A stretch of 64,000 nucleotides of DNA from Aliidiomarina sedimenti. Lineage in GTDB: Bacteria; Pseudomonadota; Gammaproteobacteria; Enterobacterales; Alteromonadaceae. Positions 1 to 64,000 of this stretch are shown here, piece after piece. The DNA lies in NCBI RefSeq assembly GCF_003986955.1, contig NZ_PIPN01000005.1:124001-188000 (forward strand), written 5' to 3'. Below the pieces are notes generated by a model. The model was given only the letters and a program-made list of their open reading frames with translations. It was not told the origin of the DNA and did not search any database. Made by a program: the position numbers and the translations under genes. Positions within the stretch are counted from its first letter, which is position 1, and every line of letters starts with the position of its first letter.

Positions 1-874
1 AATGCCTTTGATCCCTAACTAAGGTACTCAGATCCCAGTGCTGCCAAACGGGTCGGCAGCCATCCGGCAAACTCAAATTACGGCCTAGCTCGCGCCAGCG
101 GCCAGGGCCATGGAAATCAGAACCTACACTGCTCAGCAGCGTATAGTCATTTGCCAGCTGCGCTAACTGCATGCGTTGCTGCGGCGCCTGTTGACCACTG
201 GCCACCTCAAGCGCTTCGCCGCCGACATCTTTATAGGCAGCGAGCAATCGTTTCAGCCATTTACTACTCAACTGATACGCCAGTGGATGGGCCAGCGAGG
301 TAACACCACCCGCCGCCTGAATAGCGCCAACCGCATCTTCCAGGCTACACCACTGAGGGGCCACATACGCACAGTTGCCCTTACCTAAGTAACGTTTGAA
401 TGCTTCATCCACCGTCGCCACATAACCGCCAGCAACCAGAGCATCCGCCAAATGCTTACGGGTAATCACCTCATCAGCATTGTCCTGTCGCGCCCGCACT
501 GACTGCAAACAACCTTCGTCAATTTGCTGTTTACTCAATTTGTCTATCATCTGCTCAGCCCGTTCCTGACGTGCCATTTGCTGAGCCGCAATCAACTCAG
601 TTAGCGCTGTATTGTCAAGATCGAAACACCAACCCAGGACGTGAATTTCATGCCCCTGCCAGCGACTACTAAGCTCAATGCCTGTCACTATCTGTGGCAC
701 CACGCCGCCAGTCAGTTTGGCCGCCCGCTGACGAGCTTCTGCAATACCGGCCACGCTGTCATGATCGGTTATTGAGATCACTTCGACATGGAGGTTGTGT
801 GCACGCTCTACCAATTCGCCAGGCGTCAGGCTGCCATCCGACGCAGTGCTGTGCATATGTAAATCAATTTTCAT
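1..874 (-). CDS. rnm: RNase AM / PHP-domain phosphoesterase (TrpH/YciV), 3' end cut by window
   Basis: The minus frame opens with ATG at 872-874 and stays open to base 2, about 291 codons, so almost the whole protein is here (E. coli YciV is about 293 aa); the stop lies outside. The N-terminus carries the PHP metal motif HMHSTASDG, then SITDHDS and GIELSS, which are the metal-binding segments of the family. The E. coli homologue is a 5'-3' exoribonuclease that matures 5S and 23S rRNA and acts on 3'-phosphoadenosine 5'-phosphate. It is divergent from the trp leader, the same arrangement as E. coli yciV-trpL, which supports the assignment. Confidence 0.88.
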   Translation of the reverse strand, partial: MKIDLHMHSTASDGSLTPGELVERAHNLHVEVISITDHDSVAGIAEARQRAAKLTGGVVPQIVTGIELSSRWQGHEIHVLGWCFDLDNTALTELIAAQQMARQERAEQMIDKLSKQQIDEGCLQSVRARQDNADEVITRKHLADALVAGGYVATVDEAFKRYLGKGNCAYVAPQWCSLEDAVGAIQAAGGVTSLAHPLAYQLSSKWLKRLLAAYKDVGGEALEVASGQQAPQQRMQLAQLANDYTLLSSVGSDFHGPGRWRELGRNLSLPDGCRPVWQHWDLSTLVRDQRH

Positions 875-919
875 CCCACTATCATACGCGTATACGCCTG
901 TTTAATCATCCATTCAGTA

Positions 920-948
920 TTGACAGCCTCAGTCTCCGTGGGTAAGGT
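920..948 (+). promoter_or_regulatory. candidate trp operon promoter
   Basis: A consensus -35 TTGACA at 920-925 is followed after 17 nt by TAAGGT (943-948), a weak -10. GGTATA (946-951) is an alternative at longer spacing. No TrpR-type operator (ACTAG-containing palindrome) is visible here. A short palindrome ATACGCGTAT lies at 884-893, between this promoter and the divergent rnm gene. Confidence 0.4.
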
Positions 949-1015
949 ATAGCCAACATAGACAACTTCCTGATCCGTACTCAGGAAATTTTCAGCAGAC
1001 TAAAGCGGATTCGCG

Positions 1016-1153
1016 ATGAAAATCATGCAAATCGATTCAACAACAGTGCACAACAACCAACCTAACCGTTGGTGGTGGCATCACGCAACTATGCGGGTGC
1101 TGTTGTTATCTTTTTGTCTGCAACCAAGCACGTTAGCGCCAACCAGAGCCTAG
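1016..1153 (+). CDS. trpL: trp leader peptide
   Basis: A 45-codon ORF from ATG 1016 to TAG 1151-1153 contains three consecutive Trp codons (TGG TGG TGG, 1070-1078) in the context NRWWWHH. It lies between a promoter-like sequence and a strong intrinsic terminator, directly before trpE. This is the standard arrangement of a translated attenuator sensor: ribosomes stall at the Trp codons when charged tRNA-Trp is scarce. The peptide is long for a trp leader (E. coli TrpL is 14 aa) and continues 24 residues beyond the Trp run. Confidence 0.85.
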   Translation: MKIMQIDSTTVHNNQPNRWWWHHATMRVLLLSFCLQPSTLAPTRA

Positions 1154-1191
1154 CGTCAGCAACGAAAAGAAAATCAATAAAAAAGCCCGCA
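1039..1191 (+). promoter_or_regulatory. trp attenuator, alternative RNA pairings
   Basis: Segment 1 (1039-1049, AACAACAGTGC) can pair with segment 2a (1097-1107) with the Trp codons in the loop. TGCGGGT (1092-1098) can instead pair with GCCCGCA (1185-1191), the 5' arm of the terminator. A ribosome stalled at Trp codons 1070-1078 would cover segment 1 and leave 1092 onward free, which favours the antiterminator. The complementarity is read directly; the regulatory outcome is inferred from the attenuation model. Confidence 0.7.
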
Positions 1192-1210
1192 ACCTTTGCG
1201 GGCTTTTTTA
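1179..1210 (+). terminator. trp attenuator terminator
   Basis: Stem AGCCCGC / GCGGGCT with loop AACCTTT, flanked by a 5' A run and a 3' run of T, 56 nt before trpE. It is a canonical intrinsic terminator, placed between trpL and the first structural gene. Confidence 0.88.
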
Positions 1211-1265
1211 TTGAGCCCGGCAGAGGCAGGCGACGACAATCACTTATTAGATTCGGGAAAATACA

Positions 1266-2858
1266 ATGCAGCCGGCAAAAGATATACAACTTGGTTTTGT
1301 AGAACCTATTTCTATTCGCCTCGACTACCAGGCCGAACCCCTGAGCGTGCTAAATACACTGGCCACTAAGGATGGGGAGCACCTCTTACTCGAATCAGCC
1401 GAAGTCGATTCGAAACAAAACCTGAAAAGTTTGCTGATGGTGGATGCTGCGCTGCGTATTCGCTGTGACGGGCTGCAGGTTGAAGTCAGCGCACTGAGTG
1501 ACAATGGCACGCCGTTACTCGACTATCTTCAACAGCAACTGCTGGAGCAGCACGGCGACCAGTTTACACTTCAGCGTAATGGCACCGAGTTGAGCATTCA
1601 TTGTCCGCAAGCCCCCATTCACCTGAATGAGGATGCCCGATTGCAGGCTCCGGGAAACCTGACCCCACTGCGCCTTTTACAACAGTTAGAAAGCACCCGA
1701 GCGCACCCGTTTGCAGTGTTTCTCGGCGGCGTCTTCGGCTACGACCTGATCGCCAGTTTCGAAGATTTACCCGCGGTCAGTGCCGGCCATAACAACTGCC
1801 CGGATTATCAGTTCTATTTTGCCGAAAGCCTGATTGTCATGGACCACCAGGCGCAGCGTACTGAGCTTATCGCGACACTCATCGGCGGCGACAATCTGGC
1901 GCAACGCGAAGAACGGCTGTATCAGCGCATGGGCGAACTAAGCGCCCGTTTACAACGGCCAAAGCCAGTCAGCCCGGTGACCAGCGAAACGCCTGCAACC
2001 ATTCAGGCAACACCGGACCGGGCAACCTTTGCCCGTCATGTTGAAACACTTAAAGAATCCATTGTCGCCGGTGATATTTTCCAGGTGGTACCGTCCCGCG
2101 AATTTAAGTTGCCCTGCCCACATGCGCTCGCCGCTTACCAGCAGCTCAAAGTTGAAAACCCAAGCCCCTACATGTTTTACCTGAAAACACTCGATTTCGA
2201 ACTTTTCGGTGCATCGCCCGAATCGGCTCTCAAATATACAGCCGCGACCAATCAGGTCGAGCTTTACCCCATTGCAGGTACTCGTATACGCGGAAAAGAT
2301 AAAGAGGGTAACGTCAGCGCGGATTTAGACTCACGAATTGAACTTGAGCTGCGCAATGATCAAAAAGAGCTGGCCGAGCATATGATGTTAGTGGACCTGG
2401 CACGAAATGATTTGGCACGTATCGCAGTTACCGGTAGCCGCTACGTGGCGGACCTGTTGCAGGTGGACCGCTATTCACATGTGATGCATTTAGTCTCTCG
2501 GGTAGTCGCCCAACTGCGCCCTGAGCTGGATGCGCTGGACGCATACCGCGCCTGTATGAATATGGGAACCCTGACCGGCGCGCCGAAACTCAGTGCCAGC
2601 CGTCTGATCCGCCAGGTCGAACAACAACGTCGTGGAAGTTACGGCGGTGCGGTCGGTTACCTTAACGGCGACGGCGACATGGACACCTGCATTGTTATCC
2701 GCTCTGCCCTGGTTCGCGATGGAATGGCGGTGGTGCAGGCTGGCGCCGGGGTGGTCTATGATTCAGACCCAAGCGCAGAAACCAACGAAACTGAAAACAA
2801 AGCCCGGGCAGTACTGAATGCCATTCGCCGCAGTCAACAGGGAGGCCAACTGGCATGA
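1266..2858 (+). CDS. trpE: anthranilate synthase component I
   Basis: 530 aa, close to the 520 aa of E. coli TrpE. It converts chorismate to anthranilate using ammonia supplied by the TrpG partner. The feedback-inhibition motif LLESAE is near residue 40, and the chorismate-binding domain fills the C-terminal half (GDIFQVVPSREF, IAGTRIRGK, LRNDQKELAEHMMLVDLARND, GAPKLSA). It begins 56 nt after the attenuator terminator; the RBS is weak (GGGA). Its stop overlaps the trpG start as ATGA, so translation of the two subunits is probably coupled. Confidence 0.97.
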   Translation: MQPAKDIQLGFVEPISIRLDYQAEPLSVLNTLATKDGEHLLLESAEVDSKQNLKSLLMVDAALRIRCDGLQVEVSALSDNGTPLLDYLQQQLLEQHGDQFTLQRNGTELSIHCPQAPIHLNEDARLQAPGNLTPLRLLQQLESTRAHPFAVFLGGVFGYDLIASFEDLPAVSAGHNNCPDYQFYFAESLIVMDHQAQRTELIATLIGGDNLAQREERLYQRMGELSARLQRPKPVSPVTSETPATIQATPDRATFARHVETLKESIVAGDIFQVVPSREFKLPCPHALAAYQQLKVENPSPYMFYLKTLDFELFGASPESALKYTAATNQVELYPIAGTRIRGKDKEGNVSADLDSRIELELRNDQKELAEHMMLVDLARNDLARIAVTGSRYVADLLQVDRYSHVMHLVSRVVAQLRPELDALDAYRACMNMGTLTGAPKLSASRLIRQVEQQRRGSYGGAVGYLNGDGDMDTCIVIRSALVRDGMAVVQAGAGVVYDSDPSAETNETENKARAVLNAIRRSQQGGQLA

Positions 2859-3481
2859 ACCTACACAAAGGTCGTATATTTCTTCTCGATAATCAGGATA
2901 GTTTTGCCTACAACCTGGTCGATGAACTGGCACAACTTGGCTTTAGTCTTGAGGTCTATCGCAACCAGTTGAGTGCCGACGAGATTTTCCGGCACATGGA
3001 AAAAGCAGCCCTCAACGAGCCGGTTATGCTTTGCCTGTCACCCGGCCCCGGTCACCCCAGTGCCGCCGGATGTTTGCTTGAGCTGCTGCAGCTGTGTCGT
3101 GGCCGCTTTCCGCTACTTGGCATTTGCCTTGGTTTCCAGGCTATGGTTCACCAGGCTGGCGGTGAGGTTGGACGCAGCCGACAGATCATGCACGGCAAGA
3201 CCAGTTTAATGCAGCTTAGCGAGCATCCGGTCTTTGCCGGCCTTGGCTCACCACTGCAGATCGCCCGTTACCATTCGTTGCAGGCAATAAAAGTGCCCGA
3301 GTCGCTGACTGTTATTGCGCAGGTCGATGACATCCCCATGGCCGCCTATGATCAGATAAACGCCTGCATTGGTTATCAGTTTCATCCGGAGTCGATTATG
3401 ACCACTCAAGGCAGCAGCCTATTACACGCCACAGCAAACTTTTTACTAACTCAAGCGGAGCGTCTGACATGCAACAACTAG
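2855..3481 (+). CDS. trpG: anthranilate synthase component II, glutamine amidotransferase
   Basis: 208 aa class I glutamine amidotransferase that supplies ammonia to TrpE. The motifs are complete: LLDNQDSFAYNLVDEL at the N-terminus, LSPGPGHPS, nucleophile Cys in LGICLGFQAM near residue 90, and the His-Glu pair in YQFHPES. This is a stand-alone domain, not fused to trpD as in E. coli. It overlaps trpE by 4 nt and trpD by 13 nt inside the operon. Confidence 0.96.
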   Translation: MNLHKGRIFLLDNQDSFAYNLVDELAQLGFSLEVYRNQLSADEIFRHMEKAALNEPVMLCLSPGPGHPSAAGCLLELLQLCRGRFPLLGICLGFQAMVHQAGGEVGRSRQIMHGKTSLMQLSEHPVFAGLGSPLQIARYHSLQAIKVPESLTVIAQVDDIPMAAYDQINACIGYQFHPESIMTTQGSSLLHATANFLLTQAERLTCNN

Positions 3482-4473
3482 CCCGGGTTTTAAACGGTGA
3501 AGTACTCGACCAGGTTGAGACAGACACCATGTTCTCCTACCTGATCCAGGGGCGGATGACCGACGCACAGATCGCTGGCATGCTGCTGGCGATGAAAATT
3601 CGTGGAGAAACCCCAGCTGAGATAGCTGGCGCCGCACAGGCATTGCGCCGGGCGGCTAAGCCGTTCCCACGCCCTGACTACACCATTGCCGATACCTGCG
3701 GCACTGGCGGTGATGGCTCCAATACGATCAATATTTCCACCGCCGCCGCCGTTGTCGCTGCCAGTATGGGCGTCGCGGTAGCTAAGCATGGTAATAGAAG
3801 CGTGTCCTCCCGGTCGGGCTCAGCGGATGTGCTGGAAGCGATGAAAATACCGCTCGACGGGCCACCGGATGAAGCGCGTAGCATGCTCGATAATTACAAC
3901 TTTTGTTTTCTCTTTGCCCCCCATTACCATCCTGGCTTTAAACACGCCATGCCGGCGCGCCAGGAACTGAAAACACGGACCCTGTTTAACCTGTTAGGGC
4001 CGCTGATAAACCCGGCCCAGCCCGACGTGCAATTGCTCGGCGTGTACCGGCCTGAACTGTGTGAACCGGTTGCGCAGACCTTGCAGCTTCTCGGTTGTAA
4101 GCGGGCCATGGTGGTGCACGGCAGCGGTCTCGATGAGCTGGCACTGCATGCACCAACCAAAGTGGTGGAAGTGAATGGTGCTGACGTAAGCAGCTATGAA
4201 CTGACACCGGCTGATTTTGGTGTTTCGCCCGCCCCGGTCAGTGACCTTAAGGGCGGCGATGCGAATATGAACGCCCGCTTGCTGAACGAAGTATTCCGTG
4301 GCGAAGGACCCTCAGCGCATCGTCATGCGATTGCAATGAACGTAGCCGCTCTGCTTCATATGACGGGCCGTGCCGACAACTTTAAAGACGCGACCGAGGA
4401 AGCGCTGACCCATATTGATAGCGGCGCCGTGGCAACCCACCTGCAACACATGCAATACGGAGTTGCACTATGA
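3469..4473 (+). CDS. trpD: anthranilate phosphoribosyltransferase
   Basis: 334 aa, normal for the family. It transfers phosphoribose from PRPP to anthranilate. The PRPP-binding loop DTCGTGGDGSNTINIST and KHGNRSVSSRSGSADVLE are present, with NLLGPLINP downstream. The ATG lies inside trpG, preceded by GGAG in the trpG 3' end. The stop overlaps the trpC start as ATGA. Confidence 0.97.
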   Translation: MQQLARVLNGEVLDQVETDTMFSYLIQGRMTDAQIAGMLLAMKIRGETPAEIAGAAQALRRAAKPFPRPDYTIADTCGTGGDGSNTINISTAAAVVAASMGVAVAKHGNRSVSSRSGSADVLEAMKIPLDGPPDEARSMLDNYNFCFLFAPHYHPGFKHAMPARQELKTRTLFNLLGPLINPAQPDVQLLGVYRPELCEPVAQTLQLLGCKRAMVVHGSGLDELALHAPTKVVEVNGADVSSYELTPADFGVSPAPVSDLKGGDANMNARLLNEVFRGEGPSAHRHAIAMNVAALLHMTGRADNFKDATEEALTHIDSGAVATHLQHMQYGVAL

Positions 4474-5933
4474 ACAGGCCAGCAACTAACTCGCAGCAGC
4501 CAAGTATTCTGCAGCAAATAGTCACTCAGCGTCGCCAGCGTATTGCTGAACTGGCTGAGGTGTATTCCCAGGCCGGACTATATCAGGCAATTCAACAGCA
4601 GCAGCGGCCCCGTCGCAGCCTCACAGGCCAGTTACGACGTAGCGACAAAGGGTTTATTCTTGAATGCAAAAAGGCCTCGCCATCGAAAGGTCTGATCCGG
4701 GCCGACTTTGATCCGGTTGCTATCGCCCGGATCTATCAGCCTCATGCCGCGGCAATTTCGGTACTGACCGAGCCTGACTACTTTGAAGGGGATTTTGCCT
4801 ATTTGCAGGCGGTCAGCCGCGAAGTGCAAATTCCGGTCCTGTGCAAGGACTTTATCGTGGAGCCGCTGCAGTTGTATCTTGCCCGCTACTTTGGTGCTGA
4901 CGCGGTGCTGCTGATGCTCTCAATACTTGATGATGACGACTATCGAACCTTAAGTGACCTGGCTGGCAAGCTCGGTCTTGAGGTACTAACCGAAGTTAGT
5001 ACGGAAGCAGAAATGCACCGGGCTGCTGCATTAAACGCGCCTGTTATTGGCATTAATCATCGTAACCTGCATGATCTCAGTATTGACCTGAATCGCAGTC
5101 AGCGTCTGGCCGCACTCGCGCCGAAAGACGCCTTGCTGATTGCAGAATCCGGTATTACTGAACACAGCCAGGTGCGCGCGCTCGGCGCTTTCGTCGACGG
5201 CTTCCTGGTCGGTAGCCATTTAACCGCCCAGGCTGATATTGACCGCGCCTGCCGCCAACTGATTTATGGCGAGCATAAAGTGTGCGGTCTTACCTCACCT
5301 GCCGACGCGCTCATGGCGGCAACAGCGGGTGCCCGCTACGGCGGTCTTATCTTCGCCGAAGGCTCGCCGCGTCAACTCACTATCACCCAGGCCAAAGGCA
5401 TTTGCCAGCAAGTACCCGCGCTGGATTATGTCGCTGTGGTGACCACTGATGCAGTGAACGATATCGTTCAGTTAGCCGAGTCACTGCCATTGAGTGCTAT
5501 TCAACTGCATGGTCAGCAGCCCCTTGCGGTGGTCGAAGCAGTGCGCCAGCAACTCCCCACGACCACCGCCCTTTGGTATGCCATCGACATGGCTAACCAG
5601 GAGGCCGCAGACTTTTTTAACTGGCCAGTGGAGCGTCTGGTGCTCGACAATGGCCGTGGTGGCAGTGGCCAGTCATTTGACTGGCAAAAACTGAATACAC
5701 TGACCGAGACCCAGCGCCAGCAATGTCTGTTGGCTGGCGGTATTGGTGCTGACAACGTCCGCGACGCGATGGCAACTGGCTGTCGGGGGCTGGATCTAAA
5801 CTCAGCAGTCGAATACAAGCCAGGTCAAAAAGATGCAGCCGCACTTAATTTAGTCTTTACCCGTTTGAGTCATTATTTTCGCAGTTCCGCTCAAACACTT
5901 TCTTCGCTTAGTTCAAAGGACATCAACTCATGA
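4470..5933 (+). CDS. trpCF: bifunctional indole-3-glycerol phosphate synthase / phosphoribosylanthranilate isomerase
   Basis: 487 aa fusion of two TIM barrels, as in enterobacteria. Roughly residues 1-260 are TrpC ([27 protein letters not shown]). Residues 268 to about 465 are TrpF ([35 protein letters not shown]). TrpF isomerises phosphoribosylanthranilate and TrpC closes the indole ring. Overlaps trpD and trpB by 4 nt each. Confidence 0.97.
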
Positions 5934-7132
5934 GTAGTCAAGACAAAAAGCTGGACCCTTATTTCGGAGAGTTTGGTGGTCAGTATGTACCTGAAATTCT
6001 ATTACCTGCACTGGACCAGCTCGAGCAGGCATTTATTGACGCTCAGCAGGACGACCTGTTTCGAGCTGAATTTAACGACCTGTTGAAGAATTACCTGGGT
6101 CGTCCAACGCCACTAAGCCTGTGCCGCAACCTGCCCCGCACCGGGCGCAGTAAGATCTACCTGAAACGCGAAGATCTGCTGCATGGCGGCGCCCACAAAA
6201 CCAATCAGGTACTCGGTCAGGCATTATTGGCCAAACGCATGGGTAAACACCGTATTATTGCCGAAACCGGCGCCGGTCAGCATGGTACGGCGACTGCATT
6301 GGCGTGCGCCCTGCTCGACCTGGAATGTATTATTTATATGGGCAAGAAGGATGTTGAACGGCAGCAGCCTAATGTCTTCCGCATGGAGCTGATGGGGGCT
6401 AAGGTGGTACCCGTTGACAGTGGTAGTGGCACGTTGAAAGACGCCGTTAATGAAGCCTTGCGCGACTGGACGGCAAGCTATCAAAGCACACATTATTTAC
6501 TTGGTACCGCCGCTGGGCCACACCCCTTCCCGACCATTGTGCGTGAATTCCACCGTATGATTGGTGAGGAATCGAAACGGCAGATAATCGATCAGGCCGG
6601 GCGCCTGCCAGACGAAGTGATTGCCTGTGTTGGCGGCGGCTCCAATGCAATTGGCATGTTTGCCGACTTTATCAACGAACGTGAGGTTCGTTTAACGGGG
6701 GTCGAGCCGGGCGGCAAAGGGCTTAGTTCGATGCAGCATGGTGCTACGCTGAGCGCCGGAAAACCGGGTCTGTTGCACGGTTGCTACTCGTTTTTAATGC
6801 AGACCGATGAAGGTCAGATTGAAGAGTCGTATTCAGTATCAGCCGGGCTTGACTACCCGGGGGTCGGCCCTCAACACGCTCATCTGCATGCCACCGGCCG
6901 CGCCCAGTATGTCTCGGTCACTGACGATGAAGCGTTAGAGGCTTTTAAATTGCTAAGTGCCCATGAAGGGATTATTCCCGCGCTGGAAAGTGCTCACGCC
7001 CTCGCCTATGCCATCAAGGTCGCTGAAACCAGTAAAGAACCACAAATTTTGCTGGTCAACCTATCCGGCCGTGGCGACAAGGACATTGATCATGTACGTA
7101 AAATATTTGCCAGCCAGGAGGCGTCGAAATGA
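5930..7132 (+). CDS. trpB: tryptophan synthase beta subunit
   Basis: 400 aa PLP enzyme that condenses indole with serine. GGAHKTNQ holds the PLP lysine, [10 protein letters not shown] and [10 protein letters not shown] bind the cofactor phosphate, and [10 protein letters not shown] is the usual N-terminal signature. Length and motifs match canonical TrpB1. It overlaps trpCF and trpA by ATGA junctions, so beta and alpha subunits should be made in similar amounts. Confidence 0.98.
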
Positions 7133-7956
7133 GTCAGACACCCTTTGTTAGCGAACGCTATGCCGCTATGTTCAAACGCCTCGGTGAAGCCGGCCAGGGT
7201 GCCTTTATTCCGTTTGTGACTTTAGGTGACCCGGATCTTGAACAAAGTGAAGCGATTATAAAAACACTGATTGATAACGGTGCCGATGCACTCGAGCTGG
7301 GCTTTCCGTTTTCTGACCCTGTCGCCGACGGCCCGACCATTCAACGTGCATCGATCCGGGCGCTGCAGGCGCAGATGTCCGTCGATAAGTGTTTTGCGTT
7401 GCTCAAACGTATTCGCCAGTACAACGCCGACATCCCAATTGGCTTGCTGGTCTATGGCAATCTGATTATGGCTCAGGGACGCGAGCATTTTTACCAGCGC
7501 TGCGCCGAAAACGGAGTGGATTCAGTATTGGCGGCTGATATCCCAGTGCGGGAAGGCAAAACTTTTCAACAGGCGGCTAACCAGGCCCATATCGCCCAGG
7601 TTTTTATTGCGCCACCTGACGCGACTCCGATGACATTGCAGCGTATTGCGGCCCATAGCCAGGGTTATATCTACCTGCTTAGTCGTGCCGGTGTGACCGG
7701 CGCTAATGCAACGCTTCAGCTACCTGCAGGTAAGCTAATTGACTACCTCAGGCAACAGGGAGGCGCGCCGGCGGTGCTTGGTTTCGGAATTTCGGCGCCA
7801 GAGCACGTTCGCCAGGCTATTGAGGCTGGGGCGGCCGGCGCTATCAGTGGCTCGGCGGTGGTTCAGCGGATTGAACAGCATCTGGATGACAAAACGGCAA
7901 TGCTGGCGAGTCTTGCTGAATTTATTGGCAACATGAAAGCAGCTACCATTAAGTAG
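7129..7956 (+). CDS. trpA: tryptophan synthase alpha subunit
   Basis: 275 aa TIM barrel that cleaves indole-3-glycerol phosphate and channels indole to TrpB. Catalytic Glu and Asp are in [19 protein letters not shown]; the phosphate-binding GFGIS motif is near the C-terminus. Last gene of the operon. No intrinsic terminator with a T run is visible on the + strand just downstream. Confidence 0.97.
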
Positions 7957-7961
7957 TACTT

Positions 7962-7990
7962 AAAAAAGGCGCCTGCTAGGCCCAGGCGTC
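7962..7990 (-). terminator. minus-strand terminator overlapping the end of the 98-aa gene
   Basis: Read on the minus strand, GACGCCTG (7990-7983) pairs with CAGGCGCC (7975-7968), followed by six T (7967-7962). The TAG stop of the small gene (7978-7976) lies at the end of the loop, so the hairpin forms within the coding end. Confidence 0.7.
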
Positions 7991-8272
7991 TATCAGGTTA
8001 CCCACGGCCCCGACTCCGCGGGGCTTATTAACACCGCTTTCCATCGAGGCTCCCTGATTGATCTCAGGCGGTGGAGGACCAATACGGTTGATCTGGTCAT
8101 TGGTGACCCGTGTCAGTTCAGCGCGCGGGGCATTGCGCATGCTGGCAAGGCGCGCATCGTTCTGCACATCCGACTGTCGCTGGCGGAATACATCCGGCCC
8201 TGTTTTAACCCGGCTATTCTGTGCAGACCGTCCTTGTGAGACTGTATTTTCCGGGACCATGTTACTCGACAC
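7976..8272 (-). CDS. small protein of unknown function
   Basis: 98 aa. GTG start at 8272-8270 with a good RBS (AGGAG, 8 nt upstream) and a dedicated terminator at its end argue for a real gene. The protein has no signal peptide or membrane segment. It is polar, with an IGPPPPEI stretch near residue 65 and a hydrophobic tail GAVGNLIDAW. I recognise no family. It lies between trpA (convergent) and the permease gene, same strand, 17 nt after the permease stop, so it may be cotranscribed. Confidence 0.65.
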   Translation of the reverse strand: MSSNMVPENTVSQGRSAQNSRVKTGPDVFRQRQSDVQNDARLASMRNAPRAELTRVTNDQINRIGPPPPEINQGASMESGVNKPRGVGAVGNLIDAWA

Positions 8273-8289
8273 TAGGTTAGCTCCTGGCT

Positions 8290-9411
8290 TTACTGCCTTT
8301 TCGTTTCCGCCGGTTCAGCCATGACGTGTGTATTTTCGAGACTTGCAGCCCCGCTTCCTTTTTCGTTATCGGCCATTCTCAGAATTTCATCACCAGCGAG
8401 TGCAATTGCCAGCCAACGTGTACTATCGCTCTCCATTAAGGCAATCTTCACAACCATGGTTAAAGGAACCGACAGCAGCATACCGACGGGGCCCAGCATC
8501 CAGCCCCAGAACAACAAAGATAAGAACACGACCAGAGTAGAAAGACCAAGTCCACGGCCCATCACTCTCGGTTCAATAATGTTACCCATAATGACATTCA
8601 CCGCCAGATAAAGCAGCGCAACGGCACCGGCAATCCATGGGTTGTATTGGATCAAGGCCATAATTATCGCAGGCACAGAGGCGAGAATAGAACCAATATT
8701 TGGAATGTAATTAAACAGAAAGGCGACCACACCCCAGAGTAAATAGTGGTCAATGTTCATCAGCCATAAACTAAACCCTATCAGCACCCCGGTAAACAAA
8801 CTGATCAGCGTCTTCAGTGCCAGGTACTTATTGATGGCATGCAAAATTGCACCGACATTGCCCATCGTCCGTTCCGGATGTTTAATGGCAAGGCGTATTT
8901 TAGCTGGCACTATGCGCGCTTCGCCTATCATAAACACCATAATTAATAACACGATAACGAAACTGGCCATGAAGTTACCGACACCGCTGAGCATATTCAC
9001 GGTGAGGTTAATGGCGCGGGACGGGTCGAGCTGGGACTGCAACAGTTCCCAGTTGAGCGAAATATTGTAGGATTCAGCCTGCGCCACTAACCATTCAAAC
9101 TGGGCGGCGCTGCGGTCGCGATACTCTGGCAGCTTCTGGGTAAATTCATTGACGGACTGTACAACCAACCCTGTCAGCAATAAAACAATGATCGCAATGA
9201 CTCCGACGACCGGCAGTAAGGCCAGAAAACGCGGTAGACCCTGGCGATGAAACCATTCAATCAACGGGTGACAAATAATCGCTATAAACAATGCCAGCAA
9301 AACCGGTACGACGACGACACTGGCGGCCTGCACACCTGCCAGAACCACCACAATGGCAGCCATGGTAAACAATATCTTTCCGGCCGAAGTAATCTGAGCT
9401 GAGTTGTTCAT
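8290..9411 (-). CDS. AI-2E / PerM-family inner-membrane permease
   Basis: 373 aa from ATG 9411 (AAGGA 5 nt upstream); an upstream in-frame extension to 9531 lacks family similarity. About eight hydrophobic segments, starting with ILFTMAAIVVVLAGVQAAS and VVVPVLLALFIAIICHPL. The conserved C-terminal block of the family is visible: FNYIPNIGSILA, NIIEPRVMGRGLGLS and GMLLSVPLT. Substrates in this family vary (AI-2 export, Na+/H+ exchange) and cannot be told from sequence alone. Confidence 0.85.
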   Translation of the reverse strand: MNNSAQITSAGKILFTMAAIVVVLAGVQAASVVVVPVLLALFIAIICHPLIEWFHRQGLPRFLALLPVVGVIAIIVLLLTGLVVQSVNEFTQKLPEYRDRSAAQFEWLVAQAESYNISLNWELLQSQLDPSRAINLTVNMLSGVGNFMASFVIVLLIMVFMIGEARIVPAKIRLAIKHPERTMGNVGAILHAINKYLALKTLISLFTGVLIGFSLWLMNIDHYLLWGVVAFLFNYIPNIGSILASVPAIIMALIQYNPWIAGAVALLYLAVNVIMGNIIEPRVMGRGLGLSTLVVFLSLLFWGWMLGPVGMLLSVPLTMVVKIALMESDSTRWLAIALAGDEILRMADNEKGSGAASLENTHVMAEPAETKRQ

Positions 9412-9549
9412 CGTAATCCTTACTGAGGTTAAGCGCTGGCTATGCACGACAATGAAAACAGTGTACGCAAGCTGATGCGTTTGAGCAATGTGAGCGAAAA
9501 GCTGCTTTACTTGAACCAAGTCACTGAGCACAACAACATAGGCATGTTC

Positions 9550-10449
9550 ATGAAACTATTAATAACAGGCGCAACCGGTCTTATCGGGACAGCGCTGTAT
9601 AAAAAATTACGCAATCAGCACCAGTTAACGGTGTTAACCCGCAACGCAAACAAGGCCTATCAGAAACTAGGCCATGATATCGAGGTCATTACTCAGCTCA
9701 GCGAGCTGAACGACCTCAACCAGTTTGATGCAGTGATCAATTTAGCCGGTGAGCCTATTGCAGACAAACGCTGGAGTAATGGCCAGAAGCGACGAATTGA
9801 ACAGAGCCGCTGGCAGATTACTGAGCAATTAGCGCATTTGTTCGAAGCCAGTGATCAGCCACCCGGGGTGCTGATCTCCGGTTCAGCTATTGGCTACTAT
9901 GGTCGCCAGGGTCGCGAGCCCGTCACCGAGGACAGCCACAAGGTTCACGATGAGTTTACTCATCGTTTATGCGCCCACTGGGAAGCCCTTGCGATACAGG
10001 CCGAGTCGGACAAAACCCGGGTATGTCTGCTGCGAACCGGTATCGTGCTGGCCCAGGATGGCGGAGCCTTGCAGCGCATGGCTCTGCCATTTAAATTCGG
10101 CTTCGGTGGCCCGATCGGCGATGGTAAACAAATGATGTCATGGATTCACCTCGACGACATGGTCGATCTCATTCTTTACCTGCTGAATAACGAGGAATGC
10201 AAAGGTCCATATAATGCTACGGCGCCCAACCCCGTCAGCAATGAAGAATTCAGCCGCACCCTGGCCCGGGTACTCAACCGGCCTTGTCTGTTGCGGGTTC
10301 CCGCTGTGGTAATGCGGGCCTTGCTCGGTGAAATGGCCGATATGATCCTGACCGGTCAGGCAGTACTTCCGGAGCGTATCCAGCAACACGGGTTTGAATT
10401 CCGCCACAGTACCGTGCGAGACGCCTTGCAACAATGCTGCAAGGCGTAA
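9550..10449 (+). CDS. TIGR01777-type NAD(P)-dependent epimerase (YfcH-like)
   Basis: 299 aa from ATG 9550; E. coli YfcH is 297 aa. Rossmann motif LLITGATGLIGTAL at the N-terminus, AVINLAGEPIADKRW, GSAIGYYGRQG, and a C-terminal LLGEMADMILTGQAVLP typical of this SDR39U1-like group. An upstream extension to 9442 lacks family similarity, and ATG 9544 is a close alternative start. The biochemical role of the family is not known. Divergent from the permease. Confidence 0.88.
   Translation: MKLLITGATGLIGTALYKKLRNQHQLTVLTRNANKAYQKLGHDIEVITQLSELNDLNQFDAVINLAGEPIADKRWSNGQKRRIEQSRWQITEQLAHLFEASDQPPGVLISGSAIGYYGRQGREPVTEDSHKVHDEFTHRLCAHWEALAIQAESDKTRVCLLRTGIVLAQDGGALQRMALPFKFGFGGPIGDGKQMMSWIHLDDMVDLILYLLNNEECKGPYNATAPNPVSNEEFSRTLARVLNRPCLLRVPAVVMRALLGEMADMILTGQAVLPERIQQHGFEFRHSTVRDALQQCCKA
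10421..10447. other. 10-bp perfect hairpin at the epimerase stop
   Basis: ACGCCTTGCA (10421-10430) and TGCAAGGCGT (10438-10447) form a perfect stem with a 7-nt loop that reaches into the epimerase stop codon. There is no T run on either side, so it is not a classical intrinsic terminator. It sits between two convergent genes. Confidence 0.55.
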
Positions 10450-10468
10450 ACTCGAGCCACCACTGCCA

Positions 10469-12967
10469 TCAGCTAAGCCGGCGGATCAGCCCCGCTGCAT
10501 TCTGGGCCAGTAGCCGGGCGCAGACCGCCTTGCCTAACAAGGCAACAATGGTGGCGCCTAATACCGGCCCCAGAATCCAGAAACGCCAGTGGATACTGGG
10601 TTGCATCGCAAAGACCTGGGTTTGCAGCAGAAACACCGACAACTCCATCGCGACCGCCGCAATAAGGCCCGCCAGCGCTCCTAAAATAACAAACTCATAA
10701 GTCACAGCCCGGGACAGTAACTTGCCCGGTGCACCCAGGGTGCGCAGAATCACCAGTTCCTTTTCGCGCTCTTCCAGGGTCGCCTGTACCTGCGCCACCA
10801 GCACCAGCGCACCCGCTAAGACCACCAGCACCAGTACGAAAGTAATCGCCAGTGAGACCTGCTCAATAACTTCACGCAACTGACCAATAATGGTATCAAC
10901 ATCAATCAGCGAGACCTGGGGGAAGTTACGAAACAGTTCATAGAGTTCATCGCTTCGCTCTGGCGCCAGATAAAAACTGGCAATGTAAGTTGCCGAACTG
11001 GTCTGCAATGTGGCCGGATCAAAAATCATATAGAAATTCGGCTGCATCGTATTCCAGTCGACTTCACGAATACTACTCACCGGCACACTAAACTCATCGC
11101 CCCCCACCGAGAAGCGCAGCTCGTCGCCCACGGCCAGGTTGAGTCGTTCCGCTACTTGCGACTCAACAGAGACTGAACCTGTCTCGTCCTCGCTAAACCA
11201 GTTACCCTCAGTGAGGTTATTATTCGGTGGCAGATCAGCGCGCCAGGTTAACTGCAGCTCGCGGCCAAAGCCTTCCCGAAACTCACTGGCATCACGTTCT
11301 TCTTTGCTCACTGCGTCGCGCACCAGTTCATCGTTAATCGCCATCAGCCGACCCGGCACAATCGGGTACAAATCAGTCGCCGAGATCTGTTCCCGCTCAA
11401 ACATAGCGTTCAGTTCGGCAACCTGGTCATCGGCGACATTGACGACGAAATAATTAGGCGCATCATCGGGCAATTGATTTTGCCAGTCAGCAAGCAGCTC
11501 GTTACGCAACGCCAGAACCAACAGGAAAAGCATCAGGGCGGTGGCAAAGCTAATCATCTGCACTGAATTCTGTTTGGCACGACGCTGCATTCCTGCCATT
11601 GCTAAACGCCAACTACTGCCCGCCTGCATGCCTGCCGTGCGACTAGCGCGGATAAACAGGCGACTAATCCCGAGCAATACCAGCACCGCCATCGACCCGC
11701 CGGCAAACAAGGCTGCCGACAGCAACCAGCTGGAGGAATACACCACCATTAATATATAAATAGTGCCGCCCCCGATCAGCCACTGCAGCCAGGCACGCAG
11801 ACTCGACTGCGCAAGGTCACGTTGCAGCACTCGCAATGGCGGAACCTTAATCAGCCGCAGTAACGGATAGAGGCTGAACATAAGCGCACAGAGCAGGCCC
11901 GTTCCGATGGCCAGAACATACGGACCGCTACCAGCGGCCGGCAGGCTTTGTTCAAGATATGCAGCAACAAAGTAGATCACGCCAGCCTGCAACAGGTAAC
12001 CCAGCAGCGTACCCAGGGCGATACTAAAGACCGTCAACAGCAACAAATGGAGGGTGAAAATACGCGAAATCAGACCGCGCGATCCACCCAGTGTTTTCAT
12101 AATGGCCACCGCATCGTAATTGCGCTGACAATAGCGCTGAGCGGCGACTGCCACTGCTGTGGCGGCTAACACCACGCCCAGCAGGCTGGCCAGCAGCATG
12201 AACTGTTCAGCCCGCTGCAGTGAGCTTGCCAGCGGTGTGTCACCGTCGGTGATTCCCTGCCAGCGCTGAGTCACATCATCGAGTTGTGGCAGTAGCCAGC
12301 TTTCAAAACGTTCGATATCGGCGTTGTCGCCGGCAAATAAGTAATGGTAATTAACCCGGCTACCAGGTTGAATCAAGCCAGTCGCGGCGAGATCATCATA
12401 GCCAATCAACACATTTGGACTGTCAGTAAACACATTCAGCCCGGAATCTGGTTCGTGGGTCAGAACCTGAGTCACGGTGAATTCGCTGTTACCAATTTCA
12501 AGCGTATCACCCAAGGCTAATTCAAGTCGCTGAAAAAGCTGTGACGCCACCCAGGCTTCACCGGACTGAGGCAACTCGTCGGTCGGCGCACCTTCCGCGA
12601 ATGCCTGACTGCCGACTTCAAGCTGGCCGCGCAACGGGTATTCGCTGCTGACTGCTTTAATATCGACCAGTGCCATATCACTCGCTGCAAAGGCCATTGA
12701 ATTGAAACTGGTTCGCCGTGCCCAGCGCAAGCCTTCGTCGCTGGCTTGCTGCAACCACTCTGTGTTCACTTCGTCGCGTGAACGAAGCACCCGATCCGCG
12801 GCAAGAAATTCTGCACTTCGCTCCAGTAAACCAGCCTGCAGACGCTCGGAAAACAACGACAGCGAGAGGACGGCGCAAACCGACAGCGCGATGGCTGCAG
12901 CCATGATCGTCAGTTCACCACGTCTCAGTTCATGCTGTAGTAAACGCCAGGATATTTTATGCCACAT
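10469..12967 (-). CDS. ybbP: ABC transporter permease, FtsX/MacB type (YbbP-like)
   Basis: 832 aa, the size of E. coli YbbP (about 804). N-terminal membrane segment (AAAIALSVCAVLSLSL), then a large extracytoplasmic domain, FtsX-type membrane blocks (around residues 260-375 and 725-815) and further helices near 395-475. Its start overlaps the ATPase gene by 11 nt. Together with YbbA it forms a MacB-like ABC complex; in E. coli the pair is next to tesA, as here. Substrate unknown, probably lipid or another envelope molecule. Confidence 0.9.
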   Translation of the reverse strand: MWHKISWRLLQHELRRGELTIMAAAIALSVCAVLSLSLFSERLQAGLLERSAEFLAADRVLRSRDEVNTEWLQQASDEGLRWARRTSFNSMAFAASDMALVDIKAVSSEYPLRGQLEVGSQAFAEGAPTDELPQSGEAWVASQLFQRLELALGDTLEIGNSEFTVTQVLTHEPDSGLNVFTDSPNVLIGYDDLAATGLIQPGSRVNYHYLFAGDNADIERFESWLLPQLDDVTQRWQGITDGDTPLASSLQRAEQFMLLASLLGVVLAATAVAVAAQRYCQRNYDAVAIMKTLGGSRGLISRIFTLHLLLLTVFSIALGTLLGYLLQAGVIYFVAAYLEQSLPAAGSGPYVLAIGTGLLCALMFSLYPLLRLIKVPPLRVLQRDLAQSSLRAWLQWLIGGGTIYILMVVYSSSWLLSAALFAGGSMAVLVLLGISRLFIRASRTAGMQAGSSWRLAMAGMQRRAKQNSVQMISFATALMLFLLVLALRNELLADWQNQLPDDAPNYFVVNVADDQVAELNAMFEREQISATDLYPIVPGRLMAINDELVRDAVSKEERDASEFREGFGRELQLTWRADLPPNNNLTEGNWFSEDETGSVSVESQVAERLNLAVGDELRFSVGGDEFSVPVSSIREVDWNTMQPNFYMIFDPATLQTSSATYIASFYLAPERSDELYELFRNFPQVSLIDVDTIIGQLREVIEQVSLAITFVLVLVVLAGALVLVAQVQATLEEREKELVILRTLGAPGKLLSRAVTYEFVILGALAGLIAAVAMELSVFLLQTQVFAMQPSIHWRFWILGPVLGATIVALLGKAVCARLLAQNAAGLIRRLS

Positions 12968-13637
12968 CGACTGACTGCTCCTTCAGTTCACCTGCCTGCA
13001 TCTCCAGCACGCGATCGCATTTTTGTGCCAGCGTGGTGTCGTGAGTGACCATCACCAGCGTAGTACCCTGTGCTTTGTTCATCTCGAACAGTAATGCCTC
13101 CACCGTATGCCCGGTGGTGCTGTCGAGATTACCGGTCGGTTCATCAGCAAAGAGAATTTTAGGCTGGCCAATAAATGCCCGGGCAATAGCAACGCGCTGT
13201 TGTTCACCACCAGACAATTGATTCGGATAATGGGTTAAACGTTCACCCAGGCCGACCTTGCCAAGCAACTCCCGCGCCTGAGCTTCGGCATCTTTACGCC
13301 CGGCCAGCTCGGCGGGTAGCATGACGTTTTCCAGTGCAGTCAGGCTTGGAATCAACAGAAATGACTGAAAAATAAAACCGACTTTATCCGCGCGTATTTT
13401 TGCCCGCTGCTCCTCATCCAAATCGCCTAAATTTTCGTTATCTATAAGGACCTGACCTGTAGTAGCAATATCCAGCCCGGCCAGGAGTGACAACAAGGTG
13501 GATTTACCAGAGCCGGAAGCCCCCACAATGGCGACGCTTTCACCAGCTTTAATAGCAAGAGTAATTGCGTGTAGAATGGTGAGTGGACCTGCACTGGTCT
13601 CAACTTTTTTCGAAACAGCGGTGGTTTGAATAATCAT
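12957..13637 (-). CDS. ybbA: ABC transporter ATP-binding protein (YbbA-like)
   Basis: 226 aa single ATPase domain of the LolD/MacB class. Walker A GASGSGKST, Q-loop FIFQSFLLIPSLTALENV, signature LSGGEQQRVAIARA, Walker B ILFADEPTGNLD and switch His in VTHD are all present. Start ATG 13637-13635 directly abuts the divergent tesA ATG. Partner of the overlapping YbbP permease. Confidence 0.94.
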   Translation of the reverse strand: MIIQTTAVSKKVETSAGPLTILHAITLAIKAGESVAIVGASGSGKSTLLSLLAGLDIATTGQVLIDNENLGDLDEEQRAKIRADKVGFIFQSFLLIPSLTALENVMLPAELAGRKDAEAQARELLGKVGLGERLTHYPNQLSGGEQQRVAIARAFIGQPKILFADEPTGNLDSTTGHTVEALLFEMNKAQGTTLVMVTHDTTLAQKCDRVLEMQAGELKEQSVDVA

Positions 13638-14270
13638 ATGATGAAAAAATTCCTTTATGTCGGCTCAATGCTCGTGCTTTTGCTGGTTATACGGCCGGCA
13701 AGCGCAAATGTTTCACTTTTAATTTTTGGTGACAGCCTGAGTGCTGGCTATGGCATTTCTCAAGCCGACACCTGGGTCGCTGAAATCGAACGCCGCTGGC
13801 AACAGGACTATCCAGAGTACAGTATTATTAACGCCAGTATTAGCGGTGACACCACTCAGGGCGGGTTAAGACGCCTTGCCGAGGTGGTCGAACGCCATCA
13901 ACCAGACGCCGTTTTTATTGAACTTGGCGGCAATGACGGCTTACGTGGATTTCAAATCGACAGTATTCGCAGCAACCTGAGCGAAATGATTCACTATCTG
14001 CAAAACCGTGATATCCATGTGGCACTCAGCCAGATCGAGATCCCGCCCAATATGGGTCCACGCTACACGGATCAGTTTCGTAGCTTATTTGCTAACATTG
14101 CCGAGCAGCATAATGTCGAGCTGGTGCCCTTTTTCATGCTTGATATTGCCACTGACCCCGGGTTGATGCAAAGCGATGGCATTCACCCCAACCTGCAGGC
14201 CCAGGAGGCCATTGCTGATATCATGGAACCCCAGTTGCGGGCTATCGCTGAACAGGCAGCCAGCGAATGA
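13638..14270 (+). CDS. tesA: multifunctional acyl-CoA thioesterase I / lysophospholipase L1
   Basis: About 210 aa GDSL/SGNH hydrolase with a signal peptide (hydrophobic YVGSMLVLLLVI, cleavage after ASA). Block I FGDSLSAGYG, block II Gly in SISGDTTQGG, block III GGNDG and block V DGIHPN give the full Ser-Gly-Asn-His set. Acts in the periplasm on acyl-CoA, lysophospholipids and esters. Possible starts are ATG 13638, ATG 13641 or TTG 13626. It overlaps the next gene by ATGA. Confidence 0.93.
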   Translation: MMKKFLYVGSMLVLLLVIRPASANVSLLIFGDSLSAGYGISQADTWVAEIERRWQQDYPEYSIINASISGDTTQGGLRRLAEVVERHQPDAVFIELGGNDGLRGFQIDSIRSNLSEMIHYLQNRDIHVALSQIEIPPNMGPRYTDQFRSLFANIAEQHNVELVPFFMLDIATDPGLMQSDGIHPNLQAQEAIADIMEPQLRAIAEQAASE

Positions 14271-14836
14271 CAGCGCGCTATTGCTACTTCCTCGGACTTG
14301 GCAGTAATCTGCAACCCACCTCTAATTTGCAGACAGCGCTACACAAACTGCAAGCACAGTTTGCGCAGATAATCCTGTGGCCAATAATTGAAACCGAGCC
14401 TGTCTCGATTGAAAGCCAGCGAATATTCCTCAACACACTGGTCGTGGTAAGAAGTAACTGGACACCAGAGCAGTTAAAAAGCTGGTGCAATGAACTTGAG
14501 GAAAGCCTGGGGCGGAACCGTAAAGATCCGCTAAGCAGTATCAAAGACCGGCCGCTTGATATTGATATCCTGGCCCAGCAAAGTCAGTTAAACCTCAGCG
14601 TCCTCGAATGCTTTACTGAACCCTATGTTCGTCAGGTGATTGCCTCAGCGGAGCGAGCAACAGACCAGAGCCCGACGACTCACCCTGTTTCCTTGTGGGG
14701 ACACCAGTTAGGCCAGCGAGCGGCCACCGTCTACCCGAACCACGCTGGCGGTCATATAATGGTTGTCGAGGATAGCGTAGATCGCCTTTTCCAGTGCTTC
14801 GAAGCCCCCCTCGACCGCGAGCAGAGTCTCTGCTAA
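14267..14836 (+). CDS. HPPK-like pterin pyrophosphokinase (FolK family)
   Basis: 189 aa. GLGSNLQP at the N-terminus, FLNTLVVV, and the nucleotide/pterin signature GRNRKDP...DRPLDIDI place it in the 6-hydroxymethyl-7,8-dihydropterin pyrophosphokinase family. It looks divergent from the main FolK, and its linkage to a folM-like gene suggests a tetrahydropterin or alternative folate role. The last 43 codons are antisense to folM; the tail after about residue 146 resembles no HPPK sequence and may be read-through from loss of an earlier stop. Confidence 0.8.
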   Translation: MTARYCYFLGLGSNLQPTSNLQTALHKLQAQFAQIILWPIIETEPVSIESQRIFLNTLVVVRSNWTPEQLKSWCNELEESLGRNRKDPLSSIKDRPLDIDILAQQSQLNLSVLECFTEPYVRQVIASAERATDQSPTTHPVSLWGHQLGQRAATVYPNHAGGHIMVVEDSVDRLFQCFEAPLDREQSLC

Positions 14837-15448
14837 GACTTTAGATTGTTCACCCGCACTATGCTCGGGTAAAAACTTAACTGGTCCCGGCTGAATCGCG
14901 TTCACCCGCACCTTAGGTGCCAGCCGCTTGGCAAAACTCTTCATCAAGTTTTCTGAGCCCGCTTTCGTTGAGCAGTACAGTGCATAGTCAGCATTGGGAT
15001 TATCGACATAAATATCAGTGATATGAATCACATTGCCATGGTCCAGAATGCTCTGCGCAAGCAGCTCGCTTAAGCTGCTATTAAGGCGTGCGGGCAACTT
15101 CATGTGGATCTGATAAAGAGCGTCGTAGAAGTCTTCCAGCTGCCCTTCATGGGCACTGTCTTTTTCATAAATAGAGGCATTGTGGAGTAACAGCTCAATG
15201 TGCTTAGTGTGCTGCTGGATAGTCTCAATCGCGTGACTGACGCTGGCGTCATCAAGTGCATCAAACTCAACACCAATTAGCTTATTCGGGTCTGTGGCGG
15301 TGTCATTCGTTAGCGTAGCAAGTTCTCCGCTGAAGCTGCGTGTCAGCACTATCACTTTCCAGCCGTTGGCTAACAACGATCGGGTCATATGCAGCCCAAG
15401 TCGCTGGCTTGCACCACTGATTATTGCTACGGGGGATGTTACTGCCAT
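14708..15448 (-). CDS. folM: short-chain dehydrogenase, dihydromonapterin / pteridine reductase type
   Basis: 246 aa SDR. Cofactor motif SGASQRLGLHM (the R in place of the usual last G is typical of pteridine reductases), LLHNAS, catalytic Tyr-Lys in YCSTKAGSENL, and C-terminal VRVDGGRSLA. Known FolM enzymes reduce dihydromonapterin and dihydrofolate. It converges with the HPPK-like gene and shares 129 nt with it on opposite strands. Confidence 0.82.
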   Translation of the reverse strand: MAVTSPVAIISGASQRLGLHMTRSLLANGWKVIVLTRSFSGELATLTNDTATDPNKLIGVEFDALDDASVSHAIETIQQHTKHIELLLHNASIYEKDSAHEGQLEDFYDALYQIHMKLPARLNSSLSELLAQSILDHGNVIHITDIYVDNPNADYALYCSTKAGSENLMKSFAKRLAPKVRVNAIQPGPVKFLPEHSAGEQSKVLAETLLAVEGGFEALEKAIYAILDNHYMTASVVRVDGGRSLA

Positions 15449-15553
15449 GCCGGCGCCTCACTCAACTTGTTTGGTTTAAGGCATTGTATACGAACAACTT
15501 AACGACTTGGATGTTGAAACAAAAGAATTGTTGGCAGGTAAGATTTCAAGAAG

Positions 15554-15637
15554 TGGCGTCCCCAAGGGGATTCGAACCCCTGTTACCGCCGTGCCAAAGG
15601 TTCAGCGCGGTGTCCTCAAGACAACGCCTTCACGGCA
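15554..15637 (-). pseudogene. tRNA-Glu-derived pseudo-element 1
   Basis: The first 40 nt on the + strand (15554-15593) are identical to the T arm, 3' acceptor and CCA of the intact tRNA-Glu genes next to it. The anticodon region is replaced by a longer segment and the 5' acceptor strand is missing. On the minus strand, GCGTTGTC and GGACACCGC can form an upstream hairpin. It cannot fold as a complete tRNA. Confidence 0.7.
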
Positions 15638-15673
15638 ACGCTCAAACAGAGAAATAGGTATGAATTCAAGAAG

Positions 15674-15749
15674 TGGCGTCCCCAAGGGGATTCGAACCCC
15701 TGTTACCGCCGTGAAAGGGCGGTGTCCTAGGCCTCTAGACGATGGGGAC
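15674..15749 (-). tRNA. tRNA-Glu (TTC)
   Basis: 76 nt including encoded CCA. Acceptor GTCCCCA pairs with TGGGGAC, anticodon TTC in CCCTTTCAC, T loop TTCGAAT. Second-last member of the minus-strand tRNA array. Confidence 0.96.
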
Positions 15750-15774
15750 CCTGGACTGCTGTTGCTATTGAAAG

Positions 15775-15857
15775 TGGCGTCCCCAAGGGAATTCGTACCC
15801 CTGATATTGCCGTGCCAAAGGTTGGCGCGGTGTCCCTGGGGCACCGCCTCACGGCGG
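15775..15857 (-). pseudogene. tRNA-Glu-derived pseudo-element 2
   Basis: Same architecture as the element at 15554: 3' half of tRNA-Glu kept, the same insertion in place of the anticodon loop (GCCAAAGGTT on the + strand), 5' acceptor lost. It is more decayed, with changes in the T arm (GTACGAA on the minus strand instead of GTTCGAA). A perfect small hairpin GCCAA-CCT-TTGGC and the upstream GCGGTG/CACCGC stem can still form. Confidence 0.7.
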
Positions 15858-15894
15858 CCAATCTCACGGCATGTGCCGTTGTTCATATTGAAAG

Positions 15895-15970
15895 TGGCGT
15901 CCCCAAGGGGATTCGAACCCCTGTTACCGCCGTGAAAGGGCGGTGTCCTAGGCCTCTAGACGATGGGGAC
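15895..15970 (-). tRNA. tRNA-Glu (TTC)
   Basis: 76 nt, identical to the copies at 15674 and 16089, CCA encoded, anticodon TTC. Confidence 0.96.
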
Positions 15971-16088
15971 GCAAAATTTCAATCGCTGTTAACTAAGTCA
16001 CGTTTACCTTGTGTTGCCCTTGCGCTGTTTTACTCGCACTCACGCATACCACAAGATCTTCTTCTTAATGCCAAAGGCACTTAAAAGA

Positions 16089-16164
16089 TGGCGTCCCCAA
16101 GGGGATTCGAACCCCTGTTACCGCCGTGAAAGGGCGGTGTCCTAGGCCTCTAGACGATGGGGAC
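16089..16164 (-). tRNA. tRNA-Glu (TTC)
   Basis: 76 nt, identical to the two other intact copies, CCA encoded. It follows tRNA-Ala by 22 nt in the array and is separated from the next Glu copy by 118 nt in which I see no gene. Confidence 0.96.
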
Positions 16165-16186
16165 CCGGACTCAGTCATGACAGGTT

Positions 16187-16262
<76 letters not shown>

Positions 16263-16313
16263 ATCCTGATAAACAATCGCTTCACCGATTGCTTTACCCT
16301 GACAGCGGGGCGA

Positions 16314-16341
16314 ATTATAAGGGTCACTAAAAAACTGTCAA
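16314..16341 (-). promoter_or_regulatory. promoter of the Ala/Glu tRNA array
   Basis: On the minus strand a perfect TTGACA (16341-16336), 16-nt spacer and perfect TATAAT (16319-16314), followed by a GC-rich discriminator TCGCCCCGC. The discriminator suggests stringent (ppGpp/DksA) control, as at other stable-RNA promoters. Confidence 0.85.
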
Positions 16342-16470
16342 TACTTTTTTCGTAACTTCTTTCTATTCGGTCAATTTTTTAACAATTCGACGCAAAAACA
16401 ATCAAAAAGCGGCGTTTTGACAAGTTTTCTTTCAGCTAAGCGAGCCCGCAAGCGAATTCGTTATCGTTGC

Positions 16471-17115
16471 TTAACACTCACCATTTGGACAGTCAAAATG
16501 GTAGATCCGCTCAACCCCTTCGCGGTCCGACATAGTCACGTCAAGGTCGCGAACCAGGCCGTCTTTTACGCTGTATATCCAGCCATGAATAGTGAGCTCC
16601 TGGCCACGATTCCAGGCTTCCTGGATAGTGTGACTTTTGGCCAGGTTACGGACCTGTTCGATGACGTTCAGCTCACATAAGCGATCTAATCGCGGATCAT
16701 ACGGCAAACCTTCTAGCTCTCGCCGATTCTCACGGAAAATGTCTTTGATCGGAAACAGCCAGTTATCAACCAGGCCGTGTGCGCTGTTGTCCATCGCCGC
16801 CGCCACACCACCACAGCCATAGTGGCCAACGACAAGGATATGTTTAACTTTCAGGGCGTCTACCGCAAATTGCACCACAGACAGGCAATTAAAGTCAGTT
16901 TGTACAATCTGATTAGCCACATTCCGATGCACAAAAAGTTCACCAGGCGCCATTCCTACGATCTGATTTGCAGGCACCCGACTGTCAGAACAGCCAATCC
17001 AAAGGTACTCAGGTTTTTGCTGATTGACCAGGCGGTTGAAGAAATCAGGATCTTCTTCAATCTTACGCTTGGCCCACTCCTTATTGTTATTAATGAGTTC
17101 TTTTACTTTCGGCAT
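16471..17115 (-). CDS. can: beta-class carbonic anhydrase
   Basis: 214 aa, similar in size to E. coli Can (220). Interconverts CO2 and bicarbonate in the cytoplasm. The zinc ligands and catalytic dyad are visible in CSDSRVPANQ (Cys, Asp-Arg) and GHYGCGG (His, Cys). It begins one nucleotide after the gltX stop on the same strand, so the two are probably cotranscribed. Confidence 0.94.
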   Translation of the reverse strand: MPKVKELINNNKEWAKRKIEEDPDFFNRLVNQQKPEYLWIGCSDSRVPANQIVGMAPGELFVHRNVANQIVQTDFNCLSVVQFAVDALKVKHILVVGHYGCGGVAAAMDNSAHGLVDNWLFPIKDIFRENRRELEGLPYDPRLDRLCELNVIEQVRNLAKSHTIQEAWNRGQELTIHGWIYSVKDGLVRDLDVTMSDREGVERIYHFDCPNGEC

Positions 17116-17116
17116 T

Positions 17117-18526
17117 TTAGCTTTGCTCCTCCCGCGCTTTTATAAATTCTAACGCCAGGTTAATCCGTGCCACCACGGTTGCTTGTGGTAATGCAGCCAA
17201 TGTCGCATCCAGTGAGGGTGAATTACCACCGCCAGTGGCAGCTACACGTAATGGCATACCAACTTTACCCATACCAATATCAAGCTCACTACAGGTAGCC
17301 TGAATGGCCTGCTGAATGCCGTCCTGGTTCCATGACGTCAATTCAGCTAGTTTATCGCGAACCAGAGCTAAAGCTGCTCCGGCCACTGGACGCAAATGCT
17401 TTTTCGCGGCACCAGCTTCAAATTCAGTCACTTGCTCAAAGAAATAGCGACTAATCTCAGCCATTTCTTTCAACGTTTTAACACGTTCCGCCTGCAGGCT
17501 GACAATGTCAGTCAGCGCTGGGCCGTCACTGGTATCGACCCCTAGCTTATTAAAATGCCAGGCAAGCTCGGTAGCAACTTCGTCGGCGGGCAGTGACTTC
17601 ATATAATGCTGGTTCAGCCAGTTCAATTTTTCGGTATTAAATGCCGAGGCCGCCTTGTTGATATCCGACAATTTGAACAACTTAATCATCTCATCAACCG
17701 AAAAGACTTCCTGGTCACCATGGGACCAACCGAGCCGAACCAGATAGTTCAACAATGCCTGCGGTAAGTACCCGTTGTCACGGTATTCCATGACACTTAC
17801 CGCGCCATGGCGCTTTGACAGTTTCTTACCGTCGTCGCCGAGAATCATCGATACATGAGCATACTCAGGCACAGGCGCGCCAAGTGCTTTGAGAATGTTA
17901 ATCTGCCGCGGTGTATTGTTGATATGGTCTTCGCCGCGGACGACATGAGTGATCCCCATATCCCAGTCATCAACGACAACACAAAAGTTGTAGGTCGGCG
18001 TGCCATCAGTGCGCGCAATAATCAGGTCATCCAGTTCCTGATTGGAAAATTCGATGCGTCCACGTACATGGTCATCGAAGATCACAGACCCCTCTTGCGG
18101 GTTACGAAAACGGATAACATAGGGCTTACCCGGCTGTTCTTCCTGATCGCGACAGGCACCGTCGTAACGAGGTTTCTCACCTGCAGCCATTTGCTCTTCA
18201 CGCATTTTCTCGAGCCGCTCAATTGAGCAGTAACATTTATAGGCTTTGCCTTCGTCAAGCAAACGGTCGATCAGTTGCTGATAGCGTTCAAAACGCTGAG
18301 TCTGATAATAAGGCCCTTCGTCGTAATCCAGCCCCAGCCACTGCATACCTTCAAGAATCGCATCAATCGCCGGTTGAGTTGAACGTTCGCGGTCCGTATC
18401 TTCTATCCGTAGAATAAATTTACCGCCCGCAGCTTTCGCCACCAGCCAGGAGTAAAGAGCGGTACGAGCTCCACCAACATGCAAATAACCAGTAGGACTT
18501 GGCGCAAAACGAGAGACTATGCTCAT
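17117..18526 (-). CDS. gltX: glutamyl-tRNA synthetase
   Basis: 469 aa class I synthetase. HIGH-like motif [15 protein letters not shown] at the N-terminus, KMSKS-like KKLSKRHG near residue 240, and a Cys-rich segment CYCSIE...GACRD resembling the zinc site of E. coli GluRS. It charges the tRNA-Glu genes located 1 kb downstream; physical closeness of gltX and Glu tRNAs is also seen in other gammaproteobacteria. Followed by can. Confidence 0.97.
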
Positions 18527-18748
18527 AGAAACTTAACCTTGAGATTCACGTGAATGTATAAATGCCGATAGTCTACCACAGCGCTAATGGACGGCGGTAT
18601 AGGGTCGTGTTGTGTTTAATACAGAGCCAGCAGAATCGTTTCTTAAGACCCTCTCGTTTGTAAGTTTTACGATAGAAAAAAACTAAAATATTTACATAGA
18701 ATAAACATAAAAGTAGAATAATTAACCAACCCAAATAAGGATATTGCC

Positions 18749-19342
18749 ATGCTTAAACTCAAACTTTTACCTCTCTTGCTATTCAGCAGCCCTTTCCTGA
18801 CGGGCTGCAATTCTTCTGATGACGAGAATGTAGAGCAGGAATTGGAAGACGAATACTACCAGGAGGTTGTCGTTATCGGATCCCGGCCGGAACCATATTA
18901 TGGATTTAATACAGGTCCAGGTTACAGCGTAACCGATGAGTCAGGAGAACAATCTCTTGTGGATTTGATCCGAGACTTCACATTTGAATGGGGCTACACA
19001 GTAACAGCGCAAGTTGAGGTTGTGATTTATGCAGATCCGCCAGACGATGGGGCTTCATCAGACATTAGAGTTCTGGAGATCCTGGATAGGGAGGAAGATG
19101 AAGTCGGCACCCTTTACAATTATGATTCCGTGATACTGGACCACGCACACGTTATTCGAACGGATGATAATAACGAAGGATACTATTTGTTCTTGGGGCA
19201 TACCTTCGAATGTGCAGAGAACATAGATTGTGATCAACTGGTCGATATGAGTAATGATGGCGGTACCATTTCGCTCGAGTTCGAATACCTCGGCCAATCA
19301 GATGACCGTCCCACTGCAGTCATGCTGACCGACTGGAACTAA
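18749..19342 (+). CDS. lipoprotein with DUF4377-like domain
   Basis: 197 aa. Signal peptide with lipobox LTGC (Cys near residue 20), so an exported lipoprotein. After an acidic linker, the core around residues 70-115 (FEWGYTVTAQVEV, then YADPPDDGASSDIRVLEIL) resembles DUF4377, a domain found in lipoproteins often with META domains; I assign this from memory of the pattern, not a search. ATG 18749 follows AAGGATATTGCC. It is more AT-rich in its 5' flank than its neighbours and stands alone. Function unknown. Confidence 0.75.
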   Translation: MLKLKLLPLLLFSSPFLTGCNSSDDENVEQELEDEYYQEVVVIGSRPEPYYGFNTGPGYSVTDESGEQSLVDLIRDFTFEWGYTVTAQVEVVIYADPPDDGASSDIRVLEILDREEDEVGTLYNYDSVILDHAHVIRTDDNNEGYYLFLGHTFECAENIDCDQLVDMSNDGGTISLEFEYLGQSDDRPTAVMLTDWN

Positions 19343-19366
19343 GCCACCTCTCCGGCTGCCGGTTAC

Positions 19367-19582
19367 TTACTTAATAGAAAGCGTAACCGGCTTGTCCAGG
19401 CTCTGGCTGCCAAAACGGGCCCAGGCTTTCTCATGAAAGAAGTAAGCGACCGTATTGACCGCAGGCTCAATCATCGCGATCAGTCCGCCAAGTACAAAGC
19501 TGCCTGTCAGCAACCAGGTTACGGTAAACGCAACACAGAAGTGGACCACCGCAAAGGTTAGTGTTTTATTCATGAAATGCAT
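19367..19582 (-). CDS. DUF2061 small membrane protein
   Basis: 71 aa with two hydrophobic segments (LTFAVVHFCVAFTVTWLLTG and VLGGLIAMIEPAVNTVAYFF) and the FHEKAWARFG ending typical of DUF2061 proteins. ATG 19582 has GAGGAG 8 nt upstream. A Fur-box-like sequence lies about 50 nt upstream. An inverted repeat (GCCGGTTAC 19358-19366, GTAACCGGC 19383-19391) brackets its stop. Confidence 0.85.
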   Translation of the reverse strand: MHFMNKTLTFAVVHFCVAFTVTWLLTGSFVLGGLIAMIEPAVNTVAYFFHEKAWARFGSQSLDKPVTLSIK

Positions 19583-19628
19583 ACCGACAACTCCTCAATA
19601 CCTGATTACCTTAATGGACTATTTTTAA

Positions 19629-19643
19629 TGATAATAGTTCTCA
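19629..19643 (-). promoter_or_regulatory. Fur-box-like site
   Basis: TGATAATAGTTCTCA matches the 15-nt Fur core TGATAATNATTATCA at 12 of 14 defined positions. It is about 50 nt upstream of the DUF2061 start, in an AT-rich stretch where a promoter would be expected. No iron-uptake gene is adjacent, so the regulation is tentative. Confidence 0.5.
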
Positions 19644-19789
19644 TTAATAATGGAAATCAATAATATCGATTGTGATAAAGGATTTTTCACCCTTCAGCGG
19701 TCAACTCGCCAATGCGCATAGGCTTTGCCACAGCCATTAAGCGCCGTGAGATTGGTATAGAACAGAAAGAGAATAATACAGACAGAAAT

Positions 19790-19865
19790 TGGTGGGTGGT
19801 ACTGGGCTCGAACCAGTGACCCTCGCCTTGTAAGGGCGATGCTCTCCCAGCTGAGCTAACCACCC
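19790..19865 (-). tRNA. tRNA-Val (TAC)
   Basis: 76 nt with CCA. Acceptor GGGTGGT, anticodon TAC in CCCTTACAAG, T loop TTCGAGC. Last of three identical copies. Confidence 0.96.
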
Positions 19866-19927
19866 ATCGTGGTCGACCTTGAGGTCATGGCAGCGCCTGT
19901 GAGGCGTGCCTGGGATATGTGAAATGC

Positions 19928-20003
19928 TGGTGGGTGGTACTGGGCTCGAACCAGTGACCCTCGCCTTGTAAGGGCGATGCTCTCCCAGCTGAGCTAACCA
20001 CCC
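19928..20003 (-). tRNA. tRNA-Val (TAC)
   Basis: 76 nt, identical to the flanking copies; spacers between copies are 62 and 46 nt. Confidence 0.96.
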
Positions 20004-20049
20004 ATCTTGGTGTATCTCAGCATTTCTTTTCTAAACTGCAGCCACAAAA

Positions 20050-20125
20050 TGGTGGGTGGTACTGGGCTCGAACCAGTGACCCTCGCCTTGTAAGGGCGAT
20101 GCTCTCCCAGCTGAGCTAACCACCC
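20050..20125 (-). tRNA. tRNA-Val (TAC)
   Basis: 76 nt, promoter-proximal copy of the three identical tRNA-Val genes. Confidence 0.96.
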
Positions 20126-20150
20126 ATATTTCGCTGGACTGCGGGGCGCT

Positions 20151-20178
20151 ATTATAGAGATCGGCGAAAAGCTGTCAA
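20151..20178 (-). promoter_or_regulatory. promoter of the tRNA-Val array
   Basis: Minus strand TTGACA (20178-20173), 16-nt spacer, TATAAT (20156-20151), then AGCGCCCCGC. Same layout and GC-rich discriminator as the Ala/Glu array promoter. Confidence 0.85.
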
Positions 20179-20215
20179 CAACAAATTGCGCCTTGAGCAC
20201 TTGTTTGCTGGTAAT

Positions 20216-21460
20216 TTAGTCAGCCTGGCTGATGGCGGCGTTATTCTCATACCCTGCCACATGGAGGTCGATAAGACGCCCGGTAAATGGCGTCAGTTCC
20301 ACCACCGCATAATTGCCATTTTGCACATCTTCCAGCTGCACCAGCCGACTCCCCACTGCGGGTAGGCTAGCTCCCGAGCGCAAAGCCAGTATTGTAGCCA
20401 CTATAGCGGCATCGGTACGCTGGCTAGCGCCAGCCTCATCCATCAGCTGGGCAAACACCTCTGTCTCAAGGTACAGATGCAAATCCACCAGGCTGGTTGA
20501 ACGCGCGTAGGGAATACGGGGTTGAGACTCTGACACACTTGCTGCAAACGCCAGCAAGGAAAGTAAGTTATTGATCCTGAATGGTTCATAAAAATGGATG
20601 TTCTGCAGCGTGTTCGCAGTGTCGGTCGAGCTGGCTTGTTGCAGCAGCGCGATATCCTCCTGCAGTGCCTTCGTCATCACGATGGGGCTATCCAGCGGCA
20701 TATTGAGCAAAGGACCTATTCCCGGCCGTTGGTCAAGCAACATTAAATCAAACGGATTGCCGCCAAAGCTATCCAGGTTGACCAGCTCCAGCAATAAAGC
20801 CTGGGTGGCATACTCGTCGCCCAGGCCATATAAGGACGTCAGCCAGGAAAGTACCTGAGGAGGATCGTCGCCCTCGACAAGTATACCCTCTCCTTCCGTC
20901 AAAGGGCTAAGTTGACGCAACACCTCAGTAAGGCGCGGATTAGCCTGCAAAAAAGTAGCCTCGATCGCTGCAAGCTCATCAAGTTCGGGGAAAAGCCCGG
21001 CGTTAAAATCCGCTAAGCGGAAAAAAAAAGCCTCCTGAATTTGCATTGATACCCAATCCTGGGCATGGCGCACATCGGCGAGCACCTGAAAACGGTGGGA
21101 CAGGAACTGAGCCATTTCCTGTTGCAGTGCTGCAGTGGGACGTTCGTCACTATTCATCACTGCTATGAATCGCTTAAACTCAACGGTGTCCCGTAACGGA
21201 ACTACCGCTGCTTCACCGCGCTCTTCGGCGATTATGCTTTGAATAAACCCTACGTAGTCAGGAATGTTGGCAAAGCCCAACAGCTCAGCGTAGCGGTATA
21301 AAGTCTGGCAGGGCTCAACCGTATTTGCGCTATCAAAACAATCGTGAGGAAGGCTCAAATTCTCCTTCTCATTACTTTCAGATGCCAACGCCGTGCCGCC
21401 AATTCCGCTGCCGATACACAGAGAAAAGATTAGCGCCAAGGCCCCTACCGCTTTGTTCAT
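20216..21460 (-). CDS. exported protein of unknown function, coupled to uvrB
   Basis: 414 aa with a signal peptide (LALIFSLCIGSGIGGTALA, cleavage after ALA), so probably periplasmic. The rest is predominantly acidic and helical, without transmembrane segments; two Cys (CFDSANTVEPC, about residues 41 and 51) could form a disulfide. I recognise no family. Its ATG overlaps the uvrB stop (TAATG), which suggests translational coupling even though uvrB acts in cytoplasmic DNA repair. Downstream lies the tRNA-Val promoter, 38 nt away. Confidence 0.85.
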   Translation of the reverse strand: MNKAVGALALIFSLCIGSGIGGTALASESNEKENLSLPHDCFDSANTVEPCQTLYRYAELLGFANIPDYVGFIQSIIAEERGEAAVVPLRDTVEFKRFIAVMNSDERPTAALQQEMAQFLSHRFQVLADVRHAQDWVSMQIQEAFFFRLADFNAGLFPELDELAAIEATFLQANPRLTEVLRQLSPLTEGEGILVEGDDPPQVLSWLTSLYGLGDEYATQALLLELVNLDSFGGNPFDLMLLDQRPGIGPLLNMPLDSPIVMTKALQEDIALLQQASSTDTANTLQNIHFYEPFRINNLLSLLAFAASVSESQPRIPYARSTSLVDLHLYLETEVFAQLMDEAGASQRTDAAIVATILALRSGASLPAVGSRLVQLEDVQNGNYAVVELTPFTGRLIDLHVAGYENNAAISQAD

Positions 21461-23469
21461 TAGCCATATTCCTTCAACTGTTCACGCAGCTCGTGCAGCT
21501 CGTCGCGAATGTTGGCCGCTTTTTCAAACTCAAGATCCTGGGCAGCTTTGTACATCGCTTTTTCCTGAGCTGCGATAGCTTTCAGAATATCTTTGCTGTT
21601 GCGATACACCGGCAGGTCTTTTTTCAGTCGTGCCACTTCTTTCTTGCGTTTGCGAGCAGCTCCACCACCGAGATCCATGACGTCGGTGATTTTCTTATTC
21701 AGCCCAAGCGGGGTAATGCCATGTTCTTCATTGTATGCGACCTGGATGTTACGGCGACGATCAGTTTCGTCAATAGCTCGCTGCATCGAGCCCGTAATGC
21801 GGTCTGCATATAAAATAGCGCGACCGTTAATATTACGGGCCGCACGACCAATAGTCTGAATTAGTGATCGCTCAGCGCGCAGGAAGCCCTCTTTATCTGC
21901 ATCCAGAATAGCAACCAGCGACACTTCCGGCATATCCAGGCCCTCCCGCAACAGGTTAATGCCGACCAGACAATCAAATTCACCGAGGCGCAAGTCACGG
22001 ATGATCTCCATTCGCTCCACGGTATCAATGTCCGAATGCAGGTAGCGTACCCGGATCCCATGCTCGTCCAGATAATCGGTCAGGTCTTCAGCCATCCGTT
22101 TGGTCAGTGTTGTTGCCAGTACACGTTCACCTGCTTCTGCGCGTATCCGGATCTCCGACATTAGATCATCCACCTGGCTGCCCACCGGGCGAATTTCAAT
22201 AACCGGGTCAAGCAAGCCTGTCGGTCGTACTACCTGCTCAACTGTTTCACCACCACTGCGTTCAAGTTCATAATTTCCCGGCGTAGCGGACACATAAATG
22301 GTTTGCGGAGCGATGGCTTCAAACTCATCAAACTTCAGCGGCCGGTTATCCAGCGCTGACGGCAAGCGAAAGCCGTACCCTACCAGATTCTCTTTGCGCG
22401 AGCGGTCCCCTTTATACATAGCGCCGATCTGGGAGACGGTGACGTGTGACTCATCGATAATCAGCAGAGCGTCGTCCGGCAAGTAATCCATCAGCGTCGG
22501 TGGCGGCTCACCGGGTGCCCGGCCCGACAAATAACGCGAGTAGTTTTCGATGCCCGAACAATAACCAAGCTCCAGCATCATTTCGATATCAAACTGGGTC
22601 CGTTCACGAATACGCTGCTCTTCAATCAGTTTATTCTCGCCAAAAAACTGCTCGCGGCGGTCTTTTAGCTCTGCTTTTATATGGTCAATGGCATCAATGA
22701 TTTTTTCCCGCGGCGTCACATAGTGAGTTTTCGGGTACACCGTGAAACGCGCGATATCTGCTTGCAGAAGCTGTCCGGTCAAAGGTTCAAACAAACTTAT
22801 CCGTTCGATTTCATCGTCAAACATTTCCACCCGAACCGCCGCTTCATCGGATTCGGCCGGGAAAATGTCAATCACTTCGCCGCGGACACGGTAGGTGCCG
22901 CGCTCAAACGCCTGGTCATTGCGGGTGTACTGCAAGGTCGCCAGCGTTCGCACCATGTCACGCTGGTCAACAATGTCGCCGCGGCGCAGGTGCAGCATCA
23001 TCTTCATATAGGATTCAGGATCGCCAAGACCATAAATGGCGGAGACCGAGGCGATCAGCACCACGTCACGGCGTTCCATTAACGCCTTGGTAGCCGACAA
23101 ACGCATCTGTTCAATGTGGTCGTTCACCGAGGCATCTTTCTCAATAAAGGTATCAGTGGTCGGCACATAGGCTTCAGGCTGGTAGTAATCGTAATAGGAA
23201 ACGAAATATTCCACTGCGTTATTGGGAAAAAATTCTTTCATTTCGCCATACAGCTGGGCGGCCAAAGTTTTATTGTGGGCAAGAATTAACGTCGGACGAT
23301 TGGTCTGCTCGATAACATTCGCCATGGTGAAGGTCTTTCCCGAGCCAGTAACCCCAAGCAAGGTTTGGTGCGCCAGCCCGGCATCAATATTTTCCACCAG
23401 CTTCTCGATGGCAGCAGGTTGATCACCGGCAGGTTTATAATCAGAGACAAGTTCAAACTTACGTGACAT
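21460..23469 (-). CDS. uvrB: UvrABC excision nuclease subunit B
   Basis: 669 aa, matching E. coli UvrB (673). Damage-verifying helicase of nucleotide excision repair. Walker [14 protein letters not shown], beta-hairpin [12 protein letters not shown], helicase motifs DESH and QTIGRAARN, and the C-terminal UvrC-binding UVR motif ([17 protein letters not shown]). Only 11 nt separate it from the upstream MATE gene, and I see no LexA box (CTGT-N8-ACAG) in that gap. Confidence 0.98.
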
Positions 23470-23480
23470 TCGTTTCCTCG

Positions 23481-24890
23481 TTATTTACCTGACCGGGTAC
23501 CCGGGCTCGTAACCGGGCCGGCCATTTGCAAAGGCCCGGTATCCTGTTCGTAGTCATTCAGGATACGCATAAACCAGTGATAAGACACAATCGCAGTGAG
23601 AATGTTCGCAATCAGGCCACCCACAAACAGGCCTTGTAAGCCCGCCAGATGACTGCCCAAATAAGACAAAGGTACAAACAGCATAAACAAACGCACCATG
23701 CTCAGCAGTAATGCGCGTAGTGGCATGTGCAATGCATTCATCGATGAGTTGGTCAGAATCACCCAACCCTGTAAACCATAGCTGAGGGGCATGATCCAGA
23801 CAAACCAGGCCAGTACCTGAGCAACCGCTTCTTCGCGGGCAAAGGCCATTTGGATCAGCGGCAGGCAGACGACCATGAGCCCATAGATAACTAACTGAAT
23901 GATAAATACGGCCGCTAACGCAGTGCGGTATGCAGCCCGCACCCGGTCCATTTTACCGGCACCAAAATTCTGGCTGATAAAAGGCGGTAAACTCATAGAC
24001 AGCGCCAAAATAAAGATCGATGCCAGAGATTCCAGTCGTATCCCGGCACCAAAGCCAGCCACAGCCGCTGCACCGTAGGTGGCGACAATGGCGGTCATGA
24101 TGCCCATCGCCAACGGCGTCATCATATTGGCCCCTGCAGCTGGCAGACCAATACTAAGAAGCCGTCTCGATGATGCAACAAAAACAGAAAACGAAGGTGG
24201 CCAGGGGTCAATCAATTTCTTACGCACCACCAGCCAGTACACAATCAATACAAAGCCAATGCTCCAGGAGAGGACACTGGCCAGAGCGGCCCCTTGCATG
24301 CCGAGCGCTGGGACAGGCCCCCAGCCAAAAATTAGCAGTGGATCAAAAATCGCATTCAGTACCCCGCCCAGGGCCATAATCATTGAGGGTGTTTTAGTAT
24401 CCCCTGATGCGCGCAATACGCTGTTACCGATCATGGGTATCACCAGCATCACCGCACCTAAAAACCACCAGTTCATGTAGCTCATGATAAGTGGCATTAA
24501 CTCATCGGTAGCGCCAAGCACACTGAAAATTGGCCGGGCCAGTAACCAGCCGGCTAATGACAGCAAGGCGACCAGCAACGCCGCAAGATACAGTGCCGAA
24601 CTTCCGACATGGCGCGCTTGCCGGGTTTTCTCTGCGCCTAACTTACGGGCAATGACTGCTGAAGTCCCAATGCCTAAACCAATAGTCAGGCTAATGACGG
24701 TAAAGGTCACCGGAAAAGTAAAACCTATCGCGGCAAGTGCTTCAGTGCCGAGTAAGCTGATAAAGAAGGTATCAACAACGTTGAAACTAATCAGAGTAGC
24801 GACACCAAAAACCATCGGCCAGGTCATTTGCCACAACGTTTTCGTAATTGGCGCGTCGAGCATAACCCGTGCTGGTCTGGTCTGACTCAT
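23481..24890 (-). CDS. MATE-family efflux transporter
   Basis: 469 aa from ATG 24890 (AGGAG upstream); the frame extends to 24998 but the extra part has no family similarity. About twelve hydrophobic segments in two MatE repeats. The start region [20 protein letters not shown] is like other MATE proteins. Exports cationic drugs or metabolites in exchange for Na+ or H+. Cotranscription with uvrB is likely from the 11-nt gap. Confidence 0.9.
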
Positions 24891-25115
24891 GGGACTCCTG
24901 AAGAGGTTTTTCGGGGCAATCAAAGAAAGACCATAGCATATCTTAATAATCGCCCTTTGGCCACGTATGGCGGGCGCTTTAAGACACCTGGCCAACACTG
25001 ACTAGACCAGCCGCTACTGGACTTTATGTGTCGCCCCGCTTAGTATAAGCAGCGCAACAAACACGCATGCAGGCTCTGCATATTTCATTTTTAGTGTACG
25101 TAAAAAGGTGCTCTG

Positions 25116-26303
25116 GTGGATTACAAACTGTCCCGTCGCGTCAACGCAATAAAGCCTTCTCCAACGTTAGCCGTCAGTCAAAAAGCTGCCGAACTTAAAG
25201 CCGCAGGTAAAGATGTCATTGGGTTGGGTGTCGGTGAGCCCGATTTTGATACCCCTGAGTTTATCCGTGAGGCGGCCAAACGAGCTATCGACGAAGGGCA
25301 TACACGTTACACCGCCGTAGATGGCATTCCTGCGCTAAAACAAGCTGTTTGTGACAAATTCAAACGGGATAATCAGCTCAGCTACACGCCCGACCAGGTG
25401 CTTATTTCCAGTGGCGGTAAACACAGTATTTTCAACCTGCTGACGGCATGGCTGGACGAAGGCGATGAAGTCGTTATTCCCGCCCCTTACTGGGTGTCGT
25501 ATCCCGATATGACGTTACTGGTGGGCGCCAAACCTGTCATTGTACAGGCCACTATTGAGCAGGAGTATAAGATTACTGCTGATCAACTGCGCTCCGCGAT
25601 CACCGAGAAAACACGATTGCTGTTCCTCAACAGCCCATCCAATCCAACTGGAATGGCCTATAGTGCTGATGAACTGAAAGCGCTTGCAGAAGTCCTCCGA
25701 GATTATCCGAATATTCTGATTGCTACCGATGATATGTATGAACATATTCTGTGGGGTGACGAACCTTTCGTAAACCTGCCAATGGTAGCGCCGGATTTGG
25801 TTGAGCGTACCGTTATTCTATCCGGGGTTTCTAAAGCCTATGCGATGACTGGTTGGCGGATTGGCTATGCAGCTGGCCCCAAAGCGATTATCGCAGCGAT
25901 GAAAAAAGTTCAGTCGCAAAGTACCTCGAACCCTGCCGCCGTGTCACAACACGCCGCGTTAGCCGCATTAGAGGGCGACCAGAGCTGCATTCAAACCATG
26001 GTCACAGAGTTTAAGAAACGTCACGACTACCTGGTTAAAGCGCTGCACGAGATCCCGGGAATCCAGTGCTTACCGGGACATGGCACCTTTTACACCTTCC
26101 CCAATGTCACGGGTTTAATGCGTAAAGCAGGGGTAGATACTGATGTCGCGCTATGCGAGCGGCTTCTGGAAGAAGCCAATGTTGCCCTGGTACCGGGCTC
26201 GGCCTTCGGTACTCAAGGCTATTTCCGTCTGTCTTTTGCGACCAGCATGGATGTGCTTGAAGAAGCCGTGAAACGCATCAGAGCCTTTGCGGAATCTTTA
26301 TAG
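25116..26303 (+). CDS. class I aminotransferase, aspartate aminotransferase type
   Basis: 395 aa fold-type I PLP enzyme. N-terminal GLGVGEPDFDTPEFI, substrate loop SPSNPTGMAY, PLP lysine in SGVSKAYAMTGWRIGY and C-terminal Arg in YFRLSFA. This pattern is the Ib group (AspB-like) rather than E. coli AspC. Interconverts aspartate and oxaloacetate with glutamate/2-oxoglutarate. Start is GTG 25116 with AAGG upstream. Followed by a clear terminator. Confidence 0.93.
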   Translation: MDYKLSRRVNAIKPSPTLAVSQKAAELKAAGKDVIGLGVGEPDFDTPEFIREAAKRAIDEGHTRYTAVDGIPALKQAVCDKFKRDNQLSYTPDQVLISSGGKHSIFNLLTAWLDEGDEVVIPAPYWVSYPDMTLLVGAKPVIVQATIEQEYKITADQLRSAITEKTRLLFLNSPSNPTGMAYSADELKALAEVLRDYPNILIATDDMYEHILWGDEPFVNLPMVAPDLVERTVILSGVSKAYAMTGWRIGYAAGPKAIIAAMKKVQSQSTSNPAAVSQHAALAALEGDQSCIQTMVTEFKKRHDYLVKALHEIPGIQCLPGHGTFYTFPNVTGLMRKAGVDTDVALCERLLEEANVALVPGSAFGTQGYFRLSFATSMDVLEEAVKRIRAFAESL

Positions 26304-26324
26304 TTAGTTACTTGCATTGAGAAT

Positions 26325-26358
26325 AAGCCCGCTTTGACTCGCTCAGGCGGGCTTTTTT
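26325..26358 (+). terminator. terminator after aspartate aminotransferase
   Basis: AAGCCCGC (26325-26332) pairs with GCGGGCTT (26347-26354), followed by a T run. 21 nt after the stop codon. Confidence 0.85.
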
Positions 26359-26715
26359 GTGCCCTTTCGGTACTTAAGTCGTAGTATTAAGGCCAATTGT
26401 AATAACTTTTTATTGTAAAACGTTGAGTTTGCATTTATTACAAAGTTATAACGGAACTGCTTTTGAAAACACGACTCTGGAACGACCATTCTAAGAAATG
26501 CAAGCAAAAAAGATATAAAAAATCACTTGACTGGAAATAAAATACACAGGTGGTGAATGGAAAAAAAGCAAATCGTTCAGGAATTCCGCATCTCGGCTAA
26601 AACCTCGCCGATATTTTTAAGTTGTTGATTTTTATGTATTTTTAAAAACCATGCCAATATTTAACCATGCTTACAAAATCGCTACAGCGCCCACCACTGC
26701 TTATAGCCCACAGAC

Positions 26716-26797
26716 TTAACCACAAAGTTATCCACAGAAAAAGTGGATAAGATCCGCAATCGCTGACGGTGTGGGCGATCGCAGAAGCTGTGGATAA
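26716..26797. other. DnaA-box cluster in long intergenic region
   Basis: Two perfect 9-mers, TTATCCACA (26728-26736, +) and TGTGGATAA (26789-26797, -), plus two one-mismatch boxes, TTAACCACA (26716-26724, +) and AGTGGATAA (26742-26750, -), lie within 82 nt. An AT-rich tract (26500-26680) is on the left and GATC sites at 26751 and 26777 fall inside. The rest of 26359-26948 holds no gene I can support; a perfect 14-bp palindrome TTCTTGGCCAAGAA is at 26882-26895. It resembles an origin or a DnaA-titration site. Confidence 0.65.
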
Positions 26798-26948
26798 AAA
26801 ATCAACAGCCATTTATATCTTTTGATATAGCTAATTTAAAATAAGGATGCAAAACGTATGAATTCAGGCCTTAGGGGCTGATTCTTGGCCAAGAAGAGCA
26901 AAAATCAGGCAAACAGAATCTTTTAAGGGCTTTTTGTTGTTTTCCATG

Positions 26949-26977
26949 TTGACAGGGTCAGGTAACGGCATTAATAT
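26949..26977 (+). promoter_or_regulatory. promoter of tRNA-Asn pair
   Basis: TTGACA (26949-26954), 17-nt spacer, TAATAT (26972-26977), then GC-rich discriminator CGCCCCG; 21 nt before the first tRNA. Confidence 0.75.
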
Positions 26978-26997
26978 TTCGCCCCGTTGACGGCAGT

Positions 26998-27074
26998 TCC
27001 CCAGTAGCTCAGTTGGTTAGAGCGGTGGACTGTTAATCCATGTGTCGTTGGTTCGAATCCAACCTGGGGAGCCA
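26998..27074 (+). tRNA. tRNA-Asn (GTT)
   Basis: 77 nt with CCA. Acceptor TCCCCAG/CTGGGGA, anticodon GTT in GACTGTTAATC, T loop TTCGAAT. Confidence 0.96.
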
Positions 27075-27108
27075 ATTCGCTGCCGCAACATTTGTAATAC
27101 TTGTCAAT

Positions 27109-27185
27109 TCCCCAGTAGCTCAGTTGGTTAGAGCGGTGGACTGTTAATCCATGTGTCGTTGGTTCGAATCCAACCTGGGGAGCCA
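27109..27185 (+). tRNA. tRNA-Asn (GTT)
   Basis: 77 nt, identical to the first copy 34 nt upstream; CCA encoded. Confidence 0.96.
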
Positions 27186-27228
27186 TTCAAGCAAGTAGCT
27201 TCCATCAATTAAATAGAAACATCCCGCG

Positions 27229-27250
27229 ACGACCTCAAGGTCGTTTTTTT
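27229..27250 (+). terminator. terminator after tRNA-Asn pair
   Basis: ACGACCT-CA-AGGTCGT stem-loop followed by seven T, 43 nt after the second tRNA-Asn. Confidence 0.8.
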
Positions 27251-27271
27251 GTATCTGGAATTCGAAAACCG

Positions 27272-27802
27272 CTAATTAATCGGCAGTTGTAACACGAAAT
27301 AGGCAATACCAGTCCCAAGCAAAGCGCCGGCCAAAATATCAGACGGAAAGTGAACCCCTAAGGCAATCCTGGAAAGCCCGACCAGGCAAGCCCATACATA
27401 GTAGATCAGCGCCCAGGCCGGGAAACTAATCGCGGCCAACCCGGCAAATAGAAAAGCAGCTGTGGCATGCCCAGAGGGAAAGCTAAAGCGGTCGGCCGGG
27501 GTGATTACCGGGCGAAATGATAGCCGCTCGAGTGCAGGGCGCGCCCTTCGTAAGGTATTCTTTAACCACCAGTACAATGGCAGCTCGATAGCAAAAGCAA
27601 TCAGAGCACGCTGCAGGAACAGAACACTGCCTTCAACCGCCGCAACAATAAACAAACTGGCAAGAGCAGCATAATAGGGCCCATCCCCGGAGCGGGAAAT
27701 CCAGATCGCGAGTCGACTGTCTCGCCCCCAGCGTGTCAGGCGGAACAACCAGTAAAAAGTAAATTCGTCGACCCGACGAATACCTTCCCAAATGTTGGTC
27801 AT
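27272..27802 (-). CDS. PAP2-family membrane phosphatase
   Basis: 176 aa with several hydrophobic helices. The phosphatase motifs are visible: KNTLRRARP (C1), SFPSGHATAAF (C2) and RIALGVHFPSDILAG (C3). Likely a lipid phosphatase acting on undecaprenyl-PP or phosphatidylglycerol-phosphate at the periplasmic face; the exact substrate is not determined by sequence. Stands alone between the tRNA-Asn terminator and the rsx operon. Confidence 0.88.
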   Translation of the reverse strand: MTNIWEGIRRVDEFTFYWLFRLTRWGRDSRLAIWISRSGDGPYYAALASLFIVAAVEGSVLFLQRALIAFAIELPLYWWLKNTLRRARPALERLSFRPVITPADRFSFPSGHATAAFLFAGLAAISFPAWALIYYVWACLVGLSRIALGVHFPSDILAGALLGTGIAYFVLQLPIN

Positions 27803-28068
27803 TCACTCTCCCATTACTTAATTAGCAACGACTTACCAGCGTTTAGACCGGTCTGACTGAAGGCTTGCATAGCCCTGAACATGGTCATCTGCGACCACTG
27901 CAGAAACGTCATAATAGCCGAAAAGACCGCTCCTTTACGAGAGTCGCTTGCAAAGTGTTGTTTATGACGCCTTAAACCCCGATAATATAGGCCGTTAATT
28001 TTCTTGCGGGATTCTGGCAGGCGTTTTTACCCTGTGTACCCTTTGCCATCATAACAACGCGAGCTTCA

Positions 28069-28653
28069 ATGACTGATTACTTAGTATTGCTAATTGCCAC
28101 CGTGCTGGTGAACAACTTTGTTCTGGTCCAGTTTCTCGGCCTGTGCCCGTTTATGGGGGTTTCCAACCGCCTTGAAACCGCCATAGGTATGTCCGCTGCC
28201 ACGACATTTGTGCTGACCCTGGCGTCAGTCTGCAGCTATCTGGTCAATGCCTATATATTACAGCCGTTCGATTTAATGGCGTTGCGCACCTTAAGCTTTA
28301 TATTAGTCATTGCTGTTGTTGTCCAGTTTACAGAAATGGTAGTACACAAGACCAGCCCAACGCTCTATCGATTGCTCGGTATATTCCTGCCCTTAATTAC
28401 CACCAACTGCGCGGTGCTTGGGGTCGCTTTGCTGAACATCAATGAGCAGCACAGTTTTATGCAGTCGATAGTCTTCGGCTTTGGCGCCGCCATCGGTTTC
28501 TCACTGGTTCTTATTGTTTTCTCTGCTCTGCGCGAACGAGTAGCTGCTGCAGACGTACCTTTACCCTTTAAAGGGGCCGCTATTGGTATGATTACAGCGG
28601 GCCTGATGTCACTCGCGTTTATGGGCTTCAGCGGATTGGTCTCGGTTTCATGA
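28069..28653 (+). CDS. rsxA: electron transport complex subunit A
   Basis: 194 aa integral membrane protein, six hydrophobic segments, matching E. coli RsxA (193). Conserved [18 protein letters not shown] near the start and [12 protein letters not shown] in the middle; each holds a Cys that takes part in the intramembrane Fe-S site of Rnf. First gene of rsxABCDGE. The 266 nt upstream hold no gene; a weak TTGTTT...TAATAT (27959-27988) is the only promoter-like pair I see. Confidence 0.96.
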
Positions 28654-29219
28654 GTATGGTTGCAGGTATTATCGCATTAGCAGTACTGGCATTAGCCTTT
28701 GGCTTATTGCTTGGTTTCGCTGCCGTTCGTTTTCGGGTTGAGAAAGATCCCATTGTCGAGCAAATTGACAGCCTGTTACCACAAACCCAGTGTGGTCAGT
28801 GCGGGTATCCTGGGTGTCGCCCTTATGCGGAGGCGATTGCGAATGGGGACGATATAAATAAATGCCCTCCAGGCGGGCAAAGCACCATCGAGCAGTTAGC
28901 GGATTTAATGGGCCGCGAAGCCAAGCCGCTGGACGACGCCCATGGCGTCGAAGATGTCAAAAAAGTGGCCTACATACGCGAAGACGAATGCATTGGCTGC
29001 ACCAAGTGTATCCAGGCCTGTCCGGTGGATGCCATTCTCGGTGCAACGAAACAAATGCACACGGTTATCGCCGACGAATGCACCGGGTGTGACCTCTGTG
29101 TGGAGCCCTGCCCGGTTGATTGCATTGACATGATCGAGTTACAGCAGGGACCAGAACGGTGGAAGTGGGATCTTGAACAAATTCCGGTCACACAATTAGC
29201 AACTGAGGTGAAATCGTGA
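28650..29219 (+). CDS. rsxB: electron transport complex subunit B, Fe-S protein
   Basis: 189 aa. N-terminal membrane anchor, then a 4Fe-4S domain (CGQCGYPGC...CPPGG) and two ferredoxin-type clusters ([12 protein letters not shown] and [12 protein letters not shown]). Takes electrons into or out of the complex on the cytoplasmic side. Overlaps rsxA and rsxC by 4 nt. Confidence 0.97.
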
Positions 29220-31072
29220 GTTCATTAGTCCATCAATTTAGTCACGAGGACCTGCTGCGTAACCGGGATGATATAGCTGCTGGCAAATTGTGGCAGTTCC
29301 CTGGCGGCATTCATCCGCCGCAGCGCAAAGAACTGGCCAATAAAACGGCTATCCGTCGACTCCCGCCACCACCCCGTTTGTTGATCCCGTTTAAGCAACA
29401 TATTGGTCAGCCCGGCACTGTCCTTGTGCAAGAGGGTGACCATGTTTTAAAAGGCCAGCCCCTGACCGCACCAGGACCGAATTCGGGTTTGCCGGTGCAT
29501 GCGCCAACCTCCGGTCGCATCAAGCGGATTGGGGAGCACCCAAGCGCGCACCCGTCCGCGTTGCCGGTTTCAACTATTGAATTACTCAGTGACGGCGAAG
29601 ATGAGTGGACTGAAAAACACCCCATTGCTGATTACACCGCCCTGAGTAGCAGCGAACTTATCGCGCTGATTGCCGAGGCTGGGATTGCCGGTTTAGGCGG
29701 CGCAGCCTTTCCAACGGCGCAAAAGCTCGCCGCTGATGGTCAGCTCGATTACTTAATTATAAACGGCGTTGAATGTGAACCTTACATTGTCTCCGACGAC
29801 CGTCTCATGCGTGAGCATGCCGCTGGTATTGTCCGTGGCATTCGCATTTTGCAGCATATCAGCGGCGTCAAAAACGTCCTTATTGCTATCGAAGATAATA
29901 AACCAGAAGCTATCAGAGCGATGCAGGACGCCTGCTCCGGCACTGAAAGCCTGGCGGTTCGTATCGTACCAACCCGTTATCCGTCCGGCGGCGAGCGGCA
30001 GTTAATTCAGTTATTAACAGGGCGCGAAGTCCCGGCCAACGGTTTACCCAAAGACGTTGGTCTGTTAATGCAGAATGTAGGCACGGCGTATGCGGTGTAT
30101 CGCGCGATTATACTCGGCGAGCCTTTGCTGGAACGGGTTATTACCCTGACCGGAGAAGCACTGCAGCAGCCTGGAACCGTTTGGGCGATGCTGGGTACCC
30201 CGGTCGACACGCTATTAAAACAGGCCGGCTATGTGCCCTACCCCAATGCCCGGGTGATTATGGGCGGTCCAATGATGGGCTTTACCCTGCCTACCCTGGA
30301 CGTTCCTATCGTCAAGGGCAGTAACTGCATTCTGGCTCCGGCCAAACGCGAGTTGCCTGCATCCACTACCGAGATGGCCTGTATCCGCTGTGGCGCCTGT
30401 GCCGATGTCTGCCCGGCGTCATTGTTGCCGCAACAACTTTACTGGCTGGCCCGGGATCATGACCATGACGGCCTGCGTGAGCATCATCTGGCGGACTGCA
30501 TCGAATGCGGTGCCTGTGCCTACGTCTGCCCCAGCGAAATTCCGTTGGTCCATTATTACCGCCAGGCTAAAGCGGATATGCGCGAACAATACATTGAGAA
30601 ACAAAAAGCCGAAATTGCTAAAGAGCGTTTTGAAGCACGCAAGGCTCGCCTCGAACGTGAAAAGCAGGAACGTCTTGAACGCCATGAGCGCGCAGCTGAA
30701 GCTCGTAAGCGGGCGCTTGCTGAGCGCGAAGCCAAAGCCGCCGAGACTGCACCAGCCTCAGGCACCGAAACGACTGGCGAGCCAAGCAAGCCGGCTAATG
30801 ACCGGGTAGCAGCAGCCATTGCCCGGGCCAAAGCAAAGAAAGCCGAGCAACAGAAGGCTGCACAAGCCACCGAAAACCCCGAAGGTCAGGCAAATGCCAA
30901 GCCCGAAGCGCAAACTGAATCAAGTAATAGTGCAGAGGCGCTGAAAGCCAGCCCAGATGACGTGTCTCAAACCGCTCCTGGAAGTGACCCTGAGAATGAC
31001 AAAAAAGCCCGGATTGCCGCTGCAGTAGCACGTGCTAAAGCGAAGAAAGCCGCCCAGCAAGGATCTGATTGA
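29216..31072 (+). CDS. rsxC: electron transport complex subunit C
   Basis: 618 aa. NADH/FMN-binding core with [12 protein letters not shown], then two ferredoxin clusters ([12 protein letters not shown] and [12 protein letters not shown], about residues 390-440). The C-terminal 170 residues are a charged helical region with two copies of an Ala/Lys-rich repeat ([15 protein letters not shown] and [15 protein letters not shown]). E. coli RsxC carries a longer tail with more repeats. GTG start overlaps rsxB as GTGA. Confidence 0.96.
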
Positions 31073-32151
31073 TGAGTTTTTATATCGCCTCCTCCCCTCA
31101 TACTCGACAGCGCCGCACGACCGCCAGACTGATGCAATTGGTCATTGTGGCGCTGATCCCGGGAATTCTTGCTCAGTGGTATTTCTTTGGCTGGGGCGTG
31201 CTCCTGCAACTGCTGTTAGCGATTACTACAGCCTATGTCGCCGAATCGCTATGTCTGCATGCCCGCGAACGCAGTTCACTAAGCGCATTGCGTGACAATA
31301 CCGCACTGGTGACTGCGATGCTGCTGGCTGTCAGTATTCCACCGCTGGCCCCTTGGTGGGTGATTGTTATCGGTGTCGCGTTTTCTATCATCGTGGTTAA
31401 ACATTTATACGGTGGCGTCGGGCAAAACCTTTTTAACCCTGCGATGGCCGGGTACGTAGTATTGTTAATTTCCTTTCCGTTACAAATGAGCAGCTGGGTT
31501 GCTCCCGTGGAGCTGACCGGCCAGCATTTAAGCCTGTTCGAAAGCATTCATTTAATGCTCTTTCAGTACACCAGTGAAGGCTATAGCGTCGAACAAATGC
31601 GTATGGTTGCCAGCGGTACTGGCCTGGATGCCGTCGCCATGGCGACGCCACTTGACCATATTCGTACCGATCTCAGTCAGGGCCTGACCCTTAGCGAAAG
31701 CCTGCAGGCTCCGCTATTTAGTGGCCTTGCCGGACTTGGCTGGCAATGGGTCAATCTGGCCTATTTACTTGGCGGCCTGTTTTTGCTGCAACAGCGGGTC
31801 ATTCAGTGGCATATCCCTGCAGCACTGCTGGCTTCATTAGCATTGCTGGCCGCATTGGGTACCCTGTTGGCGCCGGATCAGCTGCCCGGAATAGACATTC
31901 ACTTATTCAGTGGCGGGACTATGCTGGCTGCATTTTTTATCGCTACCGACCCGGTCTCGGCCGCTACATCGAACCGCGGACGCCTGGTTTATGCCGCACT
32001 CATTGGCCTCATTATCTACCTTATTCGCAGCTTTGGTGGTTACCCCGACGCCATCGCGTTTGCGGTTTTGCTGGCCAATATGTGTGTGCCTATTATCGAT
32101 AAATACACCCGTCCGACGACCTATGGCCACCCGCGGAGGAAGCTACAATGA
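31069..32151 (+). CDS. rsxD: electron transport complex subunit D
   Basis: 360 aa polytopic membrane subunit. GGVGQNLFNPAMAGYV is the NqrB/RnfD signature. The Thr in LDAVAMATPLD is at the position where FMN is covalently bound in RnfD. Overlaps rsxC and rsxG by ATGA. Confidence 0.96.
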   Translation: MMSFYIASSPHTRQRRTTARLMQLVIVALIPGILAQWYFFGWGVLLQLLLAITTAYVAESLCLHARERSSLSALRDNTALVTAMLLAVSIPPLAPWWVIVIGVAFSIIVVKHLYGGVGQNLFNPAMAGYVVLLISFPLQMSSWVAPVELTGQHLSLFESIHLMLFQYTSEGYSVEQMRMVASGTGLDAVAMATPLDHIRTDLSQGLTLSESLQAPLFSGLAGLGWQWVNLAYLLGGLFLLQQRVIQWHIPAALLASLALLAALGTLLAPDQLPGIDIHLFSGGTMLAAFFIATDPVSAATSNRGRLVYAALIGLIIYLIRSFGGYPDAIAFAVLLANMCVPIIDKYTRPTTYGHPRRKLQ

Positions 32152-32789
32152 TGACGCAAATGCGCCGTAACGGGCTTATCCTGGCCGCCTTCGCACTGGT
32201 TTCGACGATACTGGTTATGACCACCCAATGGCTGACTGAGGACCGTATCGCTGAGCAACAACGCAGCGAACTGATGACAACGCTCAATAGCCTGATCCCG
32301 CCCGCGCTGCACGACAATGATTTATATGCAGATTGCACCTTAGTCACTGCCGACGAGCTTGGCCTAAGTGAACCTCAGCCGGTCTATCGAAGCCGCCGCG
32401 AGGGACAACCAACTGCGCTGGCATTGCGTACTACCGCGCCAGATGGATACAGCGGCAATATCCATTTATTGGTAGCGCTGAATGACAGCGGTACCCTGCT
32501 CGGTGTGCGCGCCCTGTCCCACCGGGAAACACCAGGTCTTGGTGATAAAATTGAAGTGCGCCGCAGTGACTGGATCCACAGTTTTCAGGGGCAACAAGTA
32601 CGGGGTGCGGATGACCCTCGCTGGGATGTGCAGCGTAATGGCGGTATGTTCGATGCCTTTGCCGGTGCTACTATTACGCCCCGCGCCGTCGTAAATGCCG
32701 TGCAACGTACCGTGCTCTATGCAACCGAACATCAGCAGCAGCTGTTTAATGCGAACGCAAACTGCAGTCAGTCAGGAGATATGCAATGA
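32148..32789 (+). CDS. rsxG: electron transport complex subunit G
   Basis: 213 aa. Single N-terminal membrane helix, then an FMN-binding domain facing the periplasm. The FMN is attached to a Thr in [30 protein letters not shown] is also conserved in the family. Confidence 0.96.
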
Positions 32790-33544
32790 GTGAAAGCATC
32801 GCCGACACCGGCGTCGCCGGCGAAGCCAGCACAGAAACGACGAACGGGCGCTTTGACGAAATCAGAACACTGACTCAAAATGGCCTGTGGAGCAACAACC
32901 CCGCGTTGGTGCAACTACTCGGGCTTTGCCCTTTACTTGCCGTCAGCGGCACCGTCACCAATGCATTGGGGCTTGGCATCGCCACCATGCTGGTGTTGAT
33001 CGGTTCAAACGTTACGGTTTCGCTGGTGCGCAATTTTGTCCCTTCTGAAATTCGTATTCCGGTCTTTGTCATGGTCATAGCAACCTTCGTGACACTCATC
33101 GAATTGTTCATGAATGCCTTCACCTACGGTCTTTTTATGGCGCTGGGGATATTTATTCCACTGATCGTGACTAACTGCGCCATTATCGGACGTGCGGAAG
33201 CCTATGCATCAAAAAATAACTGGCAGCTGTCCGCAATTGACGGCTTTATGATGGGCCTCGGGTTTACCCTGGTGTTGGTTTTACTGGGTGCGATGCGGGA
33301 AATTATCGGTCAGGGTACGCTGTTCGACGGTGCCGAGCTGCTGTTAGGTGACTGGGCCACCGTATTGCGAATCGAATTGTTCGCCGTTGACTACCCGCTC
33401 TTGCTCGCAGTCTTACCACCCGGTGCTTTTATCGGTATGGGTTTTATCATCGCCGGTAAGAATTGGATCGACCATAAACGCGAACAACGCAGTCAAACAG
33501 ACTCAGTCAGAAAAGTTGAACGGGCCCGGGTGACCTCTGCTTAG
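32786..33544 (+). CDS. rsxE: electron transport complex subunit E
   Basis: 252 aa polytopic subunit homologous to RsxA. Core begins at [17 protein letters not shown] and includes [17 protein letters not shown]. It has a polar N-terminal extension of about 25 residues compared with E. coli RsxE (231 aa). Ends 3 nt before nth, as in E. coli. Confidence 0.96.
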
Positions 33545-33547
33545 ATT

Positions 33548-34183
33548 ATGAATAAACAAAAACGCTACCAAATTCTCAGCCGGCTACGGGATAACAACCC
33601 CAACCCCACCACCGAACTCAACTTTAGCAACCCGTTTGAGTTGCTGATTGCGGTGCTGTTATCAGCGCAGGCAACTGATGTTGGGGTCAATAAAGCGACC
33701 GGGCCACTGTTCAAAGTAGCCGATAACCCGGCTGATATGCTCGCCTTAGGGGTGGATGGGGTTAAAGACTATATTAAAACCATCGGCCTGTTTAACACCA
33801 AGGCCGAGAATGTGATCAAAACCTGTCGCATTCTGGTCGAAAATCACAGCGGTGAAATCCCGCAGGATCGGGAAGCCCTTGAGGCTCTGCCCGGCGTTGG
33901 CCGCAAAACCGCCAATGTGGTCCTCAACACCGCCTTTGGCTGGCCGACGATTGCCGTCGACACCCATATTTTCAGGGTTAGCAACCGCACTAAGCTGGCC
34001 CCCGGGAAGAACGTCAACGAGGTCGAGCAAAAGCTGCTGAAGGTGGTACCTGCCGAGTTTAAAGTGGATGTTCACCACTGGCTTATTTTGCATGGCCGAT
34101 ACACCTGTATCGCCCGTAAACCACGCTGTGGTTCCTGTATGATTGAAGACTTGTGCGAATTTAAAGACAAAACTGAAATCTAG
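33548..34183 (+). CDS. nth: endonuclease III
   Basis: 211 aa DNA glycosylase/AP lyase for oxidised pyrimidines. HhH motif LPGVGRKTANVVLN with the catalytic Lys, Asp in AVDTHIFRVSNR, and a C-terminal 4Fe-4S cluster C-x6-C-x2-C-x5-C (CIARKPRCGSCMIEDLC). Conserved as the last gene of the rsx operon in many gammaproteobacteria. Confidence 0.98.
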   Translation: MNKQKRYQILSRLRDNNPNPTTELNFSNPFELLIAVLLSAQATDVGVNKATGPLFKVADNPADMLALGVDGVKDYIKTIGLFNTKAENVIKTCRILVENHSGEIPQDREALEALPGVGRKTANVVLNTAFGWPTIAVDTHIFRVSNRTKLAPGKNVNEVEQKLLKVVPAEFKVDVHHWLILHGRYTCIARKPRCGSCMIEDLCEFKDKTEI

Positions 34184-34208
34184 TCCGCTCAGCGCGCACA
34201 GCAACAAT

Positions 34209-34239
34209 AAAAAACGGCAGCCCGAAGCTGCCGTTTTTT
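34209..34239. terminator. bidirectional terminator between nth and motY
   Basis: Stem ACGGCAGC / GCTGCCGT, loop CCGAA, with an A run on the left and a T run on the right, so it can serve both convergent genes. Confidence 0.88.
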
Positions 34240-34255
34240 GTCCGACCGATTTTGT

Positions 34256-35164
34256 TTAATCGGCTTGAGCACTCAACAGGTTAGGATTGAATGGTCGTTG
34301 CAGCTGCAATACCACCCGGCGGTTTTGCGCCCGTTCCAGTTCGGTGTCGTTCGGCGCTGCATGACGACGTTCGCCATGCGCGGTAATGCGAATTTGTGAT
34401 TCGTTAACGCCATGCTCAAGGAGGAAGGTTTTCACTACCTCAGCACGCTGTTCAGATAACGACTCGTTTTCTTCGAAGGGTCCATAGGAGTCGGTATATG
34501 CGTCCACTAGCACCAGCTCGATTTCGCGGTCATGACTGAGATACTGACCAATTTGCATCAGACGCCGTTTCGACGGGTTGGTCAGATCTTCGGTTTGTTC
34601 ATGATACTGCAACACAGTAAACGCAATGTCTTCAAAGCTATAGGGTAGTAAGTTGGCCACACAGTCTAAGAAATCATCGTAACGGGAATGAAAATTGACC
34701 GCGGAAATACTCACTGCCACCTGGTCACGCTGATTATGCCAGTCGCGATAGAAAAAAGTCGGCATCATGCCCTTTTCCAGCTCGGTCAGCACCGTCCATG
34801 CCATTTCTCTATTTAATTCACTGCTGAACTGGCGATACATGTCGAGATTGCCAAGTTCCTGCGACGCAACGCCCGGGCGCCACTGGGGGGCGACCGACTT
34901 AATGCTGGCCACATCATAGGTATCCGGCAGACGCAGCATATCAAGCTGCAGGCGCAGATTCATATCACGGCTGGCCTGGCTAACAAAGCGGACATTGCCG
35001 TAGCGCGGAATATCGTGTTCGAGTGTACACTGCAAGGGTGAGTATTCGCTTACCCGCCACTCCGAGTTGTCCAGACTGGCACCATAGGTGCGCACCGAGC
35101 TTTGCGCTGGTGTAGCAGCAATCAGGCTGGTCAGTAGCAGTGAGGTGAGCAGTGTCTTATACAT
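34256..35164 (-). CDS. motY: sodium-type flagellar protein MotY, OmpA-like domain
   Basis: 302 aa. Signal peptide (LLTSLLLTSLIAATPAQS), N-terminal MotY domain (SEWRVSEYSPLQCTLEHDIP), then a C-terminal OmpA peptidoglycan-binding domain (VDAYTDSYG, LSEQRAEVVKTFL, AHGERRHAAPND). In Vibrio, MotY forms the T-ring that holds PomA/PomB stators. Its divergent pairing with rnt matches Vibrio and relatives and supports MotY over a generic OmpA-family label. Confidence 0.85.
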   Translation of the reverse strand: MYKTLLTSLLLTSLIAATPAQSSVRTYGASLDNSEWRVSEYSPLQCTLEHDIPRYGNVRFVSQASRDMNLRLQLDMLRLPDTYDVASIKSVAPQWRPGVASQELGNLDMYRQFSSELNREMAWTVLTELEKGMMPTFFYRDWHNQRDQVAVSISAVNFHSRYDDFLDCVANLLPYSFEDIAFTVLQYHEQTEDLTNPSKRRLMQIGQYLSHDREIELVLVDAYTDSYGPFEENESLSEQRAEVVKTFLLEHGVNESQIRITAHGERRHAAPNDTELERAQNRRVVLQLQRPFNPNLLSAQAD

Positions 35165-35317
35165 AAAACTACATCCAATGTCAGGTTCAGCGTCTGTTAA
35201 AGGTATCGGCGCAAACCATGGTACCTTTAGCTTTTAAAATCCCTTTCTGGCATACTGAGCGCCATCAGAGTGGTCGGCTCCGAGCCAGTACCGATGCAGT
35301 TAGTCTACGGGAGTTAC

Positions 35318-36043
35318 ATGTCAGATTCCAACCAGACATCAACCAGTCAAGCGATGCCTAAACCTGTCCAAAGCAACACCTCCGGCGACGAGCAGAGCAG
35401 CAGTTCACAAAGTGCTCAGCAAAGCCAGGACAGTATGATGAAAGGACGGTTTCGTGGCTACTTGCCGGTGGTTATTGATGTCGAAACCGCTGGCTTCAAT
35501 TGCAAGACCGACGCATTGCTGGAGATAGCAGCGGTGCTGCTGGACTTTAATGATGCAGGTGAACTGTACCCGGTCGCTACCCATCACGCTCATATCGAAC
35601 CGTTCGAAGGCGCCAATATTGAGCAGTCCGCTATTGATTTCCATGGCATTGACCCGGCCAACCCTTTACGCGGTGCGGTGGCAGAGGCGGACGGGATGAA
35701 GGACATTTTCAAAGCCATTCGTAAGCACCAGAAAGCGCTGGGGTGCCAGCGTTCCGTTCTGGTTGGACACAATGCAACCTTCGACCATGGCTTCGTCATG
35801 CAGGCGGCCGAACGCCAGGCGCTCAAACGTAATCCGTTTCACCCGTTCGTGACCTTCGACACGGCTGCGCTGGCGGCTCTGACACTGGGTCAGACTGTAT
35901 TAGCCAAAGCCTGTAAAGCGGCGGACATTCCGTTTGATGGCAATGAAGCCCATAGTGCTATCTACGACACCGAACGCACCGCTGAGCTATTCTGCTGGAT
36001 GGTGAATCGCTGGAAGGCGCTCGGTGGCTGGCCCTCACCTTAG
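35318..36043 (+). CDS. rnt: ribonuclease T
   Basis: 241 aa from ATG 35318 (GGGAG 4 nt upstream). DEDDh 3'-5' exonuclease that trims tRNA and other stable RNA ends: VIDVETAGF (Asp, Glu), [11 protein letters not shown] and [14 protein letters not shown]. Compared with E. coli RNase T (215 aa) it has a longer, Ser/Gln-rich N-terminus of about 40 residues before RFRGYLPVV. Confidence 0.94.
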
Positions 36044-36060
36044 CTATCTTCGTTACCCAC

Positions 36061-36090
36061 AAAAAAACCGCGCCGAAGCGCGGTTTTTTT
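36061..36090. terminator. bidirectional terminator between rnt and peroxiredoxin
   Basis: ACCGCG-CCGAAG-CGCGGT stem-loop with seven A before and seven T after; it can end both convergent transcripts. Confidence 0.88.
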
Positions 36091-36106
36091 GCAGACAGCT
36101 TAAACG

Positions 36107-36712
36107 TTATAGCTTGTCAGAGTTTTTCGACAGGTAAGCAGATACACCAGCGGCGTCAGCTTTCATACCTTCATCGCCTTCGTTCCAGCCCGCAGGGCAT
36201 ACTTCACCGTGCTTCTCGTGGAAGTTCAGAGCGTCAACCATGCGCAGCATCTCGTCAACGTTACGGCCCAATGGCAGGTCATTGACGACCTGATGGCGAA
36301 CCTGACCTTCTTCGTCAATCAGGAAAGATGCACGGAACGCTACACCAGCTTCCGGATGCTCGATGTCGTATGCTTTAACGACTTCGTGTTTAACGTCAGC
36401 AACCAATGGATATTTAACCTGGCCAATACCGCCGTTATCCACATTGGTGTTACGCCATGCGTTGTGCGAGAACTGAGAATCGATTGAACAACCGATTACT
36501 TTCACACCACGTTTTTCAAACTCAGCCAAACGCTTGTCAAACGCGATCAGCTCAGAAGGACAAACAAAGGTGAAGTCCAGTGGATAGAAAAACAGAACAG
36601 CTTTTGAGCCTTTGATGTGATCCGCAAAGTTAAAATCTTCAACGATTTCACCATTACCTAACACTGCTGCCGCAGTAAAATCAGGGGCTTGACGTCCAAC
36701 TAGTACAGCCAT
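36107..36712 (-). CDS. typical 2-Cys peroxiredoxin (AhpC/Prx1 group)
   Basis: 201 aa from ATG 36712; an upstream in-frame ATG at 36727 overlaps the GGAG that serves the inner start. Peroxidatic Cys in FTFVCPSEL and resolving Cys in GEVCPAGW define the typical 2-Cys class that reduces H2O2 and organic peroxides. Lies beside grxD (same strand) and sodB, a small oxidative-defence neighbourhood. Confidence 0.93.
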   Translation of the reverse strand: MAVLVGRQAPDFTAAAVLGNGEIVEDFNFADHIKGSKAVLFFYPLDFTFVCPSELIAFDKRLAEFEKRGVKVIGCSIDSQFSHNAWRNTNVDNGGIGQVKYPLVADVKHEVVKAYDIEHPEAGVAFRASFLIDEEGQVRHQVVNDLPLGRNVDEMLRMVDALNFHEKHGEVCPAGWNEGDEGMKADAAGVSAYLSKNSDKL

Positions 36713-36792
36713 TTGTATATTCTCCATTTAATAGTCGTGAATAAAAATATAGACCTCAGCAATATGAGGGCGTTTAGTCCGAATTCAAGGGC

Positions 36793-37155
36793 TTAGTCTT
36801 CCGGTTGTGCCGGCGCAGCCTCTTCCACCATAGGTTGCAGTTCACCCTGCTGGAACATTTCCAGAATGATGTCACAGCCACCTACCAGTTCGCCACTAAT
36901 CCAAAGCTGTGGAAAGGTTGGCCAGTTGGCAATTTTGGGCAGTTCCGCACGAATATCCGGATTCTGCAAGATATCCACGTATGCGAAGGGCTTACCACAG
37001 CTCATTAAAGCCTGCGAAGCCTGCGCTGAAAAACCACAGCTCGGTAATTTCGGTGAGCCTTTCATATAAAGTAATACAGGGTTTTCCGCGATCTGTTGAC
37101 GAATGCGGTCGTGAACGTCCTGTTCCTGTTGTGGTGCTTGTTGGTTCTCTTGCAT
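36793..37155 (-). CDS. grxD: monothiol glutaredoxin Grx4
   Basis: 120 aa from ATG 37155 (GAGGTGG upstream). Active site KGSPKLPSCGFSAQA with the single Cys of the CGFS class, then WPTFPQLWISGELVGGCDI. This class binds a shared 2Fe-2S cluster with glutathione and BolA and delivers it to client proteins. It has a short Gln-rich N-terminus. Confidence 0.95.
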   Translation of the reverse strand: MQENQQAPQQEQDVHDRIRQQIAENPVLLYMKGSPKLPSCGFSAQASQALMSCGKPFAYVDILQNPDIRAELPKIANWPTFPQLWISGELVGGCDIILEMFQQGELQPMVEEAAPAQPED

Positions 37156-37398
37156 CGAGTCCACCTCAATCACTGCTTAAAGGTAAAAACCTAGTATAAC
37201 ACCCGGACTTTTTTTTGCTAAGCCCTTGAGATCTGAATCATTCGGCATCATGTATTGATTCTGGGACAGGCGGAACTTCCGCTCGCATAGCTTTCGACTA
37301 TACTGCTAATACTCATTTTAATGAAGTTTAGCGCCTACATGCGAATGGATTTGCGCTAGATGACATGCATTGTTAAAAAAAAGAACGGAGAGCACATT

Positions 37399-37980
37399 AT
37401 GGCTTTTGAACTACCCGCACTACCTTACGAAAAAAACGCCCTCGAGCCGCATATTTCAGCTGAAACTCTTGAGTTTCACTACGGTAAGCATCATCAGACT
37501 TACGTAGATAAGTTGAACGCTCAGGTTGAAGGTTCTGAGTATGCGGGCAAATCACTGGAAGACATCATCAAGTCTTCAAGCGGTGGCCTGTTTAACAACG
37601 CGGCACAAGTCTGGAACCACACTTTCTACTGGAACTGCCTGAGCCCAAATGGCGGCGGTGAGCCAACTGGCGCTGTTGCGGATGCAATCAGCAAGAAATT
37701 TGGTTCTTTCGATAAATTTAAAGAAGAATTCACCAATCAAGCAATTGGTAACTTCGCATCAGGCTGGACCTGGCTGGTGAAAACAGCTGATGGTGGCGTG
37801 GATATCGTCAACACTGACGATGCAGAAACCCCACTAACCGACGACAGCGTTACCCCAATCCTGACCGTCGACGTATGGGAACACGCCTACTACATCGACT
37901 ACCGCAATGCCCGTCCTAAGTACCTGGAAGCATTCTGGAACCTGGTGAACTGGGAGTTTGTTGCTAAGAACTTCGGTTAA
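37399..37980 (+). CDS. sodB: iron superoxide dismutase
   Basis: 193 aa from ATG 37399 (GGAGA upstream), the same length as E. coli SodB. Metal ligands are in [21 protein letters not shown] and [11 protein letters not shown]. Gln in NNAAQVWNH favours Fe over Mn. The upstream 225 nt hold no gene. Its stop codon is inside a 30-bp perfect inverted repeat. Confidence 0.97.
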
Positions 37981-38038
37981 TAAGCAGATATAAAAAAACC
38001 GCGCTCCGGCGCGGTTTTTTTATATCTGCTTATTAACC
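37975..38038 (+). terminator. 30-bp perfect inverted-repeat terminator of sodB
   Basis: Arms 37975-38004 and 38009-38038 are perfect reverse complements with the loop TCCG closed by C-G, a UNCG-type tetraloop. The inner stem ACCGCGC/GCGCGGT with A and T runs is a standard bidirectional terminator; the extra outer arm includes the sodB stop codon. Confidence 0.85.
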
Positions 38039-38055
38039 AAGACTCTCTATGTATA

Positions 38056-38114
38056 GAGCGCGGGGCTTGAAGATTGAATTAGCCCCACCAATTCAATCTT
38101 CAAGCCCCGCGCTC
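38056..38114. repeat. inverted repeat, 25-bp perfect arms, dispersed family
   Basis: Arms 38056-38080 and 38090-38114 are perfect reverse complements around a 9-nt spacer (AGCCCCACC). The arm core TTCAAGCCCCGCGCT is also present twice at 59586-59635. The rest of the gap to fadR holds no gene. Confidence 0.85.
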
Positions 38115-38193
38115 GCTCTATCGGTCTCAATTCAAAGCCCAAGCCTTAGACCCGACCTATTGATCTGTCAGATCGGCTAAGCTCTCATTTACC

Positions 38194-38904
38194 TCAATCC
38201 ACCAAATTAGCCGGAATCCGCTCGCGCAAACTAAACCAAATCTTAGCCGACTCGTAGCCGTACTTACGCACCAGGGTCACTGACTCTTCATAATTCCCCT
38301 GCTCAGCCAGCGCACGCAGCTCACTGTAATATTTACGCGCCAGCGGACGAGCTTCGTCTGAAGAAAAATAAAACTGACCGATGCGCGCGTACAGCCCTTT
38401 AAAGCCATTCAGCACCAGAATATAAATCGGATTCTCCGACGCCATCGCCAACTCGTGATTGAGCGTGTAATCAAAATCCGCAAACGCTTTTGGCGTATCT
38501 TCTAAGGCCTCGGCTTTGGCTAGCGCAAGTACCGCTTTCTCTGGGTTCTTACGAATAGCGGCACGAATATAAATGGTACTGATATTGGTGCGGGCTGAGA
38601 GAAGTTGATCAACCAGTTCTGGCATACCCTCTTCATCCAGTCGCGCCAATGTCTCCAGGATATTCAAACCAGAGGTTTCCCAAAAGTTGTTTACCTTGGT
38701 CGGCTTACCATGCTGAATCGTCAACCAGCCATCACGCGCCAGTCGCTGCAAAACTTCACGCAGGGTCGTCCGGGTCACCCCGATTAGCTCAGACAGCTCG
38801 CGCTCTGCAGGCAAGATTGAACCGGGCGCAAAGTGGCCGTTCCAAATCGATTTAACAATGTACTCTTCGGCAAATCCCGCCGGACTTTGTGCTTTAATAA
38901 TCAT
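38194..38904 (-). CDS. fadR: fatty acid metabolism regulator FadR
   Basis: 236 aa GntR-family regulator, the length of E. coli FadR (239). N-terminal winged helix ([25 protein letters not shown]) and C-terminal acyl-CoA-binding domain ([35 protein letters not shown]). It represses beta-oxidation genes and activates fabA/fabB in relatives, releasing DNA on binding long-chain acyl-CoA. A FadR-like box lies 72-90 nt upstream, suggesting autoregulation. Confidence 0.94.
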
Positions 38905-38975
38905 TCAGAAACCTTTGGTCAGCCCTGCTTTTTACAATGAAACAGGAGAAGGAATGCGCTGATTCTAACGCGCCG

Positions 38976-38994
38976 GCATTGGTCGGACAAGTAT
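38976..38994. promoter_or_regulatory. candidate FadR operator between fadR and dsbB
   Basis: TTGGTCGGACAAG (38979-38991) is a near palindrome with the FadR core TGGTCGGAC. It lies upstream of fadR and in front of the likely dsbB start. Confidence 0.5.
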
Positions 38995-39065
38995 CCTGTC
39001 ATTTTCCTTTTGACCTGTGCTACTCTGCCACCACGTTTTACATTGTTATCATCACTTCACTGAGT

Positions 39066-39632
39066 GTGACACCCTTGAAGCAATCGAACTTAACTAACAT
39101 ATCATATAGCATAGCATGCTGGCCAACCCTGCGCTGGCCCTGGCTCTTACTCGCCCTGACCGCCTCTACCCTGGTCAGCTATGCGCTCTACACTCAACAC
39201 GGACCACAACAACTTTGGCCCTGCGTGCAATGTATTTATCAACGCACTGCAATGATAGGCGTCGCCTTGTTCGCCTGGTTCGGGTTCTTCACCGCGACCC
39301 GCTCAGCGCTGGCTCGCTGGATAGCGCTGAGTGGCTGGTTACTAAGTGCCTTAGCCGGCGCCTATAGTGCTTACTACCACAGCTGGATTCAATCCGCCAT
39401 TAACCCACTGTTCGCTCCCTGTCAGCCACATCCTGATTTCCCCGGCTGGGCACCGTTGCATCAGTGGTTGCCGCAGGTCTTCGATGCGGGTGGTATGTGT
39501 GGTGACATCGACTGGCAGTGGTTGGGACTTTCCATGCCCCAGTGGTTATTCATTATCTTTACCACATTCACTGTCCTCGCGCTGATTGTTGTCGCAGCCC
39601 GTCTGTTAAGCGCTGCGAGAAATAAGCGCTAG
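39066..39632 (+). CDS. dsbB: DsbB-type disulfide bond formation protein
   Basis: About 188 aa, four hydrophobic segments. The quinone-proximal pair is in WPCVQCIYQR and the periplasmic pair is C in FAPCQPHPDF and C in DAGGMCGDID. Oxidises periplasmic DsbA and passes electrons to quinone. Start is uncertain: the frame is open back to ATG 38937, but that would place the FadR-like box in the coding region and add about 43 unrelated residues; GTG 39066 or TTG 39075 fits family length. fadR-dsbB linkage is common in relatives. Confidence 0.85.
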   Translation: MTPLKQSNLTNISYSIACWPTLRWPWLLLALTASTLVSYALYTQHGPQQLWPCVQCIYQRTAMIGVALFAWFGFFTATRSALARWIALSGWLLSALAGAYSAYYHSWIQSAINPLFAPCQPHPDFPGWAPLHQWLPQVFDAGGMCGDIDWQWLGLSMPQWLFIIFTTFTVLALIVVAARLLSAARNKR

Positions 39633-40126
39633 GCTTCGTTTAATGGCCAGGTAACAATACGCAGGTCGTAGTCCTGCTCATCCATTTCCCCGTCTGAAAT
39701 CGTAGTCTGCGTGGTAATGCTCATACCAGCCTTCTGCATGGGTACTTTTGACCCCTGGTGTAACAAAGGGTGCCATGCAGGCAGCCCTTTTCCTTCATGC
39801 AAGCGACGGTAGGCGCAGCTGGGCGGCATAAAGTGAATATTGGGTAGATCCTGCAGGGTGATGTTGACGCAGTTTGGCACTTTCTCAAGACGTGTCGGGT
39901 AACAGTCACATTGCGCCGTGACCGGGTCCAGATGCTGGCAGCGAACATCCGTATAGAAAACCTGTTCATCGGCGTGCATATAGAGACTGTCGCTGTCCTG
40001 GTCAGGCGCCTCAGCATCCGCATCAAGTAATTTCTGCAGGCAACACTTGCCGCAGCCATCGCACAATGACTCCCATTCACTGGGCGTCATTTCATGCAAT
40101 GTTTTACTCTGCCAGAATTCATTCAT
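39629..40126 (-). CDS. ycgN: YcgN/UPF0260 cysteine-cluster protein
   Basis: 165 aa with the conserved cysteine pattern of the UPF0260 family: CDGCGKCCLQK near the N-terminus, then CQHLD, CDCYPTR and CVNITL, probably binding a metal. The function of the family is not established. It follows ycgM by 15 nt as in E. coli and slightly overlaps the 3' end of dsbB on the other strand. Confidence 0.92.
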   Translation of the reverse strand: MNEFWQSKTLHEMTPSEWESLCDGCGKCCLQKLLDADAEAPDQDSDSLYMHADEQVFYTDVRCQHLDPVTAQCDCYPTRLEKVPNCVNITLQDLPNIHFMPPSCAYRRLHEGKGLPAWHPLLHQGSKVPMQKAGMSITTQTTISDGEMDEQDYDLRIVTWPLNEA

Positions 40127-40141
40127 AACCGAGCCCGGAGG

Positions 40142-40822
40142 TTAGCCTGCCACCCGGGTTTTCCACGACCAGTGCTTCTCTGCGCCCTGCAGTTGCAAGT
40201 GCAACTCATCGCCACGACGCAAGGCACCGACGCCCGCAGGCGTCCCTGTCATCAGGATATCGCCCGGCTGTAAGGTGAAGATCGTCGCCGCTTCGCAGAG
40301 CAACTCAAGGACATTAAACATCATTGATTTTGTCTCTGCCGCCTGGCGCACACCGCCGTTGATCTGCAATTCCAGTTGCAGATCACGGACTGAGCCAATT
40401 TCACTAGCCGGAATAAAGCTTCCCATCGGCGCGCTGCCGGCAAAGGCCTTTGCGCGTTCCCACGGATGCCCCTGTATTTTAAGCTTTTCCTGTTCATCAC
40501 GTAAGGTTAGATCCAAACCTAACGAGTAGCCCCACACCGAACTCATTGCCTGTTTCGCGGTCGGGTTCGGATCGCTCAGGCTGCGCCCAATCAAAAGGCT
40601 AAGCTCGATTTCATGATGGCAGCTTCCCAGCACCTGCGGCCACTGAATTGGCTGCGTCATCGGCTGCAGTGCACTGGCAGGTTTAATAAACAACAAAGGG
40701 TGCTTGGGGACCTGATTGCCAAGCTCTTCTACGTGAGCGCGATAGTTACGCCCCGCACAGACAACCTTCCCCGGGGTAAAAGGTAATACCCGTCCGTAAA
40801 TATCTTTATGTTGATAACTCAT
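40142..40822 (-). CDS. ycgM: fumarylacetoacetate hydrolase-family protein (YcgM)
   Basis: 226 aa FAH-fold enzyme. CAGRNYRAHVEELG and HHEIELSLLIGR hold the metal-binding acidic residues, with LQPGDILMTGTPAGVG near the C-terminus. Relatives hydrolyse acylpyruvates or decarboxylate oxaloacetate; the substrate here is not defined. Cluster with ycgN and ycgL. Confidence 0.9.
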   Translation of the reverse strand: MSYQHKDIYGRVLPFTPGKVVCAGRNYRAHVEELGNQVPKHPLLFIKPASALQPMTQPIQWPQVLGSCHHEIELSLLIGRSLSDPNPTAKQAMSSVWGYSLGLDLTLRDEQEKLKIQGHPWERAKAFAGSAPMGSFIPASEIGSVRDLQLELQINGGVRQAAETKSMMFNVLELLCEAATIFTLQPGDILMTGTPAGVGALRRGDELHLQLQGAEKHWSWKTRVAG

Positions 40823-40828
40823 TGATTT

Positions 40829-41830
40829 TTAGCGACCTAATTGTATGCGATCGGCAAGGTGACCGACCGCGACGACGAAATAGTTTGAGCGGTTCCAGCG
40901 CATCAGGGAATCCCAGTTGGTATACGCAAGATAAATACGACCCTGTTCATCATCAGGGATAATCACGGACGCTTCAATATCATCGCGTACCGGCAAGTCT
41001 GAACCGTCATAGCGGCGCACACCCAGCGCCTGCCACTCAGCTAAAGGCTTCTTGGTCGACAACCCGGCTAATTCAGTATCGAAATTATCCGGAATGCGTA
41101 CCTGGCGTCCCCAGGTCACATCATCCTGCCAGCCGACCTGGCTCAGGTAGTTGGCTGCCGATGCAAAAACATCCTCATAGCTGTTCCAGATATCGATTTT
41201 ACCGTCCTGATTGAAGTCAATCGCATAACTTAAAAAGGAACTCGGCATAAACTGCGTTTGGCCCATAGCACCAGCCCAGGAGCCACGCATCTCGTCTGGG
41301 TCTATATGGCCCGCATCAATGATTTCCAGGGCCTGCATCAGCTGGCCTTTAAAGAATGCTTCACGACGGCCTTCCCAGGCCATCGTTGCCAGCGCCGAAA
41401 CAACTTTGAAATTACCGGTGTAACTGCCGTAATTGGTTTCAACACCCCATAACGCAACAATAAAGCGTGGCTGGACGCCAAATTCCGCGCCCACGCGTTC
41501 CAGCAACTCTTTGTGCTCTGCAAATTTTTCAATGCCCTGGTTAACCTTCCAGTCAGGCACTGCTCGCGGCAGGTAGGTATCCAGAGTCAGCACCCGTTCT
41601 GGTTGATTACGGTCAGCAGAGACCGAACGCTGATAAAACTCAATTCCTTCAAAAGCACGGGCAACGGTGTCTTCACCAATGCCATGCTCGATGGCTTCAT
41701 TTTTTAACTGTTCTACATAGCGCTCGTAATCGGGTCGCTCATCTTCAGCTTGTTCTTCGGCATAGACGGCTGGATTCGCCAGCGCGACGGCTAGCATTGC
41801 TGTGCAGGCTACTTTAACAACATGCATCAT
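40829..41830 (-). CDS. lytic murein transglycosylase, MltB family
   Basis: 333 aa with a signal peptide (AMLAVALANPAVYA) and no lipobox, so probably soluble periplasmic. Catalytic Glu in ALWGVETNYGSYTG, then SWAGAMGQTQFMPSSF and FNQDGKIDIWNSYED, all typical of the SLT_2/MltB family. Cleaves peptidoglycan with formation of anhydromuramic ends. AGGAG lies 8 nt before the ATG. Between ycgL and ycgM. Confidence 0.93.
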   Translation of the reverse strand: MMHVVKVACTAMLAVALANPAVYAEEQAEDERPDYERYVEQLKNEAIEHGIGEDTVARAFEGIEFYQRSVSADRNQPERVLTLDTYLPRAVPDWKVNQGIEKFAEHKELLERVGAEFGVQPRFIVALWGVETNYGSYTGNFKVVSALATMAWEGRREAFFKGQLMQALEIIDAGHIDPDEMRGSWAGAMGQTQFMPSSFLSYAIDFNQDGKIDIWNSYEDVFASAANYLSQVGWQDDVTWGRQVRIPDNFDTELAGLSTKKPLAEWQALGVRRYDGSDLPVRDDIEASVIIPDDEQGRIYLAYTNWDSLMRWNRSNYFVVAVGHLADRIQLGR

Positions 41831-41841
41831 CAGGGTATCTC

Positions 41842-42117
41842 CTAATCAACAGGGTTTTGAGCGGTGTGCTCTTTAAGCCAGTCTTCCGTGGTGGCGGGTA
41901 ACTGCAGGTAAAACCCTTCAGCTTCTATGTGTTGCTTAAGTTTTGATGCACTGAGACGCGCAATTTTTCGCTCCCCCTGGAGGAGTAAGGTCATTACGTG
42001 GGTATGCGGGGTGAAGAGCTGCTGGAGTGGCTCCGGCAGCTCTTCAAAAGAGGCGTCTTTGGCAATATACAGATATGTATCTGCTTTTTTATGTGACCTT
42101 AGCACTATGCAAAACAT
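41842..42117 (-). CDS. ycgL: YcgL-domain protein
   Basis: 91 aa, normal size for the family. It starts MFCIVLRSHKKADTYLYI and continues with LARLSA-like and EGFYLQLP segments typical of YcgL. Function unknown. It is separated from the transglycosylase by 11 nt and likely shares its transcript. Confidence 0.9.
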   Translation of the reverse strand: MFCIVLRSHKKADTYLYIAKDASFEELPEPLQQLFTPHTHVMTLLLQGERKIARLSASKLKQHIEAEGFYLQLPATTEDWLKEHTAQNPVD

Positions 42118-42153
42118 GGTTTACTCCACTTTCATGTCTGCACTCAGTCTACC

Positions 42154-43302
42154 TTAAGGCCGTGGCAGCAACAACGCTTCGAGCTCGCTTTTCAGCAGTT
42201 CCCCGCGCCAGCCGACCAGTAAATCCGGCGGGTTGAGCTGCTGCCTGAGCGCATCATTACAGAACCAAAGCCAGTGAAACACTTCGTTGATTTGCTTACG
42301 GGAACCGATCAACGACGCAGGCACTTGTAATTCCTCAGCTTTCCGCTGTATCAGGGCTTTGGCTTTTTTAAACATACCTTTATAGCCATCGACAAAATCG
42401 AGGCGTGGCATTTCCGCTGGAATGTTTTCCTCCGGGCAGGCCAGGCCAGTTTTGACTGCAGCAATAATTTCGTCGCCCCAGCGCCGAACTGCCTGCGGAT
42501 GCATGCTATCAATCGCAGCAAGTTGTGCCATCGATTGTGCTTCTTTCCGCGCAATTTCGATTAAAGTAGCGTCTTTAACAATAAATCCTACCGGCTTATC
42601 TTTGCGTCGTGCAGTGTTTAAACGCCAGGCCGCTAACGCTTGCAACACCGCACGCTGCTGCGGCGAAGTTTGCCAGGCGTTGCCAATCTCGCGCCAGGCT
42701 AAATCAGGGTTCAGCTGACGCGTGCGTTTGACGATCTGCAAGGCACATTCATCAGCCACCAGTGCCAGCTTGTCGGCCTGCTGAAGTTCGGTCAGTAAAC
42801 GTGGATAAATGCGCGCTAAATAAAACACATCAGCCGCCGCATAATAGCGTTGGTCATCACTCAGTGGTCGTGCCAGCCAATCTGTGCGCGATTGTGATTT
42901 ATCCAGTTCAACATCACAAAACTGCTGCACCATGGCCGCATAGCCAAGGGAATCGCCATACCCTAATACCGATGCCGCTATCTGGCTATCGAACACATTC
43001 TGTGGCATCCGTTGCGCGCATTGATAAAGTAATTCAAGATCTTCGCCGCCCGAATGCAGCACCTTGGTCACATTTTCGTCGGCAAGCAGTTGCCAGAAAG
43101 GCTCCAGCTCGAATCCGGCTAATGGATCAACCAATACAATGTCATCCGCCACGGCCAGCTGCAGCAAACCAAGCTGAGCATAAAAGGTCCGCTCACGAAC
43201 AAACTCGGTATCCAGCGCCAGCCATCCAGCCGTTTTTGCCTGATCGCAAAACGCCACCAATTCCTTGGTGGCGTCTATAAAGCGATAATTCACTTCGCTC
43301 AT
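42154..43302 (-). CDS. rnd: ribonuclease D
   Basis: 382 aa, E. coli RNase D is 375. DEDDy exonuclease: [25 protein letters not shown], and [18 protein letters not shown] with the Tyr. Two HRDC domains follow. Trims 3' ends of tRNA precursors. Its start overlaps the fadD stop by 4 nt (ATGA), the same gene order as E. coli fadD-rnd. Confidence 0.95.
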
Positions 43303-44957
43303 TCGTCGTCTCTTAGTTCACGACGAAGGATTTTCCCGACATTGGTTTTCGGTAGTTCCTCGCGGAACTCAACCAATTTAGGAACCTTGTACGCAGTCAG
43401 ATTTTCGCGACAATATTCAACGACTTCTTTCTCAGTCAGCGAGTCATCTTTCTTCACCAATACGACTTTGACTGCCTCACCTGATGCGTCATTCGGTACA
43501 CCAATCGCGGCAACTTCAAGGACCTTCGGATGGCTCGCCACCACTTCTTCGATCTCATTTGGATAGACATTGAAGCCGGACACCAGAATCATATCTTTCT
43601 TCCGGTCTACAATGCGGAAGAAGCCATCATCATCTGCCACTGCCATGTCGCCAGTCGCGAACCAGCCGTCTTTGATAGACTCAGCGGTTGCATCCGGACG
43701 TCCCAGATAACCAGCCATCACCTGCGGACCCTTGACCCACATCTCGCCAGGCTCTCCCAACGGTAGCTCGTTACCTTCTTCATCGACGATCATGATATCT
43801 GTGGAAGGAACCGGAATACCAATGCTGCCAGTGTAATGTTCGATGTCATAAGGATTAACTGTCACCACCGGCGCGCACTCCGTCAGGCCATAACCTTCCA
43901 GTAAAGGCGCTTTAGTGACCTTTTCCCAATGCTCAGCGACCGCGCGTTGCACCGCCATGCCGCCACCCAGCGCTATTTTCAGTTTACTGAAATCAAGATC
44001 TTTAAAGCCTGGGGTGTTTAACAAGCCATTGAACAGCGTATTAACGCCTGAAATCATCGAGAACTGATGTTTGGATAGCTCTTTAACGAAGCCAGGCATG
44101 TCACGCGGGTTGGTAATTAAAATGTTTTTGCCGCCATGCTTGAGGAACGTCAGGCAATTCGCCGTCAACGCAAAGATATGATAAAGCGGCAAGGCAGTAA
44201 TAATTACTTCTTCACCATCATTCATCATTGGCGTAATGACAGAAGATACCTGTTCCAGGTTGGCCACCATATTGCGGTGCGTCAGCATAGCGCCTTTAGA
44301 CGGCCCGGTAGTACCACCGGTATACTGTAAAAAGGCCAGATCGTCGCCATTCAGGTCGATTTCTTTAAAGCTGGCCGCGCTGCCTTTGCTAAGCGCGCTG
44401 TTAAAATCAATGCTGTTATTAAGGCTGTAGGCGGGAACCATCTTTTTAACGTACTTCACGACGAAGTTTACAATCCAGCGCTTCGGAGCTGGTAATGCAT
44501 CCCCAATACCCGTCAGAACCACCTTATCCAGCTTCACATCGTCTTTGATTTTATCAAAGGTATGAGCGAAATTTTTCAGGATAACCAATACTTTGGCGCC
44601 AGAATCACTAAGCTGGTGCTTAAGTTCGCGAGCGGTGTAGAGCGGGTTAACATTCACTACTACCATCCCTGCCCGCAAAATGCCGAAAAGAGCAATCGGA
44701 TACTGCAGCAAATTCGGCATCATCACGGCCACAGGGTCGCCCTTTTTCAGCCCGATACTTTGTAAGTAGGCGGCAAAGTCACGAGTTTGCTTATCTAACT
44801 CGTCAAAGGACAGTTCCTGATCCATGTTTACATAAGCACTTTTACCCTGGTATTTGCTTACACTGTCGTTAAAAATTTCAACCAACGAGCCAAAATGGTC
44901 CGGATCAATCTCGTTTGGAACACCTTTGGGATAGCGCTTCTGCCAAATTCTTTCCAC
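43299..44957 (-). CDS. fadD: long-chain fatty acid-CoA ligase
   Basis: 552 aa from GTG 44957 (AGGAG 7 nt upstream); the frame extends to 44996 but FadD proteins start with this M(E)[10 protein letters not shown] segment. AMP-binding motif [31 protein letters not shown] and the FACS block [11 protein letters not shown] are present. Activates long-chain fatty acids during uptake. A FadR-like core is upstream. Confidence 0.96.
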
Positions 44958-44998
44958 CGTGTCGCTCCTGCTTTCTGTTATTTCTAACCCATCCAAAT

Positions 44999-45016
44999 GA
45001 TGCGTCCGACCTTCTG
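44999..45016. promoter_or_regulatory. weak candidate FadR operator upstream of fadD
   Basis: GTCCGACCT (45004-45012), the centre of the FadR consensus, is 42 nt upstream of the fadD start; the flanks fit poorly. Confidence 0.3.
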
Positions 45017-45129
45017 ATGACGGGCCGTTTAAAGAACATTATTGTACATAGCAAAGCGCCCCAACGGGGCGCTTGTCAAATCTGTAGCCCAATATATTCG
45101 CATATCCGACCAGTAGATCCTAGCGGATT

Positions 45130-45993
45130 TTACACTTGTTCGATGAACTGGCAAGTCAAGGCATTTACTACCCTGGCAGGGTTTTGCATGTGAAAGTGAT
45201 GCCCTCCGGGGAGGGTTTCAAAGCTAATTCGGCGTACATCTGTAGCCCATTTTTCAACTGCTTGCGGCAAGTCATTGTGACCCTGGTCGCCGAGGATCAC
45301 GTGCATTGGAGCTTCGATGCCCTGCAGAATTGGCGGCACCTGTTGAGCACAAAAGCGAAACGGCGAAGGCGCCCGAACGCGCGGGTCGGTACGCCAGCGA
45401 TAGCCCCCTTCGACCGGCTGCAGATTCCGCTGCAGCAACAACAGCGCCAGGTCTTCGGAGAACTCACTGATTTCAGCTCGCGCTTTAACCAGGCTGTTAA
45501 TATCGGCGTAGACAGGGTCACGCCGTTTGCCCTGCTTTAAGCGAGCCTGCAGCCCCTTACGTAACTGCTGCAGCGAGTCGGATGCCGGGCTAACCACCAT
45601 ACCAAAGGCTTCCAGAGTGACCAGTTTTTTAATCGGTTGCGGAAATACCGCCGCCAGTGTCTGCGCCACATAACCGCCCATGCTGTGCCCGACCAGATGG
45701 ATATTCTGCCACTTTTGGATTCTGATAAGCGCCTCGATATCAGCCACCCAGTCGACAAAATAATAAGCGCCGCCTGCAGGTCGATGGCCTGAATAACCAT
45801 GACCAGGAAAGTCGATGGCTACCCAGTCAAAGGCATCCAGATAGGGAAACATGGGTTCGAAGCTGCGGCAGTTATCCAGCCAGCCATGCAGCAACAATAA
45901 AAAAGGCCCGCCCGGGGTACCTCCACGCAGACCTTTTAAGCTGATATGAGGTAATTCAAAGCTTACCTCGCTAACCTCGTTCTTTGTCGTCAA
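45130..45993 (-). CDS. alpha/beta hydrolase
   Basis: 287 aa. Oxyanion motif LLLHGWLDNCRSF, nucleophile elbow LVGHSMGGYVA, Asp in ILGDQGHNDL region and catalytic His in GGHHFHM. It resembles serine hydrolase-like (SERHL) proteins. TTG start at 45993 with AGAGG upstream is supported by spacing. Lies between slp and fadD; a lipid-related ester substrate is possible but not shown. Confidence 0.88.
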   Translation of the reverse strand: MTTKNEVSEVSFELPHISLKGLRGGTPGGPFLLLLHGWLDNCRSFEPMFPYLDAFDWVAIDFPGHGYSGHRPAGGAYYFVDWVADIEALIRIQKWQNIHLVGHSMGGYVAQTLAAVFPQPIKKLVTLEAFGMVVSPASDSLQQLRKGLQARLKQGKRRDPVYADINSLVKARAEISEFSEDLALLLLQRNLQPVEGGYRWRTDPRVRAPSPFRFCAQQVPPILQGIEAPMHVILGDQGHNDLPQAVEKWATDVRRISFETLPGGHHFHMQNPARVVNALTCQFIEQV

Positions 45994-46006
45994 GCCAACC
46001 TCTGGT

Positions 46007-46690
46007 TTACTGTTCTTTTATTATGCGTTGCTGCACACTTTGCGGGCGTTCTATATGTGGTTCCCGCGAACTCAGCGGGCGCTGCATCTGTTGCGGCTGT
46101 TGCTGGGAGCGCTGCGGGCGACTTTCGCCGTAAGGATAGTAATAAGGATGATAGCGGTAAGGACCTACGCCATACAGCGAATGCCGATACCATAACGAAT
46201 AGGGGTCATAGTAGTAATAGCCAACCCCTATCTGGTCGCGTTGTTGTTGCGGCCGCCACAACTCTACACCAGTGGCCTGCAGGACCGGGTAAAGGTAATT
46301 AAATTCGCCGATTTTACCCTCTTCACTGGCGCTGATCTGGCCCAGAGCAGTCAGTGAGCGACCTTCTTTGTATATTTCCGGGTCTACAAAGCGGTCCAGG
46401 TAGACAATAAAACGCCCTTCACTGTCGTCTTCAATCTGCGGCCTGCCGTAGCCGTTGAGGCGAAAATGAACCAGCTCAATACGGGTAGCGTCTGCGCTAT
46501 TTTCAATGTTCGCGATAACGCCTCCCCACCGCGCTGTGCGCCCTTCAAGCTCTGCTGTGCTTCGCAGAGCCTGGCTAAATGGCACCAGATCAGTCGCCTC
46601 AGTTCGAATTGGTTCCGGGTAGCGCGATGCACACCCCGCTATAACCAGCGATACAACTAAACCCAAAACTGTTTGCATTATCAGGCGCAT
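46007..46690 (-). CDS. Slp-family outer membrane lipoprotein
   Basis: 227 aa from ATG 46690 with GGAGG 5 nt upstream. Lipobox IAGC at about residue 21. Slp-like core (RWGGVIANIEN, GRFIVYLDRFVDPEIY, LTALGQISASEEGKIGE). The C-terminal 70 residues are rich in Tyr, Pro and Gln (YYYYDPYSLWY, RSQQQPQQMQ), a tail longer than E. coli YeaY/Slp. The tsaB-slp-fadD order is as around E. coli yeaY. Confidence 0.9.
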   Translation of the reverse strand: MRLIMQTVLGLVVSLVIAGCASRYPEPIRTEATDLVPFSQALRSTAELEGRTARWGGVIANIENSADATRIELVHFRLNGYGRPQIEDDSEGRFIVYLDRFVDPEIYKEGRSLTALGQISASEEGKIGEFNYLYPVLQATGVELWRPQQQRDQIGVGYYYYDPYSLWYRHSLYGVGPYRYHPYYYPYGESRPQRSQQQPQQMQRPLSSREPHIERPQSVQQRIIKEQ

Positions 46691-46704
46691 GAGCACCTCC
46701 CATA

Positions 46705-47421
46705 TCAGCGTCCCGGCAACTTTTGCCAGGTTACTTCATTACGTAAGTAATGCGGTGAAAGATCCTCCGCAGCGATTGCTCGCCCCTGAGCAAAATAGAC
46801 CTCACCTAAGCTTAGCATGTCTATTGCGTGAGGCAGGCGAACACCGTTCGCTGGTCGTAAATCAATATCAGCGCACTGTGCTTTGATGCGGTCACTAAGC
46901 ACTTGAGGATAGGTTTCCCAGCCAGTTCCACAGCTAAACCAGAGGTCATTCTGTGTCGCGGAGGCGGGCAAGCTGACCTGCTCGGGCGCACATACCCGTT
47001 CTTCATCTATTGCCTGCATAAGACCATTTTGCAGACCGTAGGTTCCCCAGTACACCTCGCCCATGCGCGCATCGATAGCCGCCAAAACCTGGTTTGCCTG
47101 GTGCAGTCGGTAGCTCGCCTGTGCCATCGCCGCCAGGGTCGACACCTGGACCAGAGGTAAGTCCTGACTAAACGCCAGACCCTGAGCCATGCTAGCGCCG
47201 ATGCGCACGCCGGTGAAACTCCCCGGCCCCTGACTGACCACAATAGCACTCAACTGATCCAGGCTGAGCCCGGCTTCTGCCAGTACCTCATCCACATAAG
47301 GCAGTAAGGCCTGTGAATGCTGGCGTGGGAGCTCTGCCCCACGGCTAATCACGTCAGAGCCCTGACCTAAGGCCACCGAGCAATACTCGGTCGCACTATC
47401 AATTGCTAAAAAAGGTTTCAT
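46705..47421 (-). CDS. tsaB: tRNA threonylcarbamoyladenosine biosynthesis protein TsaB
   Basis: 238 aa ASKHA-fold protein. AIDSATEYCSVALG at the N-terminus, VVSQGPGSFTGVRIGAS and LAAIDARMGEVYW. Partner of TsaD and TsaE in t6A37 modification of ANN-decoding tRNAs. Start overlaps the yoaA stop (TAATG). Order yoaA-tsaB as in E. coli. Confidence 0.96.
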   Translation of the reverse strand: MKPFLAIDSATEYCSVALGQGSDVISRGAELPRQHSQALLPYVDEVLAEAGLSLDQLSAIVVSQGPGSFTGVRIGASMAQGLAFSQDLPLVQVSTLAAMAQASYRLHQANQVLAAIDARMGEVYWGTYGLQNGLMQAIDEERVCAPEQVSLPASATQNDLWFSCGTGWETYPQVLSDRIKAQCADIDLRPANGVRLPHAIDMLSLGEVYFAQGRAIAAEDLSPHYLRNEVTWQKLPGR

Positions 47422-49400
47422 TATTGATTATCTTCCTGCTGTTCAGCTCGCGCATCGTCAGACTCACGAGCCAAAAATTCTTTTACCACCGGTAATGATC
47501 GTGTCCGCGCCATTGCAGGCAAACTATTTAAAAAAATCCGTCCATACTGCTTAGTTACCAGGCGATTGTCACAAACCACCAGGGCGCCATAATCATATGC
47601 ATCACGTATTAACCGCCCTGCACCCTGCTTGAGACTAATTACCGCCTGTGGCAGCTGAACCTGATTGAACGGGTTCTGACCGCGCAATTTACAGTCTTCA
47701 ATCCGAGCCTGCAATAATGGGTCATCCGGCGCTGCAAACGGTAATTTATCAATAATGACCAGGCGCAAGGCATCTCCGCGTACGTCTACACCCTCCCAAA
47801 ATGAACTGGTGCCGAGCAATACCGCATCCCCGGCGGCGACAAATTGATCAAGCAACTCCCGTTTACTAGTTTGGCCCTGTACGAGTACGGTGCGGTCCAG
47901 TTCGACCTGCAGCACCGCTGCGACCTGATTCAGCATGCGATAACTGGTAAACAATAAGAAGGTGCCGCCATGATTGACCGCAATCAACTCACGGGCCAGC
48001 TGCAAAATGTGCTGCGCCATCGCCGGATCACTCGGTTGCGGCAAGTACCTTGGCATGTACAGCATCGCCTGACGGGAGAAATCGAACGGGCTCGATAATA
48101 CTAAGGTTTGTGCGTCCTGCAGGCCCAGCCGACCACTAAAGTGACTGAAGTCTCCGTCCACTGCCAGAGTAGCCGAGGTAAACACCCAACGCGCTTGCTG
48201 ACGCTGGATAAATTCAGCAAACTTATCTGCGACGCTCAGCGGAGTCTGATGCACAGTTAAATGGCGACTGGTCGTTTCATACCAAAAGCTATACCCGGTG
48301 CGAGCAGTATTTGTTAATTGCTGCCAGCGTGTTTTCAGGGCCAGAATGCGCTCGTAACACTGGTCGAGGACTTTGTTGCGCCCCAGCGACGCTTTAACAA
48401 TGTCATAGGCTCGCTGCAATGTCGTGGTTAAGCGCTCACTATCCGACGCCACAGCGGTTTGCTTATGCGCATCGCGCCAGTTGCCTCGTTCGGGGTCGCG
48501 GGCAAACTGCAAACGCAGGTCAAGACCACCTTTCTCCAGTTGGTCAGCAATACTCTCCAGTTGCTTAAGATCTTTCAATTCAGTGCGATAGAGCATCCGC
48601 AGATCCTGGCCAAGCTCGGCAAGCTGACGGGTACTCAATGACTCGCTAAAATAGTTGCTGGCAATATCAGGCACCTGATGGGCCTCATCAAAAATAACCA
48701 TGTCCGCTTGCGGAATTAGCTCGCCAAACCCCGTGTCTTTCAGCACCGCATCGGCAAAAAAGAGATGGTGATTGACCACCACTACATCGGCTTCCAGCGC
48801 CTTTTGTCTGGCTTTGACTACATAGCAGTCGTCGTAAGCCGGGCATTCGCGACCCAGACAGTTGTCAGCGGTGCTGGTAATTTGCGGTAAAATAATCGCA
48901 TCTTCGGGCAGCTCAGTAAGTTCTCCAAGGTCGCCGCTACGGGTTTGATTGGACCATTGTTTTACCACCCTCGCCTGCTGCTGCATCTGGGCCAGGTATT
49001 GGGGGTCAAAGCGAGAAGGCTGCTGCACGAACTGCTCCATTCGCTGAATACACAGGTAGTTGTTACGCCCTTTCAATAGCGCCACCACCGCATCGGCCGC
49101 CAGTACATCGCGAACTTTGGGTAAGTCACGATGAAACAACTGCTCCTGCAGATTCTTGGTGCCAGTCGACACGATCACTTTTGGCCGCCTGCCGTCCTCT
49201 CCTTTCGCCATTAACGCAGGCGCCAGGTAAGCGAAGGTCTTACCGGTTCCGGTTTCAGCTTCCACAATTAATACAGGGTGGGCATCCGCCATTGATGCAA
49301 TCGCTTCAGCCATCTGCATTTGTGCAGGGCGAGGCTGAAAGCCCTCAATCGCCTTACTGAGTAGCCCGTCATTGGCAAAAACATTACTTATGTTTGCCAT
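47421..49400 (-). CDS. yoaA: DinG-family ATP-dependent helicase YoaA
   Basis: 659 aa from ATG 49400 (GGGAG upstream); 30 extra codons further up have no family similarity. XPD/DinG-like superfamily 2 helicase: Walker A EAETGTGKTFAYL, Fe-S Cys set around CIQRM...CLGRECPAYDDC, DEAH box in MVIFDEAHQVPD, and QGAGRLIRD near the end. In E. coli YoaA works with the HolC clamp-loader subunit on damaged DNA. Confidence 0.93.
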   Translation of the reverse strand: MANISNVFANDGLLSKAIEGFQPRPAQMQMAEAIASMADAHPVLIVEAETGTGKTFAYLAPALMAKGEDGRRPKVIVSTGTKNLQEQLFHRDLPKVRDVLAADAVVALLKGRNNYLCIQRMEQFVQQPSRFDPQYLAQMQQQARVVKQWSNQTRSGDLGELTELPEDAIILPQITSTADNCLGRECPAYDDCYVVKARQKALEADVVVVNHHLFFADAVLKDTGFGELIPQADMVIFDEAHQVPDIASNYFSESLSTRQLAELGQDLRMLYRTELKDLKQLESIADQLEKGGLDLRLQFARDPERGNWRDAHKQTAVASDSERLTTTLQRAYDIVKASLGRNKVLDQCYERILALKTRWQQLTNTARTGYSFWYETTSRHLTVHQTPLSVADKFAEFIQRQQARWVFTSATLAVDGDFSHFSGRLGLQDAQTLVLSSPFDFSRQAMLYMPRYLPQPSDPAMAQHILQLARELIAVNHGGTFLLFTSYRMLNQVAAVLQVELDRTVLVQGQTSKRELLDQFVAAGDAVLLGTSSFWEGVDVRGDALRLVIIDKLPFAAPDDPLLQARIEDCKLRGQNPFNQVQLPQAVISLKQGAGRLIRDAYDYGALVVCDNRLVTKQYGRIFLNSLPAMARTRSLPVVKEFLARESDDARAEQQEDNQ

Positions 49401-49564
49401 GCTGCTCCCTGATCCATCGTTACCATTGTGTACCCCAGCTAGTTGAAGCTGCATTATTTCACAGCATTTGATTTGCTTCATCCGTTTCATTCAGCTGGCT
49501 AACTTTCCAACAACCGTAGATTTCAGATACAATGCAGCGCTAACGTTTGGCATAGGAAGAAGTT

Positions 49565-51583
49565 TTGGTGCAGGTTGTTCGTCAGTCCCTTACAGCGTGG
49601 CTTTTGTCGCTTAGTATGCTCGTGGTCAGCCATTCAGTGCAGGCCGTGCAGCCTGAGCCATTGCCAACGAATGATGACAGCTACAGCCTGGCCGAGATCC
49701 GGGCGGCCTATTTAATAAGTGTTATGCGCTATGTCAACTGGCCCAATGAAGAGCAGCGCTCCGAACTGACCATTGGGGTGCTGGGGGATGAAAATGTTTT
49801 TGAGCTGCTCGCTTCTATTCCGCTTGGAGAGATGCGTGATAAACCCATTCAGGTTCAACTACTGACCCGTAATTCTCAGGTGGCTCAGGTCGACTTAGTC
49901 TACGTCGGACCACGCCATAGCGGTGCCAGCGAACTGATTCTCAACCAGGCCATGCGCAACAATGTGCTGGTGATCACTGAAGACCGCCTGGTTCGCCAGA
50001 ACATGATGATCAATATCAGTGCAGACAATGCCGGTGCAATCAGTTACCAAATCAATGACCAGCGGATTAATTCTGCCGGCCTTGAGGTGAACTCAGGGCT
50101 ACTGCAAATCAGTGGGCAGGAGCTGAATACCCTTGCTGCACACCACAGGTCGATGCTTGAGATTGCCAGTATTCAAAGCAGCCGTCAGGAGCTGAGTGAA
50201 CAGAATAACCTGCTCCGCGAGGAACTCCGTCAGTTGCAGGAGCGCATTTCCAGCCTCGAGCAGGCGCTCAGTGAACGTGATCAGGTACTCCGCGTGCAGG
50301 AAGGAACCATCGAAGAAAAGCAGGAAGTGATGGACTCGCAGCAGGCTACCCTGAACAACTTGTTGTCAGAACTGGAACAACAACGCGAATTATTGTTTAA
50401 CCGTGAGGAACAACTTAACCGGATTCAAAACTTACTTGATGACAGTGAACGAACCTTACGTGAGCAGGAACGCTTGCTGGAAACCAAAGAGGCGCAACTG
50501 GCGGCTAAAGAGCAGGAAGGCAATGAGCTGGCTCAGCGTATTACGGCCAATCGCGACATTCTTGCTGCCCAACAGCAGCAGTTGCGTGATCAACGCAGTG
50601 CCCTGACGGAGCAGGCTGCACTCATCGAGAATCGCGAACGCACTATCGACCGACAGCGGGAATACCTGATTTATATCCTGATTGCATTAGCGGCGGCCTC
50701 AATATTAGGTGTCCTCAGCTTAAGCTTGTACGTCAAAAAACGACGCACCGCGACACAACTCATGGATGCCCTTACCGAGCTGCATAACGCTCAGGACAAG
50801 CTGGTAGAGTCAGAAAAAATGGCCGCGCTTGGTAACCTGGTCGCTGGTGTTGCCCATGAAGTCAACACGCCGCTGGGTGTTGCATTAACCGCCACCTCGA
50901 TGTTGAACGATCGCCGCGAAATTCTGCAGCAGAATGTGCGTGAAGGGCGGCTTACGCGGGAGCAACTGGATCGCTTCCTCGGCCAGTCAGAGGAGTCTCT
51001 CAGCCTGACCGAGAAAAATCTGAGCCGGGTAGCGCGGTTAATCAGTAACTTCAAACAGGTTGCTGTGGATCAGATGGTGACCGAACGACGCACGATTGAT
51101 CTCGGCAACTACATTGAAGAAATCATGTCAGCGCTATCCATTGAATTAAAACGTGCCCACATAGACTTCCAGATTGATGTCGATGGCGAAATCGAAATGG
51201 ACACCATCCCCGGTGCGATGGCGCAAATCCTCACCAACCTGGTTACCAACAGCATACGTCACGGCTATGCTGCCACCTCGACCCAGGAGGCCGGTGACAG
51301 CGATATTCGTGGCACTATTACTATTCGTGCGGCGCGGGCAGATGCAGACTATGTACGGCTGAGCTTTTGCGACGATGGCAATGGCATGGATGACGCAACC
51401 CTGCAGAAAATCTTTGAGCCGTTCTTTACCACCAAACGCAACCAGGGTGGTACCGGACTGGGGATGCCCATCGTCTACAACTTAGTGCGCCAGCAATTGA
51501 AAGGCGATATCACAGTCAGCAGTACACCAGGACAAGGTACATGTTTTGAGCTGCTGTTACCCCGCCGGGTGCGGATAAACTAG
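49565..51583 (+). CDS. orphan sensor histidine kinase with N-terminal YfiR-like domain
   Basis: 672 aa. Signal sequence, then a DUF4154/YfiR-like periplasmic domain (RAAYLISVMRYVNWPNE, VLVITEDRLVRQNMMINI, about residues 35-190), a long Gln/Glu-rich coiled coil (about 205-360), a membrane helix (LIYILIALAAASILGVLSLSL), dimerisation box with phospho-acceptor His431 in GVAHEVNTPLG, and an HATPase (NLVTNSIRHG, DDGNGM, GGTGLGMPIV). No receiver domain or response-regulator gene is adjacent. TTG 49565 or GTG 49568 is the start; AGGAAG is upstream. Confidence 0.88.
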   Translation: MVQVVRQSLTAWLLSLSMLVVSHSVQAVQPEPLPTNDDSYSLAEIRAAYLISVMRYVNWPNEEQRSELTIGVLGDENVFELLASIPLGEMRDKPIQVQLLTRNSQVAQVDLVYVGPRHSGASELILNQAMRNNVLVITEDRLVRQNMMINISADNAGAISYQINDQRINSAGLEVNSGLLQISGQELNTLAAHHRSMLEIASIQSSRQELSEQNNLLREELRQLQERISSLEQALSERDQVLRVQEGTIEEKQEVMDSQQATLNNLLSELEQQRELLFNREEQLNRIQNLLDDSERTLREQERLLETKEAQLAAKEQEGNELAQRITANRDILAAQQQQLRDQRSALTEQAALIENRERTIDRQREYLIYILIALAAASILGVLSLSLYVKKRRTATQLMDALTELHNAQDKLVESEKMAALGNLVAGVAHEVNTPLGVALTATSMLNDRREILQQNVREGRLTREQLDRFLGQSEESLSLTEKNLSRVARLISNFKQVAVDQMVTERRTIDLGNYIEEIMSALSIELKRAHIDFQIDVDGEIEMDTIPGAMAQILTNLVTNSIRHGYAATSTQEAGDSDIRGTITIRAARADADYVRLSFCDDGNGMDDATLQKIFEPFFTTKRNQGGTGLGMPIVYNLVRQQLKGDITVSSTPGQGTCFELLLPRRVRIN

Positions 51584-51606
51584 GCTGTCGGCATAACGCC
51601 ACCTAA

Positions 51607-51957
51607 TCAGATAAAGGTATCCAGATGAATACCTTTATGGGTATCGTCATCGTGGTCCGCTAACTTTTTACGTGGGTCTTCAGCCACCGGAGGCTCTTCG
51701 GGCGGCTGATGGCTGGCATGATTATCACCACTCGCCTGCTGTTCCGGCTGTTGCTGGTGGTGCTGTCCCCGTTGCTGCTGGGGGTGACGATAACGCTCCA
51801 ATACCCGGGCACCCTGAGTATCATCAAAGTCTTCATCATCCTGCACCGCCGAGCCAGCTGGTGCGCTTTCAACCCGCTTTACCCGCAAGTTTGGGTCACG
51901 CACATCAATCTGCGTATTGCGCGGTAAAAACGGAAACAAAATATCCTGATTTGCCAT
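51607..51957 (-). CDS. small Gln/His-rich protein of unknown function
   Basis: 116 aa from ATG 51957 (GGGGGG upstream). N-terminal MANQDILFPFLPRNTQIDVR looks ordered; the rest is hydrophilic and low-complexity, with HPQQQRGQHHQQQPEQQ near the middle and an acidic end (DHDDDTHKG). No signal peptide. I recognise no family. Convergent with the kinase gene and 24 nt from its stop. Confidence 0.55.
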   Translation of the reverse strand: MANQDILFPFLPRNTQIDVRDPNLRVKRVESAPAGSAVQDDEDFDDTQGARVLERYRHPQQQRGQHHQQQPEQQASGDNHASHQPPEEPPVAEDPRKKLADHDDDTHKGIHLDTFI

Positions 51958-52049
51958 AGGTGCCCCCCAGCACAGTGCCACATAGGTTCTGTATCGGCCA
52001 CGTTACACATTCGTCGAGTAGTTTCTCTGACCAATTTTAGTCTTTAGGG

Positions 52050-52077
52050 TTGCATTTTGCGTACTAGTCAGTAGAAT
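52050..52077 (+). promoter_or_regulatory. candidate his operon promoter
   Basis: TTGCAT (52050-52055), 16-nt spacer, TAGAAT (52072-52077), 47 nt before the hisL start. Not confirmed by other signals. Confidence 0.45.
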
Positions 52078-52123
52078 TTAGACAACTTAATCACTTTACT
52101 GCCGTCAACCATAGGTTTTTAGC

Positions 52124-52177
52124 ATGAATAGTCTATACAACTCTATTTCTGTACATCACCACCATCATTCTGACTGA
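52124..52177 (+). CDS. hisL: his leader peptide
   Basis: 17-residue ORF with five consecutive His codons (52154-52168; VHHHHHSD), stop TGA 52175-52177, followed by a multi-hairpin leader and terminator before hisG. Classical his attenuation sensor (E. coli HisL has seven His). Confidence 0.88.
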   Translation: MNSLYNSISVHHHHHSD

Positions 52178-52178
52178 C

Positions 52179-52249
52179 GGCCTTCAGAGTGTGGAAGGTC
52201 CGTTATACCGGTACCTTCCAGGAATCTAAAAAAGCCCCCGGAAGCGTAC
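52179..52249 (+). promoter_or_regulatory. his attenuator, competing hairpins
   Basis: Segments read from the sequence: A 52179-52185 (GGCCTTC), B 52193-52200 (GGAAGGTC), C 52211-52219 (GTACCTTCC), D 52240-52249 (GGAAGCGTAC). A pairs with B, B with C, and C with D; D overlaps the terminator loop. A ribosome stalled at His codons leaves A free, allowing A:B and C:D and preventing termination; one at the stop codon hides A, giving B:C and the terminator. The pairings are seen; the mechanism is inferred. Confidence 0.7.
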
Positions 52250-52265
52250 CTTTCGGGGGCTTTTT
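52229..52265 (+). terminator. his attenuator terminator
   Basis: AAAAAGCCCCCG (52229-52240) pairs with CGGGGGCTTTTT (52254-52265), 55 nt before hisG. Confidence 0.88.
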
Positions 52266-52319
52266 AATTGTATTTGGTACGCGCCTCGCGCTACGCCCAG
52301 CAGACACTAAGGAAATGTT

Positions 52320-53216
52320 ATGAGCAAACAACGTCTAACCATCGCCGTGCAAAAGTCCGGCCGCCTCAGCAAAGAATCAATCAAGCTGCTCAGCGCCTGT
52401 GGCGTCAAATTCAACATGCATGAAGCCCGCTTAATGGTGCACAGCACCAGCCACCCTATCGACTTATTGCGGGTGCGTGACGATGATATTCCCGGTTTGG
52501 TCATGGATGGGGTTGTTGATCTCGGGCTGGTTGGCGAAAACGTGCTGGAAGAAGAATCACTTGAGCGCGAAATGAGACAACAGAGCAATCAGTTTCGTTC
52601 TCTGCGCCGACTCGATTTCGGCCACTGCCGCCTAAGTATTGCCTTACCAACCGAGCAAAATTTTAACGGTATTGCGGATCTGGAAGGCCTTAAAATTGCG
52701 ACGACCTACCCTCGTTTGCTGGAACGCTACCTCAAAGATCAGGGGGTCAACGCGAAACCAGTGATGCTGACTGGTTCGGTTGAAGTTGCACCGCGGGCGG
52801 GACTGGCCAATGCGGTCTGTGATCTGGTTTCCACTGGCGCGACCTTAGAAGCCAATGGTCTGCGTGAGCAGCAGGTTATTTTCCGCTCTCAGGTGCAACT
52901 GATCCAGCGCGCCGAAGCCCTCGATCCATCTAAACAACAAATGATGGATAAGCTGCTGGCACGTATTGACGGCGTCCAGTTAGCAAAAGAAAGCAAGTAC
53001 ATTATGCTGCACGCGCCGAAAGACAAGCTGCAGCAAGTGGAAGATATACTACCCGGCGCCGAGCGTCCGACTGTCCTGCCGTTATCGCACAGCGACGACG
53101 TGGTTGCCGTTCACGTGGTGAGCACCGAGACGTTATTCTGGGAAACTATGGAACAACTGAAAACACTGGGTTGCAGTTCGATTCTGGTACTGCCGATTGA
53201 AAAAATGCTGGGGTAG
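52320..53216 (+). CDS. hisG: ATP phosphoribosyltransferase (long form)
   Basis: 298 aa, the long hexameric form with its own C-terminal regulatory domain, like E. coli HisG. First committed step of histidine synthesis, feedback-inhibited by histidine. [27 protein letters not shown] and the PRPP loop [14 protein letters not shown] are present. AAGGA precedes the ATG. Confidence 0.97.
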
Positions 53217-53221
53217 TGACA

Positions 53222-54589
53222 ATGGCAAGTTATACAATCGCCGGCGCTGTGCGCTGGCAATCCTTGAGCGAAGAAGAACGGCGCCGCCGTCTTCAACGCC
53301 CGGCACAGCGCGCCAGCGCGCAACTGATGAGACAGGTTCGCGAGATCATTGAGCAGGTTGAGCAGCAAGGCGACTCTGCCCTGCTTGAACTGACTCAGCG
53401 TTTCGACAATGTCAGCCTCGACTCGCCTGTGTTAGCTATGGATCAGGTTGAAGCTCTCGCCGGACGGACCGAGCAAAAGGTCAAGCAGGCCATAGATCTG
53501 GCCTACGACAATATTCGCCGTTTCCATGCTGAGCAGCGACCGCAAACCGTGGACATCGAAACCATGCCCGGTGTGCGTTGTCAGCAACGCATCGCGCCAT
53601 TACGCAAGGTTGGCCTGTATATCCCAGGCGGCAGTGCCAGTTTGCCAAGTACAGTGCTGATGTGCGGCGTACCGGCTCAGCTGGCTCAATGCAATGAGCG
53701 TATTCTGGTCAGCCCACCAGACAAAAATGGCCTGTTAAGTCCGGCTATTTGCTATGCAGCGCTCAAATGCGGCGTCACTCAGGTGGTTCTGGCAGGCGGT
53801 GCGCAGGCCATTGCAGCACTCGCTTTAGGTACTCAACGTATCAATGCGGTGGATAAAATTTTCGGTCCTGGCAACAGTTACGTCACGGCGGCGAAGCAAT
53901 ACGTCAGCCAGCTCGCCGGTGGCCCTGCTATCGATCTGCCCGCAGGCCCCTCTGAGTTGCTGATTATTGCAGATGACACTGCGGATGCTGAATTCATTGC
54001 CGCTGATCTGTTGTCGCAGGCGGAACACGGGCCGGACTCTCAGGTTATCCTGCTCAGTCCTTCAGCGAAGGTGGTGGAAGCAACCCGCGCCGCGCTGCAA
54101 CGTCAGCTAGCCGAGCTACCACGCGCTGAAATCACTGCGCAGGCGCTGGCATCAAGCAGCTTTATCGTGACCGAGGATTTAACCGAAGCCGCTGCCATTT
54201 CACAGCGCTACGCGCCGGAACACTTGAGTCTGCAAATCAAAGACGCCGAGGACTGGATTGAGCAAACCGATCAGGCAGGCTCCATTTTTGTTGGCCACTA
54301 TGCGCCGGAGTCAGGTGGCGATTACGCAACCGGCACCAACCACGTGCTGCCCACTTACGGTTATGCGCGTAACTACAGCAGCCTTGGTTTAGCCGATTTC
54401 TATCGCCGTTATACGGTGCAACAGCTAACCCCACAAGGGCTACGTCTGTTGGCACCAGCGATCACGGCGCTGGCTGCCGAAGAAAAGCTCGACGCACACC
54501 GCCTCGCCGTCACCCGACGTCTGGACAGTGCGCGTATGCAAGCAGATCTGCAAACTGCTACAGCAAGTACCGAAGGAGAGCGTCAATGA
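53222..54589 (+). CDS. hisD: histidinol dehydrogenase
   Basis: 455 aa from ATG 53222; GTG 53216, which overlaps the hisG stop, is an alternative. Zn-dependent four-electron oxidation of histidinol. Conserved VGLYIPGGSASLPSTVLM, DKIFGPGNSYVTAAKQ, GGPAIDLPAGPSELL and LLSQAEHGPDSQ. Stop overlaps hisC (ATGA). Confidence 0.97.
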   Translation: MASYTIAGAVRWQSLSEEERRRRLQRPAQRASAQLMRQVREIIEQVEQQGDSALLELTQRFDNVSLDSPVLAMDQVEALAGRTEQKVKQAIDLAYDNIRRFHAEQRPQTVDIETMPGVRCQQRIAPLRKVGLYIPGGSASLPSTVLMCGVPAQLAQCNERILVSPPDKNGLLSPAICYAALKCGVTQVVLAGGAQAIAALALGTQRINAVDKIFGPGNSYVTAAKQYVSQLAGGPAIDLPAGPSELLIIADDTADAEFIAADLLSQAEHGPDSQVILLSPSAKVVEATRAALQRQLAELPRAEITAQALASSSFIVTEDLTEAAAISQRYAPEHLSLQIKDAEDWIEQTDQAGSIFVGHYAPESGGDYATGTNHVLPTYGYARNYSSLGLADFYRRYTVQQLTPQGLRLLAPAITALAAEEKLDAHRLAVTRRLDSARMQADLQTATASTEGERQ

Positions 54590-55683
54590 ACCTGGCTCAA
54601 CAATTACTACGCCCTCACCTGCGCGACGTACAGCCCTACGCCTCGGCCCGCCGTAGCATGAGTGGCGGCCGTATCTGGCTAAATGCCAATGAGTCACCCT
54701 ATAGCGCCGATTACAACGTCGATACTGCAAACCTGAACCGGTATCCGAATTTCCAGTCGGCGGAGCTTAATCAAGCCTACGCGCGCTATGCGGGCATATC
54801 ACCTGACCAACTGCTTAGTCACCGTGGCAGCGATGAAAGCATCGAGCTTCTGATCCGCAGCTTTTGCGAGCCGGGGCAGGACAAAATCCTTATTTGCCCA
54901 CCGACCTACGGCATGTACAGCATTTCGGCCGGGCTGAATAATACGCCTGTCATCAAAGTGCCATTGCAGCAAGCCGATACAGTTGATCCCAGCGACGACT
55001 GGCAGCTCGACATTGAAGGCATTAAACAACAAAGCGAACAGGTTAAGCTGGTCTTTCTCTGCAATCCATCGAACCCGATTGGTAACCAGTTACGCAGCGC
55101 AGATATAGAACACTTGCTTGAGTACTTTGCTGGCCGTGCCCTGGTGGTAGTCGATGAAGCCTACATCGAATATGCCGATGCAGCGTCTTTCGCCACCTTG
55201 CTGACGCGGTTCGATAACCTGGTGGTAATGCGCACCCTGTCAAAAGCCTTTGGCCTGGCAGGTATCCGGGTCGGTTTTACGCTGGCTAATAGTGAGGTAA
55301 TCAATGCGCTGGTGCCAGTGCTTGCCCCCTACCCGCTGCCTGACGTCAGTATCCAGATTGCCACTCAGGCGCTGAGCCCGGACAACCTAATCGAGGTTCG
55401 TCAGAACGTGATTGAGGCGCAGGGTGAACGTGAAAGGCTCAGTGCTGCATTGACTGAACTGCCGTATGTGCGCAGCGTGCTGCCAAGTGCGACCAACTTT
55501 ATTCTGTTCAGGGTTGCAGACGCAGACGCGGTGATGCAGTTTTGCGTCGATGCCGGTATTTTACTGCGCAACCAGTCAAGCCAGCCCGGGCTGTCCAATT
55601 GCCTGCGGGTGACGGTCGGTGCACCGGCTGAAAATGAACAACTGATCGAGGTGTTGGCTGAATTTGCCAACACCTCGCGCTAA
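54586..55683 (+). CDS. hisC: histidinol-phosphate aminotransferase
   Basis: 365 aa fold-type I PLP enzyme. LNANESPYS near the N-terminus, [20 protein letters not shown] lysine in [17 protein letters not shown] and C-terminal CLRVTVG. Overlaps hisD by 4 nt. Confidence 0.97.
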
Positions 55684-55694
55684 GGAGTAGACAG

Positions 55695-56771
55695 ATGCTT
55701 TCGCAACAAAAAATTCTTTTTATCGACCGTGACGGCACCTTAGTGGAAGAGCCAGCAGTAGATAAACAGCTCGATCGTCTGGATAAACTGGTCTACGAGC
55801 CGGGTATGGTGAGTGCGCTGCTGGCATTGCAAGAAGCCGGTTACCGCCTGGTCATGGTGAGTAACCAGGATGGTCTGGGCACTGACAGTTTCCCCCAGGC
55901 AGACTTTGACGCCCCGCACCAGGCAATGATGCAGTTATTGCAAAGCCAGGGCATTAAATTTAGTGACGTCCTTATCTGCCCGCATTTTGAAAGTGATAAC
56001 TGCAGTTGCCGTAAACCAAAGCTGGGCCTGGTGCAGGAATTCCTGCAACAGGGTTTGGTTGATTTCAGCCAAAGCGCGGTGATCGGCGACCGTGAAACCG
56101 ATCTTCAGCTCGCTGCCGCGATGGGCATTCAGGGCATTCGCTATGACCGCGACAGCAACGGCTGGAGCGATATTGTGAAGGCCCTGACCCTGAAGCCACG
56201 TCAGGCCACTGTCGTGCGCACCACCCGCGAGACCGACATTGAAGTGAAAGTTAACCTGGATGAAAAAGCGCCGGTTTCGATTGCCACCGGCATTGGCTTT
56301 TTCGACCATATGCTGGAGCAAATTGCCACCCACGGTGGTTTTTCCCTAAGCGTAAAGGTTTCCGGCGATTTACACATTGATGATCACCACAGTGTGGAAG
56401 ACACCGCGCTGGCACTCGGTGAAGCGCTGCACAAAGCCCTGGCAGACAAACGTGGCATCGGCCGTTTTGGCTTTGTGTTGCCCATGGATGAATGCCGCGC
56501 CGAGGCAATACTGGATGTCTCCGGCCGACCTTTCCTGGTTTTTAATGCCGAGTTTACGGATAGCACGGTAGGAACCTTGTCGACTCAGATGGTTGAGCAT
56601 TTCTTCCGTTCGCTATGTGACACCATGAAAATTAGCCTGCACCTGAGCACCACCGAAGGCAACGCCCACCACCAGGTGGAAAGCCTGTTTAAAGTATTTG
56701 GTCGCGCGTTGCGCCAGGCGATTACTAAACAGGGCAATGAGATGCCCTCCAGTAAAGGGGTGCTGGCATGA
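55695..56771 (+). CDS. hisB: bifunctional histidinol-phosphatase / imidazoleglycerol-phosphate dehydratase
   Basis: 358 aa fusion as in enterobacteria. HAD-type phosphatase in the first 165 residues ([28 protein letters not shown]-type zinc loop [20 protein letters not shown]). IGP dehydratase after it ([40 protein letters not shown]). AGGAG precedes the start. Confidence 0.97.
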
Positions 56772-57400
56772 AGCTGGTTATCGTCAATACTGGCGTTGCC
56801 AACCTCGCCTCCGTCAACTTTGCATTCAAACGACTGGGAGTTGAAGCGGTAGTGAGCTCCGACCCGGACGTCATCCGTAGCGCCAGCCATGTTGTATTGC
56901 CTGGGGTTGGTACCGCCAGCGCGGCGATGCGTTCGCTTACAGAGTTGCAACTGATTGACGTACTGCGCGAACTCACTCAGCCGGTGCTGGGGATCTGCTT
57001 AGGCATGCAGATGCTCACCAACAGTTCCTCCGAACAGTACAGTCAACAGTCCAGTCTACAAAAAGGGAGCGCCCCTTTACCCTGCCTGGGCGTGATTGAT
57101 ACCCAGGTTGAACGGCTGCACAACAAAGACAATCTGCCACTGCCCCATATGGGCTGGAACGCAACCGAAGTGACCGATCACCCACTGTTCAAAGGCTTTG
57201 CTGGTGAACAACCTTATTTTTACTATGTCCATACCTATGCAGCACCAGCTGAGCCGCACTGCATTGCCCGCTGTGAATACACTCAGCCTTTTGCGGCGGC
57301 TATTGCCCAGGGCAACTTTATGGGCGTACAGTTTCACCCGGAACGCTCCGGCGACGCCGGCGCACGGGTACTACAAAACTTTCTGGAGATCACATGTTAA
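56768..57400 (+). CDS. hisH: imidazole glycerol phosphate synthase, glutaminase subunit
   Basis: 210 aa class I amidotransferase. Nucleophile Cys in [15 protein letters not shown], and His/Glu in [12 protein letters not shown]. Feeds ammonia to HisF. Overlaps hisB (ATGA) and hisA (7 nt). Confidence 0.97.
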
Positions 57401-58131
57401 TTCCAGCGCTGGATATTATTGACGGTCAGGTGGTGCGCCTGAAACAAGGCGATTTCGCACGCCAGACCACCTACCATTCTGACCCGATTGAGGTGGCCTG
57501 TGACTATGCGCAAGCCGGTGCTGAGTATCTTCATATTGTTGATCTTGATGGAGCCCGTGACCCCGCCAAACGGCAGCTAACGCTGATTAACCGGATGCAG
57601 CAGGAAAGCGGTTTGCCCACTCAAACCGGAGGAGGCATTCGCACCACTGAGGACATCCGTAGCTTACTCGCCACCGGCGTTGAGCGCGTGGTAGTCGGTT
57701 CGACCGCAGTCAAGGACCCGGCCCTGGCGGCGCAGTGGCTGAATGAGTTTGGTTCAGAGGCCATTGTGCTGGCGTTAGATATCAACATTGATGCCGACGG
57801 CCAACGCTGGTTAGCGACACACGGCTGGCAGGAACAAAGCGATGTGCGCATTGAAACACTGCTCGGCGACTTAATTCCTGCAGGCTGTAAACATGTGCTG
57901 TGCACCGACATTAGTCGTGACGGCATGCTCTCCGGCCCCAACGTGCATTTATACCGCGACTTAAAAATCGATTTCCCGGAGGTGGTCTGGCAGGCATCCG
58001 GGGGGGTTTCCAGCTTGCATGATCTGAAAGACTTACGTGCGGTAAACTGTGACAGTGTCATTTTAGGCAAAGCGCTGTTAACCGGACAATTTACCCTGGC
58101 GGAGGCAACCGAATGCTGGCAAAACGCATAA
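57394..58131 (+). CDS. hisA: phosphoribosylformimino-5-aminoimidazole carboxamide ribotide isomerase
   Basis: 245 aa TIM barrel. N-terminal [17 protein letters not shown] with the catalytic Asp, [18 protein letters not shown], and [13 protein letters not shown] with the second Asp. The ATG lies inside hisH after GGAG. Overlaps hisF by 19 nt. Confidence 0.97.
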
Positions 58132-58886
58132 TCCCCTGTCTCGATGTACGCGACGGACAGGTAGTCAAAGGGGTTCAGTTTCGTAACCATGAAGTCATCG
58201 GTGATATTGTGCCGCTCGCCAAACGCTATGCAGCCGAAGGTGCCGATGAACTGGTCTTCTATGACATTACCGCGTCCTCCGATGAGCGTGTGGTGGACAA
58301 ATCCTGGGTGGCCCGGGTCGCAGAAGTGATCAATATCCCGTTTGCAGTGGCTGGCGGAATTAAATCAGTCGACCAGGCACGTGAAATCCTGTCGATGGGG
58401 GCCGATAAAATATCAATTAACACCCCCGCCCTGCGTGATCCTGATCTGATTAACCGGATGGTCGATGAGTTCGGCCAGCAGTGTATTGTAATTGGTATCG
58501 ACAGTTTTTATAACGAAACCAGTGGTCACTACGAAGTACATCAGTTTACTGGTGATGAAAAACGCAGTGGTAAAACTGCCTGGCACACCAGTGACTGGGT
58601 GCAGGAAGTGATTCGCCGTGGCGCCGGTGAAATTGTTCTTAACTGCATGAATCAGGACGGCGTACGTCAGGGCTATGACGTGGCCCAGCTCAAAGCGATA
58701 CGCGAACAATGTTCTGTTCCTCTGATCGCCTCAGGCGGTGCCGGCGCGATTGAGCACTTTATTGAGGTTTTTCAGCAGGCGAACGTCGATGGCGCCTTAG
58801 CCGCGTCGGTCTTTCACAAAGGCATTATCGACATGGATGAACTGAAAGCGACCTTAGGCGACAATGGCATTATTATTCGTCGCTAA
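58113..58886 (+). CDS. hisF: imidazole glycerol phosphate synthase, cyclase subunit
   Basis: 257 aa TIM barrel. [49 protein letters not shown] and ASGGAG are diagnostic. Makes imidazole-glycerol phosphate and AICAR from PRFAR and ammonia from HisH. GGAGG upstream within hisA supports the start. Confidence 0.98.
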
Positions 58887-58928
58887 GACATCCGTGGCCA
58901 AAACGACTCTGGAAAACAAGGATATTTC

Positions 58929-59549
58929 ATGCAACTAACCACAGATAATCTGAATTCGCTCGACTGGCAAAAAATGAACGATCTGATCCCATGCATGGTG
59001 CAGGACGCCAGCAGTGGCCGTTTGTTAATGCAGGGGTATATGAATCAGGACGCCCTCGCCGCGACCCTGCAAAGCCAGCAAGTCACTTTCTTTAGCCGCA
59101 GTAAACAGCGTCTTTGGCGCAAGGGCGAAGAAAGTGGCAACACACTGCAACTGGTTGAATTAGTGGCTGACTGTGACAACGACGCCATTCTAGCCCTGGC
59201 TCATCCGCAGGGGCCTACCTGCCACCTTGGTACTGAGAGTTGCTGGGTACCACAGCAGCAGCCGATGATTAGCGAACTCAGCGAGTTACAGCGCACTATA
59301 GAGCAACGCAAACAGCAGGCCGACGGCAGTCAAAGTTATACCGCCCAACTGCTTGAATCCGGCATTCGGCGCTGTGCACAAAAGGTCGGTGAAGAAGGGG
59401 TTGAAGTGGCACTGGCCGCCGTCGCTCAGGACGATGACGCGCTGCTGAATGAAAGTGCTGACTTAATGTATCACCTGATGGTGGTGCTAAGTGCGCGCGA
59501 TCTCAGCATTGATGACGTGTGCAAAGTGTTGCAGCAACGTAAGGGCTAA
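58929..59549 (+). CDS. hisI: bifunctional phosphoribosyl-AMP cyclohydrolase / phosphoribosyl-ATP pyrophosphatase
   Basis: 206 aa fusion (HisIE). HisI part has MQGYMNQDAL, TFFSRSKQRLWRKGEESGN, DCDNDAIL and GPTCHLG with metal ligands. HisE part (about 120-206) has GIRRCAQKVGEEGVEVALAA and NESADLMYHLMVVL. AAGGA precedes the ATG; 42 nt separate it from hisF. Last gene of the operon. Confidence 0.97.
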   Translation: MQLTTDNLNSLDWQKMNDLIPCMVQDASSGRLLMQGYMNQDALAATLQSQQVTFFSRSKQRLWRKGEESGNTLQLVELVADCDNDAILALAHPQGPTCHLGTESCWVPQQQPMISELSELQRTIEQRKQQADGSQSYTAQLLESGIRRCAQKVGEEGVEVALAAVAQDDDALLNESADLMYHLMVVLSARDLSIDDVCKVLQQRKG

Positions 59550-59565
59550 TCCCCAGCGGCCGCTT

Positions 59566-59645
59566 GCATCCATTGAATTCAATATTCAAGCCCCGCGCTT
59601 GCATTCATTGAATTCAATGTTCAAGCCCCGCGCTCGCATTCATTG
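59566..59645. repeat. tandem 35-bp repeat at the hisI/MATE junction
   Basis: Two adjacent 35-bp units (59566-59600 and 59601-59635) differ at three positions, and a third unit begins at 59636 and runs into the MATE stop codon. Each unit has a central TTGAATTCAA palindrome and ends TTCAAGCCCCGCGCT(T/C). The 25-nt end of the unit matches the arms of the inverted repeat at 38056-38114 except at one or two positions. Confidence 0.85.
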
Positions 59646-61025
59646 CGCGTTCAGTGTTTGCCGGTGGACACGGAATAGTCGGATGGTTAAGAGCACGGCT
59701 GCAACGCTAAGGCCACTAATAAAGCCTATCCAGAAGCCCGCCGGACCCATCGCCGGGACCAGCAGGTCGGTGCGGCCCAGCACCACGCCCACGGTCAGGC
59801 CAAACGGCCAGTAGGAGACCAGAGTCACCACCATTGCAGCCCGGGTGTCTTTGTAGCCACGCAACGCCCCGATGGAAATCGCCTGGAACGTGTCAGAGAC
59901 GGTAAAGATCGCGGCTAAACCAAGTAAGGTGCCGGCAAGCTCGATAATCGCGTTGTCCTCAGTATAGAAACCAGCTAAATAACGGCCACCCAGCCACATC
60001 CCAAGGCCATTCACCACCGCAAAGCCAACCCCAAGCACCAATGCGACTTTGTAGCTTCGCATCGCGTCCATGACCTGAGCAGAGCCAAGCGCAAAACCAA
60101 CCCGCAAGGTCACCGCCATGCTCAGACTGAGCGGAAACATATACACCAGCGATGAAATATTCAACGCAATCTGATGGCTCGACACCATAATTGAGCCAAG
60201 TGGCGCGATTAAAATCGCCACTGCTGCGAACAGGCTAACTTCGAAGAACAACGACATCGAAATGGGAAAGCCAAGCCGCACAAAATGCCAGATATCATCC
60301 CAACTAGGCAGGTAAATCTGACTTAATAGCATCAGTTTGCGATAGCGCTTCGCCACCAGTACATAGCCAAGCAGTGACAGCCCCATGCCCCAGTAAACCA
60401 GAGCGGAAGCCACACCAGCGCCTGCCCCGCCCAGCGCTGGAGCGCCAAAACTGCCGTAGATAAAGATATAGTTGGCGGGAATATTGATCAGCAGCCCGAT
60501 AACGCCGATTACCAGTGACGGCATGGTATGCGAGAGACCTTCGCAAAAGTTGCGCAGCACCATGTAGAGCACAAGCCCCGGGGTGCCCCAGAGAATATAG
60601 GTAAGGTAATCAAAGGTTTTACGACGGAAGTCTTCTTCGACGTCCATCATGTTGAGGAACAGCGGCGCCAGGTAAACTAAACCCACCACCAGCAAGGCGC
60701 TGATGGCGCAGGTATAAAAGCCCTGCTGCAGCATGTTGGCCATGCGCTTATATTCACCAGCACCATGCGCGTGTGAAATAACCGGTGCCAGAGCCAGCGC
60801 GAAGCCAAACACTAACAGGGTCGCAGGGGTCCAGATTGAACCACCCACAGCAACTGCAGCTAAATCAGTTGCACCGACCCGTCCAGCCATCAACGTATCG
60901 ACGACACTCATCAGCATCTGGGTTAACTGGGCGATCAGGATCGGTCCGGTTAGCAGCGATAATTTGCGAACTTCAGACCACACCCCTGCGGATGCAGCGG
61001 GCAGATTCCCGGACGTTTCAGACAC
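59640..61025 (-). CDS. MATE-family multidrug efflux transporter (NorM-like)
   Basis: 461 aa from GTG 61025 (GGAG 7 nt upstream); extension to 61082 has no family similarity. About twelve membrane segments in two MatE repeats; LTGPILIAQLTQMLMSVVDTLMAG and FPLSLSMAVTLRVG resemble NorM. Probably Na+- or H+-coupled drug/metabolite export. It is convergent with hisI and distinct from the MATE protein at 23481. Confidence 0.92.
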   Translation of the reverse strand: MSETSGNLPAASAGVWSEVRKLSLLTGPILIAQLTQMLMSVVDTLMAGRVGATDLAAVAVGGSIWTPATLLVFGFALALAPVISHAHGAGEYKRMANMLQQGFYTCAISALLVVGLVYLAPLFLNMMDVEEDFRRKTFDYLTYILWGTPGLVLYMVLRNFCEGLSHTMPSLVIGVIGLLINIPANYIFIYGSFGAPALGGAGAGVASALVYWGMGLSLLGYVLVAKRYRKLMLLSQIYLPSWDDIWHFVRLGFPISMSLFFEVSLFAAVAILIAPLGSIMVSSHQIALNISSLVYMFPLSLSMAVTLRVGFALGSAQVMDAMRSYKVALVLGVGFAVVNGLGMWLGGRYLAGFYTEDNAIIELAGTLLGLAAIFTVSDTFQAISIGALRGYKDTRAAMVVTLVSYWPFGLTVGVVLGRTDLLVPAMGPAGFWIGFISGLSVAAVLLTIRLFRVHRQTLNAQ

Positions 61026-61107
61026 AGCGCAGCTCCAATCAGCTCCAAAGTAATAGGCGCGCGCATCATAGCACATTGTCACTGATCAGGGGCATGATCA
61101 AAATTCG

Positions 61108-62295
61108 TCAGGGCTTCAACTTACACTCACGCAGCCCGCGTGCCAGCCGTTCAATATCAGCCTCATTGGAGTGCAGACCGAGCGAAAAACGTAAACACCC
61201 ATTGCTGGTCAGTTTGTCCGTTAATGGCTGCGCACAGTGTCGACCAGCCCGCGCCGAGACGCCGTCCTGATCCAGACATATCGCCAGCTCACGCGGGTGA
61301 ACCGCCGGGTTGTGAACACTAATAACCGGGATCCGGCCACCGCTGTGCGGCAACACGGTCAACCAACTGACATCGGCCAGCACCGCTTCCAGCTGCTTAA
61401 ACAGACCTCTCAGGTATGCACTGCTACCATTCGCCCGTGCGTCCTGAAGAAACTCCACCGCGGTGGCAAGGCCCGCCGCCCCGACCAGGTTTGGAGTACC
61501 CGCTTCAAAGCCCTGTACGCCACTGTGAAAGGTGGAATCCTGCTGATACACCTTATCTACCATACCGCCGCCCACCTGATAAGGAGGCATCGCAGCAAGC
61601 ACGTCGGGGCGCACATACAAGGCACCAATACCCGTTGGCCCATATAATTTATGGCCGGAAAATGCCAGTGCGTCACAGCCCAGCTGGTTCACATCAATCG
61701 ACATATGAGCAGCGCTTTGCGCGGCATCGACCACACTCAGTACGCCTTGCTCACGCAACTGATGACAGATTTCCGCGATCGGGTTAATAACCCCTAGTAC
61801 ATTGGATGCGTGATTTAACGATACCAGACAGGTTCTTTCATCAACCAACTGCATCAGGTTGTCGACTGTTCCGTCATCTTTCAGGTCAGCGACACGAAAC
61901 TCCGCGCCGACCTGTTCGCAGACCCGCTGCCAGGGCAACCAGTTGGCATGATGTTCAGATAAGGTCACCACCACATTGTCACCGCGCTGTATACGGGGAC
62001 GCAACAGTGACTCAGCGAGGAGATTCATACTTTCGGTGGTACCACGGGTAAAAATCAAACTGTCGCTGGTCGCGCCAACAAAGCCGGCCACCTTGGCCCG
62101 CCAGCTTTCATACAGTGCGGTGGCATGCTGACTTTGCTCATAACTGCCGCGGTGTACGTTGGCGTGATAATGGTGTTGATAGTCGCAAATGGCCTCAAGC
62201 ACAACATCCGGCACCTGACAGGAGGCGGCATTGTCAAAATAGGCCCAGTCGGGACGTTGTCTGAATACGCTAAACTGCTCGCGCCACTGGCTCAT
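61108..62295 (-). CDS. csdA: cysteine desulfurase, SufS/CsdA group
   Basis: 395 aa from ATG 62295 (GAGGTG upstream). Class V PLP enzyme: YFDNAASCQVP, TRGTTESMNLLA, EHHANWLPWQ, DAAQSAAHM, PLP lysine in FSGHKLYGPTGIG, and the short group II Cys loop RAGRHCAQP. Mobilises sulfur from cysteine as persulfide. No SUF or csdE gene is nearby, so CsdA-like rather than SufS is inferred from context. Confidence 0.85.
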   Translation of the reverse strand: MSQWREQFSVFRQRPDWAYFDNAASCQVPDVVLEAICDYQHHYHANVHRGSYEQSQHATALYESWRAKVAGFVGATSDSLIFTRGTTESMNLLAESLLRPRIQRGDNVVVTLSEHHANWLPWQRVCEQVGAEFRVADLKDDGTVDNLMQLVDERTCLVSLNHASNVLGVINPIAEICHQLREQGVLSVVDAAQSAAHMSIDVNQLGCDALAFSGHKLYGPTGIGALYVRPDVLAAMPPYQVGGGMVDKVYQQDSTFHSGVQGFEAGTPNLVGAAGLATAVEFLQDARANGSSAYLRGLFKQLEAVLADVSWLTVLPHSGGRIPVISVHNPAVHPRELAICLDQDGVSARAGRHCAQPLTDKLTSNGCLRFSLGLHSNEADIERLARGLRECKLKP

Positions 62296-62398
62296 AATCA
62301 CCTCATTATTTGTTTGCATCAGGGGGTAGCATCAGCTGCTGGTACCCAAACCACTTAGAAGATACCAATATAACTTATAATGAAATCGAATAAAGCCT

Positions 62399-63157
62399 TT
62401 AGCGCACTTGTTGCTGTAAAAATTTAACCAAACCTGGGGTAATGAGATCGGGTGCAGTCAGAGGTGCCATGTGGCCGGCATCAACAGATTGTGATTCAAC
62501 CTGGGGCAAACCAGCCAGAATTTCAGCAACCCGACGGCTTGAGGCAGGCGACTGTTGACCATGCATCAAAAAGATCGGGCAATTCAGAGTGGCATAGTCA
62601 TCGAGCTGAGCTGGTTCACCCAGTAAGGCCGCGAAATCAGCCTCAACCTTCGGCTGCTTTTGTACCATCCCAGCCTGTACCCGCGCAGGTAAAGCCGCAA
62701 AATACCCCGGGTGATTCCAGTAGTCGACAAACGCCTGTGCGGCTTCGGCTTCAGATGTGGTGTCCATCTGCTCAGCAATCGCGATAATTTCGGCCCGCGC
62801 AGGGTCTGCGGCGGGTAACAGGTGAAAGGCGACTGGTTCATACAACGCAATACTACTAAGCCGTATCCCCCGCTGTTGTAACTCGCGGCCGAGGCGAAGC
62901 GCGAGAGCCCCGCCGTACGAGTGACCGACCAAATGAACCGGTCCGTTCTCAAGCGTCGCCAACAAGGGTTCCAATGCAACCAGTTCATGGTCAAAACAAA
63001 ATGCAGAGGGAGCCCCCGTAGGTAAAGGGTTAGCACCATAACCAATTAAATCAGGCGTATGAAGATGGGCGTCAGGAAGGAATTCAGTGAGCTGCTTAGT
63101 CAGCGGGCGCCATTGGGCGCCGCTGCTTTGTGAGCTGTGTAAACAAATGATATGCAT
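62399..63157 (-). CDS. alpha/beta hydrolase
   Basis: 252 aa single-domain hydrolase. Nucleophile Ser in LVGHSYGGALALRLG, an acid in FLMHGQQSPASS region, and catalytic His in AGHMAPLTAPD. No signal peptide. Substrate unknown; this group includes esterases and epoxide or haloalkane hydrolase relatives. Confidence 0.85.
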   Translation of the reverse strand: MHIICLHSSQSSGAQWRPLTKQLTEFLPDAHLHTPDLIGYGANPLPTGAPSAFCFDHELVALEPLLATLENGPVHLVGHSYGGALALRLGRELQQRGIRLSSIALYEPVAFHLLPAADPARAEIIAIAEQMDTTSEAEAAQAFVDYWNHPGYFAALPARVQAGMVQKQPKVEADFAALLGEPAQLDDYATLNCPIFLMHGQQSPASSRRVAEILAGLPQVESQSVDAGHMAPLTAPDLITPGLVKFLQQQVR

Positions 63158-63185
63158 GAGATTAGCAGATTTTATCTGTCGCGCC

Positions 63186-64000
<815 letters not shown>

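Follow-up and report, generated by a model that had tools for sequence, protein, structure and literature searches.

What are the tRNA-like pieces that alternate with intact tRNA-Glu genes in the marine bacterium Aliidiomarina sedimenti: remains of dead genes, scars of a mobile element, or units of some other kind? We approached this question in a stretch of 64,000 nucleotides (contig NZ_PIPN01000005.1, positions 124,001 to 188,000; hereafter the window), whose numbering is used throughout. The pieces belong to a minus-strand operon with the order tRNA-Ala, Glu, Glu, element e2, Glu, element e1. Both ARAGORN and Rfam at its gathering cut-off called one tRNA-Ala(GGC), the operon's first gene (16187..16262), and three intact tRNA-Glu(UUC) genes. 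The first of these (16089..16164) has no element behind it; the second (15895..15970) is followed by a trailer (15860..15894) and e2 (15775..15859), and the third (15674..15749) precedes a trailer (15641..15673) and e1 (15554..15640). Upstream of tRNA-Ala lies a promoter-like site, TTGACA-16-TATAAT (16314..16341, minus strand), which agrees with the sigma-70 consensus at 12 of 12 positions, while the terminator scan returned no terminator-like site on the minus strand in 15400-16450. Taking this perfect consensus promoter, the clear minus strand and the tRNA gene downstream together, we infer that e2 is very likely transcribed with the operon.

Each element consists of a 5' segment of about 45 bases, which we call segment N, joined to the tRNA-Glu 3' half, which extends from the anticodon loop to CCA. 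Segment N comprises an inverted anticodon arm and an altered direct one. The first-pass annotation had described two elements that keep the tRNA-Glu 3' half with CCA and lack the 5' acceptor, and this description holds: e1 retains the stretch between CACGGCGG and CCA unchanged (40 of 40 bases), e2 differs by five of those 40 bases as counted by eye, and the acceptor strand GTCCCCA is absent from both. The sites were also right, save that we place the upper borders a few bases further out, at 15640 and 15859. A repeat finder recovered five copies in register, e1 and e2 being the two matches at 63-65%; between themselves, their N cores are 79% identical. Neither ARAGORN nor Rfam at the gathering cut-off called a tRNA at e1 or e2, and the single match of the Rfam tRNA model within the elements (e1, 16.9 bits) falls under the cut-off of 29, so that the element is not a cloverleaf; with the 5' acceptor strand missing, the elements have no acceptor stem of a functional tRNA. 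Elsewhere in the window, Rfam reported a histidine operon leader (RF00514; 52153-52268, plus strand, 52.6 bits).

The plainest explanation would be that two tRNA-Glu genes decayed independently, each losing its 5' half and retaining the 3' half. Such an outcome hardly agrees with the finding of the same segment N in other genera, with the inverted arm inside it or with the repeated trailers described below. The element turns up again at the tRNA-Glu operons of six genera (Aliidiomarina, Idiomarina, Alishewanella, Arsukibacterium, Rheinheimera and Alkalimonas); given this spread, simple decay can be set aside as having virtually no probability, and the element's presence in other species likewise excludes chance. 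The first-pass annotation had preferred a duplicated unit to two decays and had named a lack of counterparts in relatives, together with the absence of an RNA product, as the sign of decay. Counterparts beside Glu tRNAs were found in the tRNA-Glu operons of relatives, and the common segment N, the repeated trailers and the tandem copies in relatives all support the duplicated unit.

As for the extent of this distribution, BLAST with e2 matched 8 of the 17 genomes of the genus, A. sedimenti included, with one cluster per genome that in each case was the Ala-Glu-Glu-Glu operon; the remaining 9 of the 17 gave no match. The covariance-model scan suggested in the first-pass annotation yielded clear elements (at least 57 bits) in 16 of 295 sampled family genomes, from four genera, among the matches listed, which reach down to about 47 bits; the overall family tally of 278 consists mostly of intact tRNA-Glu. 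Applied to two of the other genera, a second model showed elements in 9 of 31 genomes of the one and in 1 of 19 of the other; its overall tallies there, 30 and 13, again come mainly from intact tRNA-Glu. A pattern scan of the named genome collection returned 44 stretches, 23 of which were set aside because they lacked both a tRNA tail and a called tRNA-Glu in range. The 21 with a tRNA tail all come from the six genera named above and represent fewer genomes, two genomes contributing two records each. A called tRNA-Glu lies in range in 15 of them; the other six sit at the end of a record or locus or beside a run of the letter N. The pattern requires ACACCGCG and GCAC, and elements resembling e2 are therefore missed. 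When models R2 and R3 were run on 394 genomes of the order, and R3 on 369 of the class, they returned A. sedimenti alone at their thresholds; known carriers were possibly not among these samples, and the pattern scan is the better evidence of a narrow range.

The recurrence of the element beside several tRNA-Glu copies and in several species might also suggest a small MITE-like mobile element that targets tRNA-Glu. Against this, all five matches in the A. sedimenti genome fall inside this one operon, the genus shows one cluster per genome, and the six of 21 records from other genera that lack a called tRNA-Glu sit at ends or beside such runs, with no clear copy elsewhere. We give this explanation only a slim chance. 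Among 46 tRNA flanks examined (37 on other stretches and 9 in the window, the Glu operon included; 50 tRNA genes in the genome pass the cut-off), a neighbouring exact copy of at least 11 bases was present for tRNA-Glu alone; this test is blind to a gapped inverted arm and missed it for Glu and Tyr as well. In the window's tRNA-Val spacer (19866-19927, minus strand), hairpin-like stretches can be seen by eye, and there is no exact tRNA copy of at least 11 bases.

The trailers provide the next piece of evidence. The trailer behind e1 and that behind e2 each start like the trailer behind the preceding intact tRNA: the initial bases CTTTCAATA of the second tRNA-Glu's trailer are repeated behind e2, and CTTCTTGAA from that of the third behind e1. 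We compared the first 10 trailer bases at 18 loci, with items found by pattern, each Rheinheimera genome entered once and the near-identical A. soli left out (loci L065, L006 and L162 omitted). An item and the next pseudo-copy agree at 7.18 of 10 bases (n = 28), against 4.19 of 10 for pairs of intact tRNA-Glu within one operon (n = 63; p = 1e-5), although the species are related and the pairs not independent; for pairs of an intact tRNA and a pseudo-copy alone (n = 19), p = 2e-4. At least 8 of 10 bases are shared in 16 of the 28 pseudo-copies and fewer than 8 in the other 12. Tandem units occur in A. maris, A. indica, Arsukibacterium and Alkalimonas, and a lone first-hairpin motif without the following ACACCGC was seen near tRNA-Glu at three loci, always at the end of the array. 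Tandem units and arrays closing in a lone first hairpin fit slippage between long direct repeats.

Repeated trailers also bear on the idea that the elements are remnants of integrase attachment sites, left when a mobile element that had used the tRNA-Glu 3' half as attB was later deleted. The stretch from the anticodon region to CCA is a usual extent of attB, and the piece kept in the elements spans just this stretch. However, foreign sequence would then be expected behind the first 3' half, not the trailer that follows the second, and segment N would not be expected to hold an inverted tRNA arm. The region 11000-21000 holds 12 ORFs that reach 120 aa, none of them recognized by eye as an integrase, and we consider the chance of this origin to be very slim.

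Some loci of relatives show peculiarities of their own. In one genome (locus L012 of G011), the spacers between tRNA-Glu genes are made of a palindromic ggggtcagatt...aatctgacccc repeat that is unrelated to the element. In another (L008 of G006), tandem long repeats with ggtagggcaggctcggcctgccgtgg motifs lie downstream of the operon, behind a truncated element. Finally, a tRNA-Glu copy of L064 (639-714, reverse complement) carries an altered base in the anticodon stem (GGCGCT), which possibly reflects a decaying gene or a sequencing error.

How segment N arose is best seen from its beginning, which reads as the reverse complement of the anticodon arm of tRNA-Glu, minus a few bases. Judged against 2000 dinucleotide shuffles, the inverted match to tRNA-Glu is significant for e2 (p = 0.003) and e1 (p = 0.001), while direct comparison gave p = 0.76 and 0.37. 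The reverse-complement alignment appeared in 8 of 8 tested elements (p from 0.001 to 0.016, against 0.06 to 0.91 for direct comparison); these elements are kin to one another, so the eight tests are not independent. We then scored a fold-back model on 18 elements at all turning points. The best sum, 960, fell at tRNA position 21, the centre of the palindrome CCTAGG, followed by 953 at position 22, with a median over positions of 704.75. Individual elements peaked at position 21 in 8 of 18 cases (some tied), at 22 in six, at 23 in three and at 20 in one. Because of this scatter over positions 20-23, and because position 21 is one of five six-base palindrome centres among 71 positions, the palindrome argument taken alone is modest. 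The sequence GTCCTAGGACACC is intact in the A. celeris element and one middle base off in those of A. indica and A. halalkaliphila and in the truncated copy of G006. Taken as a whole, the elements present a reverse-complement copy beside its source and then a resumed direct copy, which is the signature of a template switch.

Behind the inverted arm, the direct anticodon loop carries an insertion (GCGC...GCACGG). The GC after CACCGC and the G before CACGG are present in all 28 aligned elements, bearing in mind that the search patterns for later elements already required the first inserted G and that elements with another anticodon arm stood outside the alignment; copies with such other arms, in G012, G249 and G1022, lack the common G before CACGG. 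The alignment was assembled from 35 regex matches minus eight, plus one element of G006. The eight matches comprised four overlapping reads of elements already included, two reads of one other-arm element of G012, an element of A. indica that has an extra hairpin, and that of A. celeris; the regex also passed over an A. halalkaliphila element bearing this hairpin. This GCGCTGGCTACACCAGCGCGGGC-like extra hairpin, about 21 bases long, is placed inside the first hairpin (L010, 1469-1720; L009, 1718-1823; L146, 165-223 plus 5' flank).

These observations induce us to propose the following scenario. In an Alteromonadales ancestor, replication of a tRNA-Glu gene and its trailer would have switched template: the anticodon arm would have been copied backwards off the other strand, with the turn at the palindrome CCTAGG, after which copying would have resumed forwards through the tRNA 3' half and the trailer a second time. 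A single switch could in this way produce the order tRNA, trailer, inverted anticodon arm, direct 3' half, trailer. The anticodon-loop insertion, common to most elements, would have come next. The resulting direct repeats of at least 40 bases might then have allowed slippage or exchange between the tRNA and its pseudo-copy, refreshing the 3' half and the trailer and generating tandem arrays. One four-point switch followed by slippage would account for the inverted arm, the repeated trailer and the tandem units alike. A template-switch origin, as read from its product, seems likely to us, and we consider it fairly probable that such a switch and later slippage gave rise to an element that is now a transcribed spacer, with segment N probably selected. 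This also suggests that a copying accident is able to turn tRNA genes into hairpin RNAs.

Is segment N really maintained? Four-fold sites of three genes are only 25-41% identical to those of the window: the SDR gene was compared in three species, can in six and gltX in five, drawn from A. maris, A. indica, A. halalkaliphila, A. celeris, an Idiomarina MAG and I. aquatica; on the Arsukibacterium and Alishewanella loci none of the three was found. For the N cores of A. maris, A. indica, A. halalkaliphila and I. aquatica, identity to e1 or e2 is 77-94%; it spans 75-94% when all eight compared elements are taken. A. soli, the closest named relative seen, stays near the window, with 82-91% at four-fold sites. 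By eye, the trailers between tRNA and segment N cannot be aligned among distant species. Segment N has evidently outlived its surroundings, either through selection or through rewriting by the invariant tRNA. Over the 28 aligned elements, its invariant columns mostly match the tRNA, forwards or backwards, and conversion from the tRNA could therefore mimic selection; the loop bases vary freely. The tRNA 3' half of the elements is often degenerate, so that, if selection acts, segment N must be its target. We lean slightly towards selection on segment N.

It is important to weigh here a fully neutral account, in which the element is a dynamic repeat without function, an accident that slippage and conversion keep refreshing, or creating anew, from the invariant tRNA-Glu. 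The tRNA-matching invariant columns and the freely varying loops are what one would expect from it, as are the patchy presence of the element, its tandem expansion, its occurrence past apparent terminators (seen by eye), the weak covariation and the unremarkable single folding of e1. On the other hand, the non-tRNA features—GC after CACCGC and G before CACGG—are invariant in the 28 aligned elements, even if the first base was required by the pattern and other-arm elements were excluded. The loop TAAAC(A)CTTT, moreover, is common to Aliidiomarina and Arsukibacterium, two genera whose operon trailers cannot be aligned by eye; synonymous sites approach saturation already within Aliidiomarina. Overall, we find the neutral account quite conceivable, though we would not favor it over a switch-born element under selection.

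The proposal that segment N can form two hairpins was borne out in part. The consensus fold consists of two local hairpins, the first with a loop that reads GTGA in most elements and GCGA or GAGA in variants; with one extra base in 13 of 28 elements, it is no simple GNRA tetraloop in all of them. A covariation score as high as that of the two-hairpin fold was reached by 1 of 500 shuffles and its percentage of paired cells by 2 of 500, the sequences being related. The compensatory changes looked for came down to one base pair with changes on both sides, a count that 443 of 500 shuffles also reached. Folded singly, e1 does not surpass its shuffles, of which 43 of 200 fold as well (z -0.84), and e2 does so moderately (9 of 200, z -1.97); for the intact tRNA the figure is 3 of 200. 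We also tried a long stem pairing the inverted arm of segment N with the direct arm; it had 91.6% of cells paired, with covariation not beyond that of shuffles, and the two local hairpins were preferred.

A fold of this kind makes it tempting to suppose that the operon releases a stable small RNA or sponge from the pre-tRNA, in the manner of 3'ETS-leuZ or RttR, which would perhaps pair through its inverted arm with the tRNA-Glu anticodon arm. The position inside the operon, the two consensus hairpins with a mostly GTGA first loop, the CCA end and the complementarity of the inverted arm to tRNA-Glu are all compatible with such a product, but the 3' halves are often degenerate and covariation is weak. 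The last elements of A. indica and A. celeris, which carry the extra hairpin, stand behind a T-tailed hairpin that by eye resembles a terminator, and an element beyond an apparent terminator would argue against a needed RNA there. The terminator scan of these loci reported no site in L010 and one in L146, on the opposite strand; in G264, it flagged a site on the operon strand downstream of the element. We regard a stable small RNA as unlikely. The weaker claim would be that the element is a structured two-hairpin spacer transcribed with the tRNAs.

It remains to set the element beside known systems. The first-pass annotation had been reminded of the tyrT repeats of E. coli, and this likeness was borne out and extended, both systems containing an inverted tRNA piece in addition to the tRNA 3' end. 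The tyrT repeats, the source of RttR, lie directly 3' of the tRNA in its operon. Behind the trailer they carry an inverted piece of tRNA-Tyr (GGGGAAGGATGAG..; p = 0.003 for one repeat and 0.002 for the other), where GGGGAAGGATGAGAAGCTTCGA or a close variant is the reverse complement of the T arm and acceptor strand, and they end in a direct tRNA 3' end with CCA. The tyrV unit has an identical trailer behind its pseudo 3' end and is tandem, whereas in the tyrT-tyrV spacer the trailer is not obviously repeated. The Glu elements possess each feature that marks the tyrT type: the 3' end of the neighbouring tRNA, an inverted piece near the start, a repeated trailer and, in relatives, tandem units. 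The two differ in that the plan is common and the sequence is not, tRNA-Tyr standing in place of tRNA-Glu; the exact 3' end measures 19 bases against 40 in e1; the tyrT repeats have a long middle, for which direct comparison with tRNA-Tyr gives weak significance as well (p = 0.046 and 0.016); and they come with the tpr ORF and an annotated RNA, RttR. The turning point of the E. coli fold-back could not be fixed; a turn at CTTCGAAG was not the best-scoring centre in the model. An all-Rfam scan at gathering cut-offs gave no match to the RtT family in the window.

To our knowledge, the tyrT repeats have stood as an old curiosity without a stated origin. What is newly described here is the account of origin, the tyrT-type kind of element being already known; a search of the open literature by titles and the starts of abstracts, a domain outside which most subscription papers fall, returned no paper on the Glu element itself. 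One might go further and see fold-back switching at palindromes as a general route to hairpin RNAs in tRNA operons, with the Glu element and RttR as independent births and the former kept by pairing of its arm with tRNA-Glu or its precursor, a generalization that we hold to be rather doubtful at present. Other known systems resemble the element less. 3'ETS-leuZ is a sponge from the spacer of a tRNA operon, a plain external spacer without tRNA copies; the RNA of our element would share the origin in a tRNA-operon spacer and differ in holding tRNA copies. Remnants of tRNA attachment sites have a duplicated tRNA 3' half, whereas the element has a trailer behind both copies and an inverted arm besides. 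Copies of tRNA 3' halves within operons, we would caution, are not always decay or integration scars.

Published work touches on these comparisons. A recent paper counts rttR among REP-bearing small RNAs (PMC12306157), which is another view of its palindromic part. According to a preprint (PMC11623569), the strand opposite tRNA-Tyr near tpr gives a putative small RNA, and this may be relevant to the tyrT case of E. coli. As to mechanism, template switching is reported to make an RNA stem by reverse-complement copying in one event, in microRNA and rRNA genes (Monttinen and Loytynoja 2022, PMC8794818). Compared with those cases, ours concerns bacterial tRNA genes and adds tandem duplication of the tRNA 3' half and trailer. 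With about 30 elements now to hand as a comparative set and a second tyrT-like case, on another tRNA and of like plan, the origin of such repeats becomes a testable mutation mechanism.
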